Of a stretch of 64,000 bases of DNA, positions 1 through 64,000 are shown piece after piece (position 1 is the stretch's first letter; every line of letters begins with the position of its first letter). The stretch spans positions 248,001-312,000 of the forward strand of contig CAIRYG010000010.1 in assembly GCA_903882745.1 (NCBI GenBank). The letters run 5' to 3'. Position numbers and translations under genes: made by a program. This DNA comes from an uncultured Gemmatimonadota bacterium (lineage in GTDB: Bacteria; Gemmatimonadota; Gemmatimonadetes; Gemmatimonadales; Gemmatimonadaceae). A model generated the notes under the pieces. It worked only from the letters and a program-made list of their open reading frames with translations. It did no database searches and had not been told where the DNA came from.

Positions 1-1
1 C

Positions 2-844
2 GGCTTCCACCTGATCAAGGTCGATGCCAAGAAGGGCGACACGCTCACGATTCGCCACATCCTCAAGCTGGTGAAGCAGGGCGATTCGTCGGCCACCGCA
101 ACGGACCGCAAGGCCGACCAGTTGGCCAAGATCGCGGCTGGTGCGGACGTGCCGGCAAAGTTCGACAGCGCCGCGAAGTCGATGGGGCTGCTCGTCTCGC
201 GCATTGAAGTGATGGACGGCGACCAGGCGATCTACCTCGGCCGCACGGTGCCGAGCGCTGGCGCGTGGGCCTTTGGCGGCGCGCGCGTTGGTGAGTCGAG
301 CGACCTGTTTGACGATGACCAGGCGTATTACATGGTCCGTTTGGACTCGCTGCGTCAGGGCGGCGTGCAGCCGCTCTCGGTCGTCAAGGACGAGGTGAAG
401 CAGCTCGTCGCCCGCGAGAAGGCACTGGCCGCGCTGGTGAACGACGCCAAGTCGCTGGCTCAGGCGGCCGCGAGCGGCACGCTGGAAGCCGCTGCGCAGG
501 CCAAGGGGCTGACCGTCGCCAAGGAAGGCCCGTTTACTCGCTCCATGGGCGCCTCGGGGCTTGGCGGCGTCAGTGAAGCGACCGGCGCGGCCTTCACCGC
601 CCCGATCGGCCAGGTCACTGGTCCGATCAAGACGGAAAGCGCCGTGTTCGTGTTCCGCGTCGACAAGCGCGTCGAAAGCGACGAAGCGGCATGGACGGCG
701 CAGAAGACCTTCCAGCGCGACCAGATCACGCGCAGCCTGCGTGAACAGCGCGTGCGGATGTACCTCGATAACCTGCGCAAGGCTGCCGACCTCAAGGATC
801 ACCGCAAGGAGATTCAGTCGTCCCAGCGTCGCACCACGAGCTGA
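2..844 (+). CDS. Peptidyl-prolyl cis-trans isomerase, parvulin/SurA-PpiD type (5' truncated by window edge)
   Basis: The reading frame is open from base 2, so the N-terminal part lies outside the window; about 280 residues are visible. The first residues (GFHLIKV) are the typical C-terminal strand of a rotamase domain, and RHILK a few residues later is the typical first strand of a parvulin domain, suggesting two tandem domains. Parvulin proteins of this kind fold outer-membrane or secreted proteins in the periplasm. The charged helical tail after residue 220 fits a SurA/PpiD-like chaperone region. It is the only protein gene on the plus strand, converges on tatA, and shares a bidirectional terminator with it. 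Whether it is SurA-, PpiD- or PrsA-like cannot be decided without the N-terminus. Confidence 0.8.
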   Translation, partial: GFHLIKVDAKKGDTLTIRHILKLVKQGDSSATATDRKADQLAKIAAGADVPAKFDSAAKSMGLLVSRIEVMDGDQAIYLGRTVPSAGAWAFGGARVGESSDLFDDDQAYYMVRLDSLRQGGVQPLSVVKDEVKQLVAREKALAALVNDAKSLAQAAASGTLEAAAQAKGLTVAKEGPFTRSMGASGLGGVSEATGAAFTAPIGQVTGPIKTESAVFVFRVDKRVESDEAAWTAQKTFQRDQITRSLREQRVRMYLDNLRKAADLKDHRKEIQSSQRRTTS

Positions 845-868
845 GCGCCCCAGATCATTGGGCATGAC

Positions 869-901
869 GAAGGGGGAGCGGCCAATGGCCGCTCCCCCTT
901 C
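869..901. terminator. Bidirectional hairpin terminator between the PPIase gene and tatA
   Basis: A 15-bp perfect stem (869-883 with 887-901) closes a 3-nt AAT loop. It lies 25 bp after the PPIase stop and 25 bp after the tatA stop on the opposite strand. T-rich tracts are short on both sides, so termination strength is inferred from stem stability. Confidence 0.75.
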
Positions 902-925
902 TGACTTCTCGCGCTATAACTCCGC

Positions 926-1168
926 TTAGATCAAGCGCTTCGGCTCCGAGGATGCCGACTCCTCATGCGAAACCGACTGCGATGCGCGGGGCAACGCCTC
1001 GACGGCAGGCGGCTCGGCGATGTCACGTTGCACATCGTTCATGTTCTTCTTGAACTCCTTGATCCCCTTGCCGAACGAGCCGGCAATCTCAGGGATACGC
1101 TTGGCGCCGAACAGCAGCAGGATTGCCAGCACGGCCAAGCCCATCTCCATCGGTCCCATTCCGAACAT
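926..1168 (-). CDS. tatA: Sec-independent protein translocase protein TatA
   Basis: TatA forms the protein-conducting element of the twin-arginine translocase, which exports folded proteins across the inner membrane. The 80-aa product has one short N-terminal hydrophobic helix (about residues 8-21), the family hinge FGAKRIPEI, an amphipathic helix with FGKGIKEFKK, and a polar tail, all standard for TatA/E. TatB is usually longer and lacks this hinge. The start is supported by a perfect AGGAGG six bases upstream. It is the last gene of a co-directional string that begins with tatC about 13 kb upstream, so the two Tat genes flank the hut cluster. Confidence 0.93.
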   Translation of the reverse strand: MFGMGPMEMGLAVLAILLLFGAKRIPEIAGSFGKGIKEFKKNMNDVQRDIAEPPAVEALPRASQSVSHEESASSEPKRLI

Positions 1169-1174
1169 GTGTTG

Positions 1175-1180
1175 CCTCCT
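1175..1180 (-). promoter_or_regulatory. Shine-Dalgarno site of tatA
   Basis: A perfect AGGAGG on the minus strand, six bases from the tatA ATG. It overlaps the stop codon of the upstream DUF4321 gene, implying translational coupling. Confidence 0.75.
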
Positions 1181-1460
1181 AGAACAACGACCGCGCGATC
1201 AAGTAAGCGGCGAGGACCCCGACGAGACTCAGCAACGAGACGTCGAGCGCGAGCGGTCCAACCGCGAATTTCAAGATAATCAGGTTGATCTCTATGGCGC
1301 CAATACCCGGGGTCACCCCGGTGGTCAGGAACTCCTTTGCTGCACCAGCCGGCAACCACAACCGGCCAGCCTGGGTCAGGAGGCCCCCCACGACAAATCC
1401 AATAGCCAGTACTAGGCCATGGAACCCCGGCCGATGCCTAGAAGATCCTTTGATGGCCAT
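1179..1460 (-). CDS. DUF4321-type small membrane protein
   Basis: A 93-aa protein with two hydrophobic segments (about residues 12-35 and 63-92) around a conserved-looking middle containing TPGIGAIEINL. This layout and composition match DUF4321 proteins, small membrane proteins of unknown function. I placed the start at the ATG at 1460, two bases after the stop of the polyprenyl synthase gene. The open frame extends further upstream, but that part is arginine-rich out-of-frame sequence of the synthase gene. Its position between isoprenoid synthesis and tatA gives no clear functional hint. Confidence 0.7.
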   Translation of the reverse strand: MAIKGSSRHRPGFHGLVLAIGFVVGGLLTQAGRLWLPAGAAKEFLTTGVTPGIGAIEINLIILKFAVGPLALDVSLLSLVGVLAAYLIARSLF

Positions 1461-1462
1461 CG

Positions 1463-2467
1463 TTACGACCGCCGATCCATCACGTACGCAATCGCATCCG
1501 TGAGCGACTCCCGCGAGTCGGAGTCTGGAATGCCGTCGAGTGCTTCCTCGGCTTCTTGTGCGAACGCTTCGCCTTGGCGGCGCGCGTACTCCAGACCGCC
1601 GCACTCGGCCACAATCGCCACGACATCAGCGATCTCGCCGTCGTCGGGGGTCGGGTTCGCGAAGAGGGCCTCGGTCCGACTCCGTTGCACCGCCGACATC
1701 GACGGCAGCGCGGCGATCAGCGGCAAGGTGACCTTATGCTCGCGCAGGTCATTGCCGCTGGGCTTTCCCGTAACGCTCTCGGTCTCGGTGTAGTCGAGGA
1801 GGTCGTCGGCAACCTGAAAGGCCATCCCGAGTCGCTCGCCAAAGCGACGGAGCCGATCGCGATACTGCGGCGCACCACAAATCGCGCCGACCTCACAGGC
1901 CGCACCGAGGAGCGATGCCGTCTTGGCCCGATTGAGGTTAAAGTAGTCGCGCTCACTGAAGTTCAGCGCATCGTACGATGACAGCTGGCGCATCTCGCCC
2001 AGCGTCATGTCATTCGACGCCGAGGAGAAGGCGCGCAACGCCTCGAGATCGCCGAGTCGCACGAGTTCGGCGACGGCCTTGGAGAACAGATAGTCGCCCA
2101 TGATGACCGCGATCTGATGCGAGAACAGTGCGTTGATCGTGGGTTGGCCGCGACGCACGTTAGAGTGGTCGACGGAATCGTCGTGGACGACGCTGGCGAG
2201 GTGCACGAGTTCGGCCACCGCGGCGAGCGCCGTCGCGTGCTCACTCGGCTCACCGTCGAGACTGGCAGCCAAGAGGAGGAGCGTGGGGCGGAACATCTTC
2301 CCCTTCATCCCCATCAGGTGCGTATTGGCGGCCTCGATGAGTGGCGTGTCCGCTTTGACGATGCGCCACATCTCGTCGGGCACGCGCTCGAGCTGCTCGC
2401 GCACGGGCCCTTGGATCTCGCGGAGGGCGGCGGCCACGGGAATACGCAGGCGTGCCTCGATAGTCAC
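1463..2467 (-). CDS. Polyprenyl diphosphate synthase (octaprenyl/heptaprenyl type)
   Basis: This enzyme condenses isopentenyl diphosphate units onto an allylic primer to make the long isoprenoid tail of quinones. The 334-aa length is normal for trans-prenyltransferases. The first aspartate-rich motif is DDSVD at residues 96-100, followed by the RRGQPT substrate loop. The second is DDLLD at 221-225. The residues before the first motif are Ala-Ser-Val-Val-His, which together with the overall length point to a long-chain (C35-C40) synthase rather than a C15 enzyme. The ATG overlaps the stop of the upstream TPR gene by four bases (ATGA), so the two are probably co-translated. Exact chain length cannot be read from sequence alone. 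Confidence 0.9.
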   Translation of the reverse strand: MTIEARLRIPVAAALREIQGPVREQLERVPDEMWRIVKADTPLIEAANTHLMGMKGKMFRPTLLLLAASLDGEPSEHATALAAVAELVHLASVVHDDSVDHSNVRRGQPTINALFSHQIAVIMGDYLFSKAVAELVRLGDLEALRAFSSASNDMTLGEMRQLSSYDALNFSERDYFNLNRAKTASLLGAACEVGAICGAPQYRDRLRRFGERLGMAFQVADDLLDYTETESVTGKPSGNDLREHKVTLPLIAALPSMSAVQRSRTEALFANPTPDDGEIADVVAIVAECGGLEYARRQGEAFAQEAEEALDGIPDSDSRESLTDAIAYVMDRRS

Positions 2468-4530
2468 GAGCGCACCTGATCAAGAGCGTTCAGCCTGTCA
2501 CCTACGTCGCGGAATTGAATATCCACAGCGAAGACCCTTTCGAAGTAACCTCTGGCGTCGGCGAGCTTGCCCAACGACTCGCACACCGACGCGATCAAGT
2601 ACAGCACCCCCACCAACTGTTCGTCCGCAGCCCCAGGTTCGTTGATGGCCCGCTGCAGAATGGTGTGGGCGACCGACAGCTGCCCCTTTTCGATAAAACA
2701 CTGCCCCAGCGCTTCGAACGTGCGCACACGCTGCGCCGTGCCCCGTAGCGCCTTCTGGAACTGCGCAATCGCCTCGTCGAGCAGCCCCATCTCTTTGAAG
2801 GCCACGCCGAGGTCGTAATGTGACTCTGAATCAGCGTCATCGACGTTCTCGGCGACGCCCTGTTTGAACTTCTGCAGCATGTCGGCGAAGTCCGCCTTCT
2901 CGTCACCTGAAGGCTGGTTCGCACCGACGACCATCCGCGTGGATTTTGGCACCGCGTCTTCGCGAAGCCAGTCCCCCAGCGAAACGTAGTCGCCATCACT
3001 CCCCTTCGCAGGGGGCGCCGGGGGCTCAGGGGGCGCGGAGGGCGCAGCTGGGGGGTGGGGGGCAGCTGGAGCCTCGGGCGCCGGCGCGAGGGCTTGAGGA
3101 GCCTCGGGCGCTGCCGCAAAGGCGTTCAGCGCCTCGCGGGGGCGTGGGTCGTCTGGTGCAAGCTCCAGCACGCTCCGGTAGACCACCTGCGCCTTCTGCG
3201 GCTGACCGTCGCGCATGAGCGCGTCGGCGAGGGCGAGGTAGTCGACCACGAGACTCTGTGCGTCGTTCGCCCGGTAGGTATTCTCGACCAGTTTCTCGTG
3301 ATGCCGAACAGACTCCGGCTCGAGGCGCAGAATCTCTTTCAGCACCGACCGTGCCGTGACGAAGTCGCTGCTTCGCTCAAATCCATCGAGCGCGGCCTGC
3401 AGTTCGGTGATCCCCGCATCGCGATCGCCCCGATCGAGCAAGGCTTCCGCGTATTCTCGGCGCAACCCGTGATCGTCGGGTGCGGCATCCAAAGCGGCCC
3501 TGAGCATGCTGACCGAATCGGCGAGCATCACCGACGACCGGCGCGGAGGCGCTGGCGCGGTCGAGTCGTCCCCGTCGAGCAAGGACTCCCCGAGGTCAAT
3601 CAACTCGAGGGGCGCCGACACGGCGGGCTCGTCGGAGGCGACGAACGACGTATCGAACGACGTGTCGAACGGAGCATCGAACGGGGTAGTCAGCGCGGGC
3701 TCTTGCTCGCCCACGTCGAGCATGGGCAGTGCGCTGAGCGCCTGTTCAGCGGCGGGCGCGGCGGGCGCGGCGGGCGCGGCGGGCGCGGCGGGCGCGGCGG
3801 GCGTTGGCTCGGCCAGCGAGGTCCGCTCGAGCCCTAGGACCTCGGGGGTGTCGAGATCAAGGAACACCAAGTCGTGGCGTTGCGTGGCTTGCTTCGAGAA
3901 CTCGGTCGAAACGGTCGCCGTGGGGTCGATCGCGCGCAGCCGCTCCGCGGTTGCCTCTGCCTCGGCGTCGCGCCCCACGCTGGTGTAGCGCGCGTACAGC
4001 TGTTGGAGCTGTTCAACGGCCTCGGCGGTGCGTCCCGCCGAGCGCAGCTGTTCGGCCAACATGAGGCGGAAGTCGTCCTGATCCGGACAGAGCTGGGCGA
4101 ACTCTTTCAGCGCGCGGAACGACTCTTTCTCGTCACCCGCATTGCGCATGCGGTCGGCGTACTCGAGGAAGTTCTGCTTGGCGTCTCCCTTGAAGCCCTT
4201 TGCCGCGCTGATTTTCCCGAGCTTGTAGTAGACGACCGCTCGTCCCGGCGAGGTGCGCAGAATCTTGTTGCAGAGCGCAATCGCGTTATTGAAGAAGCCC
4301 CCGTTCTCGTACAGATCGACGGCGCGCTCGTAGACGGCGACGGCCTCGGGCACATTGCCGACCCGGACGAGGAGATCACCCACGCGATTGTAGAGGCTGA
4401 CATCAGGGCTGTCTCCCTGGCCGGCGTCATACGCGGCGAGAATTTCCTGATAGGTCGCTACAGCCTTGTCGAGCTGTTTTTTTAGCTCGAATTCGGCAGC
4501 CTTCTTCTTGAGTGCAGCGACGTTGGGCAT
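2464..4530 (-). CDS. Large TPR-repeat protein with Ala/Pro-rich linkers
   Basis: The 688-aa product begins with a helical repeat typical of tetratricopeptide repeats (AVATYQEIL, then VAVYERAVDLY). Further TPR blocks lie around residues 340-460 and 570-680. These are separated by low-complexity Ala/Pro linkers, one of which is a run of PAA triplets encoded by a 9-bp tandem repeat. No signal peptide or catalytic motif is visible, so it is probably a cytoplasmic scaffold or adaptor. It overlaps the downstream polyprenyl synthase gene by four bases and follows hutI by 77 bp. Function unknown. Confidence 0.8.
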   Translation of the reverse strand: MPNVAALKKKAAEFELKKQLDKAVATYQEILAAYDAGQGDSPDVSLYNRVGDLLVRVGNVPEAVAVYERAVDLYENGGFFNNAIALCNKILRTSPGRAVVYYKLGKISAAKGFKGDAKQNFLEYADRMRNAGDEKESFRALKEFAQLCPDQDDFRLMLAEQLRSAGRTAEAVEQLQQLYARYTSVGRDAEAEATAERLRAIDPTATVSTEFSKQATQRHDLVFLDLDTPEVLGLERTSLAEPTPAAPAAPAAPAAPAAPAAEQALSALPMLDVGEQEPALTTPFDAPFDTSFDTSFVASDEPAVSAPLELIDLGESLLDGDDSTAPAPPRRSSVMLADSVSMLRAALDAAPDDHGLRREYAEALLDRGDRDAGITELQAALDGFERSSDFVTARSVLKEILRLEPESVRHHEKLVENTYRANDAQSLVVDYLALADALMRDGQPQKAQVVYRSVLELAPDDPRPREALNAFAAAPEAPQALAPAPEAPAAPHPPAAPSAPPEPPAPPAKGSDGDYVSLGDWLREDAVPKSTRMVVGANQPSGDEKADFADMLQKFKQGVAENVDDADSESHYDLGVAFKEMGLLDEAIAQFQKALRGTAQRVRTFEALGQCFIEKGQLSVAHTILQRAINEPGAADEQLVGVLYLIASVCESLGKLADARGYFERVFAVDIQFRDVGDRLNALDQVRS
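3751..3804 (-). repeat. 9-bp coding minisatellite (six units) in the TPR protein gene
   Basis: Five perfect tandem copies of GGCGGGCGC plus one copy differing in the last base. On the coding strand they encode a run of Pro-Ala-Ala triplets in a linker between TPR blocks. Because the unit is a multiple of three, copy-number change would alter linker length without shifting the frame. Confidence 0.9.
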
Positions 4531-4607
4531 AATGGGGACAGCAGAAACTCAGGGACCGCAAGACGCAGGAGAGGACACAGTAGTCCACACGCTGTAAAGC
4601 TACCCGT

Positions 4608-5867
4608 TCAACTCGTCAGGTGACAAGCACGACCGCGGCTCCAGGACGCAAGGCAGCGGTGGTCGCCGTACCAGTACGGGAGCTCGCGGATGTCCTCAAT
4701 CTCAAAGAGCGCGAGGTCGGCAGCGTATCCGGGCGCGAGCTGACCGGTTTCGGCGGCAAGGCCTAGCGCGGCGGCCCCGTTCACCGTGGCGGCCAGCATG
4801 GCTTCGGCGACCGACAACTTGAGCTGACTCACCGCGAGGGTGAGCATCAACGGGAAGTTCACCGTTGGCGATGTGCCTGGGTTGAAGTCGGTGGCGAGGG
4901 CGATGGCGGCGCCCGCATTGAGAAGGGCACGCGCGGGGGCCTGTTGCTGGCGGCCCAGAAAAAGCATGGTGCCGGGGAGCAGGGTCGCGACCGTCGGGCT
5001 TGCCGCCAGCGCGGCAATGCCGTCGTCGCTGATTGCTGCGAGATGGTCGGCGCTCGTGGCTCCAAGCTCAGCCGCGAGTTCGGCAGCGCCGCCTGGCTCG
5101 AGCTCGTCGGCGTGCAGCTTGATCAGCAATCCGTGGGCGCGCGCCGCGGTGAGAATATGCCGCGATTCCCGCACCGTGTAGACGCCGGGCTCACAAAAGA
5201 TATCGGCAAAGCGCGCGAGCCCCTCGGCCTGCACGAGCGGCAGCATCTCGTGCACAATCAGCGCGATATACTCCTCGCGAGTTCGCGGCGCGGCGCGGAA
5301 CTCTCGTGGAATTTCATGTGCGCCAAGGAAGGTCGGGACGATCCGCATCGGGAGCGCGTCCTGGAGACGGCGGATCACGCGCAGCGATCTGATCTCCGCC
5401 TCAACCGACAACCCATAGCCGCTTTTGACTTCGACGGTCGTCGTCCCGTGTGCCGCGAGGCGGCGGAGACGCGGCAGCGCGAGGGCGAACAGGTCGTCCT
5501 CGGAGCGGGTGCGGAGGTCGCGCACCGAGCTGTGGATCCCCCCGCCCTGCTTCGCAATGTCCATGTACCCCAAGCCGGACGCGCGCAGCTCTTGCTCTTC
5601 GTGTCTCGGCTTGCCGAAGATGCCGTGCGTGTGAGAGTCGACAAGGCCCGGAGTCAGGACCCCACCGCGACAATCGATGCGCTCGGCCTGTGGCGAGGCG
5701 CGTTCCAGAGCGTCCTGCGGGGCGACGGCGACGATGCGATCCCCTTCCACGAGGACGGCATGTCCGGAGAGCACCCCAGCATCACGGAACTCGACCCCGC
5801 GACGGGCGCGACCGGGTCCAGCGCAGGTGACGACTTGGGCGGCGTTGAAGAAGAGCGACTGGGGCAT
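4608..5867 (-). CDS. hutI: Imidazolonepropionase
   Basis: HutI hydrolyses 4-imidazolone-5-propionate to N-formimino-L-glutamate, the third step of histidine degradation. The 419-aa protein is an amidohydrolase-superfamily member: SHTHGIF (His79 and His81) carries the N-terminal metal ligands, the segment GKPRHEEQEL and the GGGI box are HutI-specific, and DFNPGTSP near the C-terminus supplies the conserved Asp. Length is normal (about 400-420). It lies 24 bp downstream of a radical SAM gene, separating it from hutU and hutH. No hutG or hutF for the next step is present in the window. Confidence 0.95.
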   Translation of the reverse strand: MPQSLFFNAAQVVTCAGPGRARRGVEFRDAGVLSGHAVLVEGDRIVAVAPQDALERASPQAERIDCRGGVLTPGLVDSHTHGIFGKPRHEEQELRASGLGYMDIAKQGGGIHSSVRDLRTRSEDDLFALALPRLRRLAAHGTTTVEVKSGYGLSVEAEIRSLRVIRRLQDALPMRIVPTFLGAHEIPREFRAAPRTREEYIALIVHEMLPLVQAEGLARFADIFCEPGVYTVRESRHILTAARAHGLLIKLHADELEPGGAAELAAELGATSADHLAAISDDGIAALAASPTVATLLPGTMLFLGRQQQAPARALLNAGAAIALATDFNPGTSPTVNFPLMLTLAVSQLKLSVAEAMLAATVNGAAALGLAAETGQLAPGYAADLALFEIEDIRELPYWYGDHRCLASWSRGRACHLTS

Positions 5868-5891
5868 TGGCGTAAGCTACGACGGCGGGCG

Positions 5892-6860
5892 CTACGCCAG
5901 CAAATCCTGGAACCGTGAAATCGTCAGCGGCGCCTGTGCTTCACCACGACACGCGTAGTAGCACTTATTGCACGCAATCGGCTCGTAGCCGGCGTAGGTC
6001 GTCCAGTGCCCGTCGGTTGGGAAGTCGGGGCAGCGGCGCACCTCGCCCACCGGATTGATGTGGATGGTGTCTTGGCCCGCTTTGCAGGGCTCGCGCATCT
6101 CGCCACGGAGATAGCGCGGGATGTTCGCGATGTACCAGTCGGAGTTACTTAGAACGCCGCGGTTCTTGCGCTTGAACTCGAGCAATTCTGCGACCAGCGC
6201 ATCGATCCGGAGCAGCTGCTCGTTGCGAATGAGATGTTCCGTGTTGCCGTTCTTGAAGTCCGTGTACACCGACAAATTTGCCCCCGCGCCCACCGAAGCC
6301 GCGTGGCGCACAATCCCCATGATGTCGTCGAGGTTGTCGTGTTTGATGACCGAGTTGAACCGCACGGTCATGCCGCGCTCGACCATCTGCGGGACGGTGG
6401 TGAGGATCTTCTGCGTAAGCCCCGGAATTTGCCGTGCCGCGTCGTGGCGCTCGTCGAGGTAATCGAGCGAGATGTTGAACTGCACCACGCCGGCATCCCA
6501 GAGCGCCTGTGCACGGTCGACGGTGAGCATCGCGCCGTGGGTAATCACCGTGATGTACGTGTAGGGCGAGGCCTGGTCGACCTCGCGCACGAGCTCCTCG
6601 AGATCACGCCGCAACAGGGGCTCGCCCCCGGTGAACGTGATCATCATTGGCTGAAAGTGGCGCGCCGCGTCGGCGAACGACTTGAGCTCACGCGCTTTCT
6701 CCGACGGGTCGGTCTTCCAATAATCACAGAAGCCGCATTGCGCGTTGCAACGCATCGTGACCTCGAAGTGCACGAGGACGGGGCGCTTGGCGAGTCGGAG
6801 TCGCGCGTACTTGATCGAGAACGGAATCAAGTGCCACGGCTTGAACTTCTTGGACAGCAT
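5892..6860 (-). CDS. Radical SAM/SPASM-like protein embedded in the hut cluster
   Basis: The 322-aa product has the radical SAM signature C-x3-C-x2-C (Cys38, Cys42, Cys45, in MRCNAQCGFCDYW) that binds a 4Fe-4S cluster and cleaves S-adenosylmethionine, followed by the GGEPLL SAM-binding motif. The C-terminal 70 residues contain five more cysteines, in CKAGQ, RRCPDF, ACNKCYYACRG. These resemble a shortened SPASM or twitch auxiliary-cluster domain. The substrate is unknown. It sits between hutU (50 bp) and hutI (24 bp) on the same strand, so co-expression with histidine degradation is likely. A role in that pathway is only inference. Confidence 0.85.
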   Translation of the reverse strand: MLSKKFKPWHLIPFSIKYARLRLAKRPVLVHFEVTMRCNAQCGFCDYWKTDPSEKARELKSFADAARHFQPMMITFTGGEPLLRRDLEELVREVDQASPYTYITVITHGAMLTVDRAQALWDAGVVQFNISLDYLDERHDAARQIPGLTQKILTTVPQMVERGMTVRFNSVIKHDNLDDIMGIVRHAASVGAGANLSVYTDFKNGNTEHLIRNEQLLRIDALVAELLEFKRKNRGVLSNSDWYIANIPRYLRGEMREPCKAGQDTIHINPVGEVRRCPDFPTDGHWTTYAGYEPIACNKCYYACRGEAQAPLTISRFQDLLA

Positions 6861-6910
6861 CGGGGCCTTATTCTAGTCAGCAGTCGCCCCGTGGGGTGAC
6901 CGCCGAGGGA

Positions 6911-8581
6911 TCAGAGCATCGGGAGATTGAGACCCTTGGCGCGGGCCGTGTCGCGGGCAATTTCGTAGCCGGCGTCCGCATGTCGTGCGACGCCGATGCC
7001 AGGATCGTTGGTCAGGACGCGCTCCAAGCGTACGCGCATCTCCTGAGTTCCGTCGGCGACGATCACCTGACCCGCGTGCAGCGAGTTGCCGATACCGACG
7101 CCACCGCCGTGATGGAAGCTGACCCAGGTGGAACCGCTTGCGACGTTGAGCAAGGCATTGAGGACCGCCCAGTCGGCGATGGCATCGCTGCCGTCCTTCA
7201 TAGCTTCAGTTTCGCGGAACGGGCTCGCCACGCTGCCGGTATCGAGATGATCGCGCCCGATCACGATGGGCGCGCTGAGTTCACCGTTCGCCACCAGATC
7301 GTTGAGCGCGACGCCAAACTTTGCGCGGTCCCCCTGCCCGAGCCAGCAGATTCGCGCGGGGAGTCCTTGAAACTGGATTTTCTCCTGCGCCTTTTCGATC
7401 CAGGTGCGGAGGTGGGTGTCGTCCGGGAATAGCTCCAGCGCGAGCCGATCGGTACGCGCAATATCGGCAGGGTCACCGGAGAGCGCAGCCCACCGGAAGG
7501 GCCCCTTCCCTTCGCAGAAGAGCGGGCGAATGTACTCGGGAACAAATCCGGGGATCGTGAACGCATCGGTGAGTCCGGCATCGAATGCCACCGTGCGGAT
7601 GTTGTTGCCGTAGTCAAAGGTGATGGCGCCGCGATCCTGCAGAGCGCGCATCGCACGCACATGGTCCACCGCACTCGCCGTCGAGCGCCGCACATACTCC
7701 GTCGGGTCCGACGTGCGCAACACCGCCGCGTCGGCGAGTGGCATTCCCGACGGGACGTAGCCGTTCAGCATGTCGTGGGCGCTGGTCTGGTCGGTAACCA
7801 CATCCGGCGTGACCCCACGGCGCACGAGCTCAGGAATCACCTCGGCGGCATTGCCGATCAGCCCCACGCTGAGCGCGCGCTTTGCGTCAGTCGACTTGCG
7901 AATCCATGCAAGGGCGGTGTCGAGCGAGTCGGTCATTTTATCGCAATATCCGGTCGCCAAACGCTTTTCAATGCGGGTCCGATCGACATCGATGCCGAGG
8001 ATTGCAGCGCCCTGCATCGTGGCGGCGAGTGTCTGGGCGCCACCCATGCCGCCGAGTCCAGCGGTGAGGATGAAACGACCCGCGAGCGAGCCGCCGAAGT
8101 GCTGGCGTGCGACGGCACCAAAGGTCTCGTACGTGCCCTGCACAATCCCCTGCGACCCAATGTAGATCCACGAGCCGGCGGTCATCTGCCCGTACATCAT
8201 GAGCCCCTTCCGCTCGAGCTCACGGAAGTGATCCCACGTGGCCCATCGGCCCACCAAGTTGCTATTTGCAATTAGGACGCGTGGTGCATGGGCATGCGTG
8301 CGGAAAACGGCGACCGGCTTCCCGCTCTGCACCAGCAACGTTTCATCGTTCTCGAGCGCTTGGAGCGACCGCACGATCGCGTCAAAGCTTTCCCAGTTGC
8401 GCGCGGCCTTCCCCGTTCCACCGTAGACCACCAAGTCCGCCGGACGCTCAGCGACATCAGGATCAAGGTTGTTCATGAGCATTCGCAGGGCAGCTTCCTG
8501 CTGCCACCCCTTGCAACTCAGCGTTGATCCTCTGGGGGCGCGAACGACGCGCGGCGTGGATTCAGCGACAGACATGGACAT
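6911..8581 (-). CDS. hutU: Urocanate hydratase
   Basis: HutU adds water to urocanate to give imidazolone propionate, using tightly bound NAD+ as an electrophile. Family hallmarks are visible: [17 protein letters not shown] near the N-terminus, the glycine-rich [10 protein letters not shown] of the NAD-binding region, and [15 protein letters not shown] with the conserved cysteine late in the protein. From the ATG at 8581 the product is 556 aa, the standard family length. The open frame allows a TTG three codons earlier and another ATG two codons later, and no clear Shine-Dalgarno decides between them. It follows hutH on the same strand. Confidence 0.95.
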
Positions 8582-8620
8582 CGGTATCAAAGGCTCGGGT
8601 CGTGGGGCAAACGCGACGAA

Positions 8621-10120
8621 CTAGACCAGAAACTCGCCGCGCGCGACCGCGTCGGCGAGGGCAATAATATCGGGCGACAACACCCGATCGTCCGTGAGCG
8701 GCGCAACGTGCGCGCGAACGATCGCATACGCCTTTTCGACGCCCTGGCCAGCCGTGAGCGGTCGGCGGTAGTCGATTCCCTGTGCGGACACCATGAGTTC
8801 GATGCCAAGGATGTGCTGCACGTTGCGGATGATGCGGCGGAGCTTCCATGCGGCACCCATCGCCATGGGTACGACATCTTCCTTGCTCCCGTCAGTCGGA
8901 ATCGTGTCGACACTGGCAGGGTGCGAGAGCACTTTGCATTCACTGGCGAGTGATGCTGCCGTGACCTGCGCCATCATGAAGCCACTGTGCAGGCCGGCGT
9001 CGCGCGCGAGAAATGGCGGGAGCCCCTCATTCAGATCCGGGTGCACCACCCGATCGATGCGCCGCTCAGACATCGTGGCAAGATTCGTCATGGCGATAGC
9101 AAGGAAATCCAGCGCCATCGCGACGGCTTGTCCGTGGAAGTTGCCGCCGGAGAGCATGGTGCCGTCGTCGAAGACGAGCGGGTTGTCCGTCGCCGCATTG
9201 AGCTCGCGCCCAATCACCCCTTCGGCAAATCGAATGGCGTCGAGCACAGGACCATGCACCTGCGGCATGCAGCGCAGCGCATAGGCGTCCTGAACGCGTG
9301 AGTCGCCTTCGCGGTGCGACTCACGGATCTCGCTATCGGCTAGGAGTCTACGGAGGAGTGCGGCCGACTCCTTTTGCCCATCCTGCCCACGTGCGTCTTG
9401 GATGCGCGGATCGAATGCCGTTGGGGTTCCCAACAGGGCTTCAAGCGACGTCGCGCCAGCCACGTGCGCCGTGTGCCAGAGGGTGCGCGCGTCGCGCACC
9501 GCAAGCGCAGCGACGGCCGTGTGTGCCTGCGTACCGTTGATGAGGGTGATGCCCTCTTTGGGGCCGAGCGTGAGCGGCGTGAGGCCGGCCTCGGCGAGCA
9601 TGGCTGCGGCGGGCCCAACGCGGTCGCCCCGATGGAGCGTCCCTTCGCCGATAAGGGCGCACGCCAAGGTTGCGAGCGGCGCCAGGTCGCCACTGGCGCC
9701 CACGGAGCCTTGTTCCGCGACGGGAGGCCAGAGGTCGGCATTTAGCATCGCACAGAGCAACTCCGGGACCGCCGGACGGGCGCCAGAGAAGCCTTTGGAG
9801 ATCACATTCGCGCGCAGCAGCATCATGGCGCGAACCTCGTGCTTCGGCAGGAGCGGCCCAACGGCAGCGGCGTGGGAGCGGACGAGATTCACCTGCAATG
9901 CCGCCAATTTGTCGGGCGGAATTGCAATGTCAGACAGCTTCCCGAATCCGGTGGTGACCCCATAGACGACCGCGTTGCGCGCCACGATGTCGGTGACGAC
10001 CCGAAGCGATGCCAGCATGCGCGTCCGGGCAGCGTCGGACAGCGCGACGGTCGCCCCGCGTTCGGCTACGGCAGCGACAGCATCCAGCGTGAGCGACCGG
10101 CCGTCAATCTCGACATTCAT
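8621..10120 (-). CDS. hutH: Histidine ammonia-lyase
   Basis: HutH deaminates L-histidine to urocanate, the entry step of histidine utilisation. The 499-aa product carries the autocatalytic MIO-forming tripeptide Ala-Ser-Gly at residues 142-144 within GSVGASGDLAPLA. It also has the early YGVTTGFGKL motif holding the catalytic Tyr53, and the NFHGQ segment. Residue numbering matches characterised HutH enzymes, supporting the chosen start. It begins only 11 bp after lptD, so it is probably read through from the tatC-lptD transcript; I see no separate hut promoter or HutC operator here. Confidence 0.96.
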   Translation of the reverse strand: MNVEIDGRSLTLDAVAAVAERGATVALSDAARTRMLASLRVVTDIVARNAVVYGVTTGFGKLSDIAIPPDKLAALQVNLVRSHAAAVGPLLPKHEVRAMMLLRANVISKGFSGARPAVPELLCAMLNADLWPPVAEQGSVGASGDLAPLATLACALIGEGTLHRGDRVGPAAAMLAEAGLTPLTLGPKEGITLINGTQAHTAVAALAVRDARTLWHTAHVAGATSLEALLGTPTAFDPRIQDARGQDGQKESAALLRRLLADSEIRESHREGDSRVQDAYALRCMPQVHGPVLDAIRFAEGVIGRELNAATDNPLVFDDGTMLSGGNFHGQAVAMALDFLAIAMTNLATMSERRIDRVVHPDLNEGLPPFLARDAGLHSGFMMAQVTAASLASECKVLSHPASVDTIPTDGSKEDVVPMAMGAAWKLRRIIRNVQHILGIELMVSAQGIDYRRPLTAGQGVEKAYAIVRAHVAPLTDDRVLSPDIIALADAVARGEFLV

Positions 10121-10131
10121 GGCAGTCAGAG

Positions 10132-13100
10132 TCAGGGGATTGAGCCGGCCTGTTGACGATAACTGGCGCGGTCGTAGTTGAATTTGAGGTCCGGCTCAGC
10201 CTTTAGCGAGATGAAGAACGTAAAGGCAAAGTTCCCGTTCGGTGCTTGCGTGAAACCAAAAATCGCCCGCCAGTCGTGCATATCGCGCTGGAGCGAGACC
10301 GTTTGCGCACCGAACTCCGAGCGCTCGACGTCATAGTTGGTCGAGTACGAACTCGACCATTTTTCGGTCAAGTTGAAGTTGAGATGCGTTTGAATGTTGG
10401 TTTGCGGAGGAATCCGAACAAAGGTTCCGCCCGCAGTTGTCTGCGTGTTAGTAATATCCTGCGACGAGCTGTTGGAGAGCGCCGACTGCACGCACACTTG
10501 ATACTGGATCGGATTCAGGTCCTTGAGCGCCTGACACTGAATCGTGACGTCGAAGTCGCGGCTCCGATAGCTGCCCGTCGGCGCACGCTGTTGATTCTTG
10601 GTGAAGGTGAATGACGCGTCGAACCCCTTCGTCGCGCCCATCCCCTGCGGGCCTTCACGCATGGACTGGCCGGCCACGGACTGTGACCCTTGAAGCCGAG
10701 ATCCCGGCAGCGGGCGATCGGTCGCGGTGCCAGTCGTGGAGTCGACGGGAGCAGCCGCCGACGAACTCGCCCTCCCGCCGAACAGTCGGCCGATCAGCTT
10801 TACGATCGACGATTCCGCATTGAGGTTAAAGCTTGCGCGAATCGATTCGAGGTATGGGCTGAACTTCGCGGTGTCGCTCAGCACACTGCCCTGAAAGAGC
10901 GAATAATCAGAGCCGAAATCGAACCCGGGGAGCAGATCCGAACGAAGGCTATAGCCGAACCGATCGGTCGCGAACCCAGACTTCCCGGTCTTGGCCGCCC
11001 TCTCGAAATCATAGGTCACTGGCGTGAAGGTCAACGACACGACCTTGATCTTGCGCCCCCCTTCGGGGTTGTTGATCGCCGAGTCCCCGCCCTGCTTGAT
11101 CTTGGCCTCAATGCTCTGCGTCAGCGATACGGTGACGCGATTCTGCGCGAGATTGCCGAGGTAGCCGCTCGAGGTGCGTCCCGTGGCCAACATGTAGTCG
11201 TTGTTGACTGTGGCAGAGGGCGCATACGAATACTGCACCGACGGCGTCAGCGAATGCCGGAAGCGCGAGACCGACCCGAACCCCGGGAACAGCCCGAAGA
11301 AGGTGGGACTGATGCCCAGCGAAAAACTTGGGCGCTTGCTCTGCGATACCCACTTCGACCCGGAGAAGTGACTCCGTACGAAGAACGCCCCCGGGTCAAC
11401 GTTATTCAACGACACACTCGGCGCCAGATTCCACGTGCCCTGGAAGAACGACGGGAGCCCAAAGCTGAAATCCCAGTTGATCTGACTTAGGTAGGTCCGC
11501 GCAAATACCCGACTCACGCGGCGCGTGGTGTCGGTGGGATCCACAATGGTCTGGATTTCCGGGAAATCGTTGAGTCGATCCGACGCCGTGACGCCGGTGT
11601 TGATCTGGAGTTCAAAATCCTTGAATGGCGTCTGGAACTTGAAGGGGGAGTTGAACGACAGCTGCGTCGTCCTCGTGTTGCGATCCACCTTCGCGCTATC
11701 AAGCGAGCCATCTGACCGCGTGAGGTAGCGGCGAGTGAAGTCTCCCGACTGATCCAGGTGCAGGCTCGACGACGTGCTCGTCGAGAACGACGGGGTCCAG
11801 AGGGCCCAGCTCGTCACGTCAATCGGCTTGGACGTCAGATTGAGGCTTGGGAAGTCTTGATCAATCTGCGAGCGGCCAGGATACTGGCGTCGCGTGCCGC
11901 CGAGGCTCATCGAGACGAGCCCCATGTCGCGCTGATAGTTGATTTGCGAGGCGATCGTGCCGATGGCCTGCATCGCGTTGAGCGTGGTTTGGCGTTGCAC
12001 CGTTGTGCTCGTCACATAATTCGCATTCATCGTGAGACGCGAATGGATCGAGAAATCCTGCTGGTGCGCCCACGACAGCGAGGTATTGGACAGGCCCGTG
12101 CTCAGCGTCTGATTCGACAGCGCGAGCCGGCCGCTCACGAAGCGATTCAGCCACTTGTAGCGAATCTCGCCGTTGAGGCGTGTCCATCCCGGATCGTAGT
12201 CCGTGGCGTTCGCCGAGCTTCTCCAATCCATGGAAAATGCGGCGTCGTAGTATTCGCTAAGATTAAAGTAGTAGCCGATATTCTCGACGTTTCGGCGATA
12301 CGTCGGGCTATTACGGACGAGCTCCGCCAGCCCGAATCGCGGCGTGAGAATTCCGCTGCGGCGCCCTGAACGTGCGTCCTGAAAAATGAAGGGCAACCAC
12401 GCAACCGGGACGCCCTCGATATAGAGAACCGCGGGTCGAGCAACGACCCAGTTCCCGGAGATTCGTTTGAGTTCCTTGGCGACGAAATCGTAGTGCGGGA
12501 TCGAGTCCTCGCAGCTCGTGATGACGCCGTCGCGTCCGTAAAAGACGCTCCCTTCCTGCGCGGTGGAATCGTTGGCGAATGCCGCGCGGTGCGCCTTCAC
12601 GATCCACCGCTGCCCACTGGTGGCCGCTGTTTCGACGTCACGCATCGTCCCCTGCCGGAGCTCGACGTCGTAGTTCATCCAGTCGTGAGCCACGACATCC
12701 TCGCCGCGCGAGGGGTCGTGCATCGTGATCTTCGGTCCTTGGGCCCGCAGTGTGGTGCTGGTGTCCGTGTAGGCAATCGTATCGGCCACGATCTGCGTTG
12801 GGTCGCGCTCGACGGCTGCCAGTTCCTTCTTGTCGCCCACCAGCGTGATGGTGCGCGATTCGGACGTGAAGTCCACGACGGCGGCCTTATACCGGACAAC
12901 GTTATAGCCTTTGCGCTTGAGCAAATCGAGAGTGACCGAATCGGCGACACCCCAGTCAACGAGCGGCCCCTTATTGTCGGCCTTGCCGCCCTTGCCCGCG
13001 CTGTCCTTCGGGTTTTTCGCGGCGCGAGGGTCCGACGATCGAGCAGCACCAATCGCCGGCGACTGGCTCTGCGGCGGAAGGGGCGCACCACCCGCACCCT

Positions 13101-13209
13101 GAGCCGACACGACCGCTGGCAGCAGCGTCAACCCTGCGGCGGCGAGCCATGCGCCGACGCCGCATCGGACCCACGACAGCCGGGGCAGCGGAAGCTGCCG
13201 ATGGATCAC
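10132..13209 (-). CDS. lptD: LPS-assembly protein LptD-like outer-membrane protein
   Basis: LptD is the outer-membrane beta-barrel that inserts lipopolysaccharide into the outer leaflet. The 1025-aa product starts with a long signal peptide ending near AVVSAQG, followed by an OstA/LptA-like N-terminal region (repeated short strands around residues 90-250, including the GVPVAWLPFIF segment typical of the domain boundary). The remainder is rich in alternating, aromatic-ended strands fitting a large C-terminal barrel. Divergence from the proteobacterial protein is high, so the assignment rests on layout and a few motifs. Its ATG overlaps the tatC stop by four bases, and hutH follows 11 bp later. 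Confidence 0.8.
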   Translation of the reverse strand: MIHRQLPLPRLSWVRCGVGAWLAAAGLTLLPAVVSAQGAGGAPLPPQSQSPAIGAARSSDPRAAKNPKDSAGKGGKADNKGPLVDWGVADSVTLDLLKRKGYNVVRYKAAVVDFTSESRTITLVGDKKELAAVERDPTQIVADTIAYTDTSTTLRAQGPKITMHDPSRGEDVVAHDWMNYDVELRQGTMRDVETAATSGQRWIVKAHRAAFANDSTAQEGSVFYGRDGVITSCEDSIPHYDFVAKELKRISGNWVVARPAVLYIEGVPVAWLPFIFQDARSGRRSGILTPRFGLAELVRNSPTYRRNVENIGYYFNLSEYYDAAFSMDWRSSANATDYDPGWTRLNGEIRYKWLNRFVSGRLALSNQTLSTGLSNTSLSWAHQQDFSIHSRLTMNANYVTSTTVQRQTTLNAMQAIGTIASQINYQRDMGLVSMSLGGTRRQYPGRSQIDQDFPSLNLTSKPIDVTSWALWTPSFSTSTSSSLHLDQSGDFTRRYLTRSDGSLDSAKVDRNTRTTQLSFNSPFKFQTPFKDFELQINTGVTASDRLNDFPEIQTIVDPTDTTRRVSRVFARTYLSQINWDFSFGLPSFFQGTWNLAPSVSLNNVDPGAFFVRSHFSGSKWVSQSKRPSFSLGISPTFFGLFPGFGSVSRFRHSLTPSVQYSYAPSATVNNDYMLATGRTSSGYLGNLAQNRVTVSLTQSIEAKIKQGGDSAINNPEGGRKIKVVSLTFTPVTYDFERAAKTGKSGFATDRFGYSLRSDLLPGFDFGSDYSLFQGSVLSDTAKFSPYLESIRASFNLNAESSIVKLIGRLFGGRASSSAAAPVDSTTGTATDRPLPGSRLQGSQSVAGQSMREGPQGMGATKGFDASFTFTKNQQRAPTGSYRSRDFDVTIQCQALKDLNPIQYQVCVQSALSNSSSQDITNTQTTAGGTFVRIPPQTNIQTHLNFNLTEKWSSSYSTNYDVERSEFGAQTVSLQRDMHDWRAIFGFTQAPNGNFAFTFFISLKAEPDLKFNYDRASYRQQAGSIP

Positions 13210-13997
13210 GCGCTGGCCCCAGCCGCATTCTCTTCGGCGGCCCGTTCATTCTTCAACCGGCGGCGGAAGATCATCCACGACAGCAGGATACTGAGTTCAT
13301 ACAGGCCATACACCGGCACAAACAAAATCAGCGTAGAGATGATCAAGTCACCCGGCGTAATAATCTCGCAGGCAATCAACCCAATCACGAACGCATGACG
13401 GCGATACTTCGCGAGCAGCTTCGGCGTGACCAATCCGAGTGCCGTCAGGAGCAGGATCAGAATCGGCACTTCGAACATCACACCGAACGCCAGCGAGATG
13501 GAGAAGAGGAAGCTGACATATTCCGAGAGTGAGATCAGGCTTTGCACCGCTTCGGTCTGAATCCCCTCGACCAGCCCCATCGTAATGGGGACGAATACGA
13601 ACACCGAGGTGGCGACGCCAACCAAGAACAGGAAGGCAGCGCCCACCAACACGGGGATAATCACTCGGCGCTCTTTCGGCATAAGCGCGGGCGCGAGGAA
13701 CGCCCAGATCTGGTAGGCAATCACGGGGCTTGCCATCACCACCCCGAGTCCGCCCGCGATCTGCAACAGGATCGTGAACTTCTCCATGGGGTGCGTCACG
13801 ATCAGTTTCTGGCCGTGCAAGTACGGGAGGATGGGGTGCACGATCCACCAAATCACGTCCACGTTCATGCTCACCGTCATCGACACCATGAAGGCGACGA
13901 TCAGCGCCAGCAGCATCTTGACGATACGCCAGCGCAGCTCCTCGAGATGGTCGAGGAACGGCATCTCTGTACCTTCGGACTCCTGCTCCGTACTCAC
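13206..13997 (-). CDS. tatC: Sec-independent protein translocase protein TatC
   Basis: TatC is the multi-spanning receptor for twin-arginine signal peptides. The 263-aa protein opens with the diagnostic MPFLDHLEELRWRI, whose Glu residues contact the signal peptide, and has six hydrophobic segments. It continues with SPVIAYQIWAFLAPAL and FEVPILILLLTALG, both strong TatC signatures. The start is a GTG preceded by CAGGAGTC about ten bases upstream. It heads a co-directional string ending in tatA; no tatB is visible. Confidence 0.95.
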   Translation of the reverse strand: MSTEQESEGTEMPFLDHLEELRWRIVKMLLALIVAFMVSMTVSMNVDVIWWIVHPILPYLHGQKLIVTHPMEKFTILLQIAGGLGVVMASPVIAYQIWAFLAPALMPKERRVIIPVLVGAAFLFLVGVATSVFVFVPITMGLVEGIQTEAVQSLISLSEYVSFLFSISLAFGVMFEVPILILLLTALGLVTPKLLAKYRRHAFVIGLIACEIITPGDLIISTLILFVPVYGLYELSILLSWMIFRRRLKNERAAEENAAGASA

Positions 13998-14027
13998 TTC
14001 GTCTGACTCCTGGGCGCGCGAGCGGCC

Positions 14028-14825
14028 TTACTTCAGGGTCTTGAGATTGTCGGCCGCGAGCTGCATCTCATCCGAACGCGGATACTTGTCAATAATTTGC
14101 TGGAACAGCGTCCGAGCACGCTTTACATTCCCTGCGGAACGAGCGGCCATCGCCTGCTTGTACAGCGCCGTCGGGGCGCGATCGCTCTTGGGAAACTTGC
14201 TCACGACTTGCGCGTAGGCCGTGTCAGCTGAGGCCACGTTCGCCTCGGCCGCATACGTCTCGGCAACCCCGAACTGCGCATCCGCAGCCAGCGCGTCGTT
14301 CGGGTACTGTGCAAGCAGTTCTACAAAACCCGCGCGCGCGGATGCTGAGCTGCCGCGACGCAACTGCGCCGTCGCGAGCTGATACAGCTGGGCCGGCCCA
14401 GCGGCCTGACCCGCCCCCTGCGAAGCGCCAGACGTACTCGCCGCCGCGGCTGCCTGCGCCGAAGCCTCCTGGGCCTTGGCTTCCAAATCCGCCCGGAGAT
14501 CTTGCAGGCGCTTCTGGCTCTGCCCCGTCAACTCCTGCACGGTGATCAACTGACGGTTGATGGAATGCAACTGCGCGTCAAAATCCGCTTGCATGCGCGA
14601 CAGAAAGACATTCACTGCCTTGAGCGTGTCGGCCACGCCGGCCACAGCCCGCTGCGTCTGGCGGAGCTGCTCCCGGTGCGCCGAGTCCGCACGGGTGGCC
14701 TCCGCACGCATTGTGGCCAGGTCGTTCTGCAGCACACGCAGGTCCTCGCGGGTGGCGAAACAAGCCGAGGAGGCGAGTGCCAGCGTCAGGACAGCGAGAC
14801 GGCGCAGCGATCGAGAAGTGTGCAT
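14028..14825 (-). CDS. cpoB: Tol-Pal system periplasmic protein (YbgF/CpoB family), putative lipoprotein
   Basis: CpoB coordinates Tol-Pal energy state with peptidoglycan synthesis during envelope constriction. The 265-aa product has a hydrophobic signal ending in LASSAC, a probable lipobox, unlike the non-lipidated E. coli protein. A coiled-coil region (about residues 25-120) and an Ala/Gln-rich linker follow, then three C-terminal TPRs (YQLATAQLRRG; FGVAETYAAE; YKQAMAARSAGN). This order of coiled coil then TPR is the YbgF architecture. It is the last of six tol-pal genes, starting four bases after pal. Confidence 0.9.
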   Translation of the reverse strand: MHTSRSLRRLAVLTLALASSACFATREDLRVLQNDLATMRAEATRADSAHREQLRQTQRAVAGVADTLKAVNVFLSRMQADFDAQLHSINRQLITVQELTGQSQKRLQDLRADLEAKAQEASAQAAAAASTSGASQGAGQAAGPAQLYQLATAQLRRGSSASARAGFVELLAQYPNDALAADAQFGVAETYAAEANVASADTAYAQVVSKFPKSDRAPTALYKQAMAARSAGNVKRARTLFQQIIDKYPRSDEMQLAADNLKTLK

Positions 14826-14829
14826 CGGT

Positions 14830-15519
14830 TTATCGGGGAGCTCTCAGGGTTTCGCTGCCAGCGACAATCTCAAACTCGCCGCGGCGGTTCTTGGCCCAGC
14901 TGTCCTCGTCATGCCCAGCCGTCAGCGGACGTTCGCGACCGAAGCTGACGGTCTCGATCCGATCCTCGCCGACACCGCGCGCAGTGAAATAGCGCTTCAC
15001 GCCCGCGGCACGGCGTTGGCCGAGTGCGAGGTTGTATTCATCGGCACCACGCTCGTCGGTATGCCCGGTGATGCGGATGCGCACCCGGGGATTCGCCAGC
15101 AGAATGGGGAGCTTGGCATCGAGGACGGCGCGCTGATCGGCGCTGATCTCGTCGGCATCGTACGCGAAGTAGATCCGCTCGAGGAGCGCAGTGCGCGCGG
15201 CCTCGGCGGCGCGGCGCTCGTCCGCGGTCACGGGTCCCGTGCCAGCTACGGCAGACGTGGCGGTGGCGCGCGTTGCGGGTGCTGGGGCCGGTGCAGCCGG
15301 CGCCGACGTCGGCTGCGGCGCAGGTGCCGGCGTTTCAACCGCCCGCTTCGCCGAGGCGGCCGCAGCGGCCGCCGAATCCTGAGCCGCACGAGCTGCGGCC
15401 TGCTGCTGTGGCGTAGGGCCTGGGGTCGGCTTCGCACGGCATGCGCCAAGCGCGAGGCTGGCCACGAGGATGGCGCGGGTGCTGACGGTCCGGTAGGTCT
15501 GTGTCATCGAAGCACTCAT
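14830..15519 (-). CDS. pal: Peptidoglycan-associated lipoprotein Pal (OmpA-like)
   Basis: Pal anchors the outer membrane to peptidoglycan and binds TolB. The 229-aa product has a signal with lipobox LALGAC, a long Ala/Pro linker (about residues 30-95), and a C-terminal OmpA-like domain. The signature ITGHTDERGADEYNLALGQR contains the peptidoglycan-binding residues, and IYFAYDADEI is the usual domain start. The linker is longer than in E. coli. Its ATG overlaps the tolB stop (ATGA); a second ATG four codons later is an alternative start. Confidence 0.93.
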   Translation of the reverse strand: MSASMTQTYRTVSTRAILVASLALGACRAKPTPGPTPQQQAAARAAQDSAAAAAASAKRAVETPAPAPQPTSAPAAPAPAPATRATATSAVAGTGPVTADERRAAEAARTALLERIYFAYDADEISADQRAVLDAKLPILLANPRVRIRITGHTDERGADEYNLALGQRRAAGVKRYFTARGVGEDRIETVSFGRERPLTAGHDEDSWAKNRRGEFEIVAGSETLRAPR

Positions 15520-16805
15520 TGCTTAGGGCTCACGAGCCGAGGTGACCACGAGGACATCCGCGCTGATCCCACACGCGTCAGTTGCCGCGATCGGAAAGTC
15601 TCTGTGTCTAGGACCCAAATCTGATTCTCTCCCGACCGATTCGACGTGAAGACCATATGCCGATCATCCGGGCCCCACGAGGGGTCCTCATTGCTCCCGT
15701 CGCTGGTCAGCTGACTGGTCAGCCGATCACGCAGGGAAATCGTCATTACCTGAAACCCACCGTCAGCTTGCGCCTGGTAGGCAATACGTCGACCATCGTG
15801 CGACCAATCTGGGTTCGACCGGTACGGATTCCGCTCCGTGACGGTCGTTGTCAGCAGGTCCACGTTCGTGCCGTCGACGTCCGTAATATATACCTCAGCA
15901 TGCCCTAATCGGTTCGACGTAAAGGCCACCCGTCGGCTGTCAGGGCTGAAGGTTGGACTCATGTTCTGGCTCCCTCGGCCAACAGTGACACGAATCGGGG
16001 GGTCGTTCCCGACGACAGGGGCGCTGAACAGGTCGATTCCGTCCTCGCCGCCGGCGAACACCAGGGTCTTTCCATCGGGCGAGAAGACCGGGGAGATATT
16101 GGTCCCACCCACACGCGCGACCTGGCGCGAGGTGCCCGCCACGAGGTCGCGGATGACGATGTGCGTCCCGTCAGCGGCCATCTCACAATAGGCGACATAC
16201 CGGCCCGAGGGATGCCACGCTGGGGAGAGCGCCGCTCCTAGGCCGGGGACCACCGCGGCGTTCGCCCCGTCGTAGTCCACGCTCCACATTTTTTGATTGC
16301 GAACGAAGAGGATGCGTGTCGCCGACAGCCCCCGCTGTCCGGTGATCCAGTACTCGACTTCGTCGGAGGCCGCGTGCACGGCCATTCTCCACTCGGGACC
16401 GAGCGCGGGTCCTGGCATCGGGAAGTCCGCGACGTTGATCACGCGCGCTGCGCTCACATCGTGCAGCACCACATGGAGCAGCCCCGCGGGGGTCATCGAC
16501 GCTTGCACAAGCGCCGCGGCCCCAATCTGCCCGAACAATCCGTAGTTGATCACTCCAGCTGGCGGATCACCGCCGTCCGGGGCGATGACGCTCACCCGGT
16601 CACCGTAGTCGAGGTCGCGCGAGAGGATTGCCCGAATCGTGTCGGCGTGCGTTCCGCTGACGGGCGACACAAACACTCCGGGGCGTGTCCCCGACGCATA
16701 CGTCAGGCCGATCCGCACAGAGCGCGTGGTGTCCTGCGCTCGGACGGTGGCGGGCAGTACGATGGCCGCAGCCAACACAACGGGGAGCAGACGGCGAAGG
16801 GTCAT
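15516..16805 (-). CDS. tolB: Tol-Pal system beta-propeller protein TolB
   Basis: TolB is the periplasmic partner of Pal. The 429-aa product has a signal peptide (about residues 1-23, ending VRAQD), an N-terminal TolB alpha/beta domain, and WD40-like PD40 repeats. The repeats include SPAWHPSGRYVAY, SPVFSPDGKTLVF, SPTFSPDSRRVAF, NPDWSHDGRRIAY and DPSWGPDDRHMVF. These five repeat boxes and the length of about 430 are standard. It overlaps both neighbours by four bases, so the tolA-tolB-pal part is tightly coupled. Confidence 0.95.
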   Translation of the reverse strand: MTLRRLLPVVLAAAIVLPATVRAQDTTRSVRIGLTYASGTRPGVFVSPVSGTHADTIRAILSRDLDYGDRVSVIAPDGGDPPAGVINYGLFGQIGAAALVQASMTPAGLLHVVLHDVSAARVINVADFPMPGPALGPEWRMAVHAASDEVEYWITGQRGLSATRILFVRNQKMWSVDYDGANAAVVPGLGAALSPAWHPSGRYVAYCEMAADGTHIVIRDLVAGTSRQVARVGGTNISPVFSPDGKTLVFAGGEDGIDLFSAPVVGNDPPIRVTVGRGSQNMSPTFSPDSRRVAFTSNRLGHAEVYITDVDGTNVDLLTTTVTERNPYRSNPDWSHDGRRIAYQAQADGGFQVMTISLRDRLTSQLTSDGSNEDPSWGPDDRHMVFTSNRSGENQIWVLDTETFRSRQLTRVGSARMSSWSPRLVSPKQ

Positions 16806-17563
16806 CGAATTTTGCTCGGGTCGAAACTGAATCGCACGGGAAGCACGTCATCGGTGAAGCCCGCAGGAAGCGGCCCAAAAGCCTTCCCTGCCGCCTCGAT
16901 CGCCCCTTGGCACTCGAGGTCAAACACTTGGCTTCCGCTGCGCTTGAGCCAGCGAAAGTTTGCGACGCTGCCGTCACGCCGGATCATGAAAAACACCTCG
17001 GACGTCAGGTTCGCGGCACCTCGCGCACTGAAATTGAGGTAAATCTGACGCACGATATTGTTCAGATACCCCGGGAACGGAAAGACTATACCGTCCGTCT
17101 TGATCCCGACGACGTCAGCCCCCGCTCCCCCAGCAGCGCTCCCGGCTTTTCCTGGCGCGCCCGTCCCCTGCGACGGAACAACAGTGGGCGTGGCCTCTAC
17201 CGTGGCGGCTTTCGTTGCTTTCGCGGCTTTCGCCGCCTCGGGCTTCGCAGCCTTCGCAGCCGCCGCAGCCTTCTCAGCCTTCGCAGCCTTGGGCGTCGGG
17301 ACGGGCAACTTCGACTTCGGGACCGCCTTGCTCTTCACCGGGGCTGGCGGCTCGGGGGTCGGGGCCTTTTCCGCCTCGCCAACGGTTCCCACCGCCACGG
17401 GTCCCTGGGGGGCCGCCACGAGTTCGACCTTGTACATCGTCGGCGGCACCGGCCTCGGCGCGGGACGCAGCGCCAGCGCCGTTGCGATCATTCCAACGTG
17501 CAGCAACGCCGAGACGCCGATCGGCGTCACCAACGACCGCGGCGCCGGACGAACGCCTGTCAC
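16802..17563 (-). CDS. TonB/TolA-like energy-transducing protein
   Basis: By position this is TolA, which links the TolQR motor to the outer membrane. The 253-aa product has one N-terminal membrane helix (about residues 15-33), a Pro/Ala/Lys-rich stretch (about 65-125) instead of a long TolA coiled coil, and a C-terminal TonB-fold domain with YLNNIVRQIYLNF and SEVFFMIRRDGSV. The short linker and the TonB_C-like end make it look closer to TonB than to enterobacterial TolA. The GTG start overlaps the tolR stop by four bases and the gene lies between tolR and tolB. Confidence 0.85.
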   Translation of the reverse strand: MTGVRPAPRSLVTPIGVSALLHVGMIATALALRPAPRPVPPTMYKVELVAAPQGPVAVGTVGEAEKAPTPEPPAPVKSKAVPKSKLPVPTPKAAKAEKAAAAAKAAKPEAAKAAKATKAATVEATPTVVPSQGTGAPGKAGSAAGGAGADVVGIKTDGIVFPFPGYLNNIVRQIYLNFSARGAANLTSEVFFMIRRDGSVANFRWLKRSGSQVFDLECQGAIEAAGKAFGPLPAGFTDDVLPVRFSFDPSKIR

Positions 17564-17976
17564 CGCGAGACGTTCTCCGGCTCGGCGACCAGTCCCGTGT
17601 TCGTCACGCCAGCGGCGCGGATTATCCCGAGCACAACAACCACCTTCCCGTACGGCACGTTCTGATCGGCACGCACATACACACCTTTCTTGGCTTGCCG
17701 CGAGGCAATCGACCGAAACGTGGAGCGAAACTCGCTGAGGGAATACTTGGCGTCATCGACGAAAATCGTGCCGTCACGGGTAATCGTGACGGCCATCCCA
17801 CTGTTCGCCTCGAGCGGCTTGGCCTCCGCCTTGGGAAGCGAAATGTCGACGCCTCCCTGCATCATCGGCGCGGTGATCATGAAGATGATCATGAGCAGCA
17901 TCATCACGTCGATCAGCGACACAACGTTGATCTCCGCGTTCAGCGGTGTCCGCTCACCCCTGCTCCGGCGCCGCAT
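17560..17976 (-). CDS. tolR: Biopolymer transport protein TolR/ExbD
   Basis: TolR is the plug and peptidoglycan-binding subunit of the proton-driven TolQR motor. The 138-aa product has the classic N-terminus with INVVSLIDVMMLLMIIFM, where the membrane Asp is the proton-carrying residue, and a C-terminal periplasmic ExbD domain with VYVRADQNVPYG. Length is normal. It abuts tolQ with no spacer and overlaps the TolA/TonB-like gene. ExbD and TolR cannot be told apart by sequence; the neighbourhood decides. Confidence 0.93.
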   Translation of the reverse strand: MRRRSRGERTPLNAEINVVSLIDVMMLLMIIFMITAPMMQGGVDISLPKAEAKPLEANSGMAVTITRDGTIFVDDAKYSLSEFRSTFRSIASRQAKKGVYVRADQNVPYGKVVVVLGIIRAAGVTNTGLVAEPENVSR

Positions 17977-18687
17977 CTAGATGCGCCCTTCGCGCGCCAT
18001 CAGCGCGATGATCTCAGATCCGAAGCCTTCCAGCGCGCCATCAAAACGGTTGAGCTTATTCGCGAAGATGTTGTAGCCGAATGTCGCCGGAATGGCGACC
18101 GCAAGCGCCGCCGCCGTGGCGATCAGTGCTTCGGCCACACCAGGCGCGACCGCCGCAAGATTCCCGGACCCGCCCGCCGCCACGCCAAGAAACGCCGTGA
18201 TCACGCCGAGCACGGTGCCGAGCAACCCCATGAGTGGACTCGCCGAGCCAATGACCGCCAGCACCGGGATGTAGCGCCCCAGTTGATCGCGCTCCGTATT
18301 CGTTTCCGCGTCGAGCACCAGGCGCAACGCCTCAACCTGCGACGCCGACAGCGTACCGGCTCCCGCGTTTCCATCGACACCCAGCGGACGCGTCTCCTGC
18401 AAGAACTGGATCGCGCGCGCGAACACTCGGGTGTACGGACTCTGCTGCACGCGCTTCGCGACCCCCGCGACTTGGTCCAGCCGCGATGCGTGACTGAACT
18501 CCGAGAGGAAGGAGGCGGAGGTTTTCGCCACACGGCCGAACTCGAGCCATTTCGAGAGCATGACGCCCCAGCTCACGAGCGACAGAACGGCCAGCACCAC
18601 GAGTACGACTTTCGTCGCGACGGTAGCACTGAGAATCAGCTCGAGCGGTGTGCTCGGGATTGCACTGGCGATTTGCGATGTGGTCAT
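17977..18687 (-). CDS. tolQ: MotA/TolQ/ExbB proton channel protein, probable TolQ
   Basis: TolQ forms the pentameric proton channel powering Tol-Pal. From the ATG at 18687 the protein is 236 aa with three membrane segments: about residues 15-40, and a pair about 130-210 containing ASPLMGLLGTVLGVI and AEALIATAAALAVAIPA, the MotA_ExbB signatures. An in-frame start further upstream (18738) would add 17 residues overlapping the epimerase gene. I prefer the ATG because it puts the first membrane helix near the N-terminus, as in TolQ. It is the first gene of the tol-pal run. Confidence 0.93.
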   Translation of the reverse strand: MTTSQIASAIPSTPLELILSATVATKVVLVVLAVLSLVSWGVMLSKWLEFGRVAKTSASFLSEFSHASRLDQVAGVAKRVQQSPYTRVFARAIQFLQETRPLGVDGNAGAGTLSASQVEALRLVLDAETNTERDQLGRYIPVLAVIGSASPLMGLLGTVLGVITAFLGVAAGGSGNLAAVAPGVAEALIATAAALAVAIPATFGYNIFANKLNRFDGALEGFGSEIIALMAREGRI

Positions 18688-18710
18688 GAAGATCAGGGGC
18701 TCGGCGTGCG

Positions 18711-19670
18711 TCAGACGGAGTGATGAGCGGCGAACCAACGGAACGTCTGCTCGAGGCCATCGGCGAGCGTTGTGCGAGGTGACCAGTCGAGTTCCTGGCG
18801 CGCTTTCTCAATGGAGACGAACGAGCGCAACTGCTCACCCGGGCGATGTGGAGCGAATTCATTGGGGAGTGCTGTCCCCGCCGCTGACTGCAGCGCTGCG
18901 GCCAGCTCAACCACGGAGGTTGCAACGCCCGTTCCGATGTTGAAGGAACGCGCGTCGATGCGGCCTGCCTTGGGGAGTGTTCCCGTCGCAGCGCGCACGT
19001 TCGCCTCGACAACATCTCCTACGTAGACGTAGTCACGCGTTTGGGAGCCGTCACCAAAAATCCGCGGTGACTGCCCCGACAGCAATCGCTGACAGAAAAT
19101 CGCGACCACGCCGGCCTCCCCATGTGGATCCTGCCGAGGACCGTACACATTCGCGTAACGAAGCGCGGCAACATCAAGCCCGTGCACCCGCGCGTAGTAC
19201 GCGATGTAATACTCCACACTCAGCTTGGCGATCCCGTACGGTGACTCCGGATTCTTCTCGAAGGTTTCGCGGCTCGGCGGTGCATCGAAATCACCGTAGA
19301 CGGCGCCACCGGTCGACGAAAAAATCAGGCGCGTGCTCGGCGACCCCGTGCGGACCGCTTCGAGGAGGTTCAGGCTGCCGAGGATGTTGCGCGACGCATC
19401 GTTGAAGGGATCGGACACGGACCTGCGCACATCCATTTGCGCCGCCAGGTGACATATCGCATGGAATCCACCGTCGCGCACGAGTGCCGCCGCGTCGGTG
19501 CTTCGAATGTCGTACGGGTGAAACGTCGCGCCCGCGGGGACGCGATCGCGCTTCCCGTTGGAGAGATCATCGATCACGGTAACCGCGGCGCCCATCGCCA
19601 TGAAACGGTCAACGAGATGCGAGCCAATGAAGCCCGCGCCGCCGGTTACCAGAATGCGAGAAGAATCCAT
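18711..19670 (-). CDS. NAD-dependent epimerase/dehydratase, UDP-glucose 4-epimerase-like
   Basis: An extended short-chain dehydrogenase of 319 aa. The Rossmann motif GGAGFIGSHL is at residues 10-19, the acidic IDDLSNG follows the second strand, and the catalytic pair Tyr/Lys is in SPYGIAKLSVEYY. YGPRQDPHGEAGV and GDGSQTRDYVYV are typical of GalE-type UDP-sugar 4-epimerases. It probably interconverts UDP-hexoses for envelope glycans. It is isolated from the larger nucleotide-sugar block at 33.8-45.5 kb and lies 23 bp before tolQ. Substrate specificity is not resolvable by eye. Confidence 0.85.
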   Translation of the reverse strand: MDSSRILVTGGAGFIGSHLVDRFMAMGAAVTVIDDLSNGKRDRVPAGATFHPYDIRSTDAAALVRDGGFHAICHLAAQMDVRRSVSDPFNDASRNILGSLNLLEAVRTGSPSTRLIFSSTGGAVYGDFDAPPSRETFEKNPESPYGIAKLSVEYYIAYYARVHGLDVAALRYANVYGPRQDPHGEAGVVAIFCQRLLSGQSPRIFGDGSQTRDYVYVGDVVEANVRAATGTLPKAGRIDARSFNIGTGVATSVVELAAALQSAAGTALPNEFAPHRPGEQLRSFVSIEKARQELDWSPRTTLADGLEQTFRWFAAHHSV

Positions 19671-19773
19671 GAATCGAACCGTGGGGATTGAGACCGATCT
19701 CTGCAGAGCCCCGAACGGACCCGCGGAGGAGATAACTCGTGAAGTTAATGCGGTGCCCTAAACTCCTGGAGTA

Positions 19774-20928
19774 TCAGGGCATCTTCGCGCTCACCCGCGC
19801 GAGGCCACCGATCGCCACCCCACCATTGCGCACGTGGAGCACAATGGCGGTCGCTCCCCGGGTTGTCACGCGTGTGACTTGCGCGACACCCACCTCCACT
19901 TCTGCATTCGCCACGTCACGCAGCGAGAGTTGGTCTCCGGACACGAGCCCTTCGTTGCTTCCGGCACCCACGATCAGGTACTGCCCCGGCGCGCTCAGCA
20001 CCGATGCCCCAGAAATCCAACGCACGCGAGTCTCACGGCCACTGGCTGTGGACACCGGGAACACACCGACCGGCGAGGCGAGGGGATCCGCCACGATCAC
20101 AGGCTGGCCAATCGTGACATCCTCGAACTTCCGTGTCAGCTCAGCGTCGACCATTCCACGTGCTGCAGCAACGGTCACCGTCAACACCCCAACAGGGACC
20201 GCGACCTGCGCATCTGTGCCAAGTACCTGGGCGAGGCGAATCACGAGCAGCTGATCGCCGATTGCCCCAACGGCCCCGGCCGGCAGTGCGACCCGAACGA
20301 GATCGCGAAACTGGATGGACCGAAGGCGCGGCGTTGTGGCAATGAAGCTGGAACCCAGCGCCCGATCGATCTTACCAGCCCCCTGGGGGCCGCCGATGGA
20401 GGTCACGAACGGCGCCGTGAGGTAGTCTCCAGCGCGCACCGCGGTCGCCCGAGCAGCCTGTTGGGAGCGCGCGGGCCGCACGCCGGCAGAGGCTGCCTGA
20501 GCCGCCGCTGCAGGACTCGTGCTCTGCCCCGCACTTGGCGTTTCCGGCTCCCCCGACGCTACCACACGGACGTCCGTGATGGCGCTCGCAACACCGTCAG
20601 CGGTCGTTGTGGCGCCCGTTGCGAGCGAGGCGACTGGCTCCGAGTCATTCAGCCGAAGCACCATCCCGGGTTCGATCGAGCGAGGATTCAGGACGACCCC
20701 CAAGTTCAGACGGTACAGCAGTTCCCAGCGGTGCGGATCGCCGAGCAAGGTACGCGCCAACCCCCAGAGGGTGTCGCCCTCACGCACCGTGTAGGTACGG
20801 GGCTTCGATACGCGAGCCGATGCCGTGGGCGGTAGGGCGGCACTGCCCTGCGCATGGGCTCGCGCGGGAACCGCCGGGACGATACTACCCAACAGTGTGG
20901 CGATCGCGAGATAACGCAGTCTGGGCAT
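19774..20928 (-). CDS. Exported LysM-domain protein
   Basis: The chosen ATG gives a 384-aa protein with a clean signal peptide (PRLRYLAIATLLG to ARAHAQ). A LysM domain follows at about residues 42-95: YTVREGDTLWGLARTLLG, NLGVVLNPRSIEPGMVLRL. LysM domains bind peptidoglycan. The remaining 280 residues are Ala/Val-rich with short strands and resemble nothing I can name. A GTG 13 codons upstream is possible but would put residues before the signal peptide. Likely a periplasmic or outer-membrane-linked cell-wall-binding protein. Confidence 0.8.
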   Translation of the reverse strand: MPRLRYLAIATLLGSIVPAVPARAHAQGSAALPPTASARVSKPRTYTVREGDTLWGLARTLLGDPHRWELLYRLNLGVVLNPRSIEPGMVLRLNDSEPVASLATGATTTADGVASAITDVRVVASGEPETPSAGQSTSPAAAAQAASAGVRPARSQQAARATAVRAGDYLTAPFVTSIGGPQGAGKIDRALGSSFIATTPRLRSIQFRDLVRVALPAGAVGAIGDQLLVIRLAQVLGTDAQVAVPVGVLTVTVAAARGMVDAELTRKFEDVTIGQPVIVADPLASPVGVFPVSTASGRETRVRWISGASVLSAPGQYLIVGAGSNEGLVSGDQLSLRDVANAEVEVGVAQVTRVTTRGATAIVLHVRNGGVAIGGLARVSAKMP

Positions 20929-21149
20929 GTTCGGTAGTTCCGGCCGTGGAACACCTTGCGCCGCCACGGAAGTGCGGAGGCGCGTCTAATGATTAGGACG
21001 AGCGCCTCCCCCGCAGGGATACGAGAGGAGGAAGGCCACGTACATGCCCGGCGGGCTGCCGAGAAACGGCAGTTGATCTGGGGTACGAAACGGGGCGCCG
21101 GCCGCGAACGGCCAAGCGCCCCGAAACCCACCGATTGGTGAGGGTCGCC

Positions 21150-21638
21150 CTAGAACGGCAGGTCGTCGTCCTGTTCGAGCGCGCCCGGGAACTCCGAGAA
21201 GTCGCCACCCGATGGAGCCGACTTTGACGGCGCGCCGCCCGCTGCACGACGTGGGGGCGGACCGTCAAAATCACCGCCGCCCGCCTTGCCGCCGCCGAGG
21301 AGGAGGATCTCCCGCACGTTGATTTCGGTCACGTAGCGAGCCTGCTTCTCCTTGTCTTCGAACTGGCGGTACTCAATGCGTCCTTCGACGTACAGCTTGT
21401 CACCCTTCTTGACGTACTTCTCGATGACGTCGGCGAGGCCCGTACCACGCGTTCCGACATTCCACGCGACGCACTTGTGCCACTCCGTCTTTTCCTGCTT
21501 TTCACCCGACGCCGAGTTCCACTGACGGCTGGTGGCGATTGAAAACTGCGCCACCTTGTTCCCGCCGCTGGTCGTCCGGATCTCCGGGTCGTTCCCGAGA
21601 TTCCCGATCAGCGTCACCTTGTTCAAGCTACGGCTCAC
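21150..21638 (-). CDS. ssb: Single-stranded DNA-binding protein
   Basis: SSB coats single-stranded DNA in replication and repair. The 162-aa product begins SLNKVTLIGNLGNDPEIR, the OB-fold signature, with the OB domain running to about residue 110. A Gly-rich linker follows and the acidic tip DDDLPF closes the protein; this tip recruits partner proteins. The start is GTG, supported by AGGAGG five bases upstream. It is a single gene rather than the rpsF-ssb-rpsR arrangement. Confidence 0.96.
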   Translation of the reverse strand: MSRSLNKVTLIGNLGNDPEIRTTSGGNKVAQFSIATSRQWNSASGEKQEKTEWHKCVAWNVGTRGTGLADVIEKYVKKGDKLYVEGRIEYRQFEDKEKQARYVTEINVREILLLGGGKAGGGDFDGPPPRRAAGGAPSKSAPSGGDFSEFPGALEQDDDLPF

Positions 21639-21643
21639 GTCCT

Positions 21644-21649
21644 CCTCCT
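21644..21649 (-). promoter_or_regulatory. Shine-Dalgarno site fixing the GTG start of ssb
   Basis: AGGAGG (in a duplicated AGGAGGAGG context) five bases from the GTG at 21638. It supports the GTG, which otherwise has no ATG competitor nearby. Confidence 0.75.
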
Positions 21650-21719
21650 GGCGAATGGATACACGGCGAATATGAATCTAGCGCTCTGACAGTGCGTCAC
21701 CAATCCGTTGCACGGAACA

Positions 21720-22223
21720 TCAAGAACCCGCAACCGGTCCCACAGGGGACTCGGCGGGCCCGATTTCCCGGAGCATTAAGACCGCATCCTCGGTTGGCAG
21801 ACTGTAATACGCGCGACGGCGCCCCACAGGGCTGAAGCCAGCCGCCACGTACATGGCCCGAGCCGCGGCGTTCGACTCGCGAACCTCGAGAAACAGCTTC
21901 CGACTCCCCCGAGCCTCGCAGATGAGCAGGGCGTGTCCCAGCAACCCACGTCCAACACCGGTACGCCGTGCCGATGCCGCAACGGCAATCGTTGCGAGTT
22001 CTGCCTCATCGGCCGCAAAATAGGTCACGGAGTGGCCGACAATCTCGCCGGCGGCGTTGAGCGCGACGTGCATCGCGGCCTGCTCGCTCTCGAGCGTATC
22101 GCGATATGCTTGCTCGCTCCACGGGTCAGTGAAACTGTCGTTCTCGATGATCATGACCGCCGGAAGGTCGGCGACCGTGGCGTCGCGCAGTGTGAGCGCC
22201 CCATTCGCGCGAGCCTCGGTCAC
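21720..22223 (-). CDS. rimI: Ribosomal protein S18 alanine N-acetyltransferase RimI (GNAT family)
   Basis: A 167-aa GNAT acetyltransferase. It has IIENDSFTDPWSEQAYRDTL near the N-terminus, the acetyl-CoA loop ARRTGVGRGLLGHAL, and LEVRESNAAARAMYVAAGF, all diagnostic of RimI. The open frame extends 169 codons upstream, but that part is antisense-like arginine-rich sequence. I start at the GTG at 22223, which overlaps the tsaB stop as GTGA. Adjacency of tsaE, tsaB and rimI is common in bacteria. No tsaD is in the window. Confidence 0.92.
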   Translation of the reverse strand: MTEARANGALTLRDATVADLPAVMIIENDSFTDPWSEQAYRDTLESEQAAMHVALNAAGEIVGHSVTYFAADEAELATIAVAASARRTGVGRGLLGHALLICEARGSRKLFLEVRESNAAARAMYVAAGFSPVGRRRAYYSLPTEDAVLMLREIGPAESPVGPVAGS

Positions 22224-22921
22224 GCCGTGGCTCCGGGCAACGGGGGCGACACCGGCAGCGCCCGCCCGTGCGTGGTCTCCCACTTCACCTGCGCTTCGGC
22301 AAGGCGGCCATACGCGGGCTCCCACGCCTCGAGCGAGAGCGCTGGCAGCGAATCCCACCCTCCGGCCACCGCAAGCGCGCCCCGCGCGTGCGGTTTCGCC
22401 TCCAGCATCTCCTCGGGCCCGATCGCGCGCGCGCCCAGGCGCTCGCAGGCGGCGGGAACCTCGGATACGGCGAGTCGGCTGACCTCGGCTTCCACGACCA
22501 CCGTCCCAGCGTCGGTCAGGCGGAGCAGTTGCGCGTACCGTTCGCCGCGCATGGCATCGAGGAGTGCGAGATATCGCCCAGGCTCCAGCCGATCGACGCG
22601 CGCGCCCACCATCAGCGCAAGCGACGGCACCGCATGCAGCGTCGCGCGCCCCTGCGTCCCCGTCACAATCCCCTTGGCGATGGCCGCAGCGATACGCAAC
22701 GACGTAAAGCTCCCCGGACCGCCACCGCACACCACGCGCGTCACCTCGCGGAGCGTCGCCCCGCCTTCGGCAATGGTGGCGATGACTGCCGGCATCAGCC
22801 GCTCCTCGTCAATGCCGCGCATCAGCGCCTCCCCCTCCGCGACGCGCGACGCCCCGCGCCACACGGCGACGGTGCCGATGTACGTCGAGGCGTCGATCGC
22901 GAGGGTGATCGGCGTGGTCAT
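22220..22921 (-). CDS. tsaB: tRNA threonylcarbamoyladenosine biosynthesis protein TsaB
   Basis: TsaB partners TsaD and TsaE to make t6A at position 37 of ANN-decoding tRNAs. The 233-aa ASKHA-fold protein begins TLAIDASTYIGTVAVW and has the GGGPGSFTSLRI box (about residues 67-78), hallmarks of the YeaZ family. Length is normal. It overlaps tsaE upstream and rimI downstream by four bases each, so the three are translationally coupled. Confidence 0.95.
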   Translation of the reverse strand: MTTPITLAIDASTYIGTVAVWRGASRVAEGEALMRGIDEERLMPAVIATIAEGGATLREVTRVVCGGGPGSFTSLRIAAAIAKGIVTGTQGRATLHAVPSLALMVGARVDRLEPGRYLALLDAMRGERYAQLLRLTDAGTVVVEAEVSRLAVSEVPAACERLGARAIGPEEMLEAKPHARGALAVAGGWDSLPALSLEAWEPAYGRLAEAQVKWETTHGRALPVSPPLPGATA

Positions 22922-23331
22922 GTGGTGATACGTCGCAGCTCGGGGTGTCCGTCCACATGCTCAAGGTGCAGTACCTGCGCGTCCGACGGCAACACCCCCT
23001 CGGCCCGATCCGGCCACTCGATCAGCACCACCGCGCGCTCGCTAAGCAAATCGTCCCAGCCAATGTTCGCGAGATCCTGCGGCCCTTTCAGTCGATACAA
23101 GTCGAGATGGTAGACCGGCGAGCGCTCGCCGGCGTACTGATGCACGAGCGCAAAGGTCGGGCTGGTCACGGGCTCACGCACGCCGTAGCCACGGCAGATG
23201 GCCTGCACCAGCGTCGTCTTCCCTGCTCCGAGATCGCCCGACAAGGTGAGCACGACGGGCGCCTGAAGCGACGCGCCGAGGTGTTCGCCCCATGCGACAA
23301 GCGCCGCGAGGGTGAGCTCAGCGCTTGCCAT
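22918..23331 (-). CDS. tsaE: tRNA threonylcarbamoyladenosine biosynthesis ATPase TsaE
   Basis: TsaE is the P-loop ATPase of the t6A complex. From the ATG at 23331 it is 137 aa with Walker [14 protein letters not shown] (Lys38), then [10 protein letters not shown] and [13 protein letters not shown], typical of the family. An in-frame ATG 21 codons earlier lies deeper inside uvrB and would add an atypical N-terminus, so I reject it. The chosen start still overlaps the uvrB end by 14 bp. Confidence 0.92.
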
Positions 23332-25384
23332 GACCGCGCCGAGGTTCGTGGCGCGTGCCGTCCATGCGCGCGCGAATATCGAACAGTTCATCACGGAGAC
23401 GCGCCGCGGTTTCGAAATCGAGATTCTTCGCGGCGTCGCGCATCTCCTGTTCGAGACGGTTTACGAGCGCCGGCAAGTCATCGGTGCCGTAATGCGAGGC
23501 AGCTTCCGCGACCTTCTTCTCGCGGCGACGACTCGTGCGATCGTCGTCGCGCGCTTCGCGCTCATCGCGGGAGTCGGCAACGCGTGTGATGAGCCGCACC
23601 TCTTCGATGCTCTTCTGGACACTGGTCGGCGTAATGCCGTGCTCGACGTTGTATGCGGTTTGAATGACGCGTCGCCGGCTGGTCTCGTCCATTGCCCGCT
23701 GCATCGAGCCGGTGATTTTATCCGCATAGAAAATTGCGCGCCCGTTGACGTGGCGCGCGGCGCGGCCGATCGTTTGGATCAGCGATCGGTCGCTCCGCAG
23801 GAACCCTTCCTGGTCAGCGTCGAGGATCGCCACCAGCGAGACCTCGGGCATGTCGAGCCCTTCGCGCAGCAAGTTGATCCCGATGAGCACGTCGAATTCG
23901 CCCAGCCGGAGCCCGCGCACGATTTCCATGCGTTCGATCGCATCGATATCCGAATGCATGTAGCGGACACGGACCTTCACCTGCTGCAAATAGTCTGCGA
24001 GATCTTCGGACATTCGCTTGGTGAGCGTCGTGACGAGCACGCGCTCGCCCTTTCGCTCGCGAATCCGAATCTCGTTGAGGAGGTCATCGACCTGTCCGCG
24101 GACCGGGCGGATCTCGATTTCGGGATCCACGAGCCCAGTGGGTCGAATGATCTGCTCGACCACGACACCCTGCGACAGCTTGAGCTCGGTGTCGCCCGGG
24201 GTGGCCGACACGAGAATCGCGCGAGGCGTCAGCGCCAGAAACTCATCGAACATCAGAGGGCGGTTATCGAGCGCGCTCGGGAGTCGGAACCCGTACTCCA
24301 CGAGCGTGTTCTTTCGGGCACGGTCGCCGTTGAACATGCCGCCAATCTGCGGGAGCGAGACGTGCGACTCATCCACCACCACGAGGAACTCATCGGGGAA
24401 GTAGTCGAACAGCACAGCCGGCCGGTCTCCCCCTTCGCGCCCCGAGAGGTGTCGTGAGTAATTCTCGATGCCGGGGCACGTCCCGATTTCGAGCATCATC
24501 TCGATGTCGAAGTTCGTGCGTGATTCGAGGCGCTGCGCTTCGAGCAGTTTGTTCGCCGTGCGCAGGTCCTTCAATCGATCGGCCAACTCTTCGCGAATCA
24601 GCTTGATCGCGCGCTCGAGCGTCGGTCGCGTGGTGACGAAATGCTTCGCTGGGTACACCGCCGTTTTTTGCAACACGGCAATCGTCTCGCCCGTCAGGGG
24701 ATTGACCTTCGAGATCTTCTCAATCTCGTCCCCCCACAGCTCGAGGCGCACCGCCTGCTCTTCATACGCCGGGAAGATCTCCACGGTGTCGCCGCGCACG
24801 CGGAAGGTGCCGCGCTCGAACGCGACGTCGTTCCGCGAATACTGGATCTTGACCAACGAGCGCAGGATGTCGTCGCGCGCGATCTTCTGCCCGACGTGCA
24901 ACATCACCATCGTCTCGCGGTACGTGACGGGATCGCCGAGGCCATAGATCGCCGAGACAGTGGCGACGATAATGACATCCTCGCGTTCCATCAGCGAGGA
25001 GGTGGCGCGGAGTCTCAAGCGATCAATGTCGTCGTTGATGCTCGCGTCCTTCTCGATGTAGGTGTCGCTCGAGGGGACGTACGCTTCCGGCTGGTAGTAG
25101 TCGTAGTACGAGATAAAGTACTCGACCGCGTTGTTGGGGAAGAATGACTTGAGCTCCCCATACAACTGGGCCGCCAGCGTCTTGTTGTGCGAGAGCACAA
25201 GCGTCGGCCGACCCCAGTGCTTGATGACGTTCGCGACCGTCATCGTCTTGCCGGATCCGGTCACGCCCAACAGCGTCTGGAAGCGATCCCCTCGCTCCAG
25301 CCCGGTGTTCAGCTCCGCGATCGCGCGCGGCTGATCGCCGGCGGGCTGGAAAGGCGCCTGAAGATCGAACGAGACTTCGGACAT
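23318..25384 (-). CDS. uvrB: UvrABC system protein B
   Basis: UvrB is the damage-verifying helicase of nucleotide excision repair. The 688-aa protein has Walker [13 protein letters not shown] (Lys46). The beta-hairpin region [20 protein letters not shown] inserts between DNA strands. The protein also has [14 protein letters not shown] and a C-terminal UVR motif ([19 protein letters not shown]) that contacts UvrC. Length matches the family. It is followed by tsaE with a 14-bp overlap. Confidence 0.97.
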
Positions 25385-25421
25385 ACCCGGAAGCTAGTTT
25401 ATCGGCGTTTGTTCGGGTAGG

Positions 25422-25865
25422 TCAGCTCAGCGCCATCAGACGGAACCACGGGATTCCCCACAGCACGAGGCCCGTGGATACGGCAAAGAACGCGGTTGCG
25501 CGGCCAAACTTCAGACGGTCAGTCGACGCCTTCTTTGCAAACACACTGCCCAAGTGCGCGAACAGCACCGCGAGCACCATGATCGTAGGATGCTCAGCCA
25601 CAAAGAACCGGACGGACGGTTCGTGCATGGCGGTCGCCATGTCTTTCATCGCACCGCGCGTGATTGGGCTCACCCCGTACAAGACCAACCCGACGAGCAA
25701 CTCCGTGTCGAGTACAATCGTGAAGATCAGTGCTGCCACGCGGTCCGTTCCGGTCCATGCCGACGCCTTCGCATAGCGAAAGGCCATCGTAGCGGTCACG
25801 GTGACCATGATAAGGATCACAGCCCAGCGGAGGAGGCTGTGGAGGAGAATCAGAGTAGGTGTCAT
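25422..25865 (-). CDS. Small four-helix membrane protein, cytochrome-b-like
   Basis: A 147-aa protein with four predicted membrane helices (about residues 5-27, 42-65, 88-110, 120-143). Histidines sit at helix ends in LLHSLLRW, AEHPTIM and LFAHLGS. The layout resembles small proteins in Bacteroidetes often called cytochrome b-like, where paired histidines may bind haem. Haem binding here is inference. It lies between rel and uvrB on the same strand with no obvious functional tie. Confidence 0.6.
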   Translation of the reverse strand: MTPTLILLHSLLRWAVILIMVTVTATMAFRYAKASAWTGTDRVAALIFTIVLDTELLVGLVLYGVSPITRGAMKDMATAMHEPSVRFFVAEHPTIMVLAVLFAHLGSVFAKKASTDRLKFGRATAFFAVSTGLVLWGIPWFRLMALS

Positions 25866-25918
25866 ACGGGAAAAATAGCGACAGAATCTCCGAAACGCCC
25901 GTCCCAGGCTCCCCCAGG

Positions 25919-28108
25919 CTACTCGGAGGTCAACCGGTCCCTGCGCGCGACCTCACTGACCCCCTTCACCCGCCGGACGGCCTTCATAATCTTGTCCAAG
26001 TGCTGGAGGTTTTCGACTTCCACCAGCGCGGCGCCGCTGACCCGCGTGTCCACCGACTTGAGCTCCAGAGACCGGATGTCGGTTCCCGTCTCGCTGACGG
26101 CCTGCGCGAGGTCGGCATACAACCCGCGCCGGTCGGTCGCCTCGATGGACAGCCGAATGGTGAACCGCTCTCCCGCGCTCTCCTGCCAATCGATGTCGAG
26201 CCGGCGTTCAGGCTCATGGGCCAAGAACAGCAGGTTCGGGCAATCGCCGCGGTGGATGCTGACGCCCCGGCCGCGGGTGACGTATCCGACGACCTTGTCG
26301 CCGGGGACCGGCTGACAGCATTGCGCGTACCGCACCATGAGGCCATCCACGCCGGAAATCCGGATTCCCTTGGATGTCCCAGGCCCAGGCCCCGTCCCCT
26401 TCATCCGGTCGATGAACCGCTCCAGCGGGCTCGCCTTCAGCGCAGCGTCGTCACGCTCATCAAAGTCGGGATAAATCGCGCGGAGCACTTGGGTGACATT
26501 CACGTCCCCCTGCCCGAGCGACGCGTACAGGTGCTGCACATCGTTGAGCTTCAGCGTGCCTGCCGCACCGCTGAGCTGGTCGTCACTGAGCTTCGGATGC
26601 CGACGGCGCTTGAGTTCACGCTCCAGGATTTCGCTGCCAATGCGAATCGAGGTCGACTCTTCCTCGCCGCGGAGCCACTGGCGAATGCGGTGACGCGCGC
26701 GCCCGGTCCGCACATGCGCCAGCCAGTCACGACTGGGGCGAGCGTTCGCCGACCGCATGATCTCGACTGTCTCGGAGTTCTTGAGCTCGCGCGCGAGCGG
26801 CACGATACGGCCGTTTACCTTGGCGCCCTGCGTGTGCAACCCCACTTCGGTGTGCACGGCAAAGGCAAAATCGATGGGCGTCGCGCCGCGCGGGAGCTGA
26901 ATCACATCCCCGGTGGGCGTGAAGACGAAAATCTCATCTTGGTACAAATCGAGCTTGAGAAACTCGAGGAACTGGTCCGGGGTCTCGGCGTCCAACTGCA
27001 GCTCCAGCACCTGGCGGAACCAGTGCAGGGCACGATCGATATCATCGCCCTTCGCATCTTCCTTGTACGCCCAGTGCGCCGCAATACCAAACTCGGCGGT
27101 CCGATGCATCTCACGCGTGCGGATCTGGATTTCGAAGAGTGTCTTGTTCGGGCCGAAAATCGTCGTGTGCAACGATTGGTAGCCGTTACTCTTCGGACTC
27201 GCGATATAGTCCTTGATCCGTTCCTGCAACGGCGTCCAGTGGCCGTGGGTCACACCAAGGGCGTGATAGCACTCTTGGACGTTCTTCACGAGCACGCGGA
27301 TCGCGAGGAGATCGTAGATCTCCTCGTACGATTTGTCGCGCTTGGCCATCTTTTTGTAGATCGACCACAGATGCTTCGGCCGACCGCTTGCCTCGTACAC
27401 GACAACCCCAGCGTCCTCGAGCGTCTTCCGGAGCGGGGCGGTCATCTCCTCGACGGCGGCCTCGCGATCTTTCCGCTTCTGCGCGATCAACTTGGCGAGC
27501 GCGCGATACTCGTCGGGCTCGAGGAACTTGAAGGCTAAGTCCTCGAGCTCCGCTTTCATCTTGGCGAGGCCGAATCGATGCGCCAGCGGCGCATAGAGAT
27601 CCCGCGTTTCCTGAGCGATGCGGACGCGCTTGTCCTCCGGCATGAACTCGAGGGTCCGCATGTTGTGCAGACGGTCGGCCAGCTTGATCAGAATGACGCG
27701 CGCATCTTTTGCAACGGAGAGCAACAGCTTGCGGTAGTTCTCGACCTGGCGTTCCTGCGAGCTCGTCAGCGGGAGGTGCCCGATCTTGGTCAGCCCGTCC
27801 ACGATCTGCGCGATTTCGCGCCCAAACTCGCGCTCGACGTCCTCAATCGACGCCGTGGTGTCCTCCACCACATCGTGAATGAGCCCGCTCGCCACCGTAA
27901 CGGAGTCGAGTTGCAACTCGGCAAGGATTTTGGCGACCTGCACGCAGTGAGTGACATAGGGATCCCCATTGCGGCGCACCTGTCCCGCGTGCCGCACCTC
28001 ACTAAACCGATACGCGCGCGCCAGCAGCTCGACATCGAGGCGCTCATTGTGCGCCTCACGGTCGAGCTCCCAACCAGGAATAATCTCAGCGAGCACTGAA
28101 GTAGCCAT
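25919..28108 (-). CDS. rel: Bifunctional (p)ppGpp synthase/hydrolase (Rel/SpoT)
   Basis: This protein makes and degrades the alarmone (p)ppGpp. Domain order in the 729 aa is HD hydrolase (about 40-190, with intact GLIHDVVEDT), synthetase (about 235-350, with KSNGYQSLHTT), TGS (about 395-455, FTPTGDVIQLPRGATPIDFA), a helical region, a zinc-finger-like RYAQCCQPVPGD, and ACT (about 655-725). The intact HD motif argues for a bifunctional Rel rather than a synthetase-only RelA. It appears to be the only long RelA/SpoT in the window. A candidate promoter lies just upstream. Confidence 0.95.
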   Translation of the reverse strand: MATSVLAEIIPGWELDREAHNERLDVELLARAYRFSEVRHAGQVRRNGDPYVTHCVQVAKILAELQLDSVTVASGLIHDVVEDTTASIEDVEREFGREIAQIVDGLTKIGHLPLTSSQERQVENYRKLLLSVAKDARVILIKLADRLHNMRTLEFMPEDKRVRIAQETRDLYAPLAHRFGLAKMKAELEDLAFKFLEPDEYRALAKLIAQKRKDREAAVEEMTAPLRKTLEDAGVVVYEASGRPKHLWSIYKKMAKRDKSYEEIYDLLAIRVLVKNVQECYHALGVTHGHWTPLQERIKDYIASPKSNGYQSLHTTIFGPNKTLFEIQIRTREMHRTAEFGIAAHWAYKEDAKGDDIDRALHWFRQVLELQLDAETPDQFLEFLKLDLYQDEIFVFTPTGDVIQLPRGATPIDFAFAVHTEVGLHTQGAKVNGRIVPLARELKNSETVEIMRSANARPSRDWLAHVRTGRARHRIRQWLRGEEESTSIRIGSEILERELKRRRHPKLSDDQLSGAAGTLKLNDVQHLYASLGQGDVNVTQVLRAIYPDFDERDDAALKASPLERFIDRMKGTGPGPGTSKGIRISGVDGLMVRYAQCCQPVPGDKVVGYVTRGRGVSIHRGDCPNLLFLAHEPERRLDIDWQESAGERFTIRLSIEATDRRGLYADLAQAVSETGTDIRSLELKSVDTRVSGAALVEVENLQHLDKIMKAVRRVKGVSEVARRDRLTSE

Positions 28109-28134
28109 AGAGTGCCCCGCAGGGGGCTATAGGC

Positions 28135-28164
28135 TATATCGCTGGAGACGGGCGCCCAAGTCAA
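28135..28164 (-). promoter_or_regulatory. Candidate sigma-70 promoter of rel
   Basis: On the minus strand TTGACT (28159-28164) and GATATA (28135-28140) are separated by 18 bp, between the radC stop and the rel ATG. The -35 matches five of six consensus bases; the -10 is weak. Confidence 0.45.
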
Positions 28165-28172
28165 TGGGGAGG

Positions 28173-28868
28173 TCACAGAAGTCCAGCCTCGGCGAACGAG
28201 AGGTACCGCCCCCGGCCGATGACGACGTGGTCCGCCACGGGGATATCCAACACACGCCCCGCTTGGACGAGCTGGGTCGTGATCGCGCGATCATCGGCAC
28301 TGGGGCTCGGGTCGCCACTCGGGTGATTGTGCACCAGCACGATGGCCGCGGCGCGTTCGGCGATGGCCTCCCGGAAGACTTCGCGCGGGTGGACGAGCGA
28401 CGAGTTCAGAATGCCCCGGGTGATGGTGATATCGCGTTCCAAGCGGTGCTGGGCGTCGAGCACGGCCACATGAAACTCCTCGACCGGCAAATCCTCGAGT
28501 CTCGGGGCGAAGGCGGCCCAGACATCCCTCGGTGAGCGTAACGGGGCGCCGTCGTCGCGGCGTTCGGCCGAGAGGCGCCGCCCTAACTCCAGCGCGGCGT
28601 GAATTGCCACCGCTCGTGCGGCGCCGAGCCCGGCGACCGCGGTCAACCCCGCCACAGGCTGCGTGGAGAGACGGCGCAGCGATCCGCCGGTCGTGGCCAG
28701 CGCATCGTGCGCGACCGCGAGCGCGGATCGTCCGGCACTCCCAGTCCCGATGAGGATGGCGAGCAGTTCAGTTGAGCTCAGCGCATGCGCGCCGAGCGAC
28801 TTCAGGCGTTCGCGCGGGCGCTCGGTGCGAGGCAACTCGCGAATATGAAATGCAGTGGAGGGTGGCAT
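28173..28868 (-). CDS. radC: RadC/YicR-family JAB-domain protein
   Basis: RadC proteins carry a JAMM metalloprotease-like fold; their role is unproven despite the name. The 231-aa product has the N-terminal ERPRERLKSLGAHALSSTELLAILIGTG, a helix-hairpin-helix region (residues 70-95), and the JAMM motif His180-x-His182-x10-Asp193 in VLVHNHPSGDPSPSADD. All metal ligands are present. The start codon is enclosed in a strong hairpin. It lies 63 bp downstream of secA and directly upstream of rel. Confidence 0.93.
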   Translation of the reverse strand: MPPSTAFHIRELPRTERPRERLKSLGAHALSSTELLAILIGTGSAGRSALAVAHDALATTGGSLRRLSTQPVAGLTAVAGLGAARAVAIHAALELGRRLSAERRDDGAPLRSPRDVWAAFAPRLEDLPVEEFHVAVLDAQHRLERDITITRGILNSSLVHPREVFREAIAERAAAIVLVHNHPSGDPSPSADDRAITTQLVQAGRVLDIPVADHVVIGRGRYLSFAEAGLL

Positions 28869-28901
28869 GTCGCGAAGTTACGTCGCGACCGGCCACCCTC
28901 C
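28857..28901 (-). promoter_or_regulatory. Two-tier hairpin enclosing the radC start codon
   Basis: An inner 7-bp stem (28869-28875 with 28883-28889, 7-nt loop) sits on an outer 10-bp stem (28857-28866 with 28892-28901), separated by a 2x2 internal mismatch. Two bases of the radC ATG lie in the mismatch and its third base starts the outer stem, which also covers the next three codons. It could end secA transcription or restrict radC translation; no T-tract follows. Confidence 0.6.
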
Positions 28902-28931
28902 GGCATCAATCGAACCTGCGGCGAATCGATC

Positions 28932-31900
28932 CTACGCGTTCACGCCGTGGCACTTCTTGAACTTCTTCCCACTGCCACAGGGACACGGATCGTTTCGACC
29001 CACGTTCTCCCAGTCCGCCGGCGCGGCACCGCCACCCGGCGTCAGGGAGCGAACACCACGGCCGGCACCGACGACCACGGGATCCCGACGCACCGACGAC
29101 TCGCCGCCCTCTTCCGACGGCCCGACATCCATCACACCGACTGCACCCGAGGATTCGGCATCGACCCCGACGTCCTGCGCCACTCCCACCGCGTCAAAGC
29201 GCCGCGCGGGAGGCGCGGCAATTACCTCGACGGGCGCGAGCGGCTGCCCCTCTTCTTCGAACATCAACTGCACGCGCAGGAAACGCTCGGTGAAGGTGTG
29301 ATGCACGTCTTGCATGAGGTCCACGAACATCGTGTAGGCCTCCTGCTTGTACTCGAGGAGCGGATCCTTCTGCCCCCACGAGCGATAGTGAATCGCATTA
29401 CGCAACTGATCGAGATCATAGAGATGGTCCTTCCACTTCTCGTCCAGCACGTTTAGCATGACGAGCGAGAGCAACTGCAGCGCGTACTCGCCAAGCGATT
29501 CAAGCTTCGCGTGGAACGCCCGTTCACCCGCCACCTCACCCTCTGCCTTGGCCTCAGCCACGGTCGCCGGACGCGTGCCCGTCTCCTCGAAGCACGGCAC
29601 GCTGAGCAGGTAGTGCATCAGCAGTTCCTGCCGCACGAGATCGATGTCCCACTCGAGCGGATCGGCCACCGCAGCCAGCGACGTCTCAATACGACGCGAG
29701 ACCGCCTGCTCCACCATCTTGAGGGCCTCGCCGCGCAGTTCTTCGCCCGAGTCCAGCGCAAAGGAGCGCAACGAGTAAATCACCTCGCGCTGCTGATTCA
29801 TGACGTCATCGTACTCCAGCAGTCGCTTACGACTCTGGAAGTTCTGCAACTCCACGCGCTTCTGCGCCTGCTCAATCGACCGGGTGATCATCGAGTGCGT
29901 GAGCACCTCACCCTCCTGCGCCCCCATGCGGTCCATGAGCCGCGCAATGCGGTCTGAGCCGAAGAGTCGCATGAGATCATCCTCGAGCGACAAGAAGAAC
30001 TGTGTCGCCCCCGGATCTCCCTGACGGCCCGCGCGACCGCGGAGCTGCCGGTCGATACGGCGGGACTCATGCCGCTCCGAGCCGATGATGTGCAAGCCAC
30101 CGCACTCGTCAACCGTGAGGTCCTTGCCGTCGGGATCCTTCACCACCGACGGCTTCGCGATCCGGACGTCGCCGCCAAGCTTAATGTCGGTGCCTCGGCC
30201 GGCCATGTTCGTGGCAATCGTGACCGCACCCGGCTGACCGGCGAGCGATACAATCTCCGCTTCACGCTGATGGTACTTGGCATTCAGCACGTTATGCGGA
30301 ATTCCCGCACGCTGGAACATGCGCGCCAAGGTTTCCGAGGCTTCGACGCTCGTCGTACCAACAAGGACCGGGAAACTCAGCCCGTTCAGGCGCTTCGTCT
30401 CCTCCACAATCGCATTGTACTTCTCACGACGGGTTTTGTAGACGAGATCCTGTCGGTCGTCGCGCACCGCCGGACGGTTCGTCGGAATCACCGACACCTC
30501 AAGGCCGTAAATCTGGAAGAACTCCTGCTCCTCCGTCTCGGCCGTACCCGTCATGCCAGACAGCTTCTCGTACATGCGGAAATAATTCTGAATCGTGATG
30601 GTCGCGAGGGTCTGCGTCTCCCCCTTCACCTGCACCATCTCCTTGGCTTCGACCGCTTGGTGCAACCCTTCGCTCCAGCGGCGCCCCGGCATCGTGCGGC
30701 CGGTGAACTCGTCGACGATCAGCACCTGCCCTTCCTGCACGACGTAGTTCACGTCCTTCTCGTACAGCGCGTGCGCCTTCAACAACTGGTGCACGATGTT
30801 CAGTCGCTCGCTCTTAGCCGCGTACTCACGTTCAATCAGCTGACGACCCGCGAGCTTCGCCGCGGGATCCAACTCAGGATCCTTCTCGATACGTCCGATC
30901 TCGCCGGCAATGTCCGGGAGCACAAACGCCTCGTGATCCGCCGGTGACATGAACTCCACGCCGCGGTCGGTCAGATGCACCGAGTGCCCCTTCTCGTCGA
31001 GCACGTACAGCAAATCCTCCTCGAGGTCGCGGAAGCTCTGCTTCACGGCGGACAACTTGCGGTCCGCCATCACCTCGAGTTCCGTCTTCTGCACGAGGGA
31101 CTTGACGCCATTTTCCTGCAAGGCCTTCATCAGGCGCTTGTTCTTGGGCGACCCGAGCTGCGCCTTGTAGAACGCCATACCGGCGGTATCCAGGTCGTTG
31201 GCCGCAAAGGCCTTTTCGCCTTGGGCCACCAAGTCGTTCGCAAGCTCCGTCTGCTTCCGCACCAATCGTGAGACCGCGGAGTTGTGCTGCGCGTACTCGA
31301 GATCGCTCTCATTGCCCACGGGGCCCGAGATGATCAACGGCGTTCGTGCTTCGTCGATCAGCACCGAGTCGACTTCGTCCACAATCGCGAACACATGCGG
31401 ACGCTGCACCCGCTGCTCGAGCGCGACCACCATGTTGTCACGCAGGTAGTCGAATCCGAACTCGTTGTTCGTCCCGTAGGTGATATCGCACTCGTACGCG
31501 GCGCGACGCCCCATCGTGCCGGGCTCGGTGTCGTCAATGCACCCGACGGTCAGGCCGAGCCAGGTGTAGATGTGCGCCATCCACTGCGAGTCACGGCGCG
31601 CGAGGTAGGAGTTCACCGTCACGAGATGCGCGCCACGTCCCGGCAGCGCATTCAAGTACAGCGGCAGGGTCGCGACTAGCGTCTTGCCTTCACCGGTCGC
31701 CATTTCGGCAATGCGACCAAGGTGCAGCTGGATGCCGCCGATCATCTGCACGTCATAGTGCACCATGTCCCAGGTCAAGTCCTGCCCTGTGACATCGACG
31801 GTCGTCCCCACGAGACGGCGCGCCGCTTCCCGCACCGTGGCGAATGCCTCAGGGAGGATATCGTCCAGCGCTTCGGCGATCGCGTCGCGGTACTCTTTCT

Positions 31901-32192
31901 CAACGCCGCCGGCACCGTCGAGCCCGGAGAGCTCATTGTCGAGGCGCTCACGTTCCGCGGCGTCCGCCGCGAGCTTCTTCTGTTCCTTGAGCTCCGCGAT
32001 GCGCGACGCCAACTCCGCTGAGCGTTCCGCGAGCATCCCACGGAACTTGGCGGTCTGCCCCTGCAACTCGGCGTCCGAGAGCGACGTCAGTCGCTTCCCG
32101 ATCTCCGTAATCTCCGCGACGATCGGTTGCACGCGCTTCCGCTCACGCTCATGGCGCGTCCCGAACACCGACCCCAGCAGCTTCTTCAGCAT
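28932..32192 (-). CDS. secA: Preprotein translocase ATPase SecA
   Basis: SecA drives preproteins through SecYEG. The 1086-aa product has Walker A MATGEGKTLVATLP, the DEVDSVLIDEART Walker B box, the preprotein cross-linking domain, GTTSVEASE and MAGRGTDIKLGGDV helicase-2 motifs, and a C-terminal SEC-C zinc motif NDPCPCGSGKKFKKCHG. It is longer than E. coli SecA (901 aa), with an insertion around residues 320-400 and an acidic/Gly-rich linker before SEC-C. It follows nadD by 15 bp on the same strand. Confidence 0.97.
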   Translation of the reverse strand: MLKKLLGSVFGTRHERERKRVQPIVAEITEIGKRLTSLSDAELQGQTAKFRGMLAERSAELASRIAELKEQKKLAADAAERERLDNELSGLDGAGGVEKEYRDAIAEALDDILPEAFATVREAARRLVGTTVDVTGQDLTWDMVHYDVQMIGGIQLHLGRIAEMATGEGKTLVATLPLYLNALPGRGAHLVTVNSYLARRDSQWMAHIYTWLGLTVGCIDDTEPGTMGRRAAYECDITYGTNNEFGFDYLRDNMVVALEQRVQRPHVFAIVDEVDSVLIDEARTPLIISGPVGNESDLEYAQHNSAVSRLVRKQTELANDLVAQGEKAFAANDLDTAGMAFYKAQLGSPKNKRLMKALQENGVKSLVQKTELEVMADRKLSAVKQSFRDLEEDLLYVLDEKGHSVHLTDRGVEFMSPADHEAFVLPDIAGEIGRIEKDPELDPAAKLAGRQLIEREYAAKSERLNIVHQLLKAHALYEKDVNYVVQEGQVLIVDEFTGRTMPGRRWSEGLHQAVEAKEMVQVKGETQTLATITIQNYFRMYEKLSGMTGTAETEEQEFFQIYGLEVSVIPTNRPAVRDDRQDLVYKTRREKYNAIVEETKRLNGLSFPVLVGTTSVEASETLARMFQRAGIPHNVLNAKYHQREAEIVSLAGQPGAVTIATNMAGRGTDIKLGGDVRIAKPSVVKDPDGKDLTVDECGGLHIIGSERHESRRIDRQLRGRAGRQGDPGATQFFLSLEDDLMRLFGSDRIARLMDRMGAQEGEVLTHSMITRSIEQAQKRVELQNFQSRKRLLEYDDVMNQQREVIYSLRSFALDSGEELRGEALKMVEQAVSRRIETSLAAVADPLEWDIDLVRQELLMHYLLSVPCFEETGTRPATVAEAKAEGEVAGERAFHAKLESLGEYALQLLSLVMLNVLDEKWKDHLYDLDQLRNAIHYRSWGQKDPLLEYKQEAYTMFVDLMQDVHHTFTERFLRVQLMFEEEGQPLAPVEVIAAPPARRFDAVGVAQDVGVDAESSGAVGVMDVGPSEEGGESSVRRDPVVVGAGRGVRSLTPGGGAAPADWENVGRNDPCPCGSGKKFKKCHGVNA

Positions 32193-32207
32193 GCTTCGCC
32201 CACTCCT

Positions 32208-32795
32208 TTATCGGTACAGGCCGCGGGCAGCGATGTACGCTGCGACCGCGTCCGGCACGAATCCGTGAATCGATTGTCCCGCGCGCACCCGAGCGCGGAT
32301 CTCCGTGGAGGACACATCCACCCGCCGTGTGGCAATCGCCGTCCCAACCCGTACCGATGGCACGTCGCCACCCGCACGTGTTAGCACCACGATCTCCGCG
32401 AGCTGCGGCAAGGCCTCCGACTCGCGCCACTTTGGCAGCGTGGCAATCACATCCTCTCCAACTAGCAATACCAATGCCACCGCTTCGGGCCCGCCGTGGC
32501 GCGCCTGAAGCGACCGCAAGGTATCAATGGTGAAAGATAACCCTCCGCGGTCGATTTCGAGGGGATCTACCCGAAACCGCGCATCCCCGTCCACGAGGAT
32601 CCGGGTCATGGCCAGACGGTCTGAGGCGGAGGCGACCACCGCCTCGCGCTTGAGGGGCTGTTCGGCGGCCGGGACGAGGAGCAGCTGGTCGAGTCCCAGC
32701 AGCTCAAGGGCGTCGCTGGCTGCGAGCAAGTGCCCCATGTGCGGTGGGTCAAAGGTGCCCCCGAGGACACCGAGGCGCATTGGGGCCGGCGACAT
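32208..32795 (-). CDS. nadD: Nicotinate-nucleotide adenylyltransferase
   Basis: NadD adenylates nicotinate mononucleotide in NAD synthesis. The 195-aa product has the nucleotidyltransferase signature GGTFDPPHMGHLLAA at the N-terminus, and VSSTEIRARVRAG at the C-terminus, the ISSTxIR motif. A second ATG five codons in is equally plausible as start. It sits between bamD and secA. Confidence 0.94.
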   Translation of the reverse strand: MSPAPMRLGVLGGTFDPPHMGHLLAASDALELLGLDQLLLVPAAEQPLKREAVVASASDRLAMTRILVDGDARFRVDPLEIDRGGLSFTIDTLRSLQARHGGPEAVALVLLVGEDVIATLPKWRESEALPQLAEIVVLTRAGGDVPSVRVGTAIATRRVDVSSTEIRARVRAGQSIHGFVPDAVAAYIAARGLYR

Positions 32796-32826
32796 CAGCG
32801 CGGCGACAGAACGCGGTGCCCCGCGC

Positions 32827-33747
32827 TCAATCGCGCGGGGTAACGCGGGTTCCGGCCAGCGTGTCTGGCGGCGTGCTTGCCGGCGTGCTTGACGGCGTGC
32901 CTGCGGGCTTCTCGCCCGGCTTCACCGGCAGCTTGATCGGCGGCTTCGCGGCCGGCTTGGCGCCCTTCCCGGCCGCCTTTGCGGAGTCGGCAGCGGCGCT
33001 GTCCGACACGCACAGCTTCGCGACGTCCTTGTCGCCCGGGTAGGCTCCTTCAAGCGCCGTGCACATTTCGGCGGCTTCGTCCTTGTAGTTCATCTCCGGC
33101 TTCTTGTACACCTCGACCATCCGAAGCATCGCGTCGCGCGATTTGAGCGTGGCCGGGAAGTTACGGACGACGTCCTTGTAGTAAATAATGGCAGAGTCAA
33201 AGGCGCGGCGGCGGACATAGTGCTGTCCGGTCTCGTAATCCTTTGACGCCTTCATTTCGTCGATGCCCAGCAGCGCCTTGTCAGCCTTTTCGCGGAGCGG
33301 CGACTCCGGATAGAGACTCACCAACAGCCGATACTGCGACTGCGACAGATCGCCGTACGTGGGATCCAACTGGGGATCCTTCCACAGCTTGCTGTAGCTG
33401 TCGCCAGCGGCGAACAGCGCGTCGTCCGCAAGCGAGTCGTCGGGGAACGACTCCGCCAACCGGTTGAAGCTCTGCGCCGACAGCAGGTAATCCCCGCGGT
33501 TTGCATACGACTGGCCGAGGTAGAAGTGCGCTCGGGGAAGCAGGGTGTCACGGGCCGACAGGTCTAGCGTCAGCCGCTCGAACCCGGTCACGGAGTTATC
33601 CCAGTTTTTCTTCTTGAACTCGGCCATGCTCGCCGTCCAGAGCGAGGCGCTGGTCGGGAACTTTCGGGTTTGGAAACCCTGCGAACAGCCCGCCGCCAGC
33701 AGAGCGGCGAGCATGATGAACCCAAGTGTCCGGCGAGATTGCAGCAT
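32827..33747 (-). CDS. bamD: Outer-membrane assembly lipoprotein BamD-like
   Basis: BamD is the essential lipoprotein of the beta-barrel assembly machine. From the ATG at 33747 the 306-aa protein has a signal with lipobox LAAGC (Cys at about residue 20). Five TPR-like helices follow, including HFYLGQSYANRGDYLLSA, DDALFAAGDSY and YYKDVVRNFPAT, and the C-terminal tail is rich in Pro/Lys/Thr. The open frame reaches 39 codons further upstream, but that would place the signal peptide internally. An AAGGGG lies just before the chosen ATG. The disordered tail, encoded by short imperfect repeats, is absent in E. coli BamD. Confidence 0.85.
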   Translation of the reverse strand: MLQSRRTLGFIMLAALLAAGCSQGFQTRKFPTSASLWTASMAEFKKKNWDNSVTGFERLTLDLSARDTLLPRAHFYLGQSYANRGDYLLSAQSFNRLAESFPDDSLADDALFAAGDSYSKLWKDPQLDPTYGDLSQSQYRLLVSLYPESPLREKADKALLGIDEMKASKDYETGQHYVRRRAFDSAIIYYKDVVRNFPATLKSRDAMLRMVEVYKKPEMNYKDEAAEMCTALEGAYPGDKDVAKLCVSDSAAADSAKAAGKGAKPAAKPPIKLPVKPGEKPAGTPSSTPASTPPDTLAGTRVTPRD

Positions 33748-33791
33748 AGTCCCCTTGATACCCGACTGCGGCACGATGGTTCGCCCCGCCT

Positions 33792-33805
33792 CCGTCACGT
33801 GACGG
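33792..33805. promoter_or_regulatory. Perfect 14-bp palindrome upstream of bamD (candidate operator)
   Basis: CCGTCACGTGACGG is a perfect palindrome between the uxs stop and the bamD ATG, 44 bases upstream of the latter. With no loop it is unlikely to be a terminator, and a dimeric regulator site is possible. No second copy was noticed in the window. Confidence 0.35.
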
Positions 33806-33818
33806 CTCTCTCTGTTGA

Positions 33819-34778
33819 TCATGATGCCCGCGGCGACATACGCGCCGACCCCATTAACGTACAAAAATACTCAATCGTGCGCCGAACGCCCTCACGCACA
33901 TCCACCTGAGGCTCCCAACCCAGGGTCGCGCGCGCCTTGGAAATATCCGGCTGGCGCACCTTGGGATCGTCTACCGGCAACGGCTGATGGACAATCTCGC
34001 TCTTTGTTCCAGTCAGTTCGACCACGATCTCGGCGAGTTGCTTGACGGTGTACTCCACCGGATTGCCGATGTTCGTGGGCGTTGAATCCCCGTGCATGAA
34101 CAGCTTGTAAATCCCGTCGATTTCGTCGTCCACATAGCAGAACGAGCGTGTCTGTGAACCGTCCCCATAGAGCGTGATCGGTTCGCCATTGAGCGCTTGT
34201 ACAATAAAATTCGACACCACGCGCCCGTCGCGCGGCCGCATCCGCGGGCCGTAAGTGTTGAAGATTCGGATGATGCGCGTGTCCACCCCATGATAGGTGT
34301 GGTAGGCCATCGTCATAGCTTCGGCGAATCGTTTGGCCTCGTCATACACACCGCGCGGGCCGACCGGGTTCACATTGCCCCAGTAACTCTCCGGCTGCGG
34401 ATGCACGAGCGGGTCGCCATACACTTCACTAGTAGACGCGAGGAAGAAGCGCGCCTTTTTGTGCGTCGCAATGCCAACCGCGTTGTGCGTGCCGAGCGAG
34501 CCGACCTTGAGCGTCTGGATGGGCCATTCGAGGTAATCCACCGGACTCGCCGGCGAGGCGAAGTGCAGCACGCCGTCCAGGTCACCCGCGACGTAGGTGT
34601 AGTTCGAGATATCGTGCCGCATAAACTCGAACCGCTCGTGGCCGAACAGATGCGCGATGTTGTCGGCGTGACCGGTGATGAAATTATCCAACCCGACGAC
34701 CGAGTGCCCCTCCGCAAGGAAGCGATCGGCGAGGTGTGATCCGAGGAAGCCGGCAGCACCGGTAATGAGCACGCGCAC
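33819..34778 (-). CDS. uxs: UDP-glucuronate decarboxylase (UDP-xylose synthase)
   Basis: Converts UDP-glucuronate to UDP-xylose through a 4-keto intermediate. The 319-aa extended SDR has [27 protein letters not shown], the catalytic triad in [11 protein letters not shown] and [11 protein letters not shown], and [22 protein letters not shown] and YDEAKR are characteristic of Uxs rather than RmlB. Its substrate is supplied by the product of the adjacent ugd, which ends two bases upstream. Direct pairing of ugd and uxs strongly supports the call. Confidence 0.92.
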
Positions 34779-34780
34779 GA

Positions 34781-36091
34781 CTATATCCGCCCGATCGACG
34801 CATACGTGAAGCCGAGCGCACGGAGCTTGGTCGGATCGTACAGATTGCGTCCGTCCACAATGACCGGGCGCTTGAGGGCCGCTTTGACGCGCGCGAAATC
34901 TGGTGTGCGATAGGCGTTCCAGTCCGTGACGACTACTAACGCATCTGCGCCATCGAGGGCGGCGTAGTTGGTCTCCGCATACGAAATGCGATCGCCGAGT
35001 CGCCGCTTGGCCTCGTGCATTGCCTCTGGGTCGTGCGCGACAACGGTCGCCCCGGCAGCTATCAGTTCGTCAATCAGCACGAGGGCTGCGGACTCGCGCA
35101 TGTCATCCGTCTGCGCCTTGAAGGCGAGCCCCCAGATAGCGATCCGCGCTCCCTGAAGTGTTGGAAGAACCGCGGCAAGCTTGCGCGCGAGCACGTGCTT
35201 TTGCGCGTCGTTCGCATCCTCGACTGCTGCGAGCACGCGCAGAGGGACGCCGCGATCCTCCGCGGTCCGCAGCAGCGCTTTGACATCCTTTGGGAAGCAG
35301 GAACCGCCGTAGCCTGGACCGGGAAACAAAAACGAGGGACCGATACGTGCATCGCTCCCGATTCCCTTGCGCACGAGATCGACATTCGCGCCAACCTGTT
35401 CGCACAGCGCCGCGATTTCGTTCATGAAGGAGATGCGGGTCGCGAGCATCGAGTTCGCGGCGTACTTCGTCATCTCCGCCGACGGGATGTCCATAAAAAT
35501 CACTGGCTTCCCGGTTCGCACGAACGGCGCGTACAGTTCCGTCATCGCCTCGCGTGCGAACTCGCTGTCTACGCCAAGGACCACACGATCCGGCTTGAGG
35601 AAGTCGTCAATGGCCGCGCCCTCCTTCAAGAACTCTGGATTCGAGACCACATGATACGGATGCGCCGCGTGCTTTGCCACGGAGGCGCGCACTTTCTCAG
35701 CCGTGCCAACCGGAACGGTGGATTTGGTGACGACGACGGTCTCGCGTGTCATGTACCGTCCGATTTGCTCGGCAACGCCTAGCACGTACTGAAGGTCAGC
35801 CGAACCGTCCTCATCCGGTGGCGTGCCGACTGCGATAAAGATGACGTCGGCCGCTGCAATCGCCGAGGAAACGTCCGTCGTGAAGGAGAGACGCCCTTCC
35901 GACTGATTTCGCGAGACGAGGGAATCCAGCCCAGGCTCATAGATGGGCAGGATGTTCTGCTTGAGACCGTCGATCTTCTTCTGATCGATGTCGGCGCAGG
36001 TGACCGTAACTCCCGTTTCGGCAAAGCACGCGCCGGCGACCAGGCCGACGTAGCCTGTGCCGACGACGAGGACGTGGTGTGTTCCGTTCAC
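34781..36091 (-). CDS. ugd: UDP-glucose 6-dehydrogenase
   Basis: Oxidises UDP-glucose to UDP-glucuronate with two NAD+. The 436-aa protein begins [19 protein letters not shown] (Rossmann). It carries the catalytic Cys in [14 protein letters not shown] and closes with a UDP-binding C-terminal domain including DDMRESAAL. The start is GTG, overlapping the stop of the upstream wbpA-like gene by four bases. Together with uxs it forms a UDP-GlcA/UDP-Xyl module. Confidence 0.95.
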
Positions 36092-37458
36092 GCCACCGAC
36101 GACTTTTGGAGTTGGGCGCCACGTCCGTGTGACGTGAGCGAAACAATCCGCGCCTTCGAGGCGACGGTATTGGCGAGCGCATTCCGACTATCGATCACGA
36201 GCGCGGCGTTATTCACGACGAACTGGTAGTCGACCGCGGTGTGATCGGTGATAATGACCACCGCATCCGCCGCGGCCAACCGCTCTGCGGTGAGGTCGAC
36301 GCCGGCGTGCGTCACTCCGTGCTCAGTAAAAGTCATGACGTGCGGATCGTGGTACTCAACCTCAGCGCCGCGCTCCTCCAGCAGGCGAATCACGTCGAGA
36401 GCCGGACTCTCCCGCATGTCGTCGATGTCCTTCTTGTACGCAACACCGAGGATGAGCACCCTGCTGCCGCGCACGGGCTTGCGGTCATCATTCAGCCCGA
36501 TGGCCACTTTGCTGGCGACGAGGTCCGGCATCTCCGAATTGATTTCACCCGCGAGATCAATAAAGCGGGTCTTGTAGTTCAGCCCGCGCATTTTCCACGC
36601 GAGGTAATGCGGGTCGAGCGGAATGCAGTGACCGCCAATTCCAGGACCGGGCGTGAATTTCATGAAACCGAATGGCTTCGTCGCCGCCGCATCGATGACC
36701 TCCCATACGTCGACACCGAGTCGATCGCAGATGATGGCCATCTCATTCGCGAGCCCGATGTTGACCGAGCGGAACGTATTCTCGAGGAGCTTTACTAGTT
36801 CCGCCGTCTCCGGCGACGACACGGGCACGACGGTGTCGATGCAAGTGGCGTAGAGCGCGGAGGCCACTGCCGTGCAGGCGGCAGTGATGCCGCCGAGCAC
36901 CTTGGGCGTATTCTTCGTGTGGTACTTCGGATTACCCGGATCTACACGCTCTGGCGAGAAGGCAAGAAAGATGTCTTCGCCGATCGTGAATCCCCGCCCT
37001 TCGAGCGGTGGCTGCATCACTTCGCGTGTCGTCCCCGGATAGGTCGTGCTCTCGAGCACCACGAGCATCCCCGAATGTGCCTGACGCGCAACCGTGTCTG
37101 TCGCGGCAATCACGTACGACATATCCGGATCACGCGTCTTCGCGAGCGGCGTGGGCACCGCGATCGAAACGGTGTCGGCCTTCGCCAGCTCGCGTTCGTC
37201 CGTCGTGGCGCGAAAGAGGCCAGCGGTCACATACTTGCCGACGAGTGACGATGGAATGTCTTGAATGTGGGACTGACCTTGATTCAGCAGCGTGACAACC
37301 CGCTCACTGACATCGAAACCTATCACGTGGAATCCGGCCTCGCAAAGCTCCATCGCGAGCGGGAGTCCGACGTATCCTAGGCCAACGACACATGTGACGG
37401 CCGAACGGTCGGCGATACGCGAGAGGAGGCGCTCGCGGGGAGACTGAGCTTGTGTCAT
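36088..37458 (-). CDS. wbpA: UDP-N-acetyl-D-glucosamine 6-dehydrogenase (WbpA-like)
   Basis: Oxidises UDP-GlcNAc to UDP-GlcNAcA. The 456-aa product has VVGLGYVGLPLAMELCEAG and the catalytic Cys in GPGIGGHCIPLDPHYLAWK; the GHCIPLDPHYL wording separates this family from UDP-glucose dehydrogenase. KKDIDDMRESPAL lies in the C-terminal domain. I start at the ATG at 37458; the longer open frame upstream is arginine-rich shadow sequence of the aminotransferase gene. The neighbours supply the following steps of the UDP-GlcNAc(3NAc)A pathway. Confidence 0.9.
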   Translation of the reverse strand: MTQAQSPRERLLSRIADRSAVTCVVGLGYVGLPLAMELCEAGFHVIGFDVSERVVTLLNQGQSHIQDIPSSLVGKYVTAGLFRATTDERELAKADTVSIAVPTPLAKTRDPDMSYVIAATDTVARQAHSGMLVVLESTTYPGTTREVMQPPLEGRGFTIGEDIFLAFSPERVDPGNPKYHTKNTPKVLGGITAACTAVASALYATCIDTVVPVSSPETAELVKLLENTFRSVNIGLANEMAIICDRLGVDVWEVIDAAATKPFGFMKFTPGPGIGGHCIPLDPHYLAWKMRGLNYKTRFIDLAGEINSEMPDLVASKVAIGLNDDRKPVRGSRVLILGVAYKKDIDDMRESPALDVIRLLEERGAEVEYHDPHVMTFTEHGVTHAGVDLTAERLAAADAVVIITDHTAVDYQFVVNNAALVIDSRNALANTVASKARIVSLTSHGRGAQLQKSSVA

Positions 37459-37486
37459 GGAAATCAGGGTCTGGTCGGAGGGGAGA

Positions 37487-38599
37487 TCAGTGACCGTAGA
37501 AGCTACGAACAGCGGCCACCACTTCATCAAGCTGCGCGCGCGTAAGTTCCGGGAAAACCGGCAACGACAGCACCTCGTGCGAGGCCTGCTCAGACACCGG
37601 GCAGCTCCCCTCGCGATATCCGAGGTACGAAAAACAGGGCTGCAGATGCAACGGGAGCGGGTAGTACACCGAGTGCCCGATGCCGCGCGAGGCCAAGTGC
37701 GCCTTGAGGTCGTCACGCGTCTCGACGCGAATCGTGTACTGATTGAAAATCGATTCGTTCGCCGGGTCGATGAACGGCGTGGTAATCTCTGCGAGGTCAG
37801 CAAAGGCGGCATCATAGTACGCCGCGTTTTCACGACGCTTGGCACTCCAGCCGGCGAGGTACGGCAGTTTTGCCTTCAGGACCACCGCCTGCAACGCATC
37901 CAAACGGGAGTTGAAGCCAACCTCCTCGTGGAAGTACGTCTTCACACTGCCGTGGGTGCGCAGGCGCATCAAACGATTGAAAATCGCTTCGTCCTGCGTC
38001 ACCATCATGCCGCCGTCTCCATAACCACCGAGGTTCTTGGAGGGGAAGAACGAGAAGGTGCCAATGGTGGCCGTCTGGCCGGCCATCGTCCACTCCCCGT
38101 TGATCTTGCGCCGAGCGCCGATGGTCTGCGCCGCGTCCTCAATAATCGGCATCGACGGAAGCAGTCGGCGAATCTCTTCGATGGGTGCAATCTGCCCAAA
38201 CAAATCAACCGGAATCACCGCCTTGGTCCGCGACGTCACCGCGGCGGCAACAAGGTCGGGGCGAATATTGAACGTCTTGGGATCGATGTCCACGAACACC
38301 GGGGTTGCCCCGACGTTGTGGATGGTCCCCGCCGTGGCGAAGAACGTAAAGGGGCTCGTGATGACCTCGTCGCCCGGACCAATGTCGAGCACCTTGAGCG
38401 CCAACAAGAGCGCGTCCGTGCCACTCGCGCACCCCACCGCATACTTGGTGTTCGACAGCCCAGCGACCTCGCATTCCAGTTGCGCCACCGGCGCCCCAAG
38501 AATGAACGCCTGGTCGTCCACCACTGGCATCATCGCGGCAACCACAGCATCGCGGATTACCGCATGCTGGGCGCGCAGGTCGAGCAAGGGAACGGACAT
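37487..38599 (-). CDS. wbpE: DegT/DnrJ/EryC1 sugar aminotransferase (WbpE-like)
   Basis: A PLP-dependent aminotransferase of 370 aa that probably converts the 3-keto-GlcNAcA nucleotide to the 3-amino sugar. Visible are VPLLDLRAQH at the start, GCASGTDALLLAL (phosphate-binding turn), EDAAQTIGA, and the PLP lysine in FFPSKNLGGYGDGGM. I chose the ATG at 38599 because the family starts with this VPLLDL motif; the frame extends 18 codons upstream. It lies 28 bp upstream of wbpA. Confidence 0.9.
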   Translation of the reverse strand: MSVPLLDLRAQHAVIRDAVVAAMMPVVDDQAFILGAPVAQLECEVAGLSNTKYAVGCASGTDALLLALKVLDIGPGDEVITSPFTFFATAGTIHNVGATPVFVDIDPKTFNIRPDLVAAAVTSRTKAVIPVDLFGQIAPIEEIRRLLPSMPIIEDAAQTIGARRKINGEWTMAGQTATIGTFSFFPSKNLGGYGDGGMMVTQDEAIFNRLMRLRTHGSVKTYFHEEVGFNSRLDALQAVVLKAKLPYLAGWSAKRRENAAYYDAAFADLAEITTPFIDPANESIFNQYTIRVETRDDLKAHLASRGIGHSVYYPLPLHLQPCFSYLGYREGSCPVSEQASHEVLSLPVFPELTRAQLDEVVAAVRSFYGH

Positions 38600-38743
38600 G
38601 TTCTGGATAGCAGATTTGTGATATACAACTATTACCGGAGCGGACCTCCGCAACTATCAAAAATCGCTGGAACGGCAGGGGAAGTCAACGCAAAATCCCA
38701 AAATCACGGAGCCGTGACACAGAACTCAGCCCCACCCCACCGA

Positions 38744-39787
38744 TCAGCGGCCGGACAGAAGCGGCAACACGACTTGCCGACCGGTTCGCGCCGATTCGTA
38801 GGTTGCCAAAATGAGCTCCAAGCTCGCCCGCCCGCTCAACCCGTCGGTGTCAGGCGGTGCATTCCCTGCCAACGCGGCCACAACATTGCGGTAATAGCCC
38901 TGATGGCCGAACCCGTACACATTCACCGGATTCGTCGCCGCCGATTCGACCCTCGCATCGTCTTCGTCGGCGTCCGCAAACTCCCAATGGTCCACACGGT
39001 TGACCGCGGTACCGCCAATCTTGACGCTGCCATGTTCCCCGAGGACGGTGACCGACCCTTCAAGATTCTTGGGGTGGGTCAACATCGTTACCTCAAGCAC
39101 GCCGAGCGCTCCACTCCGGTACTTCATGACCGCCACGCCGGTGTCCTCGGCCTCGATCCGTCGAGCAAGGGTTGCCGTGTAGGCCATAACGCTCTCAACG
39201 GGGCCACCAAGCCACTGCAGAAGGTCGACGTAGTGCGAGGCCTGGTTCATGATCGCTCCACCGTCGAGCGCCCACGTGCCGCGCCACGATGCTTGATCGT
39301 AGTACTCCTGCGGGCGTGTCCAGCGCACGGTGGAGTTCACCGTGTAAATGCGTCCAAAACGACCCTTGTCGATCGCCCGGCGCAACAGCTGGATCGCCGG
39401 GTTTAACCGGTTCTGCATGACAACAAACAAGCGCATGCCAGAACTGTCACTGACCTTCAGCATTTCGTCCGCTGCCGCGAGCGAAATCGCCATGGGCTTC
39501 TCGGAAATCACATGCTTCCCCGCGCGCGCCGCCATCATCGCATGCGTCGGATGGAGTCCACTCGGCGTGGTCACACTCACGATCTCGCACTCGGCGTCGC
39601 GAAGCATCTCCTCGTAGGAGTAGAATGCGCGGACTCCAAGCGAGTGCGCCGCAGCATCGGCGCGCTCGGGGACGATATCGCACACCGCCGTAAGCTCGAG
39701 GCCAGGCGTCGCTGCAATCGCATCAAAGTGATTGCGACTGATACGCCCGCACCCAACGAGCGCGACCCGGAGCGCCGTGCCTGCCAT
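38744..39787 (-). CDS. wbpB: Gfo/Idh/MocA oxidoreductase (WbpB-like)
   Basis: By context it oxidises C3 of UDP-GlcNAcA. The 347-aa protein has the Rossmann start VALVGCGRISRNHFDAI, the family motif SEKPMA with catalytic Lys, and GGAIMNQASHYVDLL. The ATG overlaps the stop of the wbpD-like gene by one base (TGATG), so the longer open frame, which runs inside wbpD, is rejected. About 140 bp separates it from the aminotransferase gene; I see no confident promoter there. Confidence 0.88.
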   Translation of the reverse strand: MAGTALRVALVGCGRISRNHFDAIAATPGLELTAVCDIVPERADAAAHSLGVRAFYSYEEMLRDAECEIVSVTTPSGLHPTHAMMAARAGKHVISEKPMAISLAAADEMLKVSDSSGMRLFVVMQNRLNPAIQLLRRAIDKGRFGRIYTVNSTVRWTRPQEYYDQASWRGTWALDGGAIMNQASHYVDLLQWLGGPVESVMAYTATLARRIEAEDTGVAVMKYRSGALGVLEVTMLTHPKNLEGSVTVLGEHGSVKIGGTAVNRVDHWEFADADEDDARVESAATNPVNVYGFGHQGYYRNVVAALAGNAPPDTDGLSGRASLELILATYESARTGRQVVLPLLSGR

Positions 39788-40371
39788 CACGCAGCTCCTG
39801 TCGCCGTACGCACGAAACCCGCCTCGGCCACGTACCGACTGCCGCACGTCGCGCAGGTCAGCTCCCCATCGCCGTTGGCGAGGCGCACCCCGCACGCACA
39901 GACGGCACCAACGACCTGCGCGGGAACACCGACAACCAGCGCGTAATCGGGTACATCCTTGGTCACCACCGCGCCCGCACCGACAAAACAGTACGCACCG
40001 AGGGTCACGCCGCACACGATGGTCGCATTCGCTCCAATCGACGCGCCGCGCCGCACGAGTGTGCGACGGTACTCATCCTTGCGAGACACCGCGCTCCGCG
40101 GATTAATCACATTCGTAAAAACCATCGAAGGTCCGCAGAACACATCGTCCTCGAGCTCTACCCCCTCGTAGATCGACACATTGTTCTGGATCTTCACGTT
40201 GTTGCCGATCTTGGTGCCATTCATCACGACCACATTCTGTCCGAGCGAGGAGCGCTCACCGATTACCGCCCCTGACATGACGTGGCAAAAATGCCAAATC
40301 TTCGAGCCGGCCCCGACCTGCGCGCCATCGTCGACATACGCGCTTTCGTGGATGAAGGGCGCGGTGCTCAT
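39787..40371 (-). CDS. wbpD: UDP-3-amino-sugar N-acetyltransferase (WbpD-like), left-handed beta-helix
   Basis: Acetylates the 3-amino group made by WbpE. The 194-aa product is a hexapeptide-repeat acyltransferase: imperfect repeats such as [31 protein letters not shown] and [14 protein letters not shown], with [21 protein letters not shown] as the closing turn. The C-terminus carries a zinc-ribbon-like pair (CACG, then CATCG). I start at the ATG at 40371, which overlaps the carB stop (ATGA); an ATG five codons upstream is possible. Confidence 0.9.
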
Positions 40372-43300
40372 AGCTGTGCCTGCCATTCCTGAATCGACCG
40401 GACCTCAGGCGTTCGGCCGGCAAGCGCTTCAATCGCGTCACAAGCTGCCGTCGCCGCGCTCAGCGTGGTCGTATACGCAATCCGATGCGAAATCGCGGCC
40501 TGACGCAACGACTCGTCATCCTTCTGCGCGCGTTGCCCGAGCGGCGTGTTGACCAGGAGTTGCACCCCGCCGTTCTTGATCAAATCAATGCCGTGTGGGC
40601 GCGCCACACTGACCTTATGGACCGCGTCACAGGGCACGCCACGCTCGCGCAGATAGCTGGCGGTGCCGTGCGTGGCCTTAATACCAAAGCCCATGCCATG
40701 GAAACGGCGCGCAAGATCCGCCGCCGCAGGCTTGTCGTGATCGTTGACGGTCAAGAACACGGTCCCTGATGTCGGCAGTGCGTTCCCTGCCCCAATCTGA
40801 GCCCGCGCAAACGCCGAGCCAAACTCCTGCGCGACACCCATCACTTCGCCGGTCGAACGCATTTCCGGACCAAGGATTGGATCGAACTCACGGAACTTCG
40901 CAAAGGGGAATACCGCCTCCTTCACCGCAACGAAGTTCGGAATAACCTCCTTCGTGAATCCAATGGCTTCGAGGGTCTCACCAAGCATCACGCGCGCCGC
41001 AATCGACGCCAACGGAACACCGATCACCTTGGACACGAACGGCACGGTACGACTCGCCCGCGGATTGACCTCAATCACGTACACCACCCCGTTCTTGAGG
41101 GCGTATTGCACATTAATAAGCCCCACGACTCCAAGCGCCTTGGCGAAGGCCACCGTGTGGGCGCGCATCGTCGCGGCAGCGTCGGCGGGGATTCGCTGTG
41201 GTGGCAGCACACACGCCGAATCGCCCGAGTGAATACCGGCGAATTCGATATGCTGCATCACGCCGCCAATGACGACGGTTGTCCCGTCGCTAATCGCGTC
41301 GACATCCGCCTCGATTGCATCCTCGAGGAACGAGTCAATCAGAACCGGCCGATCTTCACTCACACGAACAGCACGGGTGAAGTAATCGCGAAGCGAGGTC
41401 TCCTCGTACACGATCTCCATGGCGCGCCCGCCAAGCACGTAGCTCGGCCGGACGAGCACGGGATACCCAATCCGATTCGCGGCCTCAACCGCCCCTTCCA
41501 CACTGGTCGCCGTGCCGTTCGGCGGCTGCGCGACGTTGAGCTCGCGCGCAATCTTCTCAAAGCGACGACGATCCTCGGCGATGTCGATCGCGTCGGGTGA
41601 CGTGCCGAGGATGGTGACACCACAGGCTTCGAGGGGACGGGTCAGCTTGAGCGGCGTCTGTCCGCCCAACTGGACGATCACACCGACCGGCTGCTCGCGC
41701 TGTACGATCTCGAGGACGTGCTCCAGCGTGAGCGGCTCAAAGTACAGCTTGTCACTCGTATCCCAGTCGGTCGAAACGGTCTCGGGATTCGAGTTGACCA
41801 TGATCGTCTCATAGCCTTGCTCGCGGAGCGCCATCGCCGCGCGAACGCAGCAGTAGTCGAACTCCACCCCCTGCCCAATGCGGTTCGGTCCGCTCCCAAG
41901 GATTACGACTGACTTCCGGCCGGATTTCGGAGCTTCCGACTCTTCGTCGTACGTCGAATAGAGATACGGCGTGTTCGAGGGAAACTCACCGGCGCAGGTG
42001 TCGACCATCTTGAACACCGGCCGAATCCCCATCGACCACCGATGCTCGCGCACCTGCTGCTCGGTCTGCCCGCGAAGGCGCGCGAGTTGCACATCGGCGA
42101 ATCCCATGCGCTTCATGGCGCGCAGCGATTCGGCATCGATGTCCGACAGGGCCGCGAACTCTCGCTCCGCGTCGACCATCTCGCGCATCTGGTTCAAGAA
42201 CCACGGGTCGACCATGGTAATCGCGTGGATCTCCGCGACGGTCATCCCGGCAACGAGGGCGCGCTTGATCTGGAAGATCCGCTCCGGCGTCGGGGTCGCC
42301 ATTGCGGCACGCAAGGCGTCCAGCGAATCGTCCGCTACGCGATCGTCCGCCGAGCGGTCGCTGACGACCCAGCCCACACGCCCGCTTTCGAGGGCGCGCA
42401 ATCCCTTCTGCAGCGCTTCCTTGAAGGTTCGACCGATGGCCATCGACTCACCCACCGACTTCATCTGCGTGGTGAGGACTGGACTCGCCAGCGGGAACTT
42501 CTCGAACGCAAAGCGTGGACACTTCACCACCACATAGTCGAGCACCGGCTCGAACGAGGCAGGCGTCGTCTGTGTGATATCGTTGGGGAGTTCGTCGAGC
42601 CGGTAGCCCACTGCGAGCTTCGTGCCGATGCGCGCGATCGCAAAACCGGTGGCCTTCGAGGCGAGCGCCGAGCTGCGCGACACACGAGGGTTCATCTCGA
42701 TGACGACCATATCGCCGTCCGCCGGGTTCACCGCGAACTGGATATTGCACCCGCCGGCGTCGACCCCGATCTCGCGAATCACCTTGATCGCGGCGTCACG
42801 CATCGTCTGATATTCGCGGTCGGTCAGCGTCATCGCCGGTGCCACGGTGATCGAATCGCCCGTGTGAACACCCATCGGATCGATATTCTCGATCGAACAG
42901 ACAATCACCACGTTGTCGGCATGATCACGCATGACTTCGAGCTCATACTCTTTCCAGCCGAGTAGCGACCGCTCAATGAGTACCTGCGAAATCGGCGACT
43001 CGGCGATTCCGCGGCGACAGATCGCCTCGTATTCCTCGCGGTTGTACGCAATCCCGCCGCCACTCCCGCCAAGCGTGAACGCGGGACGAATGATTGCCGG
43101 GAAGCCGGTCCACTCGCTGACGGCCAGCGCCTCTTCCCACGTGGTGGCGATTTTGCCTTCGGGACATTTGAGGCCAATCTTCTTCATGGCCTCGCCGAAC
43201 AGCTTGCGATCCTCAGCGACGGCAATCGCGCGCGCGTTCGCGCCAATCAGCTCCACTCCGTGCTTCGCCAAGAAGCCACTCTCGTGCAGCGCCATCGCGA

Positions 43301-43592
43301 CGTTGAGTGCGGTCTGACCACCCATCGTGGGGAGCAACGCGTCCGGCTTCTCGCGTTCAATAATCCGCTCAACAAACTCCGTAGTCACCGGCTCGATGTA
43401 GGTCCGATCCGCGATTTCCGGGTCGGTCATGATCGTGGCCGGGTTGGAGTTCACGAGAATCACCTCGTACCCTTCCTCGCGGAGCGCCTTGGCGGCCTGC
43501 GTTCCCGAGTAGTCAAACTCCGCGCCCTGCCCGATGACAATCGGACCGGAGCCAATGAGCAGGATGCGATGGATATCAGTGCGACGCGGCAT
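40368..43592 (-). CDS. carB: Carbamoyl-phosphate synthase large subunit
   Basis: CarB makes carbamoyl phosphate for pyrimidines and arginine from glutamine-derived ammonia, bicarbonate and two ATP. The 1074-aa protein has the two homologous ATP-grasp halves (starts [20 protein letters not shown] and [19 protein letters not shown]), each with a biotin-carboxylase-like domain, and a C-terminal MGS-like allosteric domain. Length is standard. It lies between rmd and wbpD with overlaps on both sides (17 and 4 bp). carA is not in the window. Confidence 0.97.
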
Positions 43593-44526
43593 TCAAGAGA
43601 TCGGTAATGATGTCAGCGCGCGACAGGACCGGAGCCCATCCGGTGTGCGCGCGCAGTTTGTCGTTGGAGCCTACCAGGATGGGAACATCCACAGCACGTT
43701 GGAGCGACGAATCGGTCGTGACCTCAGCGTCGACCCCTGCAATCCGGCACACTTCGGCCACAACATCCCCTACGAGCGAGCCTACCCCGCTACAGACGTT
43801 GTAGACCTCCCCAGCGGTCCCTCGCTCAACGAGCGCGATATACGCGCGCGCGACGTCACGGACGTGGAGGAAATCGCGCACCGTGTCCCTGTTGCCGATC
43901 GCAATCGTATGCTCGTGCCGCGCCTGGACCGCGCGCACGCGCCGCACTAACGCTGGGAGGAGAAAATCAGGAGACTGCCCTGGCCCGCTGTGATTGAACG
44001 ATCGCGTACAGATGACACGAGTGCCGGTCCCACAGAACGCCTGGAGTCCGAAGATTTCTTGGGCCTGCTTGGTAGCGGCGTACAGATTCCGAGGAGCGCA
44101 CACCGCGCGTTCTGTCAGTGGCATCGTCGCGGCTTCGTGCCGACCATACTGTTCGGCACTCCCCACAAGCAGAACAATCGGATCACATGTGCCGGCGACC
44201 CGTAGCTCGTCGACCGTTGCGAGCAAGCGGACCGCGTTCCCAACATTGACGCGCATCGCGAGCTCGGGATCCCGCTTCGCCGCAGGGACGAATGCGATGC
44301 CCGCCAGATGGAAAATCGCGTCGGGGCGGCTCGAGGTGACGACGTCGGCCACTGCTCCAGCATCGCGCAGATCTTCGTACCGCCACTGCACGGGCTCCGC
44401 CTGGTCACCAGCCGCCGACTCGAGCGTCGTCCCTATCACTTCCCACCCCGCGCCCGCCAACTCACGGCAGAGCCACCGGCCAACGAAGCCGCCGGCCCCT
44501 GTGACGAGCGCGCGGCGCGCCGTCAA
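43576..44526 (-). CDS. rmd: GDP-4-keto-6-deoxy-D-mannose reductase-like epimerase
   Basis: A 316-aa extended SDR with [17 protein letters not shown], the catalytic [11 protein letters not shown], and [21 protein letters not shown]. The NHxGPGQ segment is typical of Rmd, which reduces the Gmd product to GDP-D-rhamnose. It follows gmd by one base and overlaps carB. A GDP-fucose or GDP-talose product cannot be excluded, but GDP-rhamnose fits the motif best. Confidence 0.85.
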
Positions 44527-44527
44527 A

Positions 44528-45508
<981 letters not shown>

Positions 45509-45612
45509 TCAGCGAGAGGGCTTAGAGGAGGTGTCGCGGTGACTCAGTACAGCAGGAGAAATATGCCTAAATACCCAGCATTTCGGCACCCGCGTGGCGA
45601 CCCCGCGCCCGC

Positions 45613-45636
45613 AAAAAAGGGAGCCTTTCGGCTCCC
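45613..45636 (-). terminator. Rho-independent terminator of the ribosomal operon
   Basis: On the minus strand a 7-bp GC stem (45630-45636 with 45619-45625) closes a GAAA loop and is followed directly by six T residues. It lies 28 bp after the rpmB stop. Confidence 0.9.
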
Positions 45637-45664
45637 TCAGTTGTGGAGACAGAATCACAGCGAA

Positions 45665-45889
45665 CTAGATGACAGCAACGGCCCCGCGAGGAGCGCGCTG
45701 AATCTTGCCAGCGTTCAAGCAACGGGTGCAGACCTTGATCTTGATGGTCTTGCCGTCCTTCACAATGCGTGCGACCTGAAGATTGGGCTTCCAGGTACGG
45801 CGCGTCTTGTTGTTGGCGTGCGACACGTTGTTGCCGAAGGCGATTCCCTTCTGGCAGGTGTAGCAGACGTTACGGGCGATGGGGGCCAT
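45665..45889 (-). CDS. rpmB: 50S ribosomal protein L28
   Basis: The 74-aa protein has the L28 core with [16 protein letters not shown] and two cysteine pairs (Cys9/Cys12 and Cys54/Cys57), so it is the zinc-binding (C+) form. It ends the alpha-type operon two bases after rplQ and is followed by a terminator. rpmB beside rplQ is unusual; it often pairs with rpmG. Confidence 0.95.
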
Positions 45890-45891
45890 GG

Positions 45892-46248
45892 TTAGTTCTC
45901 GATCAGTTCGATGCGGGCCATCTCGGCGCCGTCACCCTTACGGTGAGCGATCTTCAGAATGCGCGTGTAACCGCCCGCACGCGTCGCGAACTTCGGACCG
46001 ATCTCTTGGAAGAGCTTGTCCGCCGCCTCGCGCTTGTGCACATGCTTGCCGGCCAGACGGCGCGCGTGGAGCGTGCCGGCCCGAGCCTTGGTGATCAGCT
46101 TCTCGACGAAGGGCCGAAGCTCCTTCGCCTTGGCTTCTGTGGTCTCAATCGCGCCCGACTCGATGAGCGAGGTCGCGAGATTGCGCAGCAGAGCGAGGCG
46201 CTGCTCACTCGTGCGGCGAAGGGAACGTCCAGCCTTGCGATGGCGCAT
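45892..46248 (-). CDS. rplQ: 50S ribosomal protein L17
   Basis: The 118-aa protein begins [17 protein letters not shown] and has [13 protein letters not shown], clear L17 signatures. It follows rpoA by two bases, the conserved alpha-operon order, and is near the usual bacterial length of 116-127. Confidence 0.97.
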
Positions 46249-46250
46249 CG

Positions 46251-47318
46251 TTATTCCTCAGTCGCGTCGTCGGGAGCGGAGGCGACGGCGTCGCGCGGCG
46301 GGATCCCCCATTCGGTCACCCGAACGCCATCCACGCCTTCCTCAAATCGCATCCCGAAATTCAGTCCTTCACGCTCGAGAAGATCGGCGATCTCCTGAAG
46401 CGACTTCTTGCCAAAGTTCTTCACTTCCGCCAGCTGCTTGATCGTGAGCTGCACCAAGTCGCCAACCGAGCGGACATTGTGGTTCTTGAGCGAGTTCACA
46501 CACCGCACCGACAACTCGAGGTCGTCGATCGGGGTCTTGAGCAGCCCGGACAGACGCGCCGCGTCGGACCCGAACTCGCCACCGCCGACTGGGGCGGCCG
46601 CGTGCGACCCGAAGGCCACAAAGTACTGGAAGTGCGTCTGCGCCAGCGCAGCAGCGTAGCTGACCGCTTCGTCGGGCGACACCGTGCCGTTCGTCTCAAC
46701 CGTCAGCACCAGACGATCATAGTCGGTGCGCTGACCAACACGCGTCTCGCTCACGGCGAAGTTCACGCGCTTGACCGGCGAGTAGATCGAGTCGATACGC
46801 ACCAGATCAACCGGCAACGACCGGTCGGCCGGATGGCCATCGGCCTCAACATAGCCACGCCCCTTATTCACATAGAGCTCAACCGTCAGTTCGCGGTCAT
46901 CGCTCAGCGTGAACAGGTGGTGCTTGGGATTCACAACACTGACGCCACCCTGCGCTTCAATCGCCGCGGCCGTCACGGCGCCACCGGTCTTCGTGTGGAT
47001 GCGAAGGATCGCCTCTTCCACGTCGTCGGACAGCGTCAACGTCAGCGTCTTGAGATTGCCAATGATCTGGTGGACGTCTTCCACGACGCCCTGAATCGTC
47101 TGGTGCTCGTGCAGCACGCCGTCGATGCGGAAGCCCCACACGGCGGAGCCGCGGAGGGACGACAGCAACATGCGACGCATCGCGTTGCCGAGCGTATGGC
47201 CAAAGCCACGCTCGAGCGGCTGGATGCGGAACTCGGCGATGTTCGGGTTGTCCTCGCGCTTCGTCGATTCGACGAGCTGCGGACGGACTAACCCGCGAAG
47301 ATCAATGGACTGAACCAT
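46251..47318 (-). CDS. rpoA: DNA-directed RNA polymerase subunit alpha
   Basis: The alpha subunit dimerises to nucleate RNA polymerase. The 355-aa protein has the N-terminal domain with GFGHTLGNAMRRMLLSSL and the C-terminal domain (about 265-335) with VRCVNSLKNHNVRSVGDLV and the helix-hairpin-helix NFGKKSLQEI that binds UP elements. The C-terminal tail is slightly extended and acidic. About 125 bp separates it from rpsD, with only a weak 6-bp hairpin in between. Confidence 0.98.
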   Translation of the reverse strand: MVQSIDLRGLVRPQLVESTKREDNPNIAEFRIQPLERGFGHTLGNAMRRMLLSSLRGSAVWGFRIDGVLHEHQTIQGVVEDVHQIIGNLKTLTLTLSDDVEEAILRIHTKTGGAVTAAAIEAQGGVSVVNPKHHLFTLSDDRELTVELYVNKGRGYVEADGHPADRSLPVDLVRIDSIYSPVKRVNFAVSETRVGQRTDYDRLVLTVETNGTVSPDEAVSYAAALAQTHFQYFVAFGSHAAAPVGGGEFGSDAARLSGLLKTPIDDLELSVRCVNSLKNHNVRSVGDLVQLTIKQLAEVKNFGKKSLQEIADLLEREGLNFGMRFEEGVDGVRVTEWGIPPRDAVASAPDDATEE

Positions 47319-47442
47319 GCGTTGGTTACCTGGTGATGGTCAGACGGAACTCGCGTTCCGCCTACGCCCTACCCCGCCCCTGACGCGCGGTAGGATGTGA
47401 TGGGGTCAGGGCCCCGACCTCAGAACTGCCTAAGACTACGAT

Positions 47443-48078
47443 TTACTTCGAGTACAGTTCAACGACGAGCTGTTCCTGCGCGGCAATCGGGATCGCAGCA
47501 CGGGACGGACGCTCCAGCATACGACCGCTGAGGGTGTCCTTGTCCACCGCCAACCAGCTCGGCGTGGTCCCACGAGCGGCCTGCTCCAGCGCCGCACCGA
47601 TGATGACCAGCTCACGCGACTTCTGACGGACCTTGATCTCCTGCCCCGGGAGCACCACGAAGGACGGCACGTCCACATTCTTGCCGTTCACTTCGACATG
47701 GCGGTGGCGGATGAGCTGGCGGGCTGCCTTTCGGCTGGCCGCGAAGCCCATGCGATACACCATGTTGTCCAGGCGGCTCTCCAGCGCGGCGAGCAGGTTG
47801 TGACCGGTGATCCCGGGCAGCGCGCTCACCTTCTCAAACGTGTTACGGAACTGCTTTTCGCTCACGCCATAGATGCGCTTGATCTTCTGCTTCTCGCGCA
47901 GCTGCTTGGCGTACTCGCTCACCTTACGGCGACGGCCGGCGCTGTTCGGGCCGTGCTGGCCCGGCGCATACGGACGACGCTCAACCGGGCACTTCTCGGT
48001 GAAGCACTTGGTGCCCTTCAGGAACAGCTTCGTGCCTTCACGACGGCACTGACGGCAGCTGGGTCCGGTATAACGCAT
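47443..48078 (-). CDS. rpsD: 30S ribosomal protein S4
   Basis: S4 nucleates 30S assembly and in many bacteria represses its own operon. The 211-aa product has an N-terminal zinc site (Cys8, Cys11, Cys25, Cys30), the C+ form, and the S4 RNA-binding domain in SRLDNMVYRMGFAASRKAARQ. Position between rpsK and rpoA is canonical. Confidence 0.98.
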   Translation of the reverse strand: MRYTGPSCRQCRREGTKLFLKGTKCFTEKCPVERRPYAPGQHGPNSAGRRRKVSEYAKQLREKQKIKRIYGVSEKQFRNTFEKVSALPGITGHNLLAALESRLDNMVYRMGFAASRKAARQLIRHRHVEVNGKNVDVPSFVVLPGQEIKVRQKSRELVIIGAALEQAARGTTPSWLAVDKDTLSGRMLERPSRAAIPIAAQEQLVVELYSK

Positions 48079-48081
48079 GGC

Positions 48082-48459
48082 TTAGACCCTCCGGCGCTTG
48101 GGAGGACGGCAGCCGTTATGCGGAATCGGCGTGACATCCTTGATGGACTTCACTTGGAGGCCGGCAGCGGCGAGCGCCTGAATGGCACTCTCACGTCCCG
48201 ACCCGGGGCCCTGCACGCGTACATGCACGCGGCGCACCCCAGCCGTCATCGCCTCGCGCGCGCACTGTTCGGCGGCGACGGTGGCGGCAAACGGCGTGGA
48301 CTTCTTCGATCCCTTGAACCCAGCCTTGCCGGCCGAGCCCCACGCGACGGCGTTGCCGTGCGCATCGGTGATCGTGATGGTCGTGTTGTTGAACGTCGCG
48401 CTGACATGCGCCACGCCTTCGGCCTCCACGACACGCTTGGTCTTTTTCCCGATAGCCAT
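48082..48459 (-). CDS. rpsK: 30S ribosomal protein S11
   Basis: The 125-aa protein has [19 protein letters not shown] and the C-terminal [17 protein letters not shown], the classic S11 end. Its ATG overlaps the rpsM stop by one base (TAATG) and rpsD follows three bases later. Confidence 0.98.
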
Positions 48460-48836
48460 TACTTAGTCACCTTCTTCTTGCCGGCAATCGCGCGGCGCGG
48501 GCCCTTCTTGGTACGGGCGTTGGTGTGCGTGCGCTGTCCACGAACCGGGAGACCGCGGCGATGACGCGTGCCACGATACGACCCAATGTCCATCAGACGC
48601 TTGATGTTCATCGCGACTTCCGTGCGCAGGGCGCCCTCAACGCGATACGTCTTCTCAATCTCCTGACGGAGCTTATTGACGTCCGAATCGGACAGGTCCT
48701 TGATGCGCTGCTCCGGGTTGACCCCGGCCGCCTCGATGATGCGCCGGGACGTCACGCGCCCGATGCCATAAATGTAGGTCAAACCAATCTCGACCTTTTT
48801 CTCCCGCGGGAGATCGACGCCAGCAATACGAGCCAT
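48459..48836 (-). CDS. rpsM: 30S ribosomal protein S13
   Basis: The 125-aa protein has [40 protein letters not shown] and the C-terminal [18 protein letters not shown], all diagnostic of S13, which contacts the 30S head and tRNA. It follows rpmJ by six bases. Confidence 0.98.
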
Positions 48837-48842
48837 GTGTGG

Positions 48843-48959
48843 TTAGCCTTGCCGCTGCTTATGCTTGGGATTGCGCTTGCAGATAATGCGGGTAACACCG
48901 CGGCGGGTGACCACCTTGCAGTGCTCGCAAATCGGCTTCACGCTGCTGCGAACTTTCAC
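48843..48959 (-). CDS. rpmJ: 50S ribosomal protein L36
   Basis: A 38-aa protein with [34 protein letters not shown] and the zinc knuckle Cys11, Cys14, Cys27, His33, typical of L36. The start is GTG, with CGGAG about seven bases upstream. It is the first gene of the operon; no infA or secY lies upstream, so the alpha genes are detached from the spc operon or the break lies here. Confidence 0.95.
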
Positions 48960-49012
48960 GGGGAACTCCGGAAGTACGGAACGGAACTACACGAAAACGC
49001 GGAACTCGTTGA

Positions 49013-49034
49013 TCTGCCCCTATTTTGGGGCAGA
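49013..49034 (-). promoter_or_regulatory. 5'-terminal stem-loop of the rpmJ operon transcript
   Basis: A perfect 8-bp stem (49027-49034 with 49013-49020) closes a 6-nt loop. The predicted transcription start at about 49033 lies at its edge, so the messenger would begin with this hairpin. It may stabilise the 5' end or be a ribosomal-protein binding site. Confidence 0.6.
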
Positions 49035-49039
49035 CACGC

Positions 49040-49068
49040 ATTATATCCGGTGGCCCCCCTTGACACAA
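49040..49068 (-). promoter_or_regulatory. Sigma-70 promoter of the rpmJ-rpsM-rpsK-rpsD-rpoA-rplQ-rpmB operon
   Basis: On the minus strand a perfect -10 TATAAT (49040-49045) lies 17 bp from TTGTGT (49063-49068), about 80 bp upstream of rpmJ. The -10 and spacing are ideal; the -35 keeps only TTG. Confidence 0.75.
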
Positions 49069-49108
49069 GCCCCAGGACTGACGTGTACCGAAATAGAGGA
49101 TTTTGCGC

Positions 49109-49165
49109 ACAGGTGCCTCCAAACAGCGCGCCCCAGGATCCGTTCGGACCCTAGGGCGCACCTGT
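49109..49165. repeat. Large imperfect inverted repeat upstream of the ribosomal promoter
   Basis: Outer arms 49109-49116 and 49158-49165 (8 bp) flank inner arms 49128-49142 and 49145-49159 (15 positions, two of them G-T when read as minus-strand RNA). The outer and inner 3' arms share two bases. It may terminate the upstream lipoprotein transcript, though no T-tract follows. The rest of the 48960-49246 gap shows nothing else clear. Confidence 0.65.
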
Positions 49166-49246
49166 ATTTCAATATAAACTATTGCAAAACAATGACTTAG
49201 GAGGCTCAGAACCCTACACCAACCTCCTCAACCGGCCGGTGCGGCC

Positions 49247-49819
49247 CTACTTGAGCCCGAGCTTCGCCTTCACCATCTCCTCAATCTTCTTCTCCAACTC
49301 CCCCTGCGTGTTGCAGACGGTAGAGTTGCTGCGACCGAACGCAGGATCACTCCCCTGCCCGCTCACGCGCGTGGTGAGTGTCGACTGCTTGGCCCCGCCG
49401 GCAGCCACATAGCTGATCAAGCTGAGCTGAATGTCGTACGTCTCCGCATTGGGGCCGCCAGACCCGGAACCACAGTCCACCCACTTCATCATGGACTCGC
49501 CGGCAAACTTACGGCGCACGCGGAACTGCTGATTGCCAATCGTGCGGGACGACGTCTCCAGTGTTCCCTCGGGCACCTTCAGCTCCGCGTACACGGCCTG
49601 CAACGCGGTCCAGACTTCGGCTGCGGGTGCTGCGACGGGTACACCGACCGCGACCTGATTCGCGACGGCACCGCCGATCAGCTTGGTGTTGTCCATCGCA
49701 CTCTGAATGCGCTGCGTGGTGGCACCAATCTCCACCGGCGGTTGCGCACCGGGCGCGCTCTGCGACGACGCGCACGCGCTTACGACGACGGCGAACAGGA
49801 CGACCGAAACACGGGACAT
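49247..49819 (-). CDS. Putative lipoprotein, conserved in type but unrecognised
   Basis: A 190-aa protein with a signal (SRVSVVLFAVVV) and lipobox VSAC, so probably lipid-anchored. The body contains VAAPAAEVWTALQAVYAEL, resembling the entry helix of START/SRPBCC-like or ligand-binding folds, a strand-rich middle, and a C-terminal charged helix ending KLGLK. I chose the ATG at 49819 because a perfect AGGAGG lies five bases upstream; a start 18 codons earlier would precede that site. Function unknown. Confidence 0.8.
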   Translation of the reverse strand: MSRVSVVLFAVVVSACASSQSAPGAQPPVEIGATTQRIQSAMDNTKLIGGAVANQVAVGVPVAAPAAEVWTALQAVYAELKVPEGTLETSSRTIGNQQFRVRRKFAGESMMKWVDCGSGSGGPNAETYDIQLSLISYVAAGGAKQSTLTTRVSGQGSDPAFGRSNSTVCNTQGELEKKIEEMVKAKLGLK

Positions 49820-49824
49820 GACTA

Positions 49825-49830
49825 CCTCCT
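49825..49830 (-). promoter_or_regulatory. Shine-Dalgarno site fixing the lipoprotein start
   Basis: AGGAGG on the minus strand, five bases upstream of the ATG at 49819. It argues against the longer in-frame start at 49873. Confidence 0.8.
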
Positions 49831-49886
49831 CGAGGGATGATGCTGAACACACGCTGCAGTCAATGCGAACCATCGTGCGAGGTTGC

Positions 49887-50567
49887 TTACAAGGCTGCTT
49901 GCAAGGAACGTAACGCAGCCGCGGGATTCTCAGCCGCTGTCACCGCCCGCCCAATCACCGCGTACCGAGCCCCTGCAGCGCGCGCCTGCTCCGGCGTGAC
50001 CACGCGCGACTGATCATGCGTCGCGCCGCCAGATGCCCGAATGCCAGGGACGAGCACCCCGAGCGCGGGATGCGCGGCAACAACCGCCCCACACTCGTGT
50101 CCGCTACACACCACCCCGTGCGCGCCAGCCTGCGCGGCCACGCCCGCGAGCCGCAGCACTTCGTCGGCAACGCTCGTCAGGTCATGCCCAACAGCGCCAC
50201 GGAGCATCGGCAAGTCCATCGACGTCAACACGGTGACCACAAGAATCCCGGTTCCATTCCCGGCCCCCTCGACCGCGGCGCGCACCATCGGAGCGCCGCC
50301 AATACCGTGTACCGTGAGCAGGGCCACACCAAGTGCCGCCGCGCTCTGCGCCGCATGCTGCACGGTGTTCGGGATGTCATGCAGCTTCAGATCGAGAAAC
50401 ACCGATTTTCCCTGCGCATGCAGCCATTCGACGACGCGCGGTCCTTCTGCGGTAAACAGCTGCAGTCCCACCTTGTAGAACGTGGCATCGCTGCCAAGCG
50501 AGTGCACGAGCGACTGCGCGTCGCGCAGCGTCCCGACATCAAGTGCGATAATGGGCTGAGTGTTCAT
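49887..50567 (-). CDS. pyrF: Orotidine 5'-phosphate decarboxylase
   Basis: Final step of UMP synthesis. From the ATG at 50567 the 226-aa TIM-barrel has PIIALDVGTLRDAQ, the catalytic FLDLKLHDIPNTV (Asp-Lys-Asp array), VPGIRASGG, and YAVIGRAVTAAENP. The ATG overlaps the pyrD stop (ATGA), so the open frame running 21 codons further upstream is rejected. Confidence 0.96.
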   Translation of the reverse strand: MNTQPIIALDVGTLRDAQSLVHSLGSDATFYKVGLQLFTAEGPRVVEWLHAQGKSVFLDLKLHDIPNTVQHAAQSAAALGVALLTVHGIGGAPMVRAAVEGAGNGTGILVVTVLTSMDLPMLRGAVGHDLTSVADEVLRLAGVAAQAGAHGVVCSGHECGAVVAAHPALGVLVPGIRASGGATHDQSRVVTPEQARAAGARYAVIGRAVTAAENPAAALRSLQAAL

Positions 50568-51505
50568 TGCGGCCATTCGAGGGTTCCGGAAAGAGCAGCC
50601 AGCGAAGCAATGTGATGCTTGGCGCACCACTGTGTGAGCTCGTGGACAATGCGCTCTGGGGTGCGCGGATTGGCGAGCGCCGCCGTGCCGACCGCAACCA
50701 GCGAGGCGCCTGCGAGCATGTACTGCAGCACGTCCTCCCCGCTCGAGACGCCACCAATCCCGATGATCGGGACGGCCACGGCCTTGCGCACCTTCCAGGT
50801 GGCGAGCACCCCTACTGGGCGCAGCCCGGGCCCGCTCGTGCCTCCCGTGCCGAAGCCGAGGGCTGGGCGCCGAGTGTCGAGGTCAATGACGAGCCCCGGG
50901 AGTGTGTTCACGAGACTGAGCCCGTCCGCACCGGCATCAACGGCGCACTTCGCCATCAACGCGATATCGGGGAGCGTCGGCGACAGCTTCACAAAGAGCG
51001 GGCGCGAGGTCGCAGCGCGGCAACGCTGGATGAGCGTGGTGAGTGCGGCAGGATCGGCACCGAACTCCAATCCCCCCGCACGGGTGTTCGGGCAGCTCAC
51101 GTTGAGCTCGTAGCCAGCAAACCCTTGGGCGCTGTCGAGCTGCGTCACGACCTCAGAGAAATCCTCGACCACTCGACCGACCACATTCACGAGCACCTGC
51201 GCGCGCGACAGTTGGGCGAGCCACGGCAGATGGTCGCGCCGTACGGCGTCGACTCCAGGATTCGCGAGGCCAATAGCGTTGATCATCCCGCCCGGAAAAT
51301 CGGCGACGCGCGGCGCCGGAGCACCAGCGCGCGACTCAACACTCACGGCCTTCGTGACGATACCGCCCAGTGCTTCAAGATCGATCACGCCGTTGATTTC
51401 GCGACCGTAGGCGGCGGTCCCCGCGGCGAGGAGCACCGGATTCTGGAACGGGATTCCCGCGACGGTCGTCGCCAGCACGCCCTGCGGCTTCGCGATGTCG
51501 CTCAC
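50564..51505 (-). CDS. pyrD: Dihydroorotate dehydrogenase, class 1 (1B-like)
   Basis: Oxidises dihydroorotate to orotate. The 313-aa FMN barrel has the catalytic cysteine in ELNVSCPNTRAGGLEFG (class 1; class 2 uses Ser), FVKLSPTLPDIALMA, NTLPGLVIDL and GIGGVSSGEDVLQYM. Class 1B enzymes pair with PyrK, which is not in the window. The GTG start overlaps the amidase stop by four bases. Confidence 0.95.
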   Translation of the reverse strand: MSDIAKPQGVLATTVAGIPFQNPVLLAAGTAAYGREINGVIDLEALGGIVTKAVSVESRAGAPAPRVADFPGGMINAIGLANPGVDAVRRDHLPWLAQLSRAQVLVNVVGRVVEDFSEVVTQLDSAQGFAGYELNVSCPNTRAGGLEFGADPAALTTLIQRCRAATSRPLFVKLSPTLPDIALMAKCAVDAGADGLSLVNTLPGLVIDLDTRRPALGFGTGGTSGPGLRPVGVLATWKVRKAVAVPIIGIGGVSSGEDVLQYMLAGASLVAVGTAALANPRTPERIVHELTQWCAKHHIASLAALSGTLEWPQ

Positions 51506-52365
51506 TGTTTGCGCGCCACAGTTGCGGTGGCGCCTGCACCGGCGGATCCGCGACGGCGCTCGTACCGGGCGAGATAGGCCACGGCGGCATCAGCCACGGC
51601 ATTCGAGATTTTCTCCTGTCCCGCGGCACTGTTGATGTAGGCCGCTTCGGCGGGGTTGGTCCCGAATCCAATCTCGACCAGCACGGCAGGCATATAGGCG
51701 GTGACGAGGACGCGAAATCCGGCTTGCTTGACGCCGCGGCTCGGGCCGGGATGAAACTTCCCCAACCGCTCTTGGATCAGCTCCGCGAGGTCGCTCGACT
51801 CGCGCAGATGTTCATTCTGCGCCATGTCGTTCAAGATAAACCCAAGGGCGTCGTCCGAGGGAGCGGGCCCGTTGCTCGTCTCGAACCGCACCACATCGTT
51901 TTCCATTTGTGCAACACGCTTGGCGTCTTCGGTCTTTGCTTCGGCCAGAAAATAGGTCTCGAAGCCACGAGCGCCCCCGGGGTCTTTCCACCCTGGATTC
52001 GCGGCATTCACGTGAATCGAGATAAACAAATCGCCTTTACGCTGATTCGCGATGCGCCCCCGATCAGACAACGCAATCAGCGTGTCGGTGGTGCGCGTCA
52101 TCACGACATCCATCCCGCGCTCCTCGAGCGTGTGGGCGAGCCGCTTGGAAACCGACAGCGTGATGTCCTTCTCGAGAATCTTGAACTTCCCGCCGATGGG
52201 TCCATGCATCCCGTTATCGGGACCGCCGTGCCCGGCATCCACAATCACGAGTCGCTTGGCCTTGCTGACAGCCGGGCCCGCCAGTGGCCCAACGGGGGCG
52301 ACGCTCGGCGTTGCCGTGCGCATCGCCGCGTTGATCGCCGCCGCGAGGAGCAGTGCGAGCCTCAT
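51502..52365 (-). CDS. N-acetylmuramoyl-L-alanine amidase (Amidase_3)
   Basis: Cleaves the lactyl-alanine bond of peptidoglycan. The 287-aa protein has a signal-like N-terminus (LALLLAAAINAAM) and a single Amidase_3 domain. The zinc and catalytic residues are visible in VIVDAGHGGPDNG, ILEKDITLSVSKRL, FISIHVNA and VLVEIGFGTNP. No SH3 or AMIN domain is evident. Its ATG overlaps smpB and its end overlaps pyrD. Confidence 0.93.
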   Translation of the reverse strand: MRLALLLAAAINAAMRTATPSVAPVGPLAGPAVSKAKRLVIVDAGHGGPDNGMHGPIGGKFKILEKDITLSVSKRLAHTLEERGMDVVMTRTTDTLIALSDRGRIANQRKGDLFISIHVNAANPGWKDPGGARGFETYFLAEAKTEDAKRVAQMENDVVRFETSNGPAPSDDALGFILNDMAQNEHLRESSDLAELIQERLGKFHPGPSRGVKQAGFRVLVTAYMPAVLVEIGFGTNPAEAAYINSAAGQEKISNAVADAAVAYLARYERRRGSAGAGATATVARKQ

Positions 52366-52853
52366 GCCTTCACCTTCATGGCACGGGCCATGTCGCGCTT
52401 GTCGTCCTTTTCGCGCAAGTCGGCGCGCTTGTCGTGGAGCTTTTTGCCGCGCGCGAGTGCCAGGCGCACCTTGGCGCGCCCTTTTTTGAAGTATATCTCG
52501 GTGGCGACCAAGGTCAGCCCCTGCCGCTCCACCGAGCCAATCAAGCGACGGATTTCCTTGGAGTGCAGGAGCAGCTTTCGCGTGCGGGTCGCCTCATGAT
52601 TGAAGCGATTGCCCTGCTCGTAGGGGGAAATGTGGAGGTTGAGCAGCCACACCTCGCCGTCGGTCACAATGCCGTAGGCGTCACTGATGTTGGCCTTGCC
52701 GAGTCGCAGCGACTTCACCTCGGTCCCCGCGAGCACGATGCCACATTCCCAGCTGTCGAGCAGCTCATAGTCGAACTTCGCCCGACGGTTCCGGGCGATG
52801 GGTTCGATCGGTGCTTCGGCTGAGTCGGGAGTCGCTGGCTTCTTGGAGTTCAC
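52362..52853 (-). CDS. smpB: SsrA-binding protein SmpB
   Basis: SmpB delivers tmRNA to stalled ribosomes. The 163-aa product has IARNRRAKFDYELLD, ECGIVLAGTEVKSLR and the C-terminal GKKLHDKRADLREKD, all conserved. The start is GTG with no strong Shine-Dalgarno. No tmRNA gene was found nearby. It heads an overlapping smpB-amidase-pyrD-pyrF string. Confidence 0.97.
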   Translation of the reverse strand: MNSKKPATPDSAEAPIEPIARNRRAKFDYELLDSWECGIVLAGTEVKSLRLGKANISDAYGIVTDGEVWLLNLHISPYEQGNRFNHEATRTRKLLLHSKEIRRLIGSVERQGLTLVATEIYFKKGRAKVRLALARGKKLHDKRADLREKDDKRDMARAMKVKA

Positions 52854-52948
52854 GGTCGGGTCAGGCGGACGGCAGAGCTTCCCCTCCAGGCATTCACCCG
52901 GCGGGCCAAGGGAGCAATCCCCTTGGTTAATGACGATTCGGAGTGGGC

Positions 52949-52977
52949 TTGGGTATCGGCGACCCCCATGTTATTAT
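52949..52977 (+). promoter_or_regulatory. Promoter of tRNA-Leu
   Basis: TTGGGT (52949-52954) and TATTAT (52972-52977) are 17 bp apart, 11 bp upstream of the tRNA. Good spacing and -10 fit; the -35 is imperfect. Confidence 0.55.
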
Positions 52978-52988
52978 CTACAGGCTAC

Positions 52989-53072
52989 GCCGAAGTGGTG
53001 GAACTGGTAGACGCGCTGGCTTCAGGAGCCAGTGGGCGCAAGCTCGTGGGGGTTCGAGTCCCCCCTTCGGCA
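52989..53072 (+). tRNA. tRNA-Leu (anticodon CAG)
   Basis: An 84-nt class II tRNA. The acceptor stem GCCGAAG pairs with CTTCGGC. The anticodon stem CTGGC/GCCAG closes loop TTCAGGA with anticodon CAG, a long variable arm is present, and the T-loop TTCGAGT follows. The discriminator is A and CCA is not encoded. Its own promoter and terminator surround it. Confidence 0.95.
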
Positions 53073-53095
53073 CTGCAGGTTGTTCTGTGCACAGC

Positions 53096-53121
53096 GAAGG
53101 CCCCGTCACCGCGGGGCCTTC
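53096..53121. terminator. Bidirectional terminator after tRNA-Leu
   Basis: A perfect 10-bp GC-rich stem (53096-53105 with 53112-53121) with a 6-nt loop, followed by TGCATTT on the plus strand. It lies 23 bp after the tRNA and just beyond the stop of the convergent gene at 53127. Confidence 0.8.
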
Positions 53122-53126
53122 TGCAT

Positions 53127-53702
53127 TTAACGCGTGTTCGGGTTCGCCCGCTGCGACGGGGCAATATCGTCCGGCAAGTCCGCAACGCCGTACACACTGC
53201 GGAGCGCGTCGGCGGCGCTCGTACTGTATGCGGCTAAGACCTCCACGGCACGCGCGAGCGGTGCACCCGCACTGCGCGCGCCATCGCTGGCGAACGCGAG
53301 CAACACGCGCCCCAGCTTTTCCGCACTGCCCACCGAGCCACCGCGCGACGAGAGCGCCTCGCGATACCCCGAGAGCCGATCATTCAGTTGGCGTTCAACC
53401 AGCGGGCGCAATGCCGGGTCGCTGCGCTGATCAGACTCGAGCGCGACTGAGAGCGCCGCGAAAATGTCGGACCCTGTCTGGTCGTCGAGCGCGTCGCGCT
53501 GCGCCGTGAGCACTCCGAGCGCAACGCGCGCATACCGAAGCTCCCAGCGAGCATGATCAAGGTCACCGTTCGTTGCTGCGGCGGCCAGCCAGGCGACATC
53601 CGCTTCGTCCGGTTCGTGCTGCAGTGTCGCCACGTAGGCCGCCGCGCGGCGCGTCCGGTCACGCGCCGTGCGCCACTCCGGAGTGAAAGGAATCAACGCC
53701 AC
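53127..53702 (-). CDS. Hypothetical helical protein
   Basis: A 191-aa, mostly helical, Ala/Arg-rich protein without signal peptide, membrane segment or recognised motif. WRTARDRTRRAAAYVATLQHEPDEADVAWL at the N-terminus looks like helical repeats. It converges on tRNA-Leu and lies 19 bp downstream of the Rrf2 regulator gene on the same strand. Confidence 0.6.
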   Translation of the reverse strand: MALIPFTPEWRTARDRTRRAAAYVATLQHEPDEADVAWLAAAATNGDLDHARWELRYARVALGVLTAQRDALDDQTGSDIFAALSVALESDQRSDPALRPLVERQLNDRLSGYREALSSRGGSVGSAEKLGRVLLAFASDGARSAGAPLARAVEVLAAYSTSAADALRSVYGVADLPDDIAPSQRANPNTR

Positions 53703-53721
53703 GTGGAGTCAACTCCGGCGT

Positions 53722-54213
53722 TCACTGGAGGACGGGCAATCCCGTGCGTCCACCCACCACATCGGCACGGACCGGCAGCCCCACCTTGTTGCGGACGGCC
53801 GCTTCGGTCAACAGCAGATCCGAGAGCTTCACACCCTCGAGCACTTCGTCGATCCGATGCTGCAACATCATCCAGACGGGACGCACACTGCACGAATGCG
53901 ACGACGAGCAGCGTTCGCTGTCCACAGGGTGGGTCTCGCAGTGCAAATCGAAGGTCACCAACTCCGCGGCGGCGATGATTTCGCGCACTGAAATCTCGGA
54001 GGCCGCGCGATCGAGCATGTAGCCCCCTTTCGCGCCGCGGGTGCTCGTGACGATCTCCGCGCGCCGGAGTCGCAGCAGAATCTGCTCCACGTAATCCCCA
54101 GGGAGCTTTTCTTTGGCCGCGATGTCGCGCCCCGTGACAGGCCCGTCGTCGGCCCGCTTCGCCAAATGCAGCGCGCAGATCACGCCATACTCAGCCCAGG
54201 TAGTTATGCGCAT
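53722..54213 (-). CDS. Rrf2-family transcriptional regulator with a three-cysteine motif
   Basis: The 163-aa protein starts MRITTWAEYGVICALHLAK, the Rrf2 winged-helix opening, then VEQILLRLRRAEIVTSTRGAKGGY (recognition helix and wing). A loop with cysteines spaced C-x9-C-x5-C (in HCETHPVDSERC and SHSCSVR) resembles IscR/NsrR iron-sulfur ligation. I start at the ATG at 54213; the frame extends 84 codons upstream without Rrf2 similarity. Likely an iron-sulfur or NO sensor, but no target operon is adjacent. Confidence 0.88.
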   Translation of the reverse strand: MRITTWAEYGVICALHLAKRADDGPVTGRDIAAKEKLPGDYVEQILLRLRRAEIVTSTRGAKGGYMLDRAASEISVREIIAAAELVTFDLHCETHPVDSERCSSSHSCSVRPVWMMLQHRIDEVLEGVKLSDLLLTEAAVRNKVGLPVRADVVGGRTGLPVLQ

Positions 54214-54256
54214 ACCGGAGGATACCCGATTCGGCGAACCCGAACAAGGCGAGCGG

Positions 54257-55054
54257 TCAGGGAGAGGTCGGTGTGGGGATCTCGAACGTCGAGCGGATGT
54301 TGATGAATGAGGTGGCATCCGACCCGCGCGTGACGACCGTTCGCAGACGCTGAAACCGCGTGCTGCGGGCCGTGATATTCCCCGCGGCCCACTGGGCAGC
54401 GAGTGCCGCGGGAACGGTGCCGGCGCCGTCGTCGACAAAGTCGCAGAGGATTTGTGAATTCGCAACGGTCGGCACGCCCGTGCCGTCGTTGAAGATCAGC
54501 GACACGATCATGGCCGCACCAGAGGCAACGGGGGCCCAGGTGAGCGTGAGCGCCTGGCCAGCGGCGGGAGGATTCACGGCCGACATCGTGAACGCTTCGG
54601 CGGTCTTCCCGAACACGGTCGACGTTGGGAAGCCGGACAGCTCTCCCAAAATCGAGAAGGTGACGGTGTCGCCCGGCGTGAAGGCGAGCCCCGCGACGCG
54701 GCCGCTGTAGGTACCGTCGACGGTTGTCGCGCGCTTGAGCGTATCGAGCGCAGTCTTGATCGTGGTCACGACGCCAGAGCCACCACCAATCACACTCGCG
54801 GTGTTGTAGTTGGTGAGCGGGTACGGCGCGATTTGACAGGTGTCGGTGGCGCTCGCCGCGGAACTCAGCACGAACGACCCGGCGCGATAAAAGTTCACGG
54901 ACGGCGCTGTTGTGTAGCCGCCTGCCTTTGTCCGCGCATTGAGGTTGATCATCGCCAGCGGCGAACCGGACTCGGCGGCTGTGCTTCCCTTACATGACGC
55001 GACAAGGGGGAGCGCGAGGACGACGGCAAGCAGAGGAACGAGACGACGCATCAT
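54257..55054 (-). CDS. Putative lipoprotein, possibly DUF4397-like
   Basis: A 265-aa secreted protein with signal RRLVPLLAVVLALPLVASC (lipobox VASC), then strand-rich sequence with INLNARTKAGGYTTAPSVNFY. That segment resembles one DUF4397-type repeat, but I am not certain. ATG codons at 55054 and 55051 are both possible starts; the frame's first start codon upstream is TTG. Function unknown. Confidence 0.7.
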   Translation of the reverse strand: MMRRLVPLLAVVLALPLVASCKGSTAAESGSPLAMINLNARTKAGGYTTAPSVNFYRAGSFVLSSAASATDTCQIAPYPLTNYNTASVIGGGSGVVTTIKTALDTLKRATTVDGTYSGRVAGLAFTPGDTVTFSILGELSGFPTSTVFGKTAEAFTMSAVNPPAAGQALTLTWAPVASGAAMIVSLIFNDGTGVPTVANSQILCDFVDDGAGTVPAALAAQWAAGNITARSTRFQRLRTVVTRGSDATSFINIRSTFEIPTPTSP

Positions 55055-55062
55055 TTCGACAC

Positions 55063-55557
55063 TCAAGCTGTGGGTGAAGGCGACCCCGAAACATCCGAGC
55101 GCACGCCATACAACAGATACGCCAACGCAACGGCCCCGGCCAGCATTGCGACCCCCAAGGCCCCAATGCTATACCCGTGCAGCACGCCAAACATGACACG
55201 CCGAGGGTCGTCTTGGGCCCAGGCATCGATCGACCCGCCCGCCATCTCGCGAAGGCGGGCGATTTTTGGATTAATCAGAAACTGCGCGACCCCGCACGCA
55301 CCCGCCGATCCGAGTGAGGCCGCCGTCGCCCCAACTCCGACACCGCGACGACCCGCCAGCAGCGCAACGGCAAGACCAATCACAAGCCCAGAGACGAAGA
55401 CGGTGGGAAGGACCTGCCCCACCATGGCGCCCGCCAAACCTCGAGTCGGGAGCGCGCGAAACGCACCTGGCGCGACGACCGCAATGGTCAGAAGCGACGC
55501 CCCGCCCCACGCGCTGAGGAGCAGCGCTCCCGTAAGGAACCGATTCTTGGTGGTCAT
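55063..55557 (-). CDS. DUF4149-type membrane protein
   Basis: A 164-aa protein with four hydrophobic segments (about residues 9-30, 44-68, 74-95, 131-152). The APGAFRALPTRGLAGAMVGQVLP segment and INPKIARLRE resemble DUF4149 proteins of unknown function. Its ATG overlaps the stop of the MBL hydrolase gene (ATGA). Confidence 0.65.
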   Translation of the reverse strand: MTTKNRFLTGALLLSAWGGASLLTIAVVAPGAFRALPTRGLAGAMVGQVLPTVFVSGLVIGLAVALLAGRRGVGVGATAASLGSAGACGVAQFLINPKIARLREMAGGSIDAWAQDDPRRVMFGVLHGYSIGALGVAMLAGAVALAYLLYGVRSDVSGSPSPTA

Positions 55558-56198
55558 GCGCGCTTCACCCGTGCCACACCGTTCAAAAATGGATTGGATC
55601 GGAGTTCCTCACCGATCGTCGTCGATGGGCCATGACCGGGATGCACCGCCAGTTCTGGCGGCAACGTGGCCATCCGTTCCAACGAGCGCTGCATGGCCTC
55701 GGGGTCGCAGCCTGGAAGATCGGTACGTCCGATCGATCCGGCGAACAGTAGGTCACCGCCGAAGATGGCGCCTTCGCCAACGAATATCACATGCCCTGGC
55801 GCATGCCCTGGTACGTGCAGCACATCGAACGCCAGCGCCCCCACCGTGAGACGCATCCCCTCGGACAACTCGCCATCCACGGGATCAGGCTGCTCAAAGG
55901 GAATGCCGTAGCGCGCTGCTTGCGACGCGCCGCGCTCGAAGAGCGGCTGGTCGAGCGGATGCATGAGGACCGGCACAGGCCAGCGACGACGCACACCGGC
56001 AATGCCGCCGATGTGATCGAGATGCGCGTGCGTCAGCCAGATCGCGTCGAGAGTCGCCCCCGATTGCTCGAGGAGCGCGAGCAGCACCTCGGGCTCATCG
56101 CCAGGATCGACGAAGACGGCCCGATGTGCGCTCGGATCAACGATCAGCCAGCTGTTCTCTTGAAACGGGCCGACCGTCGCAGTCGCGACATGCATCAC
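55554..56198 (-). CDS. Metallo-beta-lactamase-fold hydrolase (glyoxalase II-like)
   Basis: The 214-aa protein has the metal motif THAHLDHIGG (HxHxDH), then VLHVPGHAPGHVIF and FAGSIGRTDLPGCD, typical of the short glyoxalase II-like/YcbL subgroup. Metal ligands are complete. The first start codon is GTG, with ATG one codon later, both overlapping the trxB stop. Probable thiolester hydrolase; the substrate is unproven. Confidence 0.88.
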   Translation of the reverse strand: MMHVATATVGPFQENSWLIVDPSAHRAVFVDPGDEPEVLLALLEQSGATLDAIWLTHAHLDHIGGIAGVRRRWPVPVLMHPLDQPLFERGASQAARYGIPFEQPDPVDGELSEGMRLTVGALAFDVLHVPGHAPGHVIFVGEGAIFGGDLLFAGSIGRTDLPGCDPEAMQRSLERMATLPPELAVHPGHGPSTTIGEELRSNPFLNGVARVKRA

Positions 56199-57178
56199 GC
56201 GCCGCGCACCAACATCTGAACGGGATCTGGCGCCGGATGTCCATTTTTTCGGGCGGTGAGAAACTTCTCTACCGCGATGGCCGCAGTCGTGGCATCACCC
56301 ACGGCCGTCGTGACTTGACGGGTGAGCTGCACGCGCACGTCGCCAGCGGCGAATAGGCCCGGAATCGAGGTCTGCATGTTGGCATCGGTGAGCAAATAGC
56401 CGGCGGCGTCGTGCTCCACATGCCCCTCAATGACACCGGTGTTTGGCTTGAAGCCGACGAAAATAAAAATTCCCGTCGCCTCCATCTCACGCGAGGTATT
56501 GGTCGGGAGGTGCTTGATGCGCGCGTGCGTCATCAGTCCGTCGACGCCGGCGATCTCCTCGATCACGGTGTCCCAGATCACTTCGATCTTTGGATTCGCG
56601 AACAGTCGCTGCTGCACAATCTTCGAGGCGCGGAATTCGTTACGGCGATGCACGAGGTAGACCTTCGCCGCGTACCGTGTGAGGAAATCGGCCTCCTCAC
56701 AGGCGGCGTCACCGCCGCCGACCACAATAATGGTGTGCCCCTTGAAGAAGGCGCCGTCGCAAATCGCGCAGTACGACACGCCCTTGCCGGCATACTCGAA
56801 CTCACCGGGCACCTCGAGCTTGATGGGCGTTCCGCCGGCAGTGATGATCACCGCTGGCGACCGATGGATGTCGCCACTTTCGAGCAGTGTCTCGAACGTG
56901 CCGTCATCTACCTTCTTCACCTTTTCCACACGCGTGAACGGGCGGATATCGGCGCCAAACTTCGTCGCGTGCGCGGCAAATTTCTCGGCGAGCTCGGAGC
57001 CGAGGACGTGCTCGAACCCGATATAGTCCTCGATCACTTCCGTGTTGAGCAGCTCTCCGCCGGGAAGGCCCTGTTCGAGCACGACGGCGTTGAGCATTGA
57101 ACGGCCAGCGTACATGCCGGCACACATTCCGGCCGGGCCCGCACCGATGATGACGACTTCATGGTCAAAGACTGCCAC
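56195..57178 (-). CDS. trxB: Thioredoxin reductase
   Basis: The 327-aa flavoprotein has VVIIGAGPAGMCAGMYAGR (FAD), the redox pair Cys137-Ala-Ile-Cys140 followed by Asp-Gly, VVGGGDAACEEADFLTRY (NADPH), and a C-terminal GLFAAGDVR. It reduces thioredoxin with NADPH. The start is GTG with CAGGA upstream. Confidence 0.95.
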   Translation of the reverse strand: MAVFDHEVVIIGAGPAGMCAGMYAGRSMLNAVVLEQGLPGGELLNTEVIEDYIGFEHVLGSELAEKFAAHATKFGADIRPFTRVEKVKKVDDGTFETLLESGDIHRSPAVIITAGGTPIKLEVPGEFEYAGKGVSYCAICDGAFFKGHTIIVVGGGDAACEEADFLTRYAAKVYLVHRRNEFRASKIVQQRLFANPKIEVIWDTVIEEIAGVDGLMTHARIKHLPTNTSREMEATGIFIFVGFKPNTGVIEGHVEHDAAGYLLTDANMQTSIPGLFAAGDVRVQLTRQVTTAVGDATTAAIAVEKFLTARKNGHPAPDPVQMLVRGA

Positions 57179-57210
57179 GATTCATTCCTGAGAGGTTAGT
57201 TGTCGCAATT

Positions 57211-57978
57211 TCACCCCGCGAGAGCCGCGGGGGAACCACCCACCCGCAGAACCCCGAGCGCCCCGTGGCAGTTTGACACCGTTCCGACCAAGATTCGGAC
57301 CGCGGGCGCGCCCGCCCTCCCCTCCACCGTACCCGCAACGATCGCATCGGCGTCCTGGATCGCGCGCACGTCCACCATGCCAACCCCGTACGTGCGATGC
57401 GTACAATGGAGCACCGCGACAGCATCCAGGTTTGGGGCGGCTGCGGCGGTCCGAGACATGTCCCAGTCGCGAAGCCCTCGGGTGTGGGGGCAGATGCGCG
57501 GCTCGATGCAGTTCACGGGGCACATCCACTCCGCGAAGCTCACGTAGCGAGAGGCGTCATCGCCAACGCGTTGCCAGGGCACGCCCTCGAGTGCGCTGGG
57601 CGCTTCGATTGCCACGGCGGAGGCCGAGTAGCGATCGATGGCGCGGTCTCGCAGCCAGTGCAGGAAGAGGTGCGGCATCAGCGGGGACGGCACGATTGCG
57701 TCGTGCGCGTCAGCCGGCGTGGCGAGAAATTTTTGCATAAAGGGCGCCCACTCCGATTCGACGAATCGAAGGTCGGTCGCCGCTTCTCGGGCAACAGCGC
57801 AGGCGGCGTCTCGATCCACCACGATCAGCTCCCGAATGCGGACGGCCCCACGCTCGCGCGCGCGTCGTAGCTGCCGCACATAGTACGAGCCGTAGCAGCC
57901 ACCGCCGACAATCACCACGCGACCAAAGATGATCGGCGCGGGCGCTGTGGGCTCAGCGCGCGCCGTGTCGTCCGCCAT
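57211..57978 (-). CDS. Unrecognised Rossmann-like protein with a conserved-looking cysteine cluster
   Basis: From the ATG at 57978 the 255-aa protein has a dinucleotide-binding start (RVVIVGGGCYGSYYVRQL, residues 20-37) and an acidic residue after the second strand (VVDRD). A later cluster EWMCPVNCIEPRICPHTRG holds Cys153, Cys157, Cys163; Cys192 and Cys237 follow near histidines. This could bind an iron-sulfur cluster or zinc. I do not recognise the family. It overlaps the 3' end of the SDR gene by 26 bp and lies upstream of trxB, so a redox role is plausible but inferred. Confidence 0.7.
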   Translation of the reverse strand: MADDTARAEPTAPAPIIFGRVVIVGGGCYGSYYVRQLRRARERGAVRIRELIVVDRDAACAVAREAATDLRFVESEWAPFMQKFLATPADAHDAIVPSPLMPHLFLHWLRDRAIDRYSASAVAIEAPSALEGVPWQRVGDDASRYVSFAEWMCPVNCIEPRICPHTRGLRDWDMSRTAAAAPNLDAVAVLHCTHRTYGVGMVDVRAIQDADAIVAGTVEGRAGAPAVRILVGTVSNCHGALGVLRVGGSPAALAG

Positions 57979-58717
57979 CCACGAAGAGCAGTTGCCCAGC
58001 GACGTAGGGCGCCGTGAGCAGGTAGCGCACGGCGCCGGCGACGTCGTCGGGAGTCCCGATACGGCGCAGTGGCGTGGCGTCGGCGAAACGCCGTTGTTCT
58101 TCCTCAGGCCAGTTCGGCGGCGCCAGCACCGCCCCCGGGGCGACGCCATTCACGCGCACCTTTGGGGCGAGCGCCGCAGCGAGCGCGTGCGTCATCGACG
58201 CCACGCCGGCCTTGGCCAAGCTATGTGGCATGAAGGCCGGCCAGGACTCGAACGCCATGTGATCCGAGATATTCACAATGGCGCCCCCTGCCTCGGGCAT
58301 CGCCTTCGCCGCTGCGAGGGCGAGAAAGAAGGGCCCGCGCAAGTTCAACGCGAAGACCTCGTCCCACTGGGCGACGGTGAGCGTGTCGAGCGGCGTGCGC
58401 CGCATCGACGCCGCGGAGTTCACAAGCGCGTGCAGCGTCCCGAACCGTGCGACCATCGCTGCGACGAGCACATCGGGCGTTGCCGGGTCGCCGAGGTCTC
58501 CCTGCACGGCGAAGGCTTCGCCCCCCGCGGCTTCAATCGCCGACACGGTCGCAGCAGCGCCACCGCTCGAGCGATGAAAGTGGACACCAACCCGAGCCCC
58601 TTCAGCGCCGAGCGCGACGGCGATGGCTTGACCAACGCGCTGCCCCGCACCGGTCACCAGCACGACGCGGCCCTGCAGCGACGTGCCGATCGAGGTTCCG
58701 ATCGGTGCCGCGGTCAC
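57953..58717 (-). CDS. SDR-family protein lacking the usual catalytic tyrosine
   Basis: A 254-aa short-chain dehydrogenase-like protein. The cofactor motif VTGAGQRVGQAIA (with Arg, as in pteridine reductase FolM/PTR1) is intact, as are NSAASMRRTPL and the serine in IVNISDHMAF. The YxxxK catalytic position reads His-Ser-Leu-Ala-Lys, so the tyrosine is replaced by His. The C-terminal GQLLFVDGGR is normal. The GTG start overlaps the PHP gene stop (GTGA). It may be an atypical reductase or have lost activity. Confidence 0.85.
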   Translation of the reverse strand: MTAAPIGTSIGTSLQGRVVLVTGAGQRVGQAIAVALGAEGARVGVHFHRSSGGAAATVSAIEAAGGEAFAVQGDLGDPATPDVLVAAMVARFGTLHALVNSAASMRRTPLDTLTVAQWDEVFALNLRGPFFLALAAAKAMPEAGGAIVNISDHMAFESWPAFMPHSLAKAGVASMTHALAAALAPKVRVNGVAPGAVLAPPNWPEEEQRRFADATPLRRIGTPDDVAGAVRYLLTAPYVAGQLLFVDGGRHGAR

Positions 58718-59568
58718 GCGGGGAGTCCTGTGCCGTATCGTTCGGCGAGCCGAGCGTCTTGCATCGCCAGCCAGTCGGCGTTGATCTGCATCGCCCCGAG
58801 CGCACGTGAGCCCGTGGCCGCGCCGTGCCAATCGGAGCCACCACTGGGCACCAGCTTGAAGTGGGCCGCGAGCGCGCCAAGTCGCTGGGTGTCGTCGCTG
58901 TGGTGTCCGGGATGCCGGACCTCGAGGCCGTCGATCCCGAGTGCGACAAGCGGTTCCACGCGGTCACGTCGACCGTCGGGCCCCGGATGCGCCCACACGG
59001 CGAGCCCCCCGTAGCGGTGGATCATGTCGATTGCGTCGGCGATCGCCAGTTTTTCTTTGTCGATGTTCGCCGGCCGGCCATTCCCGAGCCATTTATCGAA
59101 GGCTTCGCGATTGTCCTTGACGAAGCCGCCGGTGACAAGTGCGCGCGCAATGTGCGGACGGCCGATCGCGCCATCCGCGGCGGCTTCCAAGACGGCCTCG
59201 ACTGTCACGGGGACGCCGAGGGCGTTGAGTCGCTCCACAATCGCGATCGCACGGGTGCGGCGGGACCCACGAAAGGCGGCGAGCTCGTCTTCCATGGTTT
59301 CGACATCGCGAATGTGGAGGCCAAGGAGATGGACCTCGTGCCCCTGGTCGACGGTGGAAAGCTCCACGCCGGCGATCACCCGAATGCCGTGGGGTTCCGC
59401 TGCGCGCTGCGCGGTGCGGACTCCCGCGAGGGTGTCGTGGTCGGTGAGCGCGACGGCCGCGAGCCCTGCGCGCTGTGCGGTGGCGACAAACTCCTCCGGA
59501 GAGGCGGCGCCATCAGAGGCCGTGGAGTGCGCATGCAAATCGACGCACGCCGCCGGCGTCTCACTCAC
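58714..59568 (-). CDS. PHP-domain phosphoesterase (YciV/TrpH, RNase AM-like)
   Basis: The 284-aa protein begins VDLHAHSTASDGAASPEEFV, then VALTDHDTLAGV and IAGVELST, the metal-binding motifs of PHP hydrolases. GGLAVWAHPGPDG and GGSDWHG lie towards the C-terminus. E. coli YciV hydrolyses 3',5'-bisphosphate nucleotides and trims RNA 5' ends. The GTG start overlaps the downstream stop of the small gene at 59565. Confidence 0.9.
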   Translation of the reverse strand: MSETPAACVDLHAHSTASDGAASPEEFVATAQRAGLAAVALTDHDTLAGVRTAQRAAEPHGIRVIAGVELSTVDQGHEVHLLGLHIRDVETMEDELAAFRGSRRTRAIAIVERLNALGVPVTVEAVLEAAADGAIGRPHIARALVTGGFVKDNREAFDKWLGNGRPANIDKEKLAIADAIDMIHRYGGLAVWAHPGPDGRRDRVEPLVALGIDGLEVRHPGHHSDDTQRLGALAAHFKLVPSGGSDWHGAATGSRALGAMQINADWLAMQDARLAERYGTGLPA

Positions 59569-59831
59569 AGTGCGTAACCCGCCTCCGGCGAGTTCTCGCT
59601 CGACTGCGACATCGCGAAGAGCGAGTGCAGTTCGGCGTCGTTCATCGCCATCAGGGATGCTTCGCGCGACCGTACACCGCGCGGCGAGTAGCGGGTGACC
59701 CGGACCTCGCGCGCATCGTCGGTCACGCGCACGAAGAGGAGCCCGAACTCGTCCCCGTCGTACTGGGTGACCTGTCCAGAGGGAAACACGCTCCAGTCTT
59801 GTCCTGCTACGTGAATACGGCGCGTCGGCAT
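59565..59831 (-). CDS. Small hypothetical protein
   Basis: An 88-aa protein rich in beta-strand-like residues at the start (RRIHVAGQDWSVFPSGQVTQYDGDEFGLLF) and helical at the end. No motif recognised. It sits one base after the neighbouring small gene and overlaps the PHP gene by four bases, so it is probably translated in that string. Confidence 0.6.
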   Translation of the reverse strand: MPTRRIHVAGQDWSVFPSGQVTQYDGDEFGLLFVRVTDDAREVRVTRYSPRGVRSREASLMAMNDAELHSLFAMSQSSENSPEAGYAL

Positions 59832-59832
59832 C

Positions 59833-60093
59833 TCAGCTCAACTCCACTTCAGTGTAGATACGTGAGGGATCAAGCACCGACCCCGGGGCTGCGGCATGCG
59901 CGGCGGAAAGCGTCGCGGGATCGGGCGCCTCGGAAAACTCAATGAACGCGCCGGTCAGGGCCGCTTCCTCAAACACCCAAAACTGACACCCTGCCGACCG
60001 GTAGTGCTCCTTGCGCGCCTTGATTTTTTCGAAGTACTTGGCGCGATCGCCCAACGGGACGATCGATCGTTGCATGCTCAGGGCGCGCGCCAT
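59833..60093 (-). CDS. Small hypothetical protein, possible ferredoxin-like/ABM fold
   Basis: An 86-aa protein with YFEKIKARKEHYRSAGCQFWVFEE, a helix followed by a strand, resembling NIPSNAP/antibiotic-monooxygenase-type dimeric barrels. The match is weak. A second ATG at residue 7 is an alternative start. It precedes the small gene at 59565. Confidence 0.55.
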   Translation of the reverse strand: MARALSMQRSIVPLGDRAKYFEKIKARKEHYRSAGCQFWVFEEAALTGAFIEFSEAPDPATLSAAHAAAPGSVLDPSRIYTEVELS

Positions 60094-60122
60094 TCGATGC
60101 TCGTGGTGAAGAGTGACGGGAA

Positions 60123-61478
60123 CTAGAAACCAGTCTCAGGAATCTGCTCGAGCGAACGCTTCAGGTCGCCCATGAAGCGGTCCGCATCGGCGCCGTCGAC
60201 CACCTTGTGATCGAACGACAGCGAAAAGTACGCACAGGTGCGGATGGCGATGGTGTCCTCGCCGTCTGCTCCGGTGATCACCTTGGGACGCTTCTCGATC
60301 GCACCGAGGCAGAGAATCGCCGTCGTGCCAACCGGGATAATCGGCGTCCCGGTCAACGAACCGAACACGCCCGGGTTCGAGATGGTGAAGGTCGCGTCCT
60401 GCGCATCGGCGGGCCCGAGCTTCTTACTGCGCGCGCGCCCGGCCAGATCGTTCGCGGCCTTCGCCACGCCGGAGAGCGACAGATCTTCGGCGTGCTTGAT
60501 GACGGGCACGATGAGTCCGGACGGCTCCAGGGCAACGGCGATGCCGATGTTGTAGCGCTTCCGGTAAATGACGTCGGTGCCACTAACGGCTGCATTCAAA
60601 TACGGATGCTTCTTGAGGTTCGCCACCACGGCCTGAATGATGAACGGCATGTACGTCAACTTCTGTCCGTTCTGCGCTTCAAACGAGGCACGCATCGCAT
60701 TGCGAACGCGCGTGACGCGGGTGAGATCGACTTCCCAGAAGGTCGACACGTGGGCCGCCACGCGACGCGCGAGCGCCATGTGATCGGAGGTCAGGCGGCG
60801 CATCTTGGACATCGGCTCGACGACATCGCCCGCCCACACCGTCGCCGCTGGGGCGTGTGAATCCGCAGCCCCAGCATGTGCACTCGCACTCGGCGCGGTC
60901 GCGGTGCTGGCCGAGCTGGCCGGTACCGCGGCCCCGCTTTCGAGGAAAGAGACCAAGTCCTTCTTGGTCACACGTCCGGCGATCCCACTGCCCTGCATTC
61001 CCGCAATTTCGACCCCGTGTTCGGCGGCGATGCGGCGGACCAACGGCGAGCTCTTGGTGCGGAGCCGCTCTTCGAGCGATCCTGGGGCACCAGCAGGCTT
61101 GGCAGCGACGGCCGCGGCAGGAGCCGGGGCAGGAACCGTTGCCTGCACGACGGGTGCGGCCGCGGGTGCAACGGCAGGGGTCGGAGCGGCGGCAGCAGGC
61201 GCTGGGGCCGGCGCAGAGGCGCCGAGCGGGGCGCTCTTGTCGGTTTCGAGGCGGGCCACGACGGTATTCACACCGACCGTCTTCCCCTCGCCGACGATGA
61301 TTTCGGCCAGAATACCGGCGGACGGCGAGGGGATCTCGGCGTCGACTTTATCGGTGCTGATTTCAAAGATGGGCTCGTCGCGCTTGACCTCGTCGCCGAC
61401 CTTCTTGAGCCAACGCGAGACCGTTCCTTCGGCAATCGATTCCCCCATCTGGGGCATAATCACATCAATGCGCGCCAC
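60123..61478 (-). CDS. Dihydrolipoamide acyltransferase (E2) of a 2-oxoacid dehydrogenase
   Basis: The 451-aa E2 has a lipoyl domain (residues 1-80) with lipoylated Lys in EISTDKVDAEIPSP, Ala/Pro linkers, an E3-binding domain (SPLVRRIAAEHGVEIAG, GRVTKKDLV), and a catalytic domain ending with FSLSFDHKVVDGADADRF, the HxxxDG active site. The start is GTG, supported by GAGGGA six bases upstream. No E1 or E3 is adjacent, so succinyl, pyruvate or branched-chain specificity cannot be decided. Confidence 0.92.
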   Translation of the reverse strand: MARIDVIMPQMGESIAEGTVSRWLKKVGDEVKRDEPIFEISTDKVDAEIPSPSAGILAEIIVGEGKTVGVNTVVARLETDKSAPLGASAPAPAPAAAAPTPAVAPAAAPVVQATVPAPAPAAAVAAKPAGAPGSLEERLRTKSSPLVRRIAAEHGVEIAGMQGSGIAGRVTKKDLVSFLESGAAVPASSASTATAPSASAHAGAADSHAPAATVWAGDVVEPMSKMRRLTSDHMALARRVAAHVSTFWEVDLTRVTRVRNAMRASFEAQNGQKLTYMPFIIQAVVANLKKHPYLNAAVSGTDVIYRKRYNIGIAVALEPSGLIVPVIKHAEDLSLSGVAKAANDLAGRARSKKLGPADAQDATFTISNPGVFGSLTGTPIIPVGTTAILCLGAIEKRPKVITGADGEDTIAIRTCAYFSLSFDHKVVDGADADRFMGDLKRSLEQIPETGF

Positions 61479-61479
61479 C

Positions 61480-61767
61480 TTACATCCCTCTATCAGACGT
61501 GTCGCCCTTGGGCGGTTTGCCCAGGACCCAGAAGACCAGAATCGGCAGAGTGACCGCACCGACGGCGGCCCCCACAGCCCAATATTCTAACCAATTGCAC
61601 GAGGGAACGTCCTGACAGCCTCGCTGGTGTGTGGCATACGCCACGACCTTTGAGAGCAGGACGGCGATCATGCCACAGCTCACCGCTCCGAGGAAAATCG
61701 ACAGGCAGCCAAGGCTGACCTTCCGCGTCCAGGAGACGGAGCCCCGCGTCTCGTCAGTAGGCGGCAC
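61480..61767 (-). CDS. Small two-helix membrane protein
   Basis: A 95-aa protein with two hydrophobic segments (about residues 15-43 and 58-82) joined by a short loop holding Cys residues (RGCQDVPSCNW), which could form a disulfide. The GTG start at 61767 is inferred from position after the upstream stop; the frame extends further into the upstream gene. It ends one base before the E2 start codon. Function unknown. Confidence 0.5.
   Translation of the reverse strand: MPPTDETRGSVSWTRKVSLGCLSIFLGAVSCGMIAVLLSKVVAYATHQRGCQDVPSCNWLEYWAVGAAVGAVTLPILVFWVLGKPPKGDTSDRGM
61485..61490 (-). promoter_or_regulatory. Shine-Dalgarno-like site for the E2 GTG start
   Basis: GAGGGA on the minus strand, six bases upstream of the GTG at 61478, supporting that start over an upstream in-frame ATG. 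Confidence 0.6.
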
Positions 61768-62065
61768 TCGACGCGTGTCGATGGTCCACCTGCTTGTGCA
61801 GCTGCACGAAGAACTTTTTGACGTTGCGATCCAGGCGACTCTCGCCCTGCGCGGTGGAGTGCGCCTCCACAAAGGTGTAGTGCCCGCCTTCCATCTTCAC
61901 GGTGATGGTCAGCGTTTCGAGGACTTCCGGCGTGCCAACAACACCCTGCCAGCTGCGCGAGCGATGCGCCGCGGCCGTCGGCGTCAGGCCGATGGTTGGG
62001 AAGAAGGCATCGGCGACGGCGAGAACCGCGTCGGGCGAGATATGCGTGCGATGGAAGTGCTTCAT
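61754..62065 (-). CDS. Small hypothetical protein
   Basis: A 103-aa soluble protein with strand-rich middle (VLETLTITVKMEGGHYTFVEAHS) and a basic helical end with KKFFVQLHKQVDHRH. It has no signal or membrane segment and I do not recognise a family. The ATG overlaps the lipoprotein gene by four bases (ATGA), so it is translationally coupled to it. Confidence 0.6.
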   Translation of the reverse strand: MKHFHRTHISPDAVLAVADAFFPTIGLTPTAAAHRSRSWQGVVGTPEVLETLTITVKMEGGHYTFVEAHSTAQGESRLDRNVKKFFVQLHKQVDHRHASSAAY

Positions 62066-62517
62066 GGGGTCGTCGTTCCAGGTTCGGCCGCTTGGCGGAT
62101 CATCTGCCGCCAGTCGTCCTCAGGTTTCACCAACGTCTGCGTCGAGTCACGTCGGAACTGCACGTTCATAGCCCACTCGCCCGCGGTAATGAACATCAGC
62201 CGCGCGTGGTACGTCCCAACTTCGGGACCATAGGAGAAGCCGTCCCAGATGGTCTTGCGGTCGGCATTGGTCGCGAAAATTCGACCTTGCCCATTCACGA
62301 TCGGTTCGCGCGTTTTCTTGTCGCGGATCGTGATCGTGTAGTTCGTGGTTTCGAGCGCGCGCGGCGGCACCACATCGGCCGCAATGCGAAACTCAAACTC
62401 CGACGTAAAGAGGCGCATGTCGGTGTTCAGCTTTTGCGGCTCGCATCCCATACCTACGAGTGCCACGACCACCGGCGCGAGCACCAACAGGCGTCGCCAG
62501 TTCCGATTCGGGGTCAT
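62062..62517 (-). CDS. Putative lipoprotein with an Ig/FixH-like domain
   Basis: A 151-aa product with signal WRRLLVLAPVVVALVGMGC (lipobox GMGC) and a body of alternating strands including TNYTITIRDKKTREPI and TYHARLMFITAGEWAM. That pattern resembles YtkA/FixH-like beta-sandwich domains that sit outside the membrane. Start supported by AGGAGG at 62522-62527. Substrate unknown. Confidence 0.7.
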   Translation of the reverse strand: MTPNRNWRRLLVLAPVVVALVGMGCEPQKLNTDMRLFTSEFEFRIAADVVPPRALETTNYTITIRDKKTREPIVNGQGRIFATNADRKTIWDGFSYGPEVGTYHARLMFITAGEWAMNVQFRRDSTQTLVKPEDDWRQMIRQAAEPGTTTP

Positions 62518-62601
62518 GCGTCCTCCTTCAGTCCTGAGTGAGCGATCCGGTCAGAGAAACTTAACCTCGGTGGAATCTCCGCCATAGGCGCGCCGGTCGG
62601 T

Positions 62602-63255
62602 TCAGGGCGCCGTGCCGTGCCCCTCAGCACCCGCTACGGCGCGGCGAGCCAAGGTGCGGCGTACGAACTGCACCCGTTGCCAGACGGTGATCCAGGCGGT
62701 GACGGCCAGCACCACCACCACGGCGCGAAGGACCCAGCCATCGAGGGCGAAACCGAGCAGCCCCTGAGGCGCGGCAAGAAGCGTCACCCGCTCCGGACGC
62801 TGCATGATGCCAACCTTGGCGTCGAGCCCCAGCGCCTCGGCGCGCGCGCGCGCATAGGACGTCATGAAGGTGCCGATAATGGCTGCGAGCGTCACCGCGA
62901 CCATGGGCATGCTGTGATAGGCGGTGTCGGACGCCCAGAAATAGAGAATCCCACCGAGCACTGCCCCATCGGCGACGCGGTCGAGGGTGGAATCGTAGAA
63001 GGCCCCGAAGATGCTTGCCGTCCCAGTGCGTCGTGCCACCATGCCGTCGAGAACATCGAAGGCTGCCGTGACGCCAAAGAGCCAGCCACCGGCGACGAAG
63101 TGGCCCGTCGCGTAGAGCCCGCCGGTCACGATGGTGCACAGGGTGCCGAACGTGGTGATCGCGTTCGGCGACACCTTCCAGCGGACCAGTAGACCTACCA
63201 CCGGCTCGATAAGCCGGAGGTATCCCCGTTGGATGGCGTCCCAGAGCTGTTTCAT
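62602..63255 (-). CDS. CDP-alcohol phosphatidyltransferase
   Basis: The 217-aa integral membrane enzyme has the family motif DGMVARRTGTASIFGAFYDSTLD (here given in part: Asp-Gly, Ala-Arg, Gly and two Asp at the usual spacing), preceded by FDVL, with about six membrane segments. It transfers a phosphatidyl group from CDP-diacylglycerol to an alcohol. PgsA-like or inositol-type activity cannot be separated here. Confidence 0.88.
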   Translation of the reverse strand: MKQLWDAIQRGYLRLIEPVVGLLVRWKVSPNAITTFGTLCTIVTGGLYATGHFVAGGWLFGVTAAFDVLDGMVARRTGTASIFGAFYDSTLDRVADGAVLGGILYFWASDTAYHSMPMVAVTLAAIIGTFMTSYARARAEALGLDAKVGIMQRPERVTLLAAPQGLLGFALDGWVLRAVVVVLAVTAWITVWQRVQFVRRTLARRAVAGAEGHGTAP

Positions 63256-63287
63256 GCAGCGGAAGCTATGCGTCCGTGTGGGGCGTG

Positions 63288-64000
63288 CTAGTGGTACAGC
63301 AGGTATTTGCGGACCTTCTCGCGGAAGGCGGTCACGGCCGGAAGTTCTCGGTCGATGACGGAGTCGGGATCTTCACCTCTCAGCAACGCTTCGCGAAGTC
63401 CGGCAGCGCCGAACCGTTCATCGAAGCCAGTGTTACTGATTTTCAGTGAATCCGGAGCGGTCTTTGCGATTGCCCAGAGGAGGGCGGCGCCGACGCGCGA
63501 GGGATTCATGCTATTACGGTCGGTGACGATAATCCTGACCCCAGACAGCTCCTGCTCCGCGAACTTGCCGTCGGTCGGGGCACGAGGCGTAAACGACTCG
63601 GCGCGGAACTTGACGCCAGGGATCAATCGATCGTTCAGCAGGTCGGCGACTCCCCTGCCGTTCATCCACGGAGCGCCGATAAGTTGAAATGGAATATCGG
63701 TTCCGCGCCCAACCGAAACGTTCGCGCGCTCAAAGGCGACCAACGCAGGATAGACCAGCGCGCTGGTGAGCGTCGGCAGGTTGGGCGATGGCTTCACCCA
63801 GGGGAGTTTGGTCTCGTCAAACCACATCGCGCGCCGCCACCCGCGCACCGGGACCACGGTGAGGTTCGCCTGAATCCCCAGTTCTTCATTGAAAAACAGG
63901 GCCAGTTCCCCCATTGTCATTCCGTGCCGTAGGGGCGCGGGATATAATGCGTACGACTTGCCCGGTTTCCCCGGCTCGGGGTCTGCACTGTTGGCCAGTG
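63288..64000 (-). CDS. DUF1343 exo-beta-N-acetylmuramidase NamZ-like (5' truncated by window edge)
   Basis: The frame remains open to the window edge; about 236 residues are visible. PLRHGMTMGELA and VVPVRGWRRAMWF, followed by PWVKPSPNLPTL and GTDIPFQLIGAPW, match the C-terminal half of DUF1343 proteins, whose member NamZ cleaves terminal MurNAc from peptidoglycan fragments. The N-terminal half and any signal peptide are outside the window. A role in cell-wall recycling is inferred from the family. Confidence 0.85.
   Translation of the reverse strand, partial: LANSADPEPGKPGKSYALYPAPLRHGMTMGELALFFNEELGIQANLTVVPVRGWRRAMWFDETKLPWVKPSPNLPTLTSALVYPALVAFERANVSVGRGTDIPFQLIGAPWMNGRGVADLLNDRLIPGVKFRAESFTPRAPTDGKFAEQELSGVRIIVTDRNSMNPSRVGAALLWAIAKTAPDSLKISNTGFDERFGAAGLREALLRGEDPDSVIDRELPAVTAFREKVRKYLLYH

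Follow-up and report, generated by a model that had tools for sequence, protein, structure and literature searches.

A conserved family of small bacterial Rossmann proteins with a four-cysteine set and a possible metal site

The described proteins closest to the one studied here are homospermidine synthase, homoserine dehydrogenase, the N-terminal domain of saccharopine dehydrogenase and the TrkA-N/KTN domain. In such Rossmann folds, an acidic residue at the end of the second β-strand marks binding of the NAD type. The protein P0001, encoded in the window (the whole stretch of 64,000 nucleotides analysed here), resembled these proteins in its GxGxxG motif, in the acidic end of strand 2 and in the fold of its first half. 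However, no sequence match to them was found, the structural alignments covered 67-116 residues at Z scores of 5.1-6.5 among the 50 VIA matches listed, and the second half of P0001 alone reached Z scores of at most 4.3. Flavoproteins of the thioredoxin reductase type (TrxB and ferredoxin-NADP reductase 2) were common neighbours of the family gene in the phylum of the window, but they are proteins separate from P0001. Deltaproteobacterial proteins named “potassium transporter” or “NAD-binding” presumably carry CPxxCPEP...C and C-x-CHG after a Rossmann start, a layout that would resemble that of P0001; an approximate query for them gave one plasmid match at E 1.

An earlier note on this DNA had described an unrecognised Rossmann protein at 57211-57978, with Cys153/157/163, Cys192 and Cys237, that adjoined trxB and overlapped an SDR gene. 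The list of open reading frames and the translation confirmed the frame and these cysteines, and seven cysteines were present in total (28, 60, 153, 157, 163, 192, and 237). Both adjacencies were also correct: the gene started 26 nt within the upstream SDR gene (overlap 57953-57978), and 32 nt separated its stop codon (57211) from the start of trxB (57178). The features are collected in Table 1. A scan of GTDB contigs, which used exact peptide patterns and was thus limited to close relatives, revealed relatives at 46-85% identity in 14 loci, 13 assigned to Gemmatimonadetes/Gemmatimonadaceae/Gemmatimonas and one to Acidobacteria. The dN/dS between P0001 and its closest relative, L001, was 0.115; the remaining 20 pairs among seven genes gave values of 0.16-0.31, with the distant pairs near saturation. 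The P0001 gene is under purifying selection.

Table 1. Positions in the window of the P0001 gene, its conserved residues and the two adjoining genes
Feature	Position	Strand	Basis
P0001, coding sequence (255 aa), four-cysteine Rossmann protein	57211..57978	-	ORF and family evidence
GGGCYG dinucleotide-type loop with C28, residues 25-30	57889..57906	-	91/91; C28 missing in L149 and L159
H103, invariant His after strand 4	57670..57672	-	91/91; invariant in A5
C153-P-x2-C157-x-E-P-x2-C163 cluster	57490..57522	-	91/91; invariant in A5
C192, variable	57403..57405	-	80/91
H194, nearly invariant	57397..57399	-	91/91; Leu in L150
C237-H238 pair, invariant, turn into the last strand	57265..57270	-	Alignments and AlphaFold model
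SDR gene, upstream, FolM/pteridine-reductase-like, GTG start	57953..58717	-	Context only
trxB, thioredoxin-reductase-type flavoprotein gene, downstream, with CAIC	56195..57178	-	Context only

The protein was indeed unrecognised by the libraries searched. Pfam, NCBIfam and PHROGs all lacked a match to P0001 at E≤10; PHROGs was searched with P0001 only. No significant match was found among PDB sequences, where the profiles A1 and A4 gave nothing at E≤10, A3 one sequence (E 1.6) and A5 two (E 1.5). When 30 members were scanned singly, the matches were all weak in Pfam (best E 0.0016; DAO, NAD_binding_8, TrkA_N and ApbA among them) and weak and scattered in NCBIfam (best E 0.0088); these are generic nucleotide-binding or chance matches. 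Four divergent members had no match below E 0.02 to a profile of the Pfam or NCBIfam type. The SDR superfamily profile did not match P0001 at E≤10, and the neighbouring gene matched adh_short at 1.9e-40. A profile search, which the earlier note had proposed as a check, gave no clear match to any known family without metal, and no known metal-protein family was matched by P0001 or the scanned members in the profile and PDB sequence searches. No relatives were found in viral contigs (ten candidate loci checked, best E 0.19), in phage sequences or on plasmids (one match at E 10 covering 21% of the query), and none of the publications listed by literature searches concerned the family, as judged by titles and abstracts. 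The family to which P0001 belongs is real and undescribed, and its members are small bacterial proteins; what is new is a Rossmann protein whose kind has no name in these libraries and whose second half is distinct.

A whole-genome search revealed the gene in 140 of the 395 sampled genomes of the phylum (100 of 286 good genomes, 41 of 138 genera), and since at most six candidates per genome from the first look were scored, the gene may have been missed in some of the genomes counted as negative. A broader profile gave identical counts. This distribution, the relatives at 46-85% identity and the dN/dS of 0.115 led us to regard P0001 as a real gene. By hand count, the 140 genomes comprised 81 from the family of the window, 57 from a second family within the order and two from other parts of the class; when 99 relatives of one of these two outlying members were searched, the two themselves were the only matches. 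In a second phylum (that of G402, probably Acidobacteriota), matches were obtained in 7 of 297 genomes and subsequently in 9 of 396, and divergent members were retained in six of the 396 (G413, G441, G454, G466, G623, and G787). G402 itself was dropped, as its copy (L003) was a near-twin of the Gemmatimonadota copies with the same neighbouring genes and is perhaps a binning error. G468 was dropped as a C-terminal fragment with C237 replaced, and G747 as a different, FAD-type protein. The family spans a large part of one phylum and scattered genomes of another, with a sharply conserved set of cysteine and histidine residues. Some loci departed from the usual gene layout. L151:7406-8038 held an apparently decayed C-terminal family fragment in which C237 was replaced, overlapping a cysteine-rich frame on the opposite strand. 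In L047 (6877-8079) the reading frame of the gene continued into a response-regulator receiver domain, and the two were separate frames in L046. A DUF309 gene was fused to the family gene in L048 (5880-7235; Pfam, L048 only), and in some members of the second family (L093-L095, L097-L101, and L103) one was seen by eye between the family gene and trxB.

To describe conservation, a set of 91 non-redundant fetched members was used, from which identical or contained copies had been removed and in which L003 was included. Among the positions identical in all 91 were G25-G27, C28, G30, D55, W77, H103, and W108 in the first half and C153, P154, C157, E159, P160, C163, P164, R170, W172, H194, S235, C237, and H238 further on. 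Less fixed were C60 (88 of 91), C192 (80 of 91) and H191 (57 of 91); C192 changed five times on the tree by parsimony, and at least three of these changes were forced by supported branches. In alignment A5, with 23 rows of which five were divergent (24-35% identical to P0001), C153, C157, C163, C237, H238, H103, D55, and E159 stayed invariant, C28 was lost in L149 and H194 was Leu in L150. The sixth divergent member, L159, read by eye and unaligned, was without C28 and kept the four cysteines, H103, H194, and H238. Because they were invariant both in the 91-member set and in the divergent members, C153, C157, C163, and C237 together with H103 and H238 were taken as the core. The invariance of the cysteines, which the earlier note had proposed to check, held for C153, C157, C163, and C237 in all 91 members and all 23 rows of A5, and failed for C192. 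Conservation of these four across two phyla supports a putative redox or metal site, of whose core C192 is no part. Two conserved cysteines had been missing from the list of the earlier note, namely C28, which was lost in two divergent members, and C60.

AlphaFold2, run on 15 sequences, gave a model with a mean pLDDT of 82.3 and a pTM of 0.81, in which the first half was Rossmann-like and the second half consisted of strands and helices. Block means of pLDDT were 91-96 over residues 21-90, and 52 and 54 across the cysteine loop (residues 151-170). Such low confidence is what a loop that binds a cofactor might show when the alignment is shallow, and is no evidence by itself. A strand (16-24) followed by a helix (28-42) was modelled around the GxGxxG motif, and strand 2 ended in D55, which occupied the acidic position of the NAD type. 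In Foldseek, neither the whole model nor the second half had a match under E 0.001; the first two rows for the whole model were ketosynthases (E 0.002-0.004, TM 0.28). The best VIA match was homospermidine synthase, with a Z score of 6.5 over 89-91 residues, in a range that the tool calls middling, and many Rossmann-like folds (NAD-binding domains, N-domains of ATP-grasp proteins, and methyltransferases) followed at 5.1-6.3. The Rossmann start proposed from the sequence was therefore supported by the GxGxxG motif, D55, the confidently modelled half and VIA matches that were mostly Rossmann-like. The second half predicted alone had a pLDDT of 81.8, and its VIA matches (Z up to 4.3, mainly thiolase-fold enzymes, rmsd about 4 to 8) were rejected as chance. 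The alignment with the KTN structure 1lss extended from residue 19 to residue 238 (97 residues, Z 5.3, rmsd 3.9), and weak matches to the TrkA_N profile appeared in 4 of the 30 members (best E 0.034), both of which would suit a ligand-sensing regulator of the TrkA-N/RCK type that binds NAD and metal and has no catalytic function. However, these matches were weak and no better than those to many other folds, no channel or transporter gene lay directly beside the family gene among the neighbours identified in the contexts read, and such a regulator seems highly improbable to us.

The explanation that we prefer, with a probability of about 0.5, is that P0001 is a stand-alone Rossmann protein of the NAD(H) type with a four-cysteine metal site, either Fe-S or zinc, near the cofactor. 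The predicted metal site would lie in the second half and be held by C153, C157, C163, and C237. It is proposed because of the CP-x2-C-x-EP-x2-CP...CH arrangement, in which a cluster of cysteines and one distant cysteine form what looks, from the sequence, like a ligand layout. On this layout only, an iron-sulfur cluster would be the most likely occupant, with zinc as the second choice. D55 suggests NAD(H) as the cofactor in preference to NADP(H), and closeness of the metal site to the cofactor is suggested by the positions of H103, after strand 4, and C237, in the turn that joins the last two strands; H238 and H103 may both lie towards the end of the fold that would bind the cofactor. P0001 would probably perform a redox step, with its metal site next to the dinucleotide; such action is the most likely but also the least supported step of the proposal, and P0001 could then be an NAD(H)-dependent oxidoreductase or a protein of electron transfer or redox sensing. 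Against this explanation stand the searches in which no known metal-protein family matched, the neighbourhoods and co-occurrence counts, which revealed no stable redox partner and no pattern, the middling VIA score and the loss of C28 and H194 in some divergent members. If an Fe-S cluster does sit by NAD, the protein would connect NAD(H) with the cluster compactly and without a flavin. A bolder form of this idea, that P0001 founds a family of NAD(H) metalloproteins in which an Fe-S cluster of the second half faces the nicotinamide and exchanges electrons with NAD(H) directly without a flavin, is unlikely. Four invariant cysteines with CP motifs fit zinc as well as Fe-S, and P0001 might instead be a conventional NAD(P)-dependent enzyme, a dehydrogenase or isomerase, whose second half is stapled by a structural zinc and whose chemistry takes place elsewhere. 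The invariant H103 and H238, the latter beside C237, and the presence of C28 in most of the nucleotide loops suggest an active site instead, and we hold a purely structural zinc to be possible but rather doubtful. If the metal is zinc, the family still has a clear set of residues to mutate.

The neighbourhood of the gene was compared in the 71 of the 91 loci with long flanks, the 20 loci with flanks of 1.5 kb being left out. Among the loci with sufficient flank, the SDR gene lay directly upstream in 61 of 67, preceded by a PHP gene (62 of 64) and odhB (55 of 57), while trxB (66 of 69) and an MBL-fold gene (61 of 67) lay downstream; other genes may intervene between the family gene and trxB. 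The frequency of trxB, together with two members elsewhere in the class whose gene directly followed that of a ferredoxin-NADP-reductase-like flavoprotein without CxxC, could point to a thiol-disulfide enzyme or redox sensor with cysteines re-reduced by the adjacent thioredoxin reductase system. The flavoprotein of these two members scored below the TRX_reduct cut-off, and the closest PDB entry to that of L047 was 2zbw (named thioredoxin reductase), followed by nine named ferredoxin-NADP reductase. However, the whole block odhB-PHP-SDR-trxB-MBL was conserved, and trxB was therefore not singled out. In addition, in 20 genomes listed of the 255 without a match in the phylum, an SDR match followed the PHP gene in 18, and in 15 trxB came directly after the SDR gene at a spacing of 43-288 nt. 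In 3 of the 18 SDR loci trxB would lie past the fetched stretch; L122 had PHP and then trxB without SDR, and L128 gave a partial PHP-domain match only. A profile scan found no remnant of the gene behind SDR in the 18 stretches (three matches, at E 0.76-0.96, fell short of inclusion). This is most simply explained if the family gene alone was cleanly lost more than once, and the trxB/SDR neighbourhood looks like inherited synteny.

In the second phylum the neighbours differed. Names read from the translations were glyS-like and proline-dehydrogenase-like for L146-L148 and hydroxyacid-dehydrogenase-like and queA-like for L150. A DUF4760 gene (L149:6797-7225) directly preceded the family gene of L149; by eye, a similar one stood before that of L159, and thioredoxin-like and Rieske-like frames were present near the L149 copy. 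Adjacency to a flavoprotein of the thioredoxin reductase type was not seen there. A partnership with trxB or SDR as a general feature was therefore rejected, and trxB, which the earlier note had offered as a functional clue, is not a general one. No stable partner gene of the family emerges. Although the thioredoxin-like frame near L149 would suit it, re-reduction by a thioredoxin reductase system is quite unlikely.

The upstream SDR gene (57953-58717) was correctly called atypical, as His takes the place of the usual catalytic Tyr in an HxxxK motif. This His was kept in 109 of 110 loci with an SDR match, many of them duplicates or near relatives; in the remaining locus, the stretch that aligned did not show the motif. 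The syntenic trxB was of two types, 61-94% or 35-41% identical to that of the window (56195-57178), as observed in L010-L012, L054, L055, L060, L061, and L065, and the downstream copies examined kept CxxC. Further downstream in the conserved block, an Rrf2/IscR-like frame (53722-54465; name from the translation) with a three-cysteine stretch was present in many loci. Co-occurrence was followed in hand-picked genomes of the phylum, 26 with the gene and 20 without. No pattern was found with the three functions tested: molybdopterin oxidoreductase was present in 46 of 46 genomes, NIR_SIR in 3 of 26 with the gene vs 2 of 20 without, and a photosynthetic reaction centre in 3 of 26 (one genus) vs 0 of 20. 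Molybdopterin-oxidoreductase matches with one in-frame TGA were seen at G000:C12:22624-23901 and in at least 14 other genomes, and are perhaps selenocysteine formate dehydrogenases.
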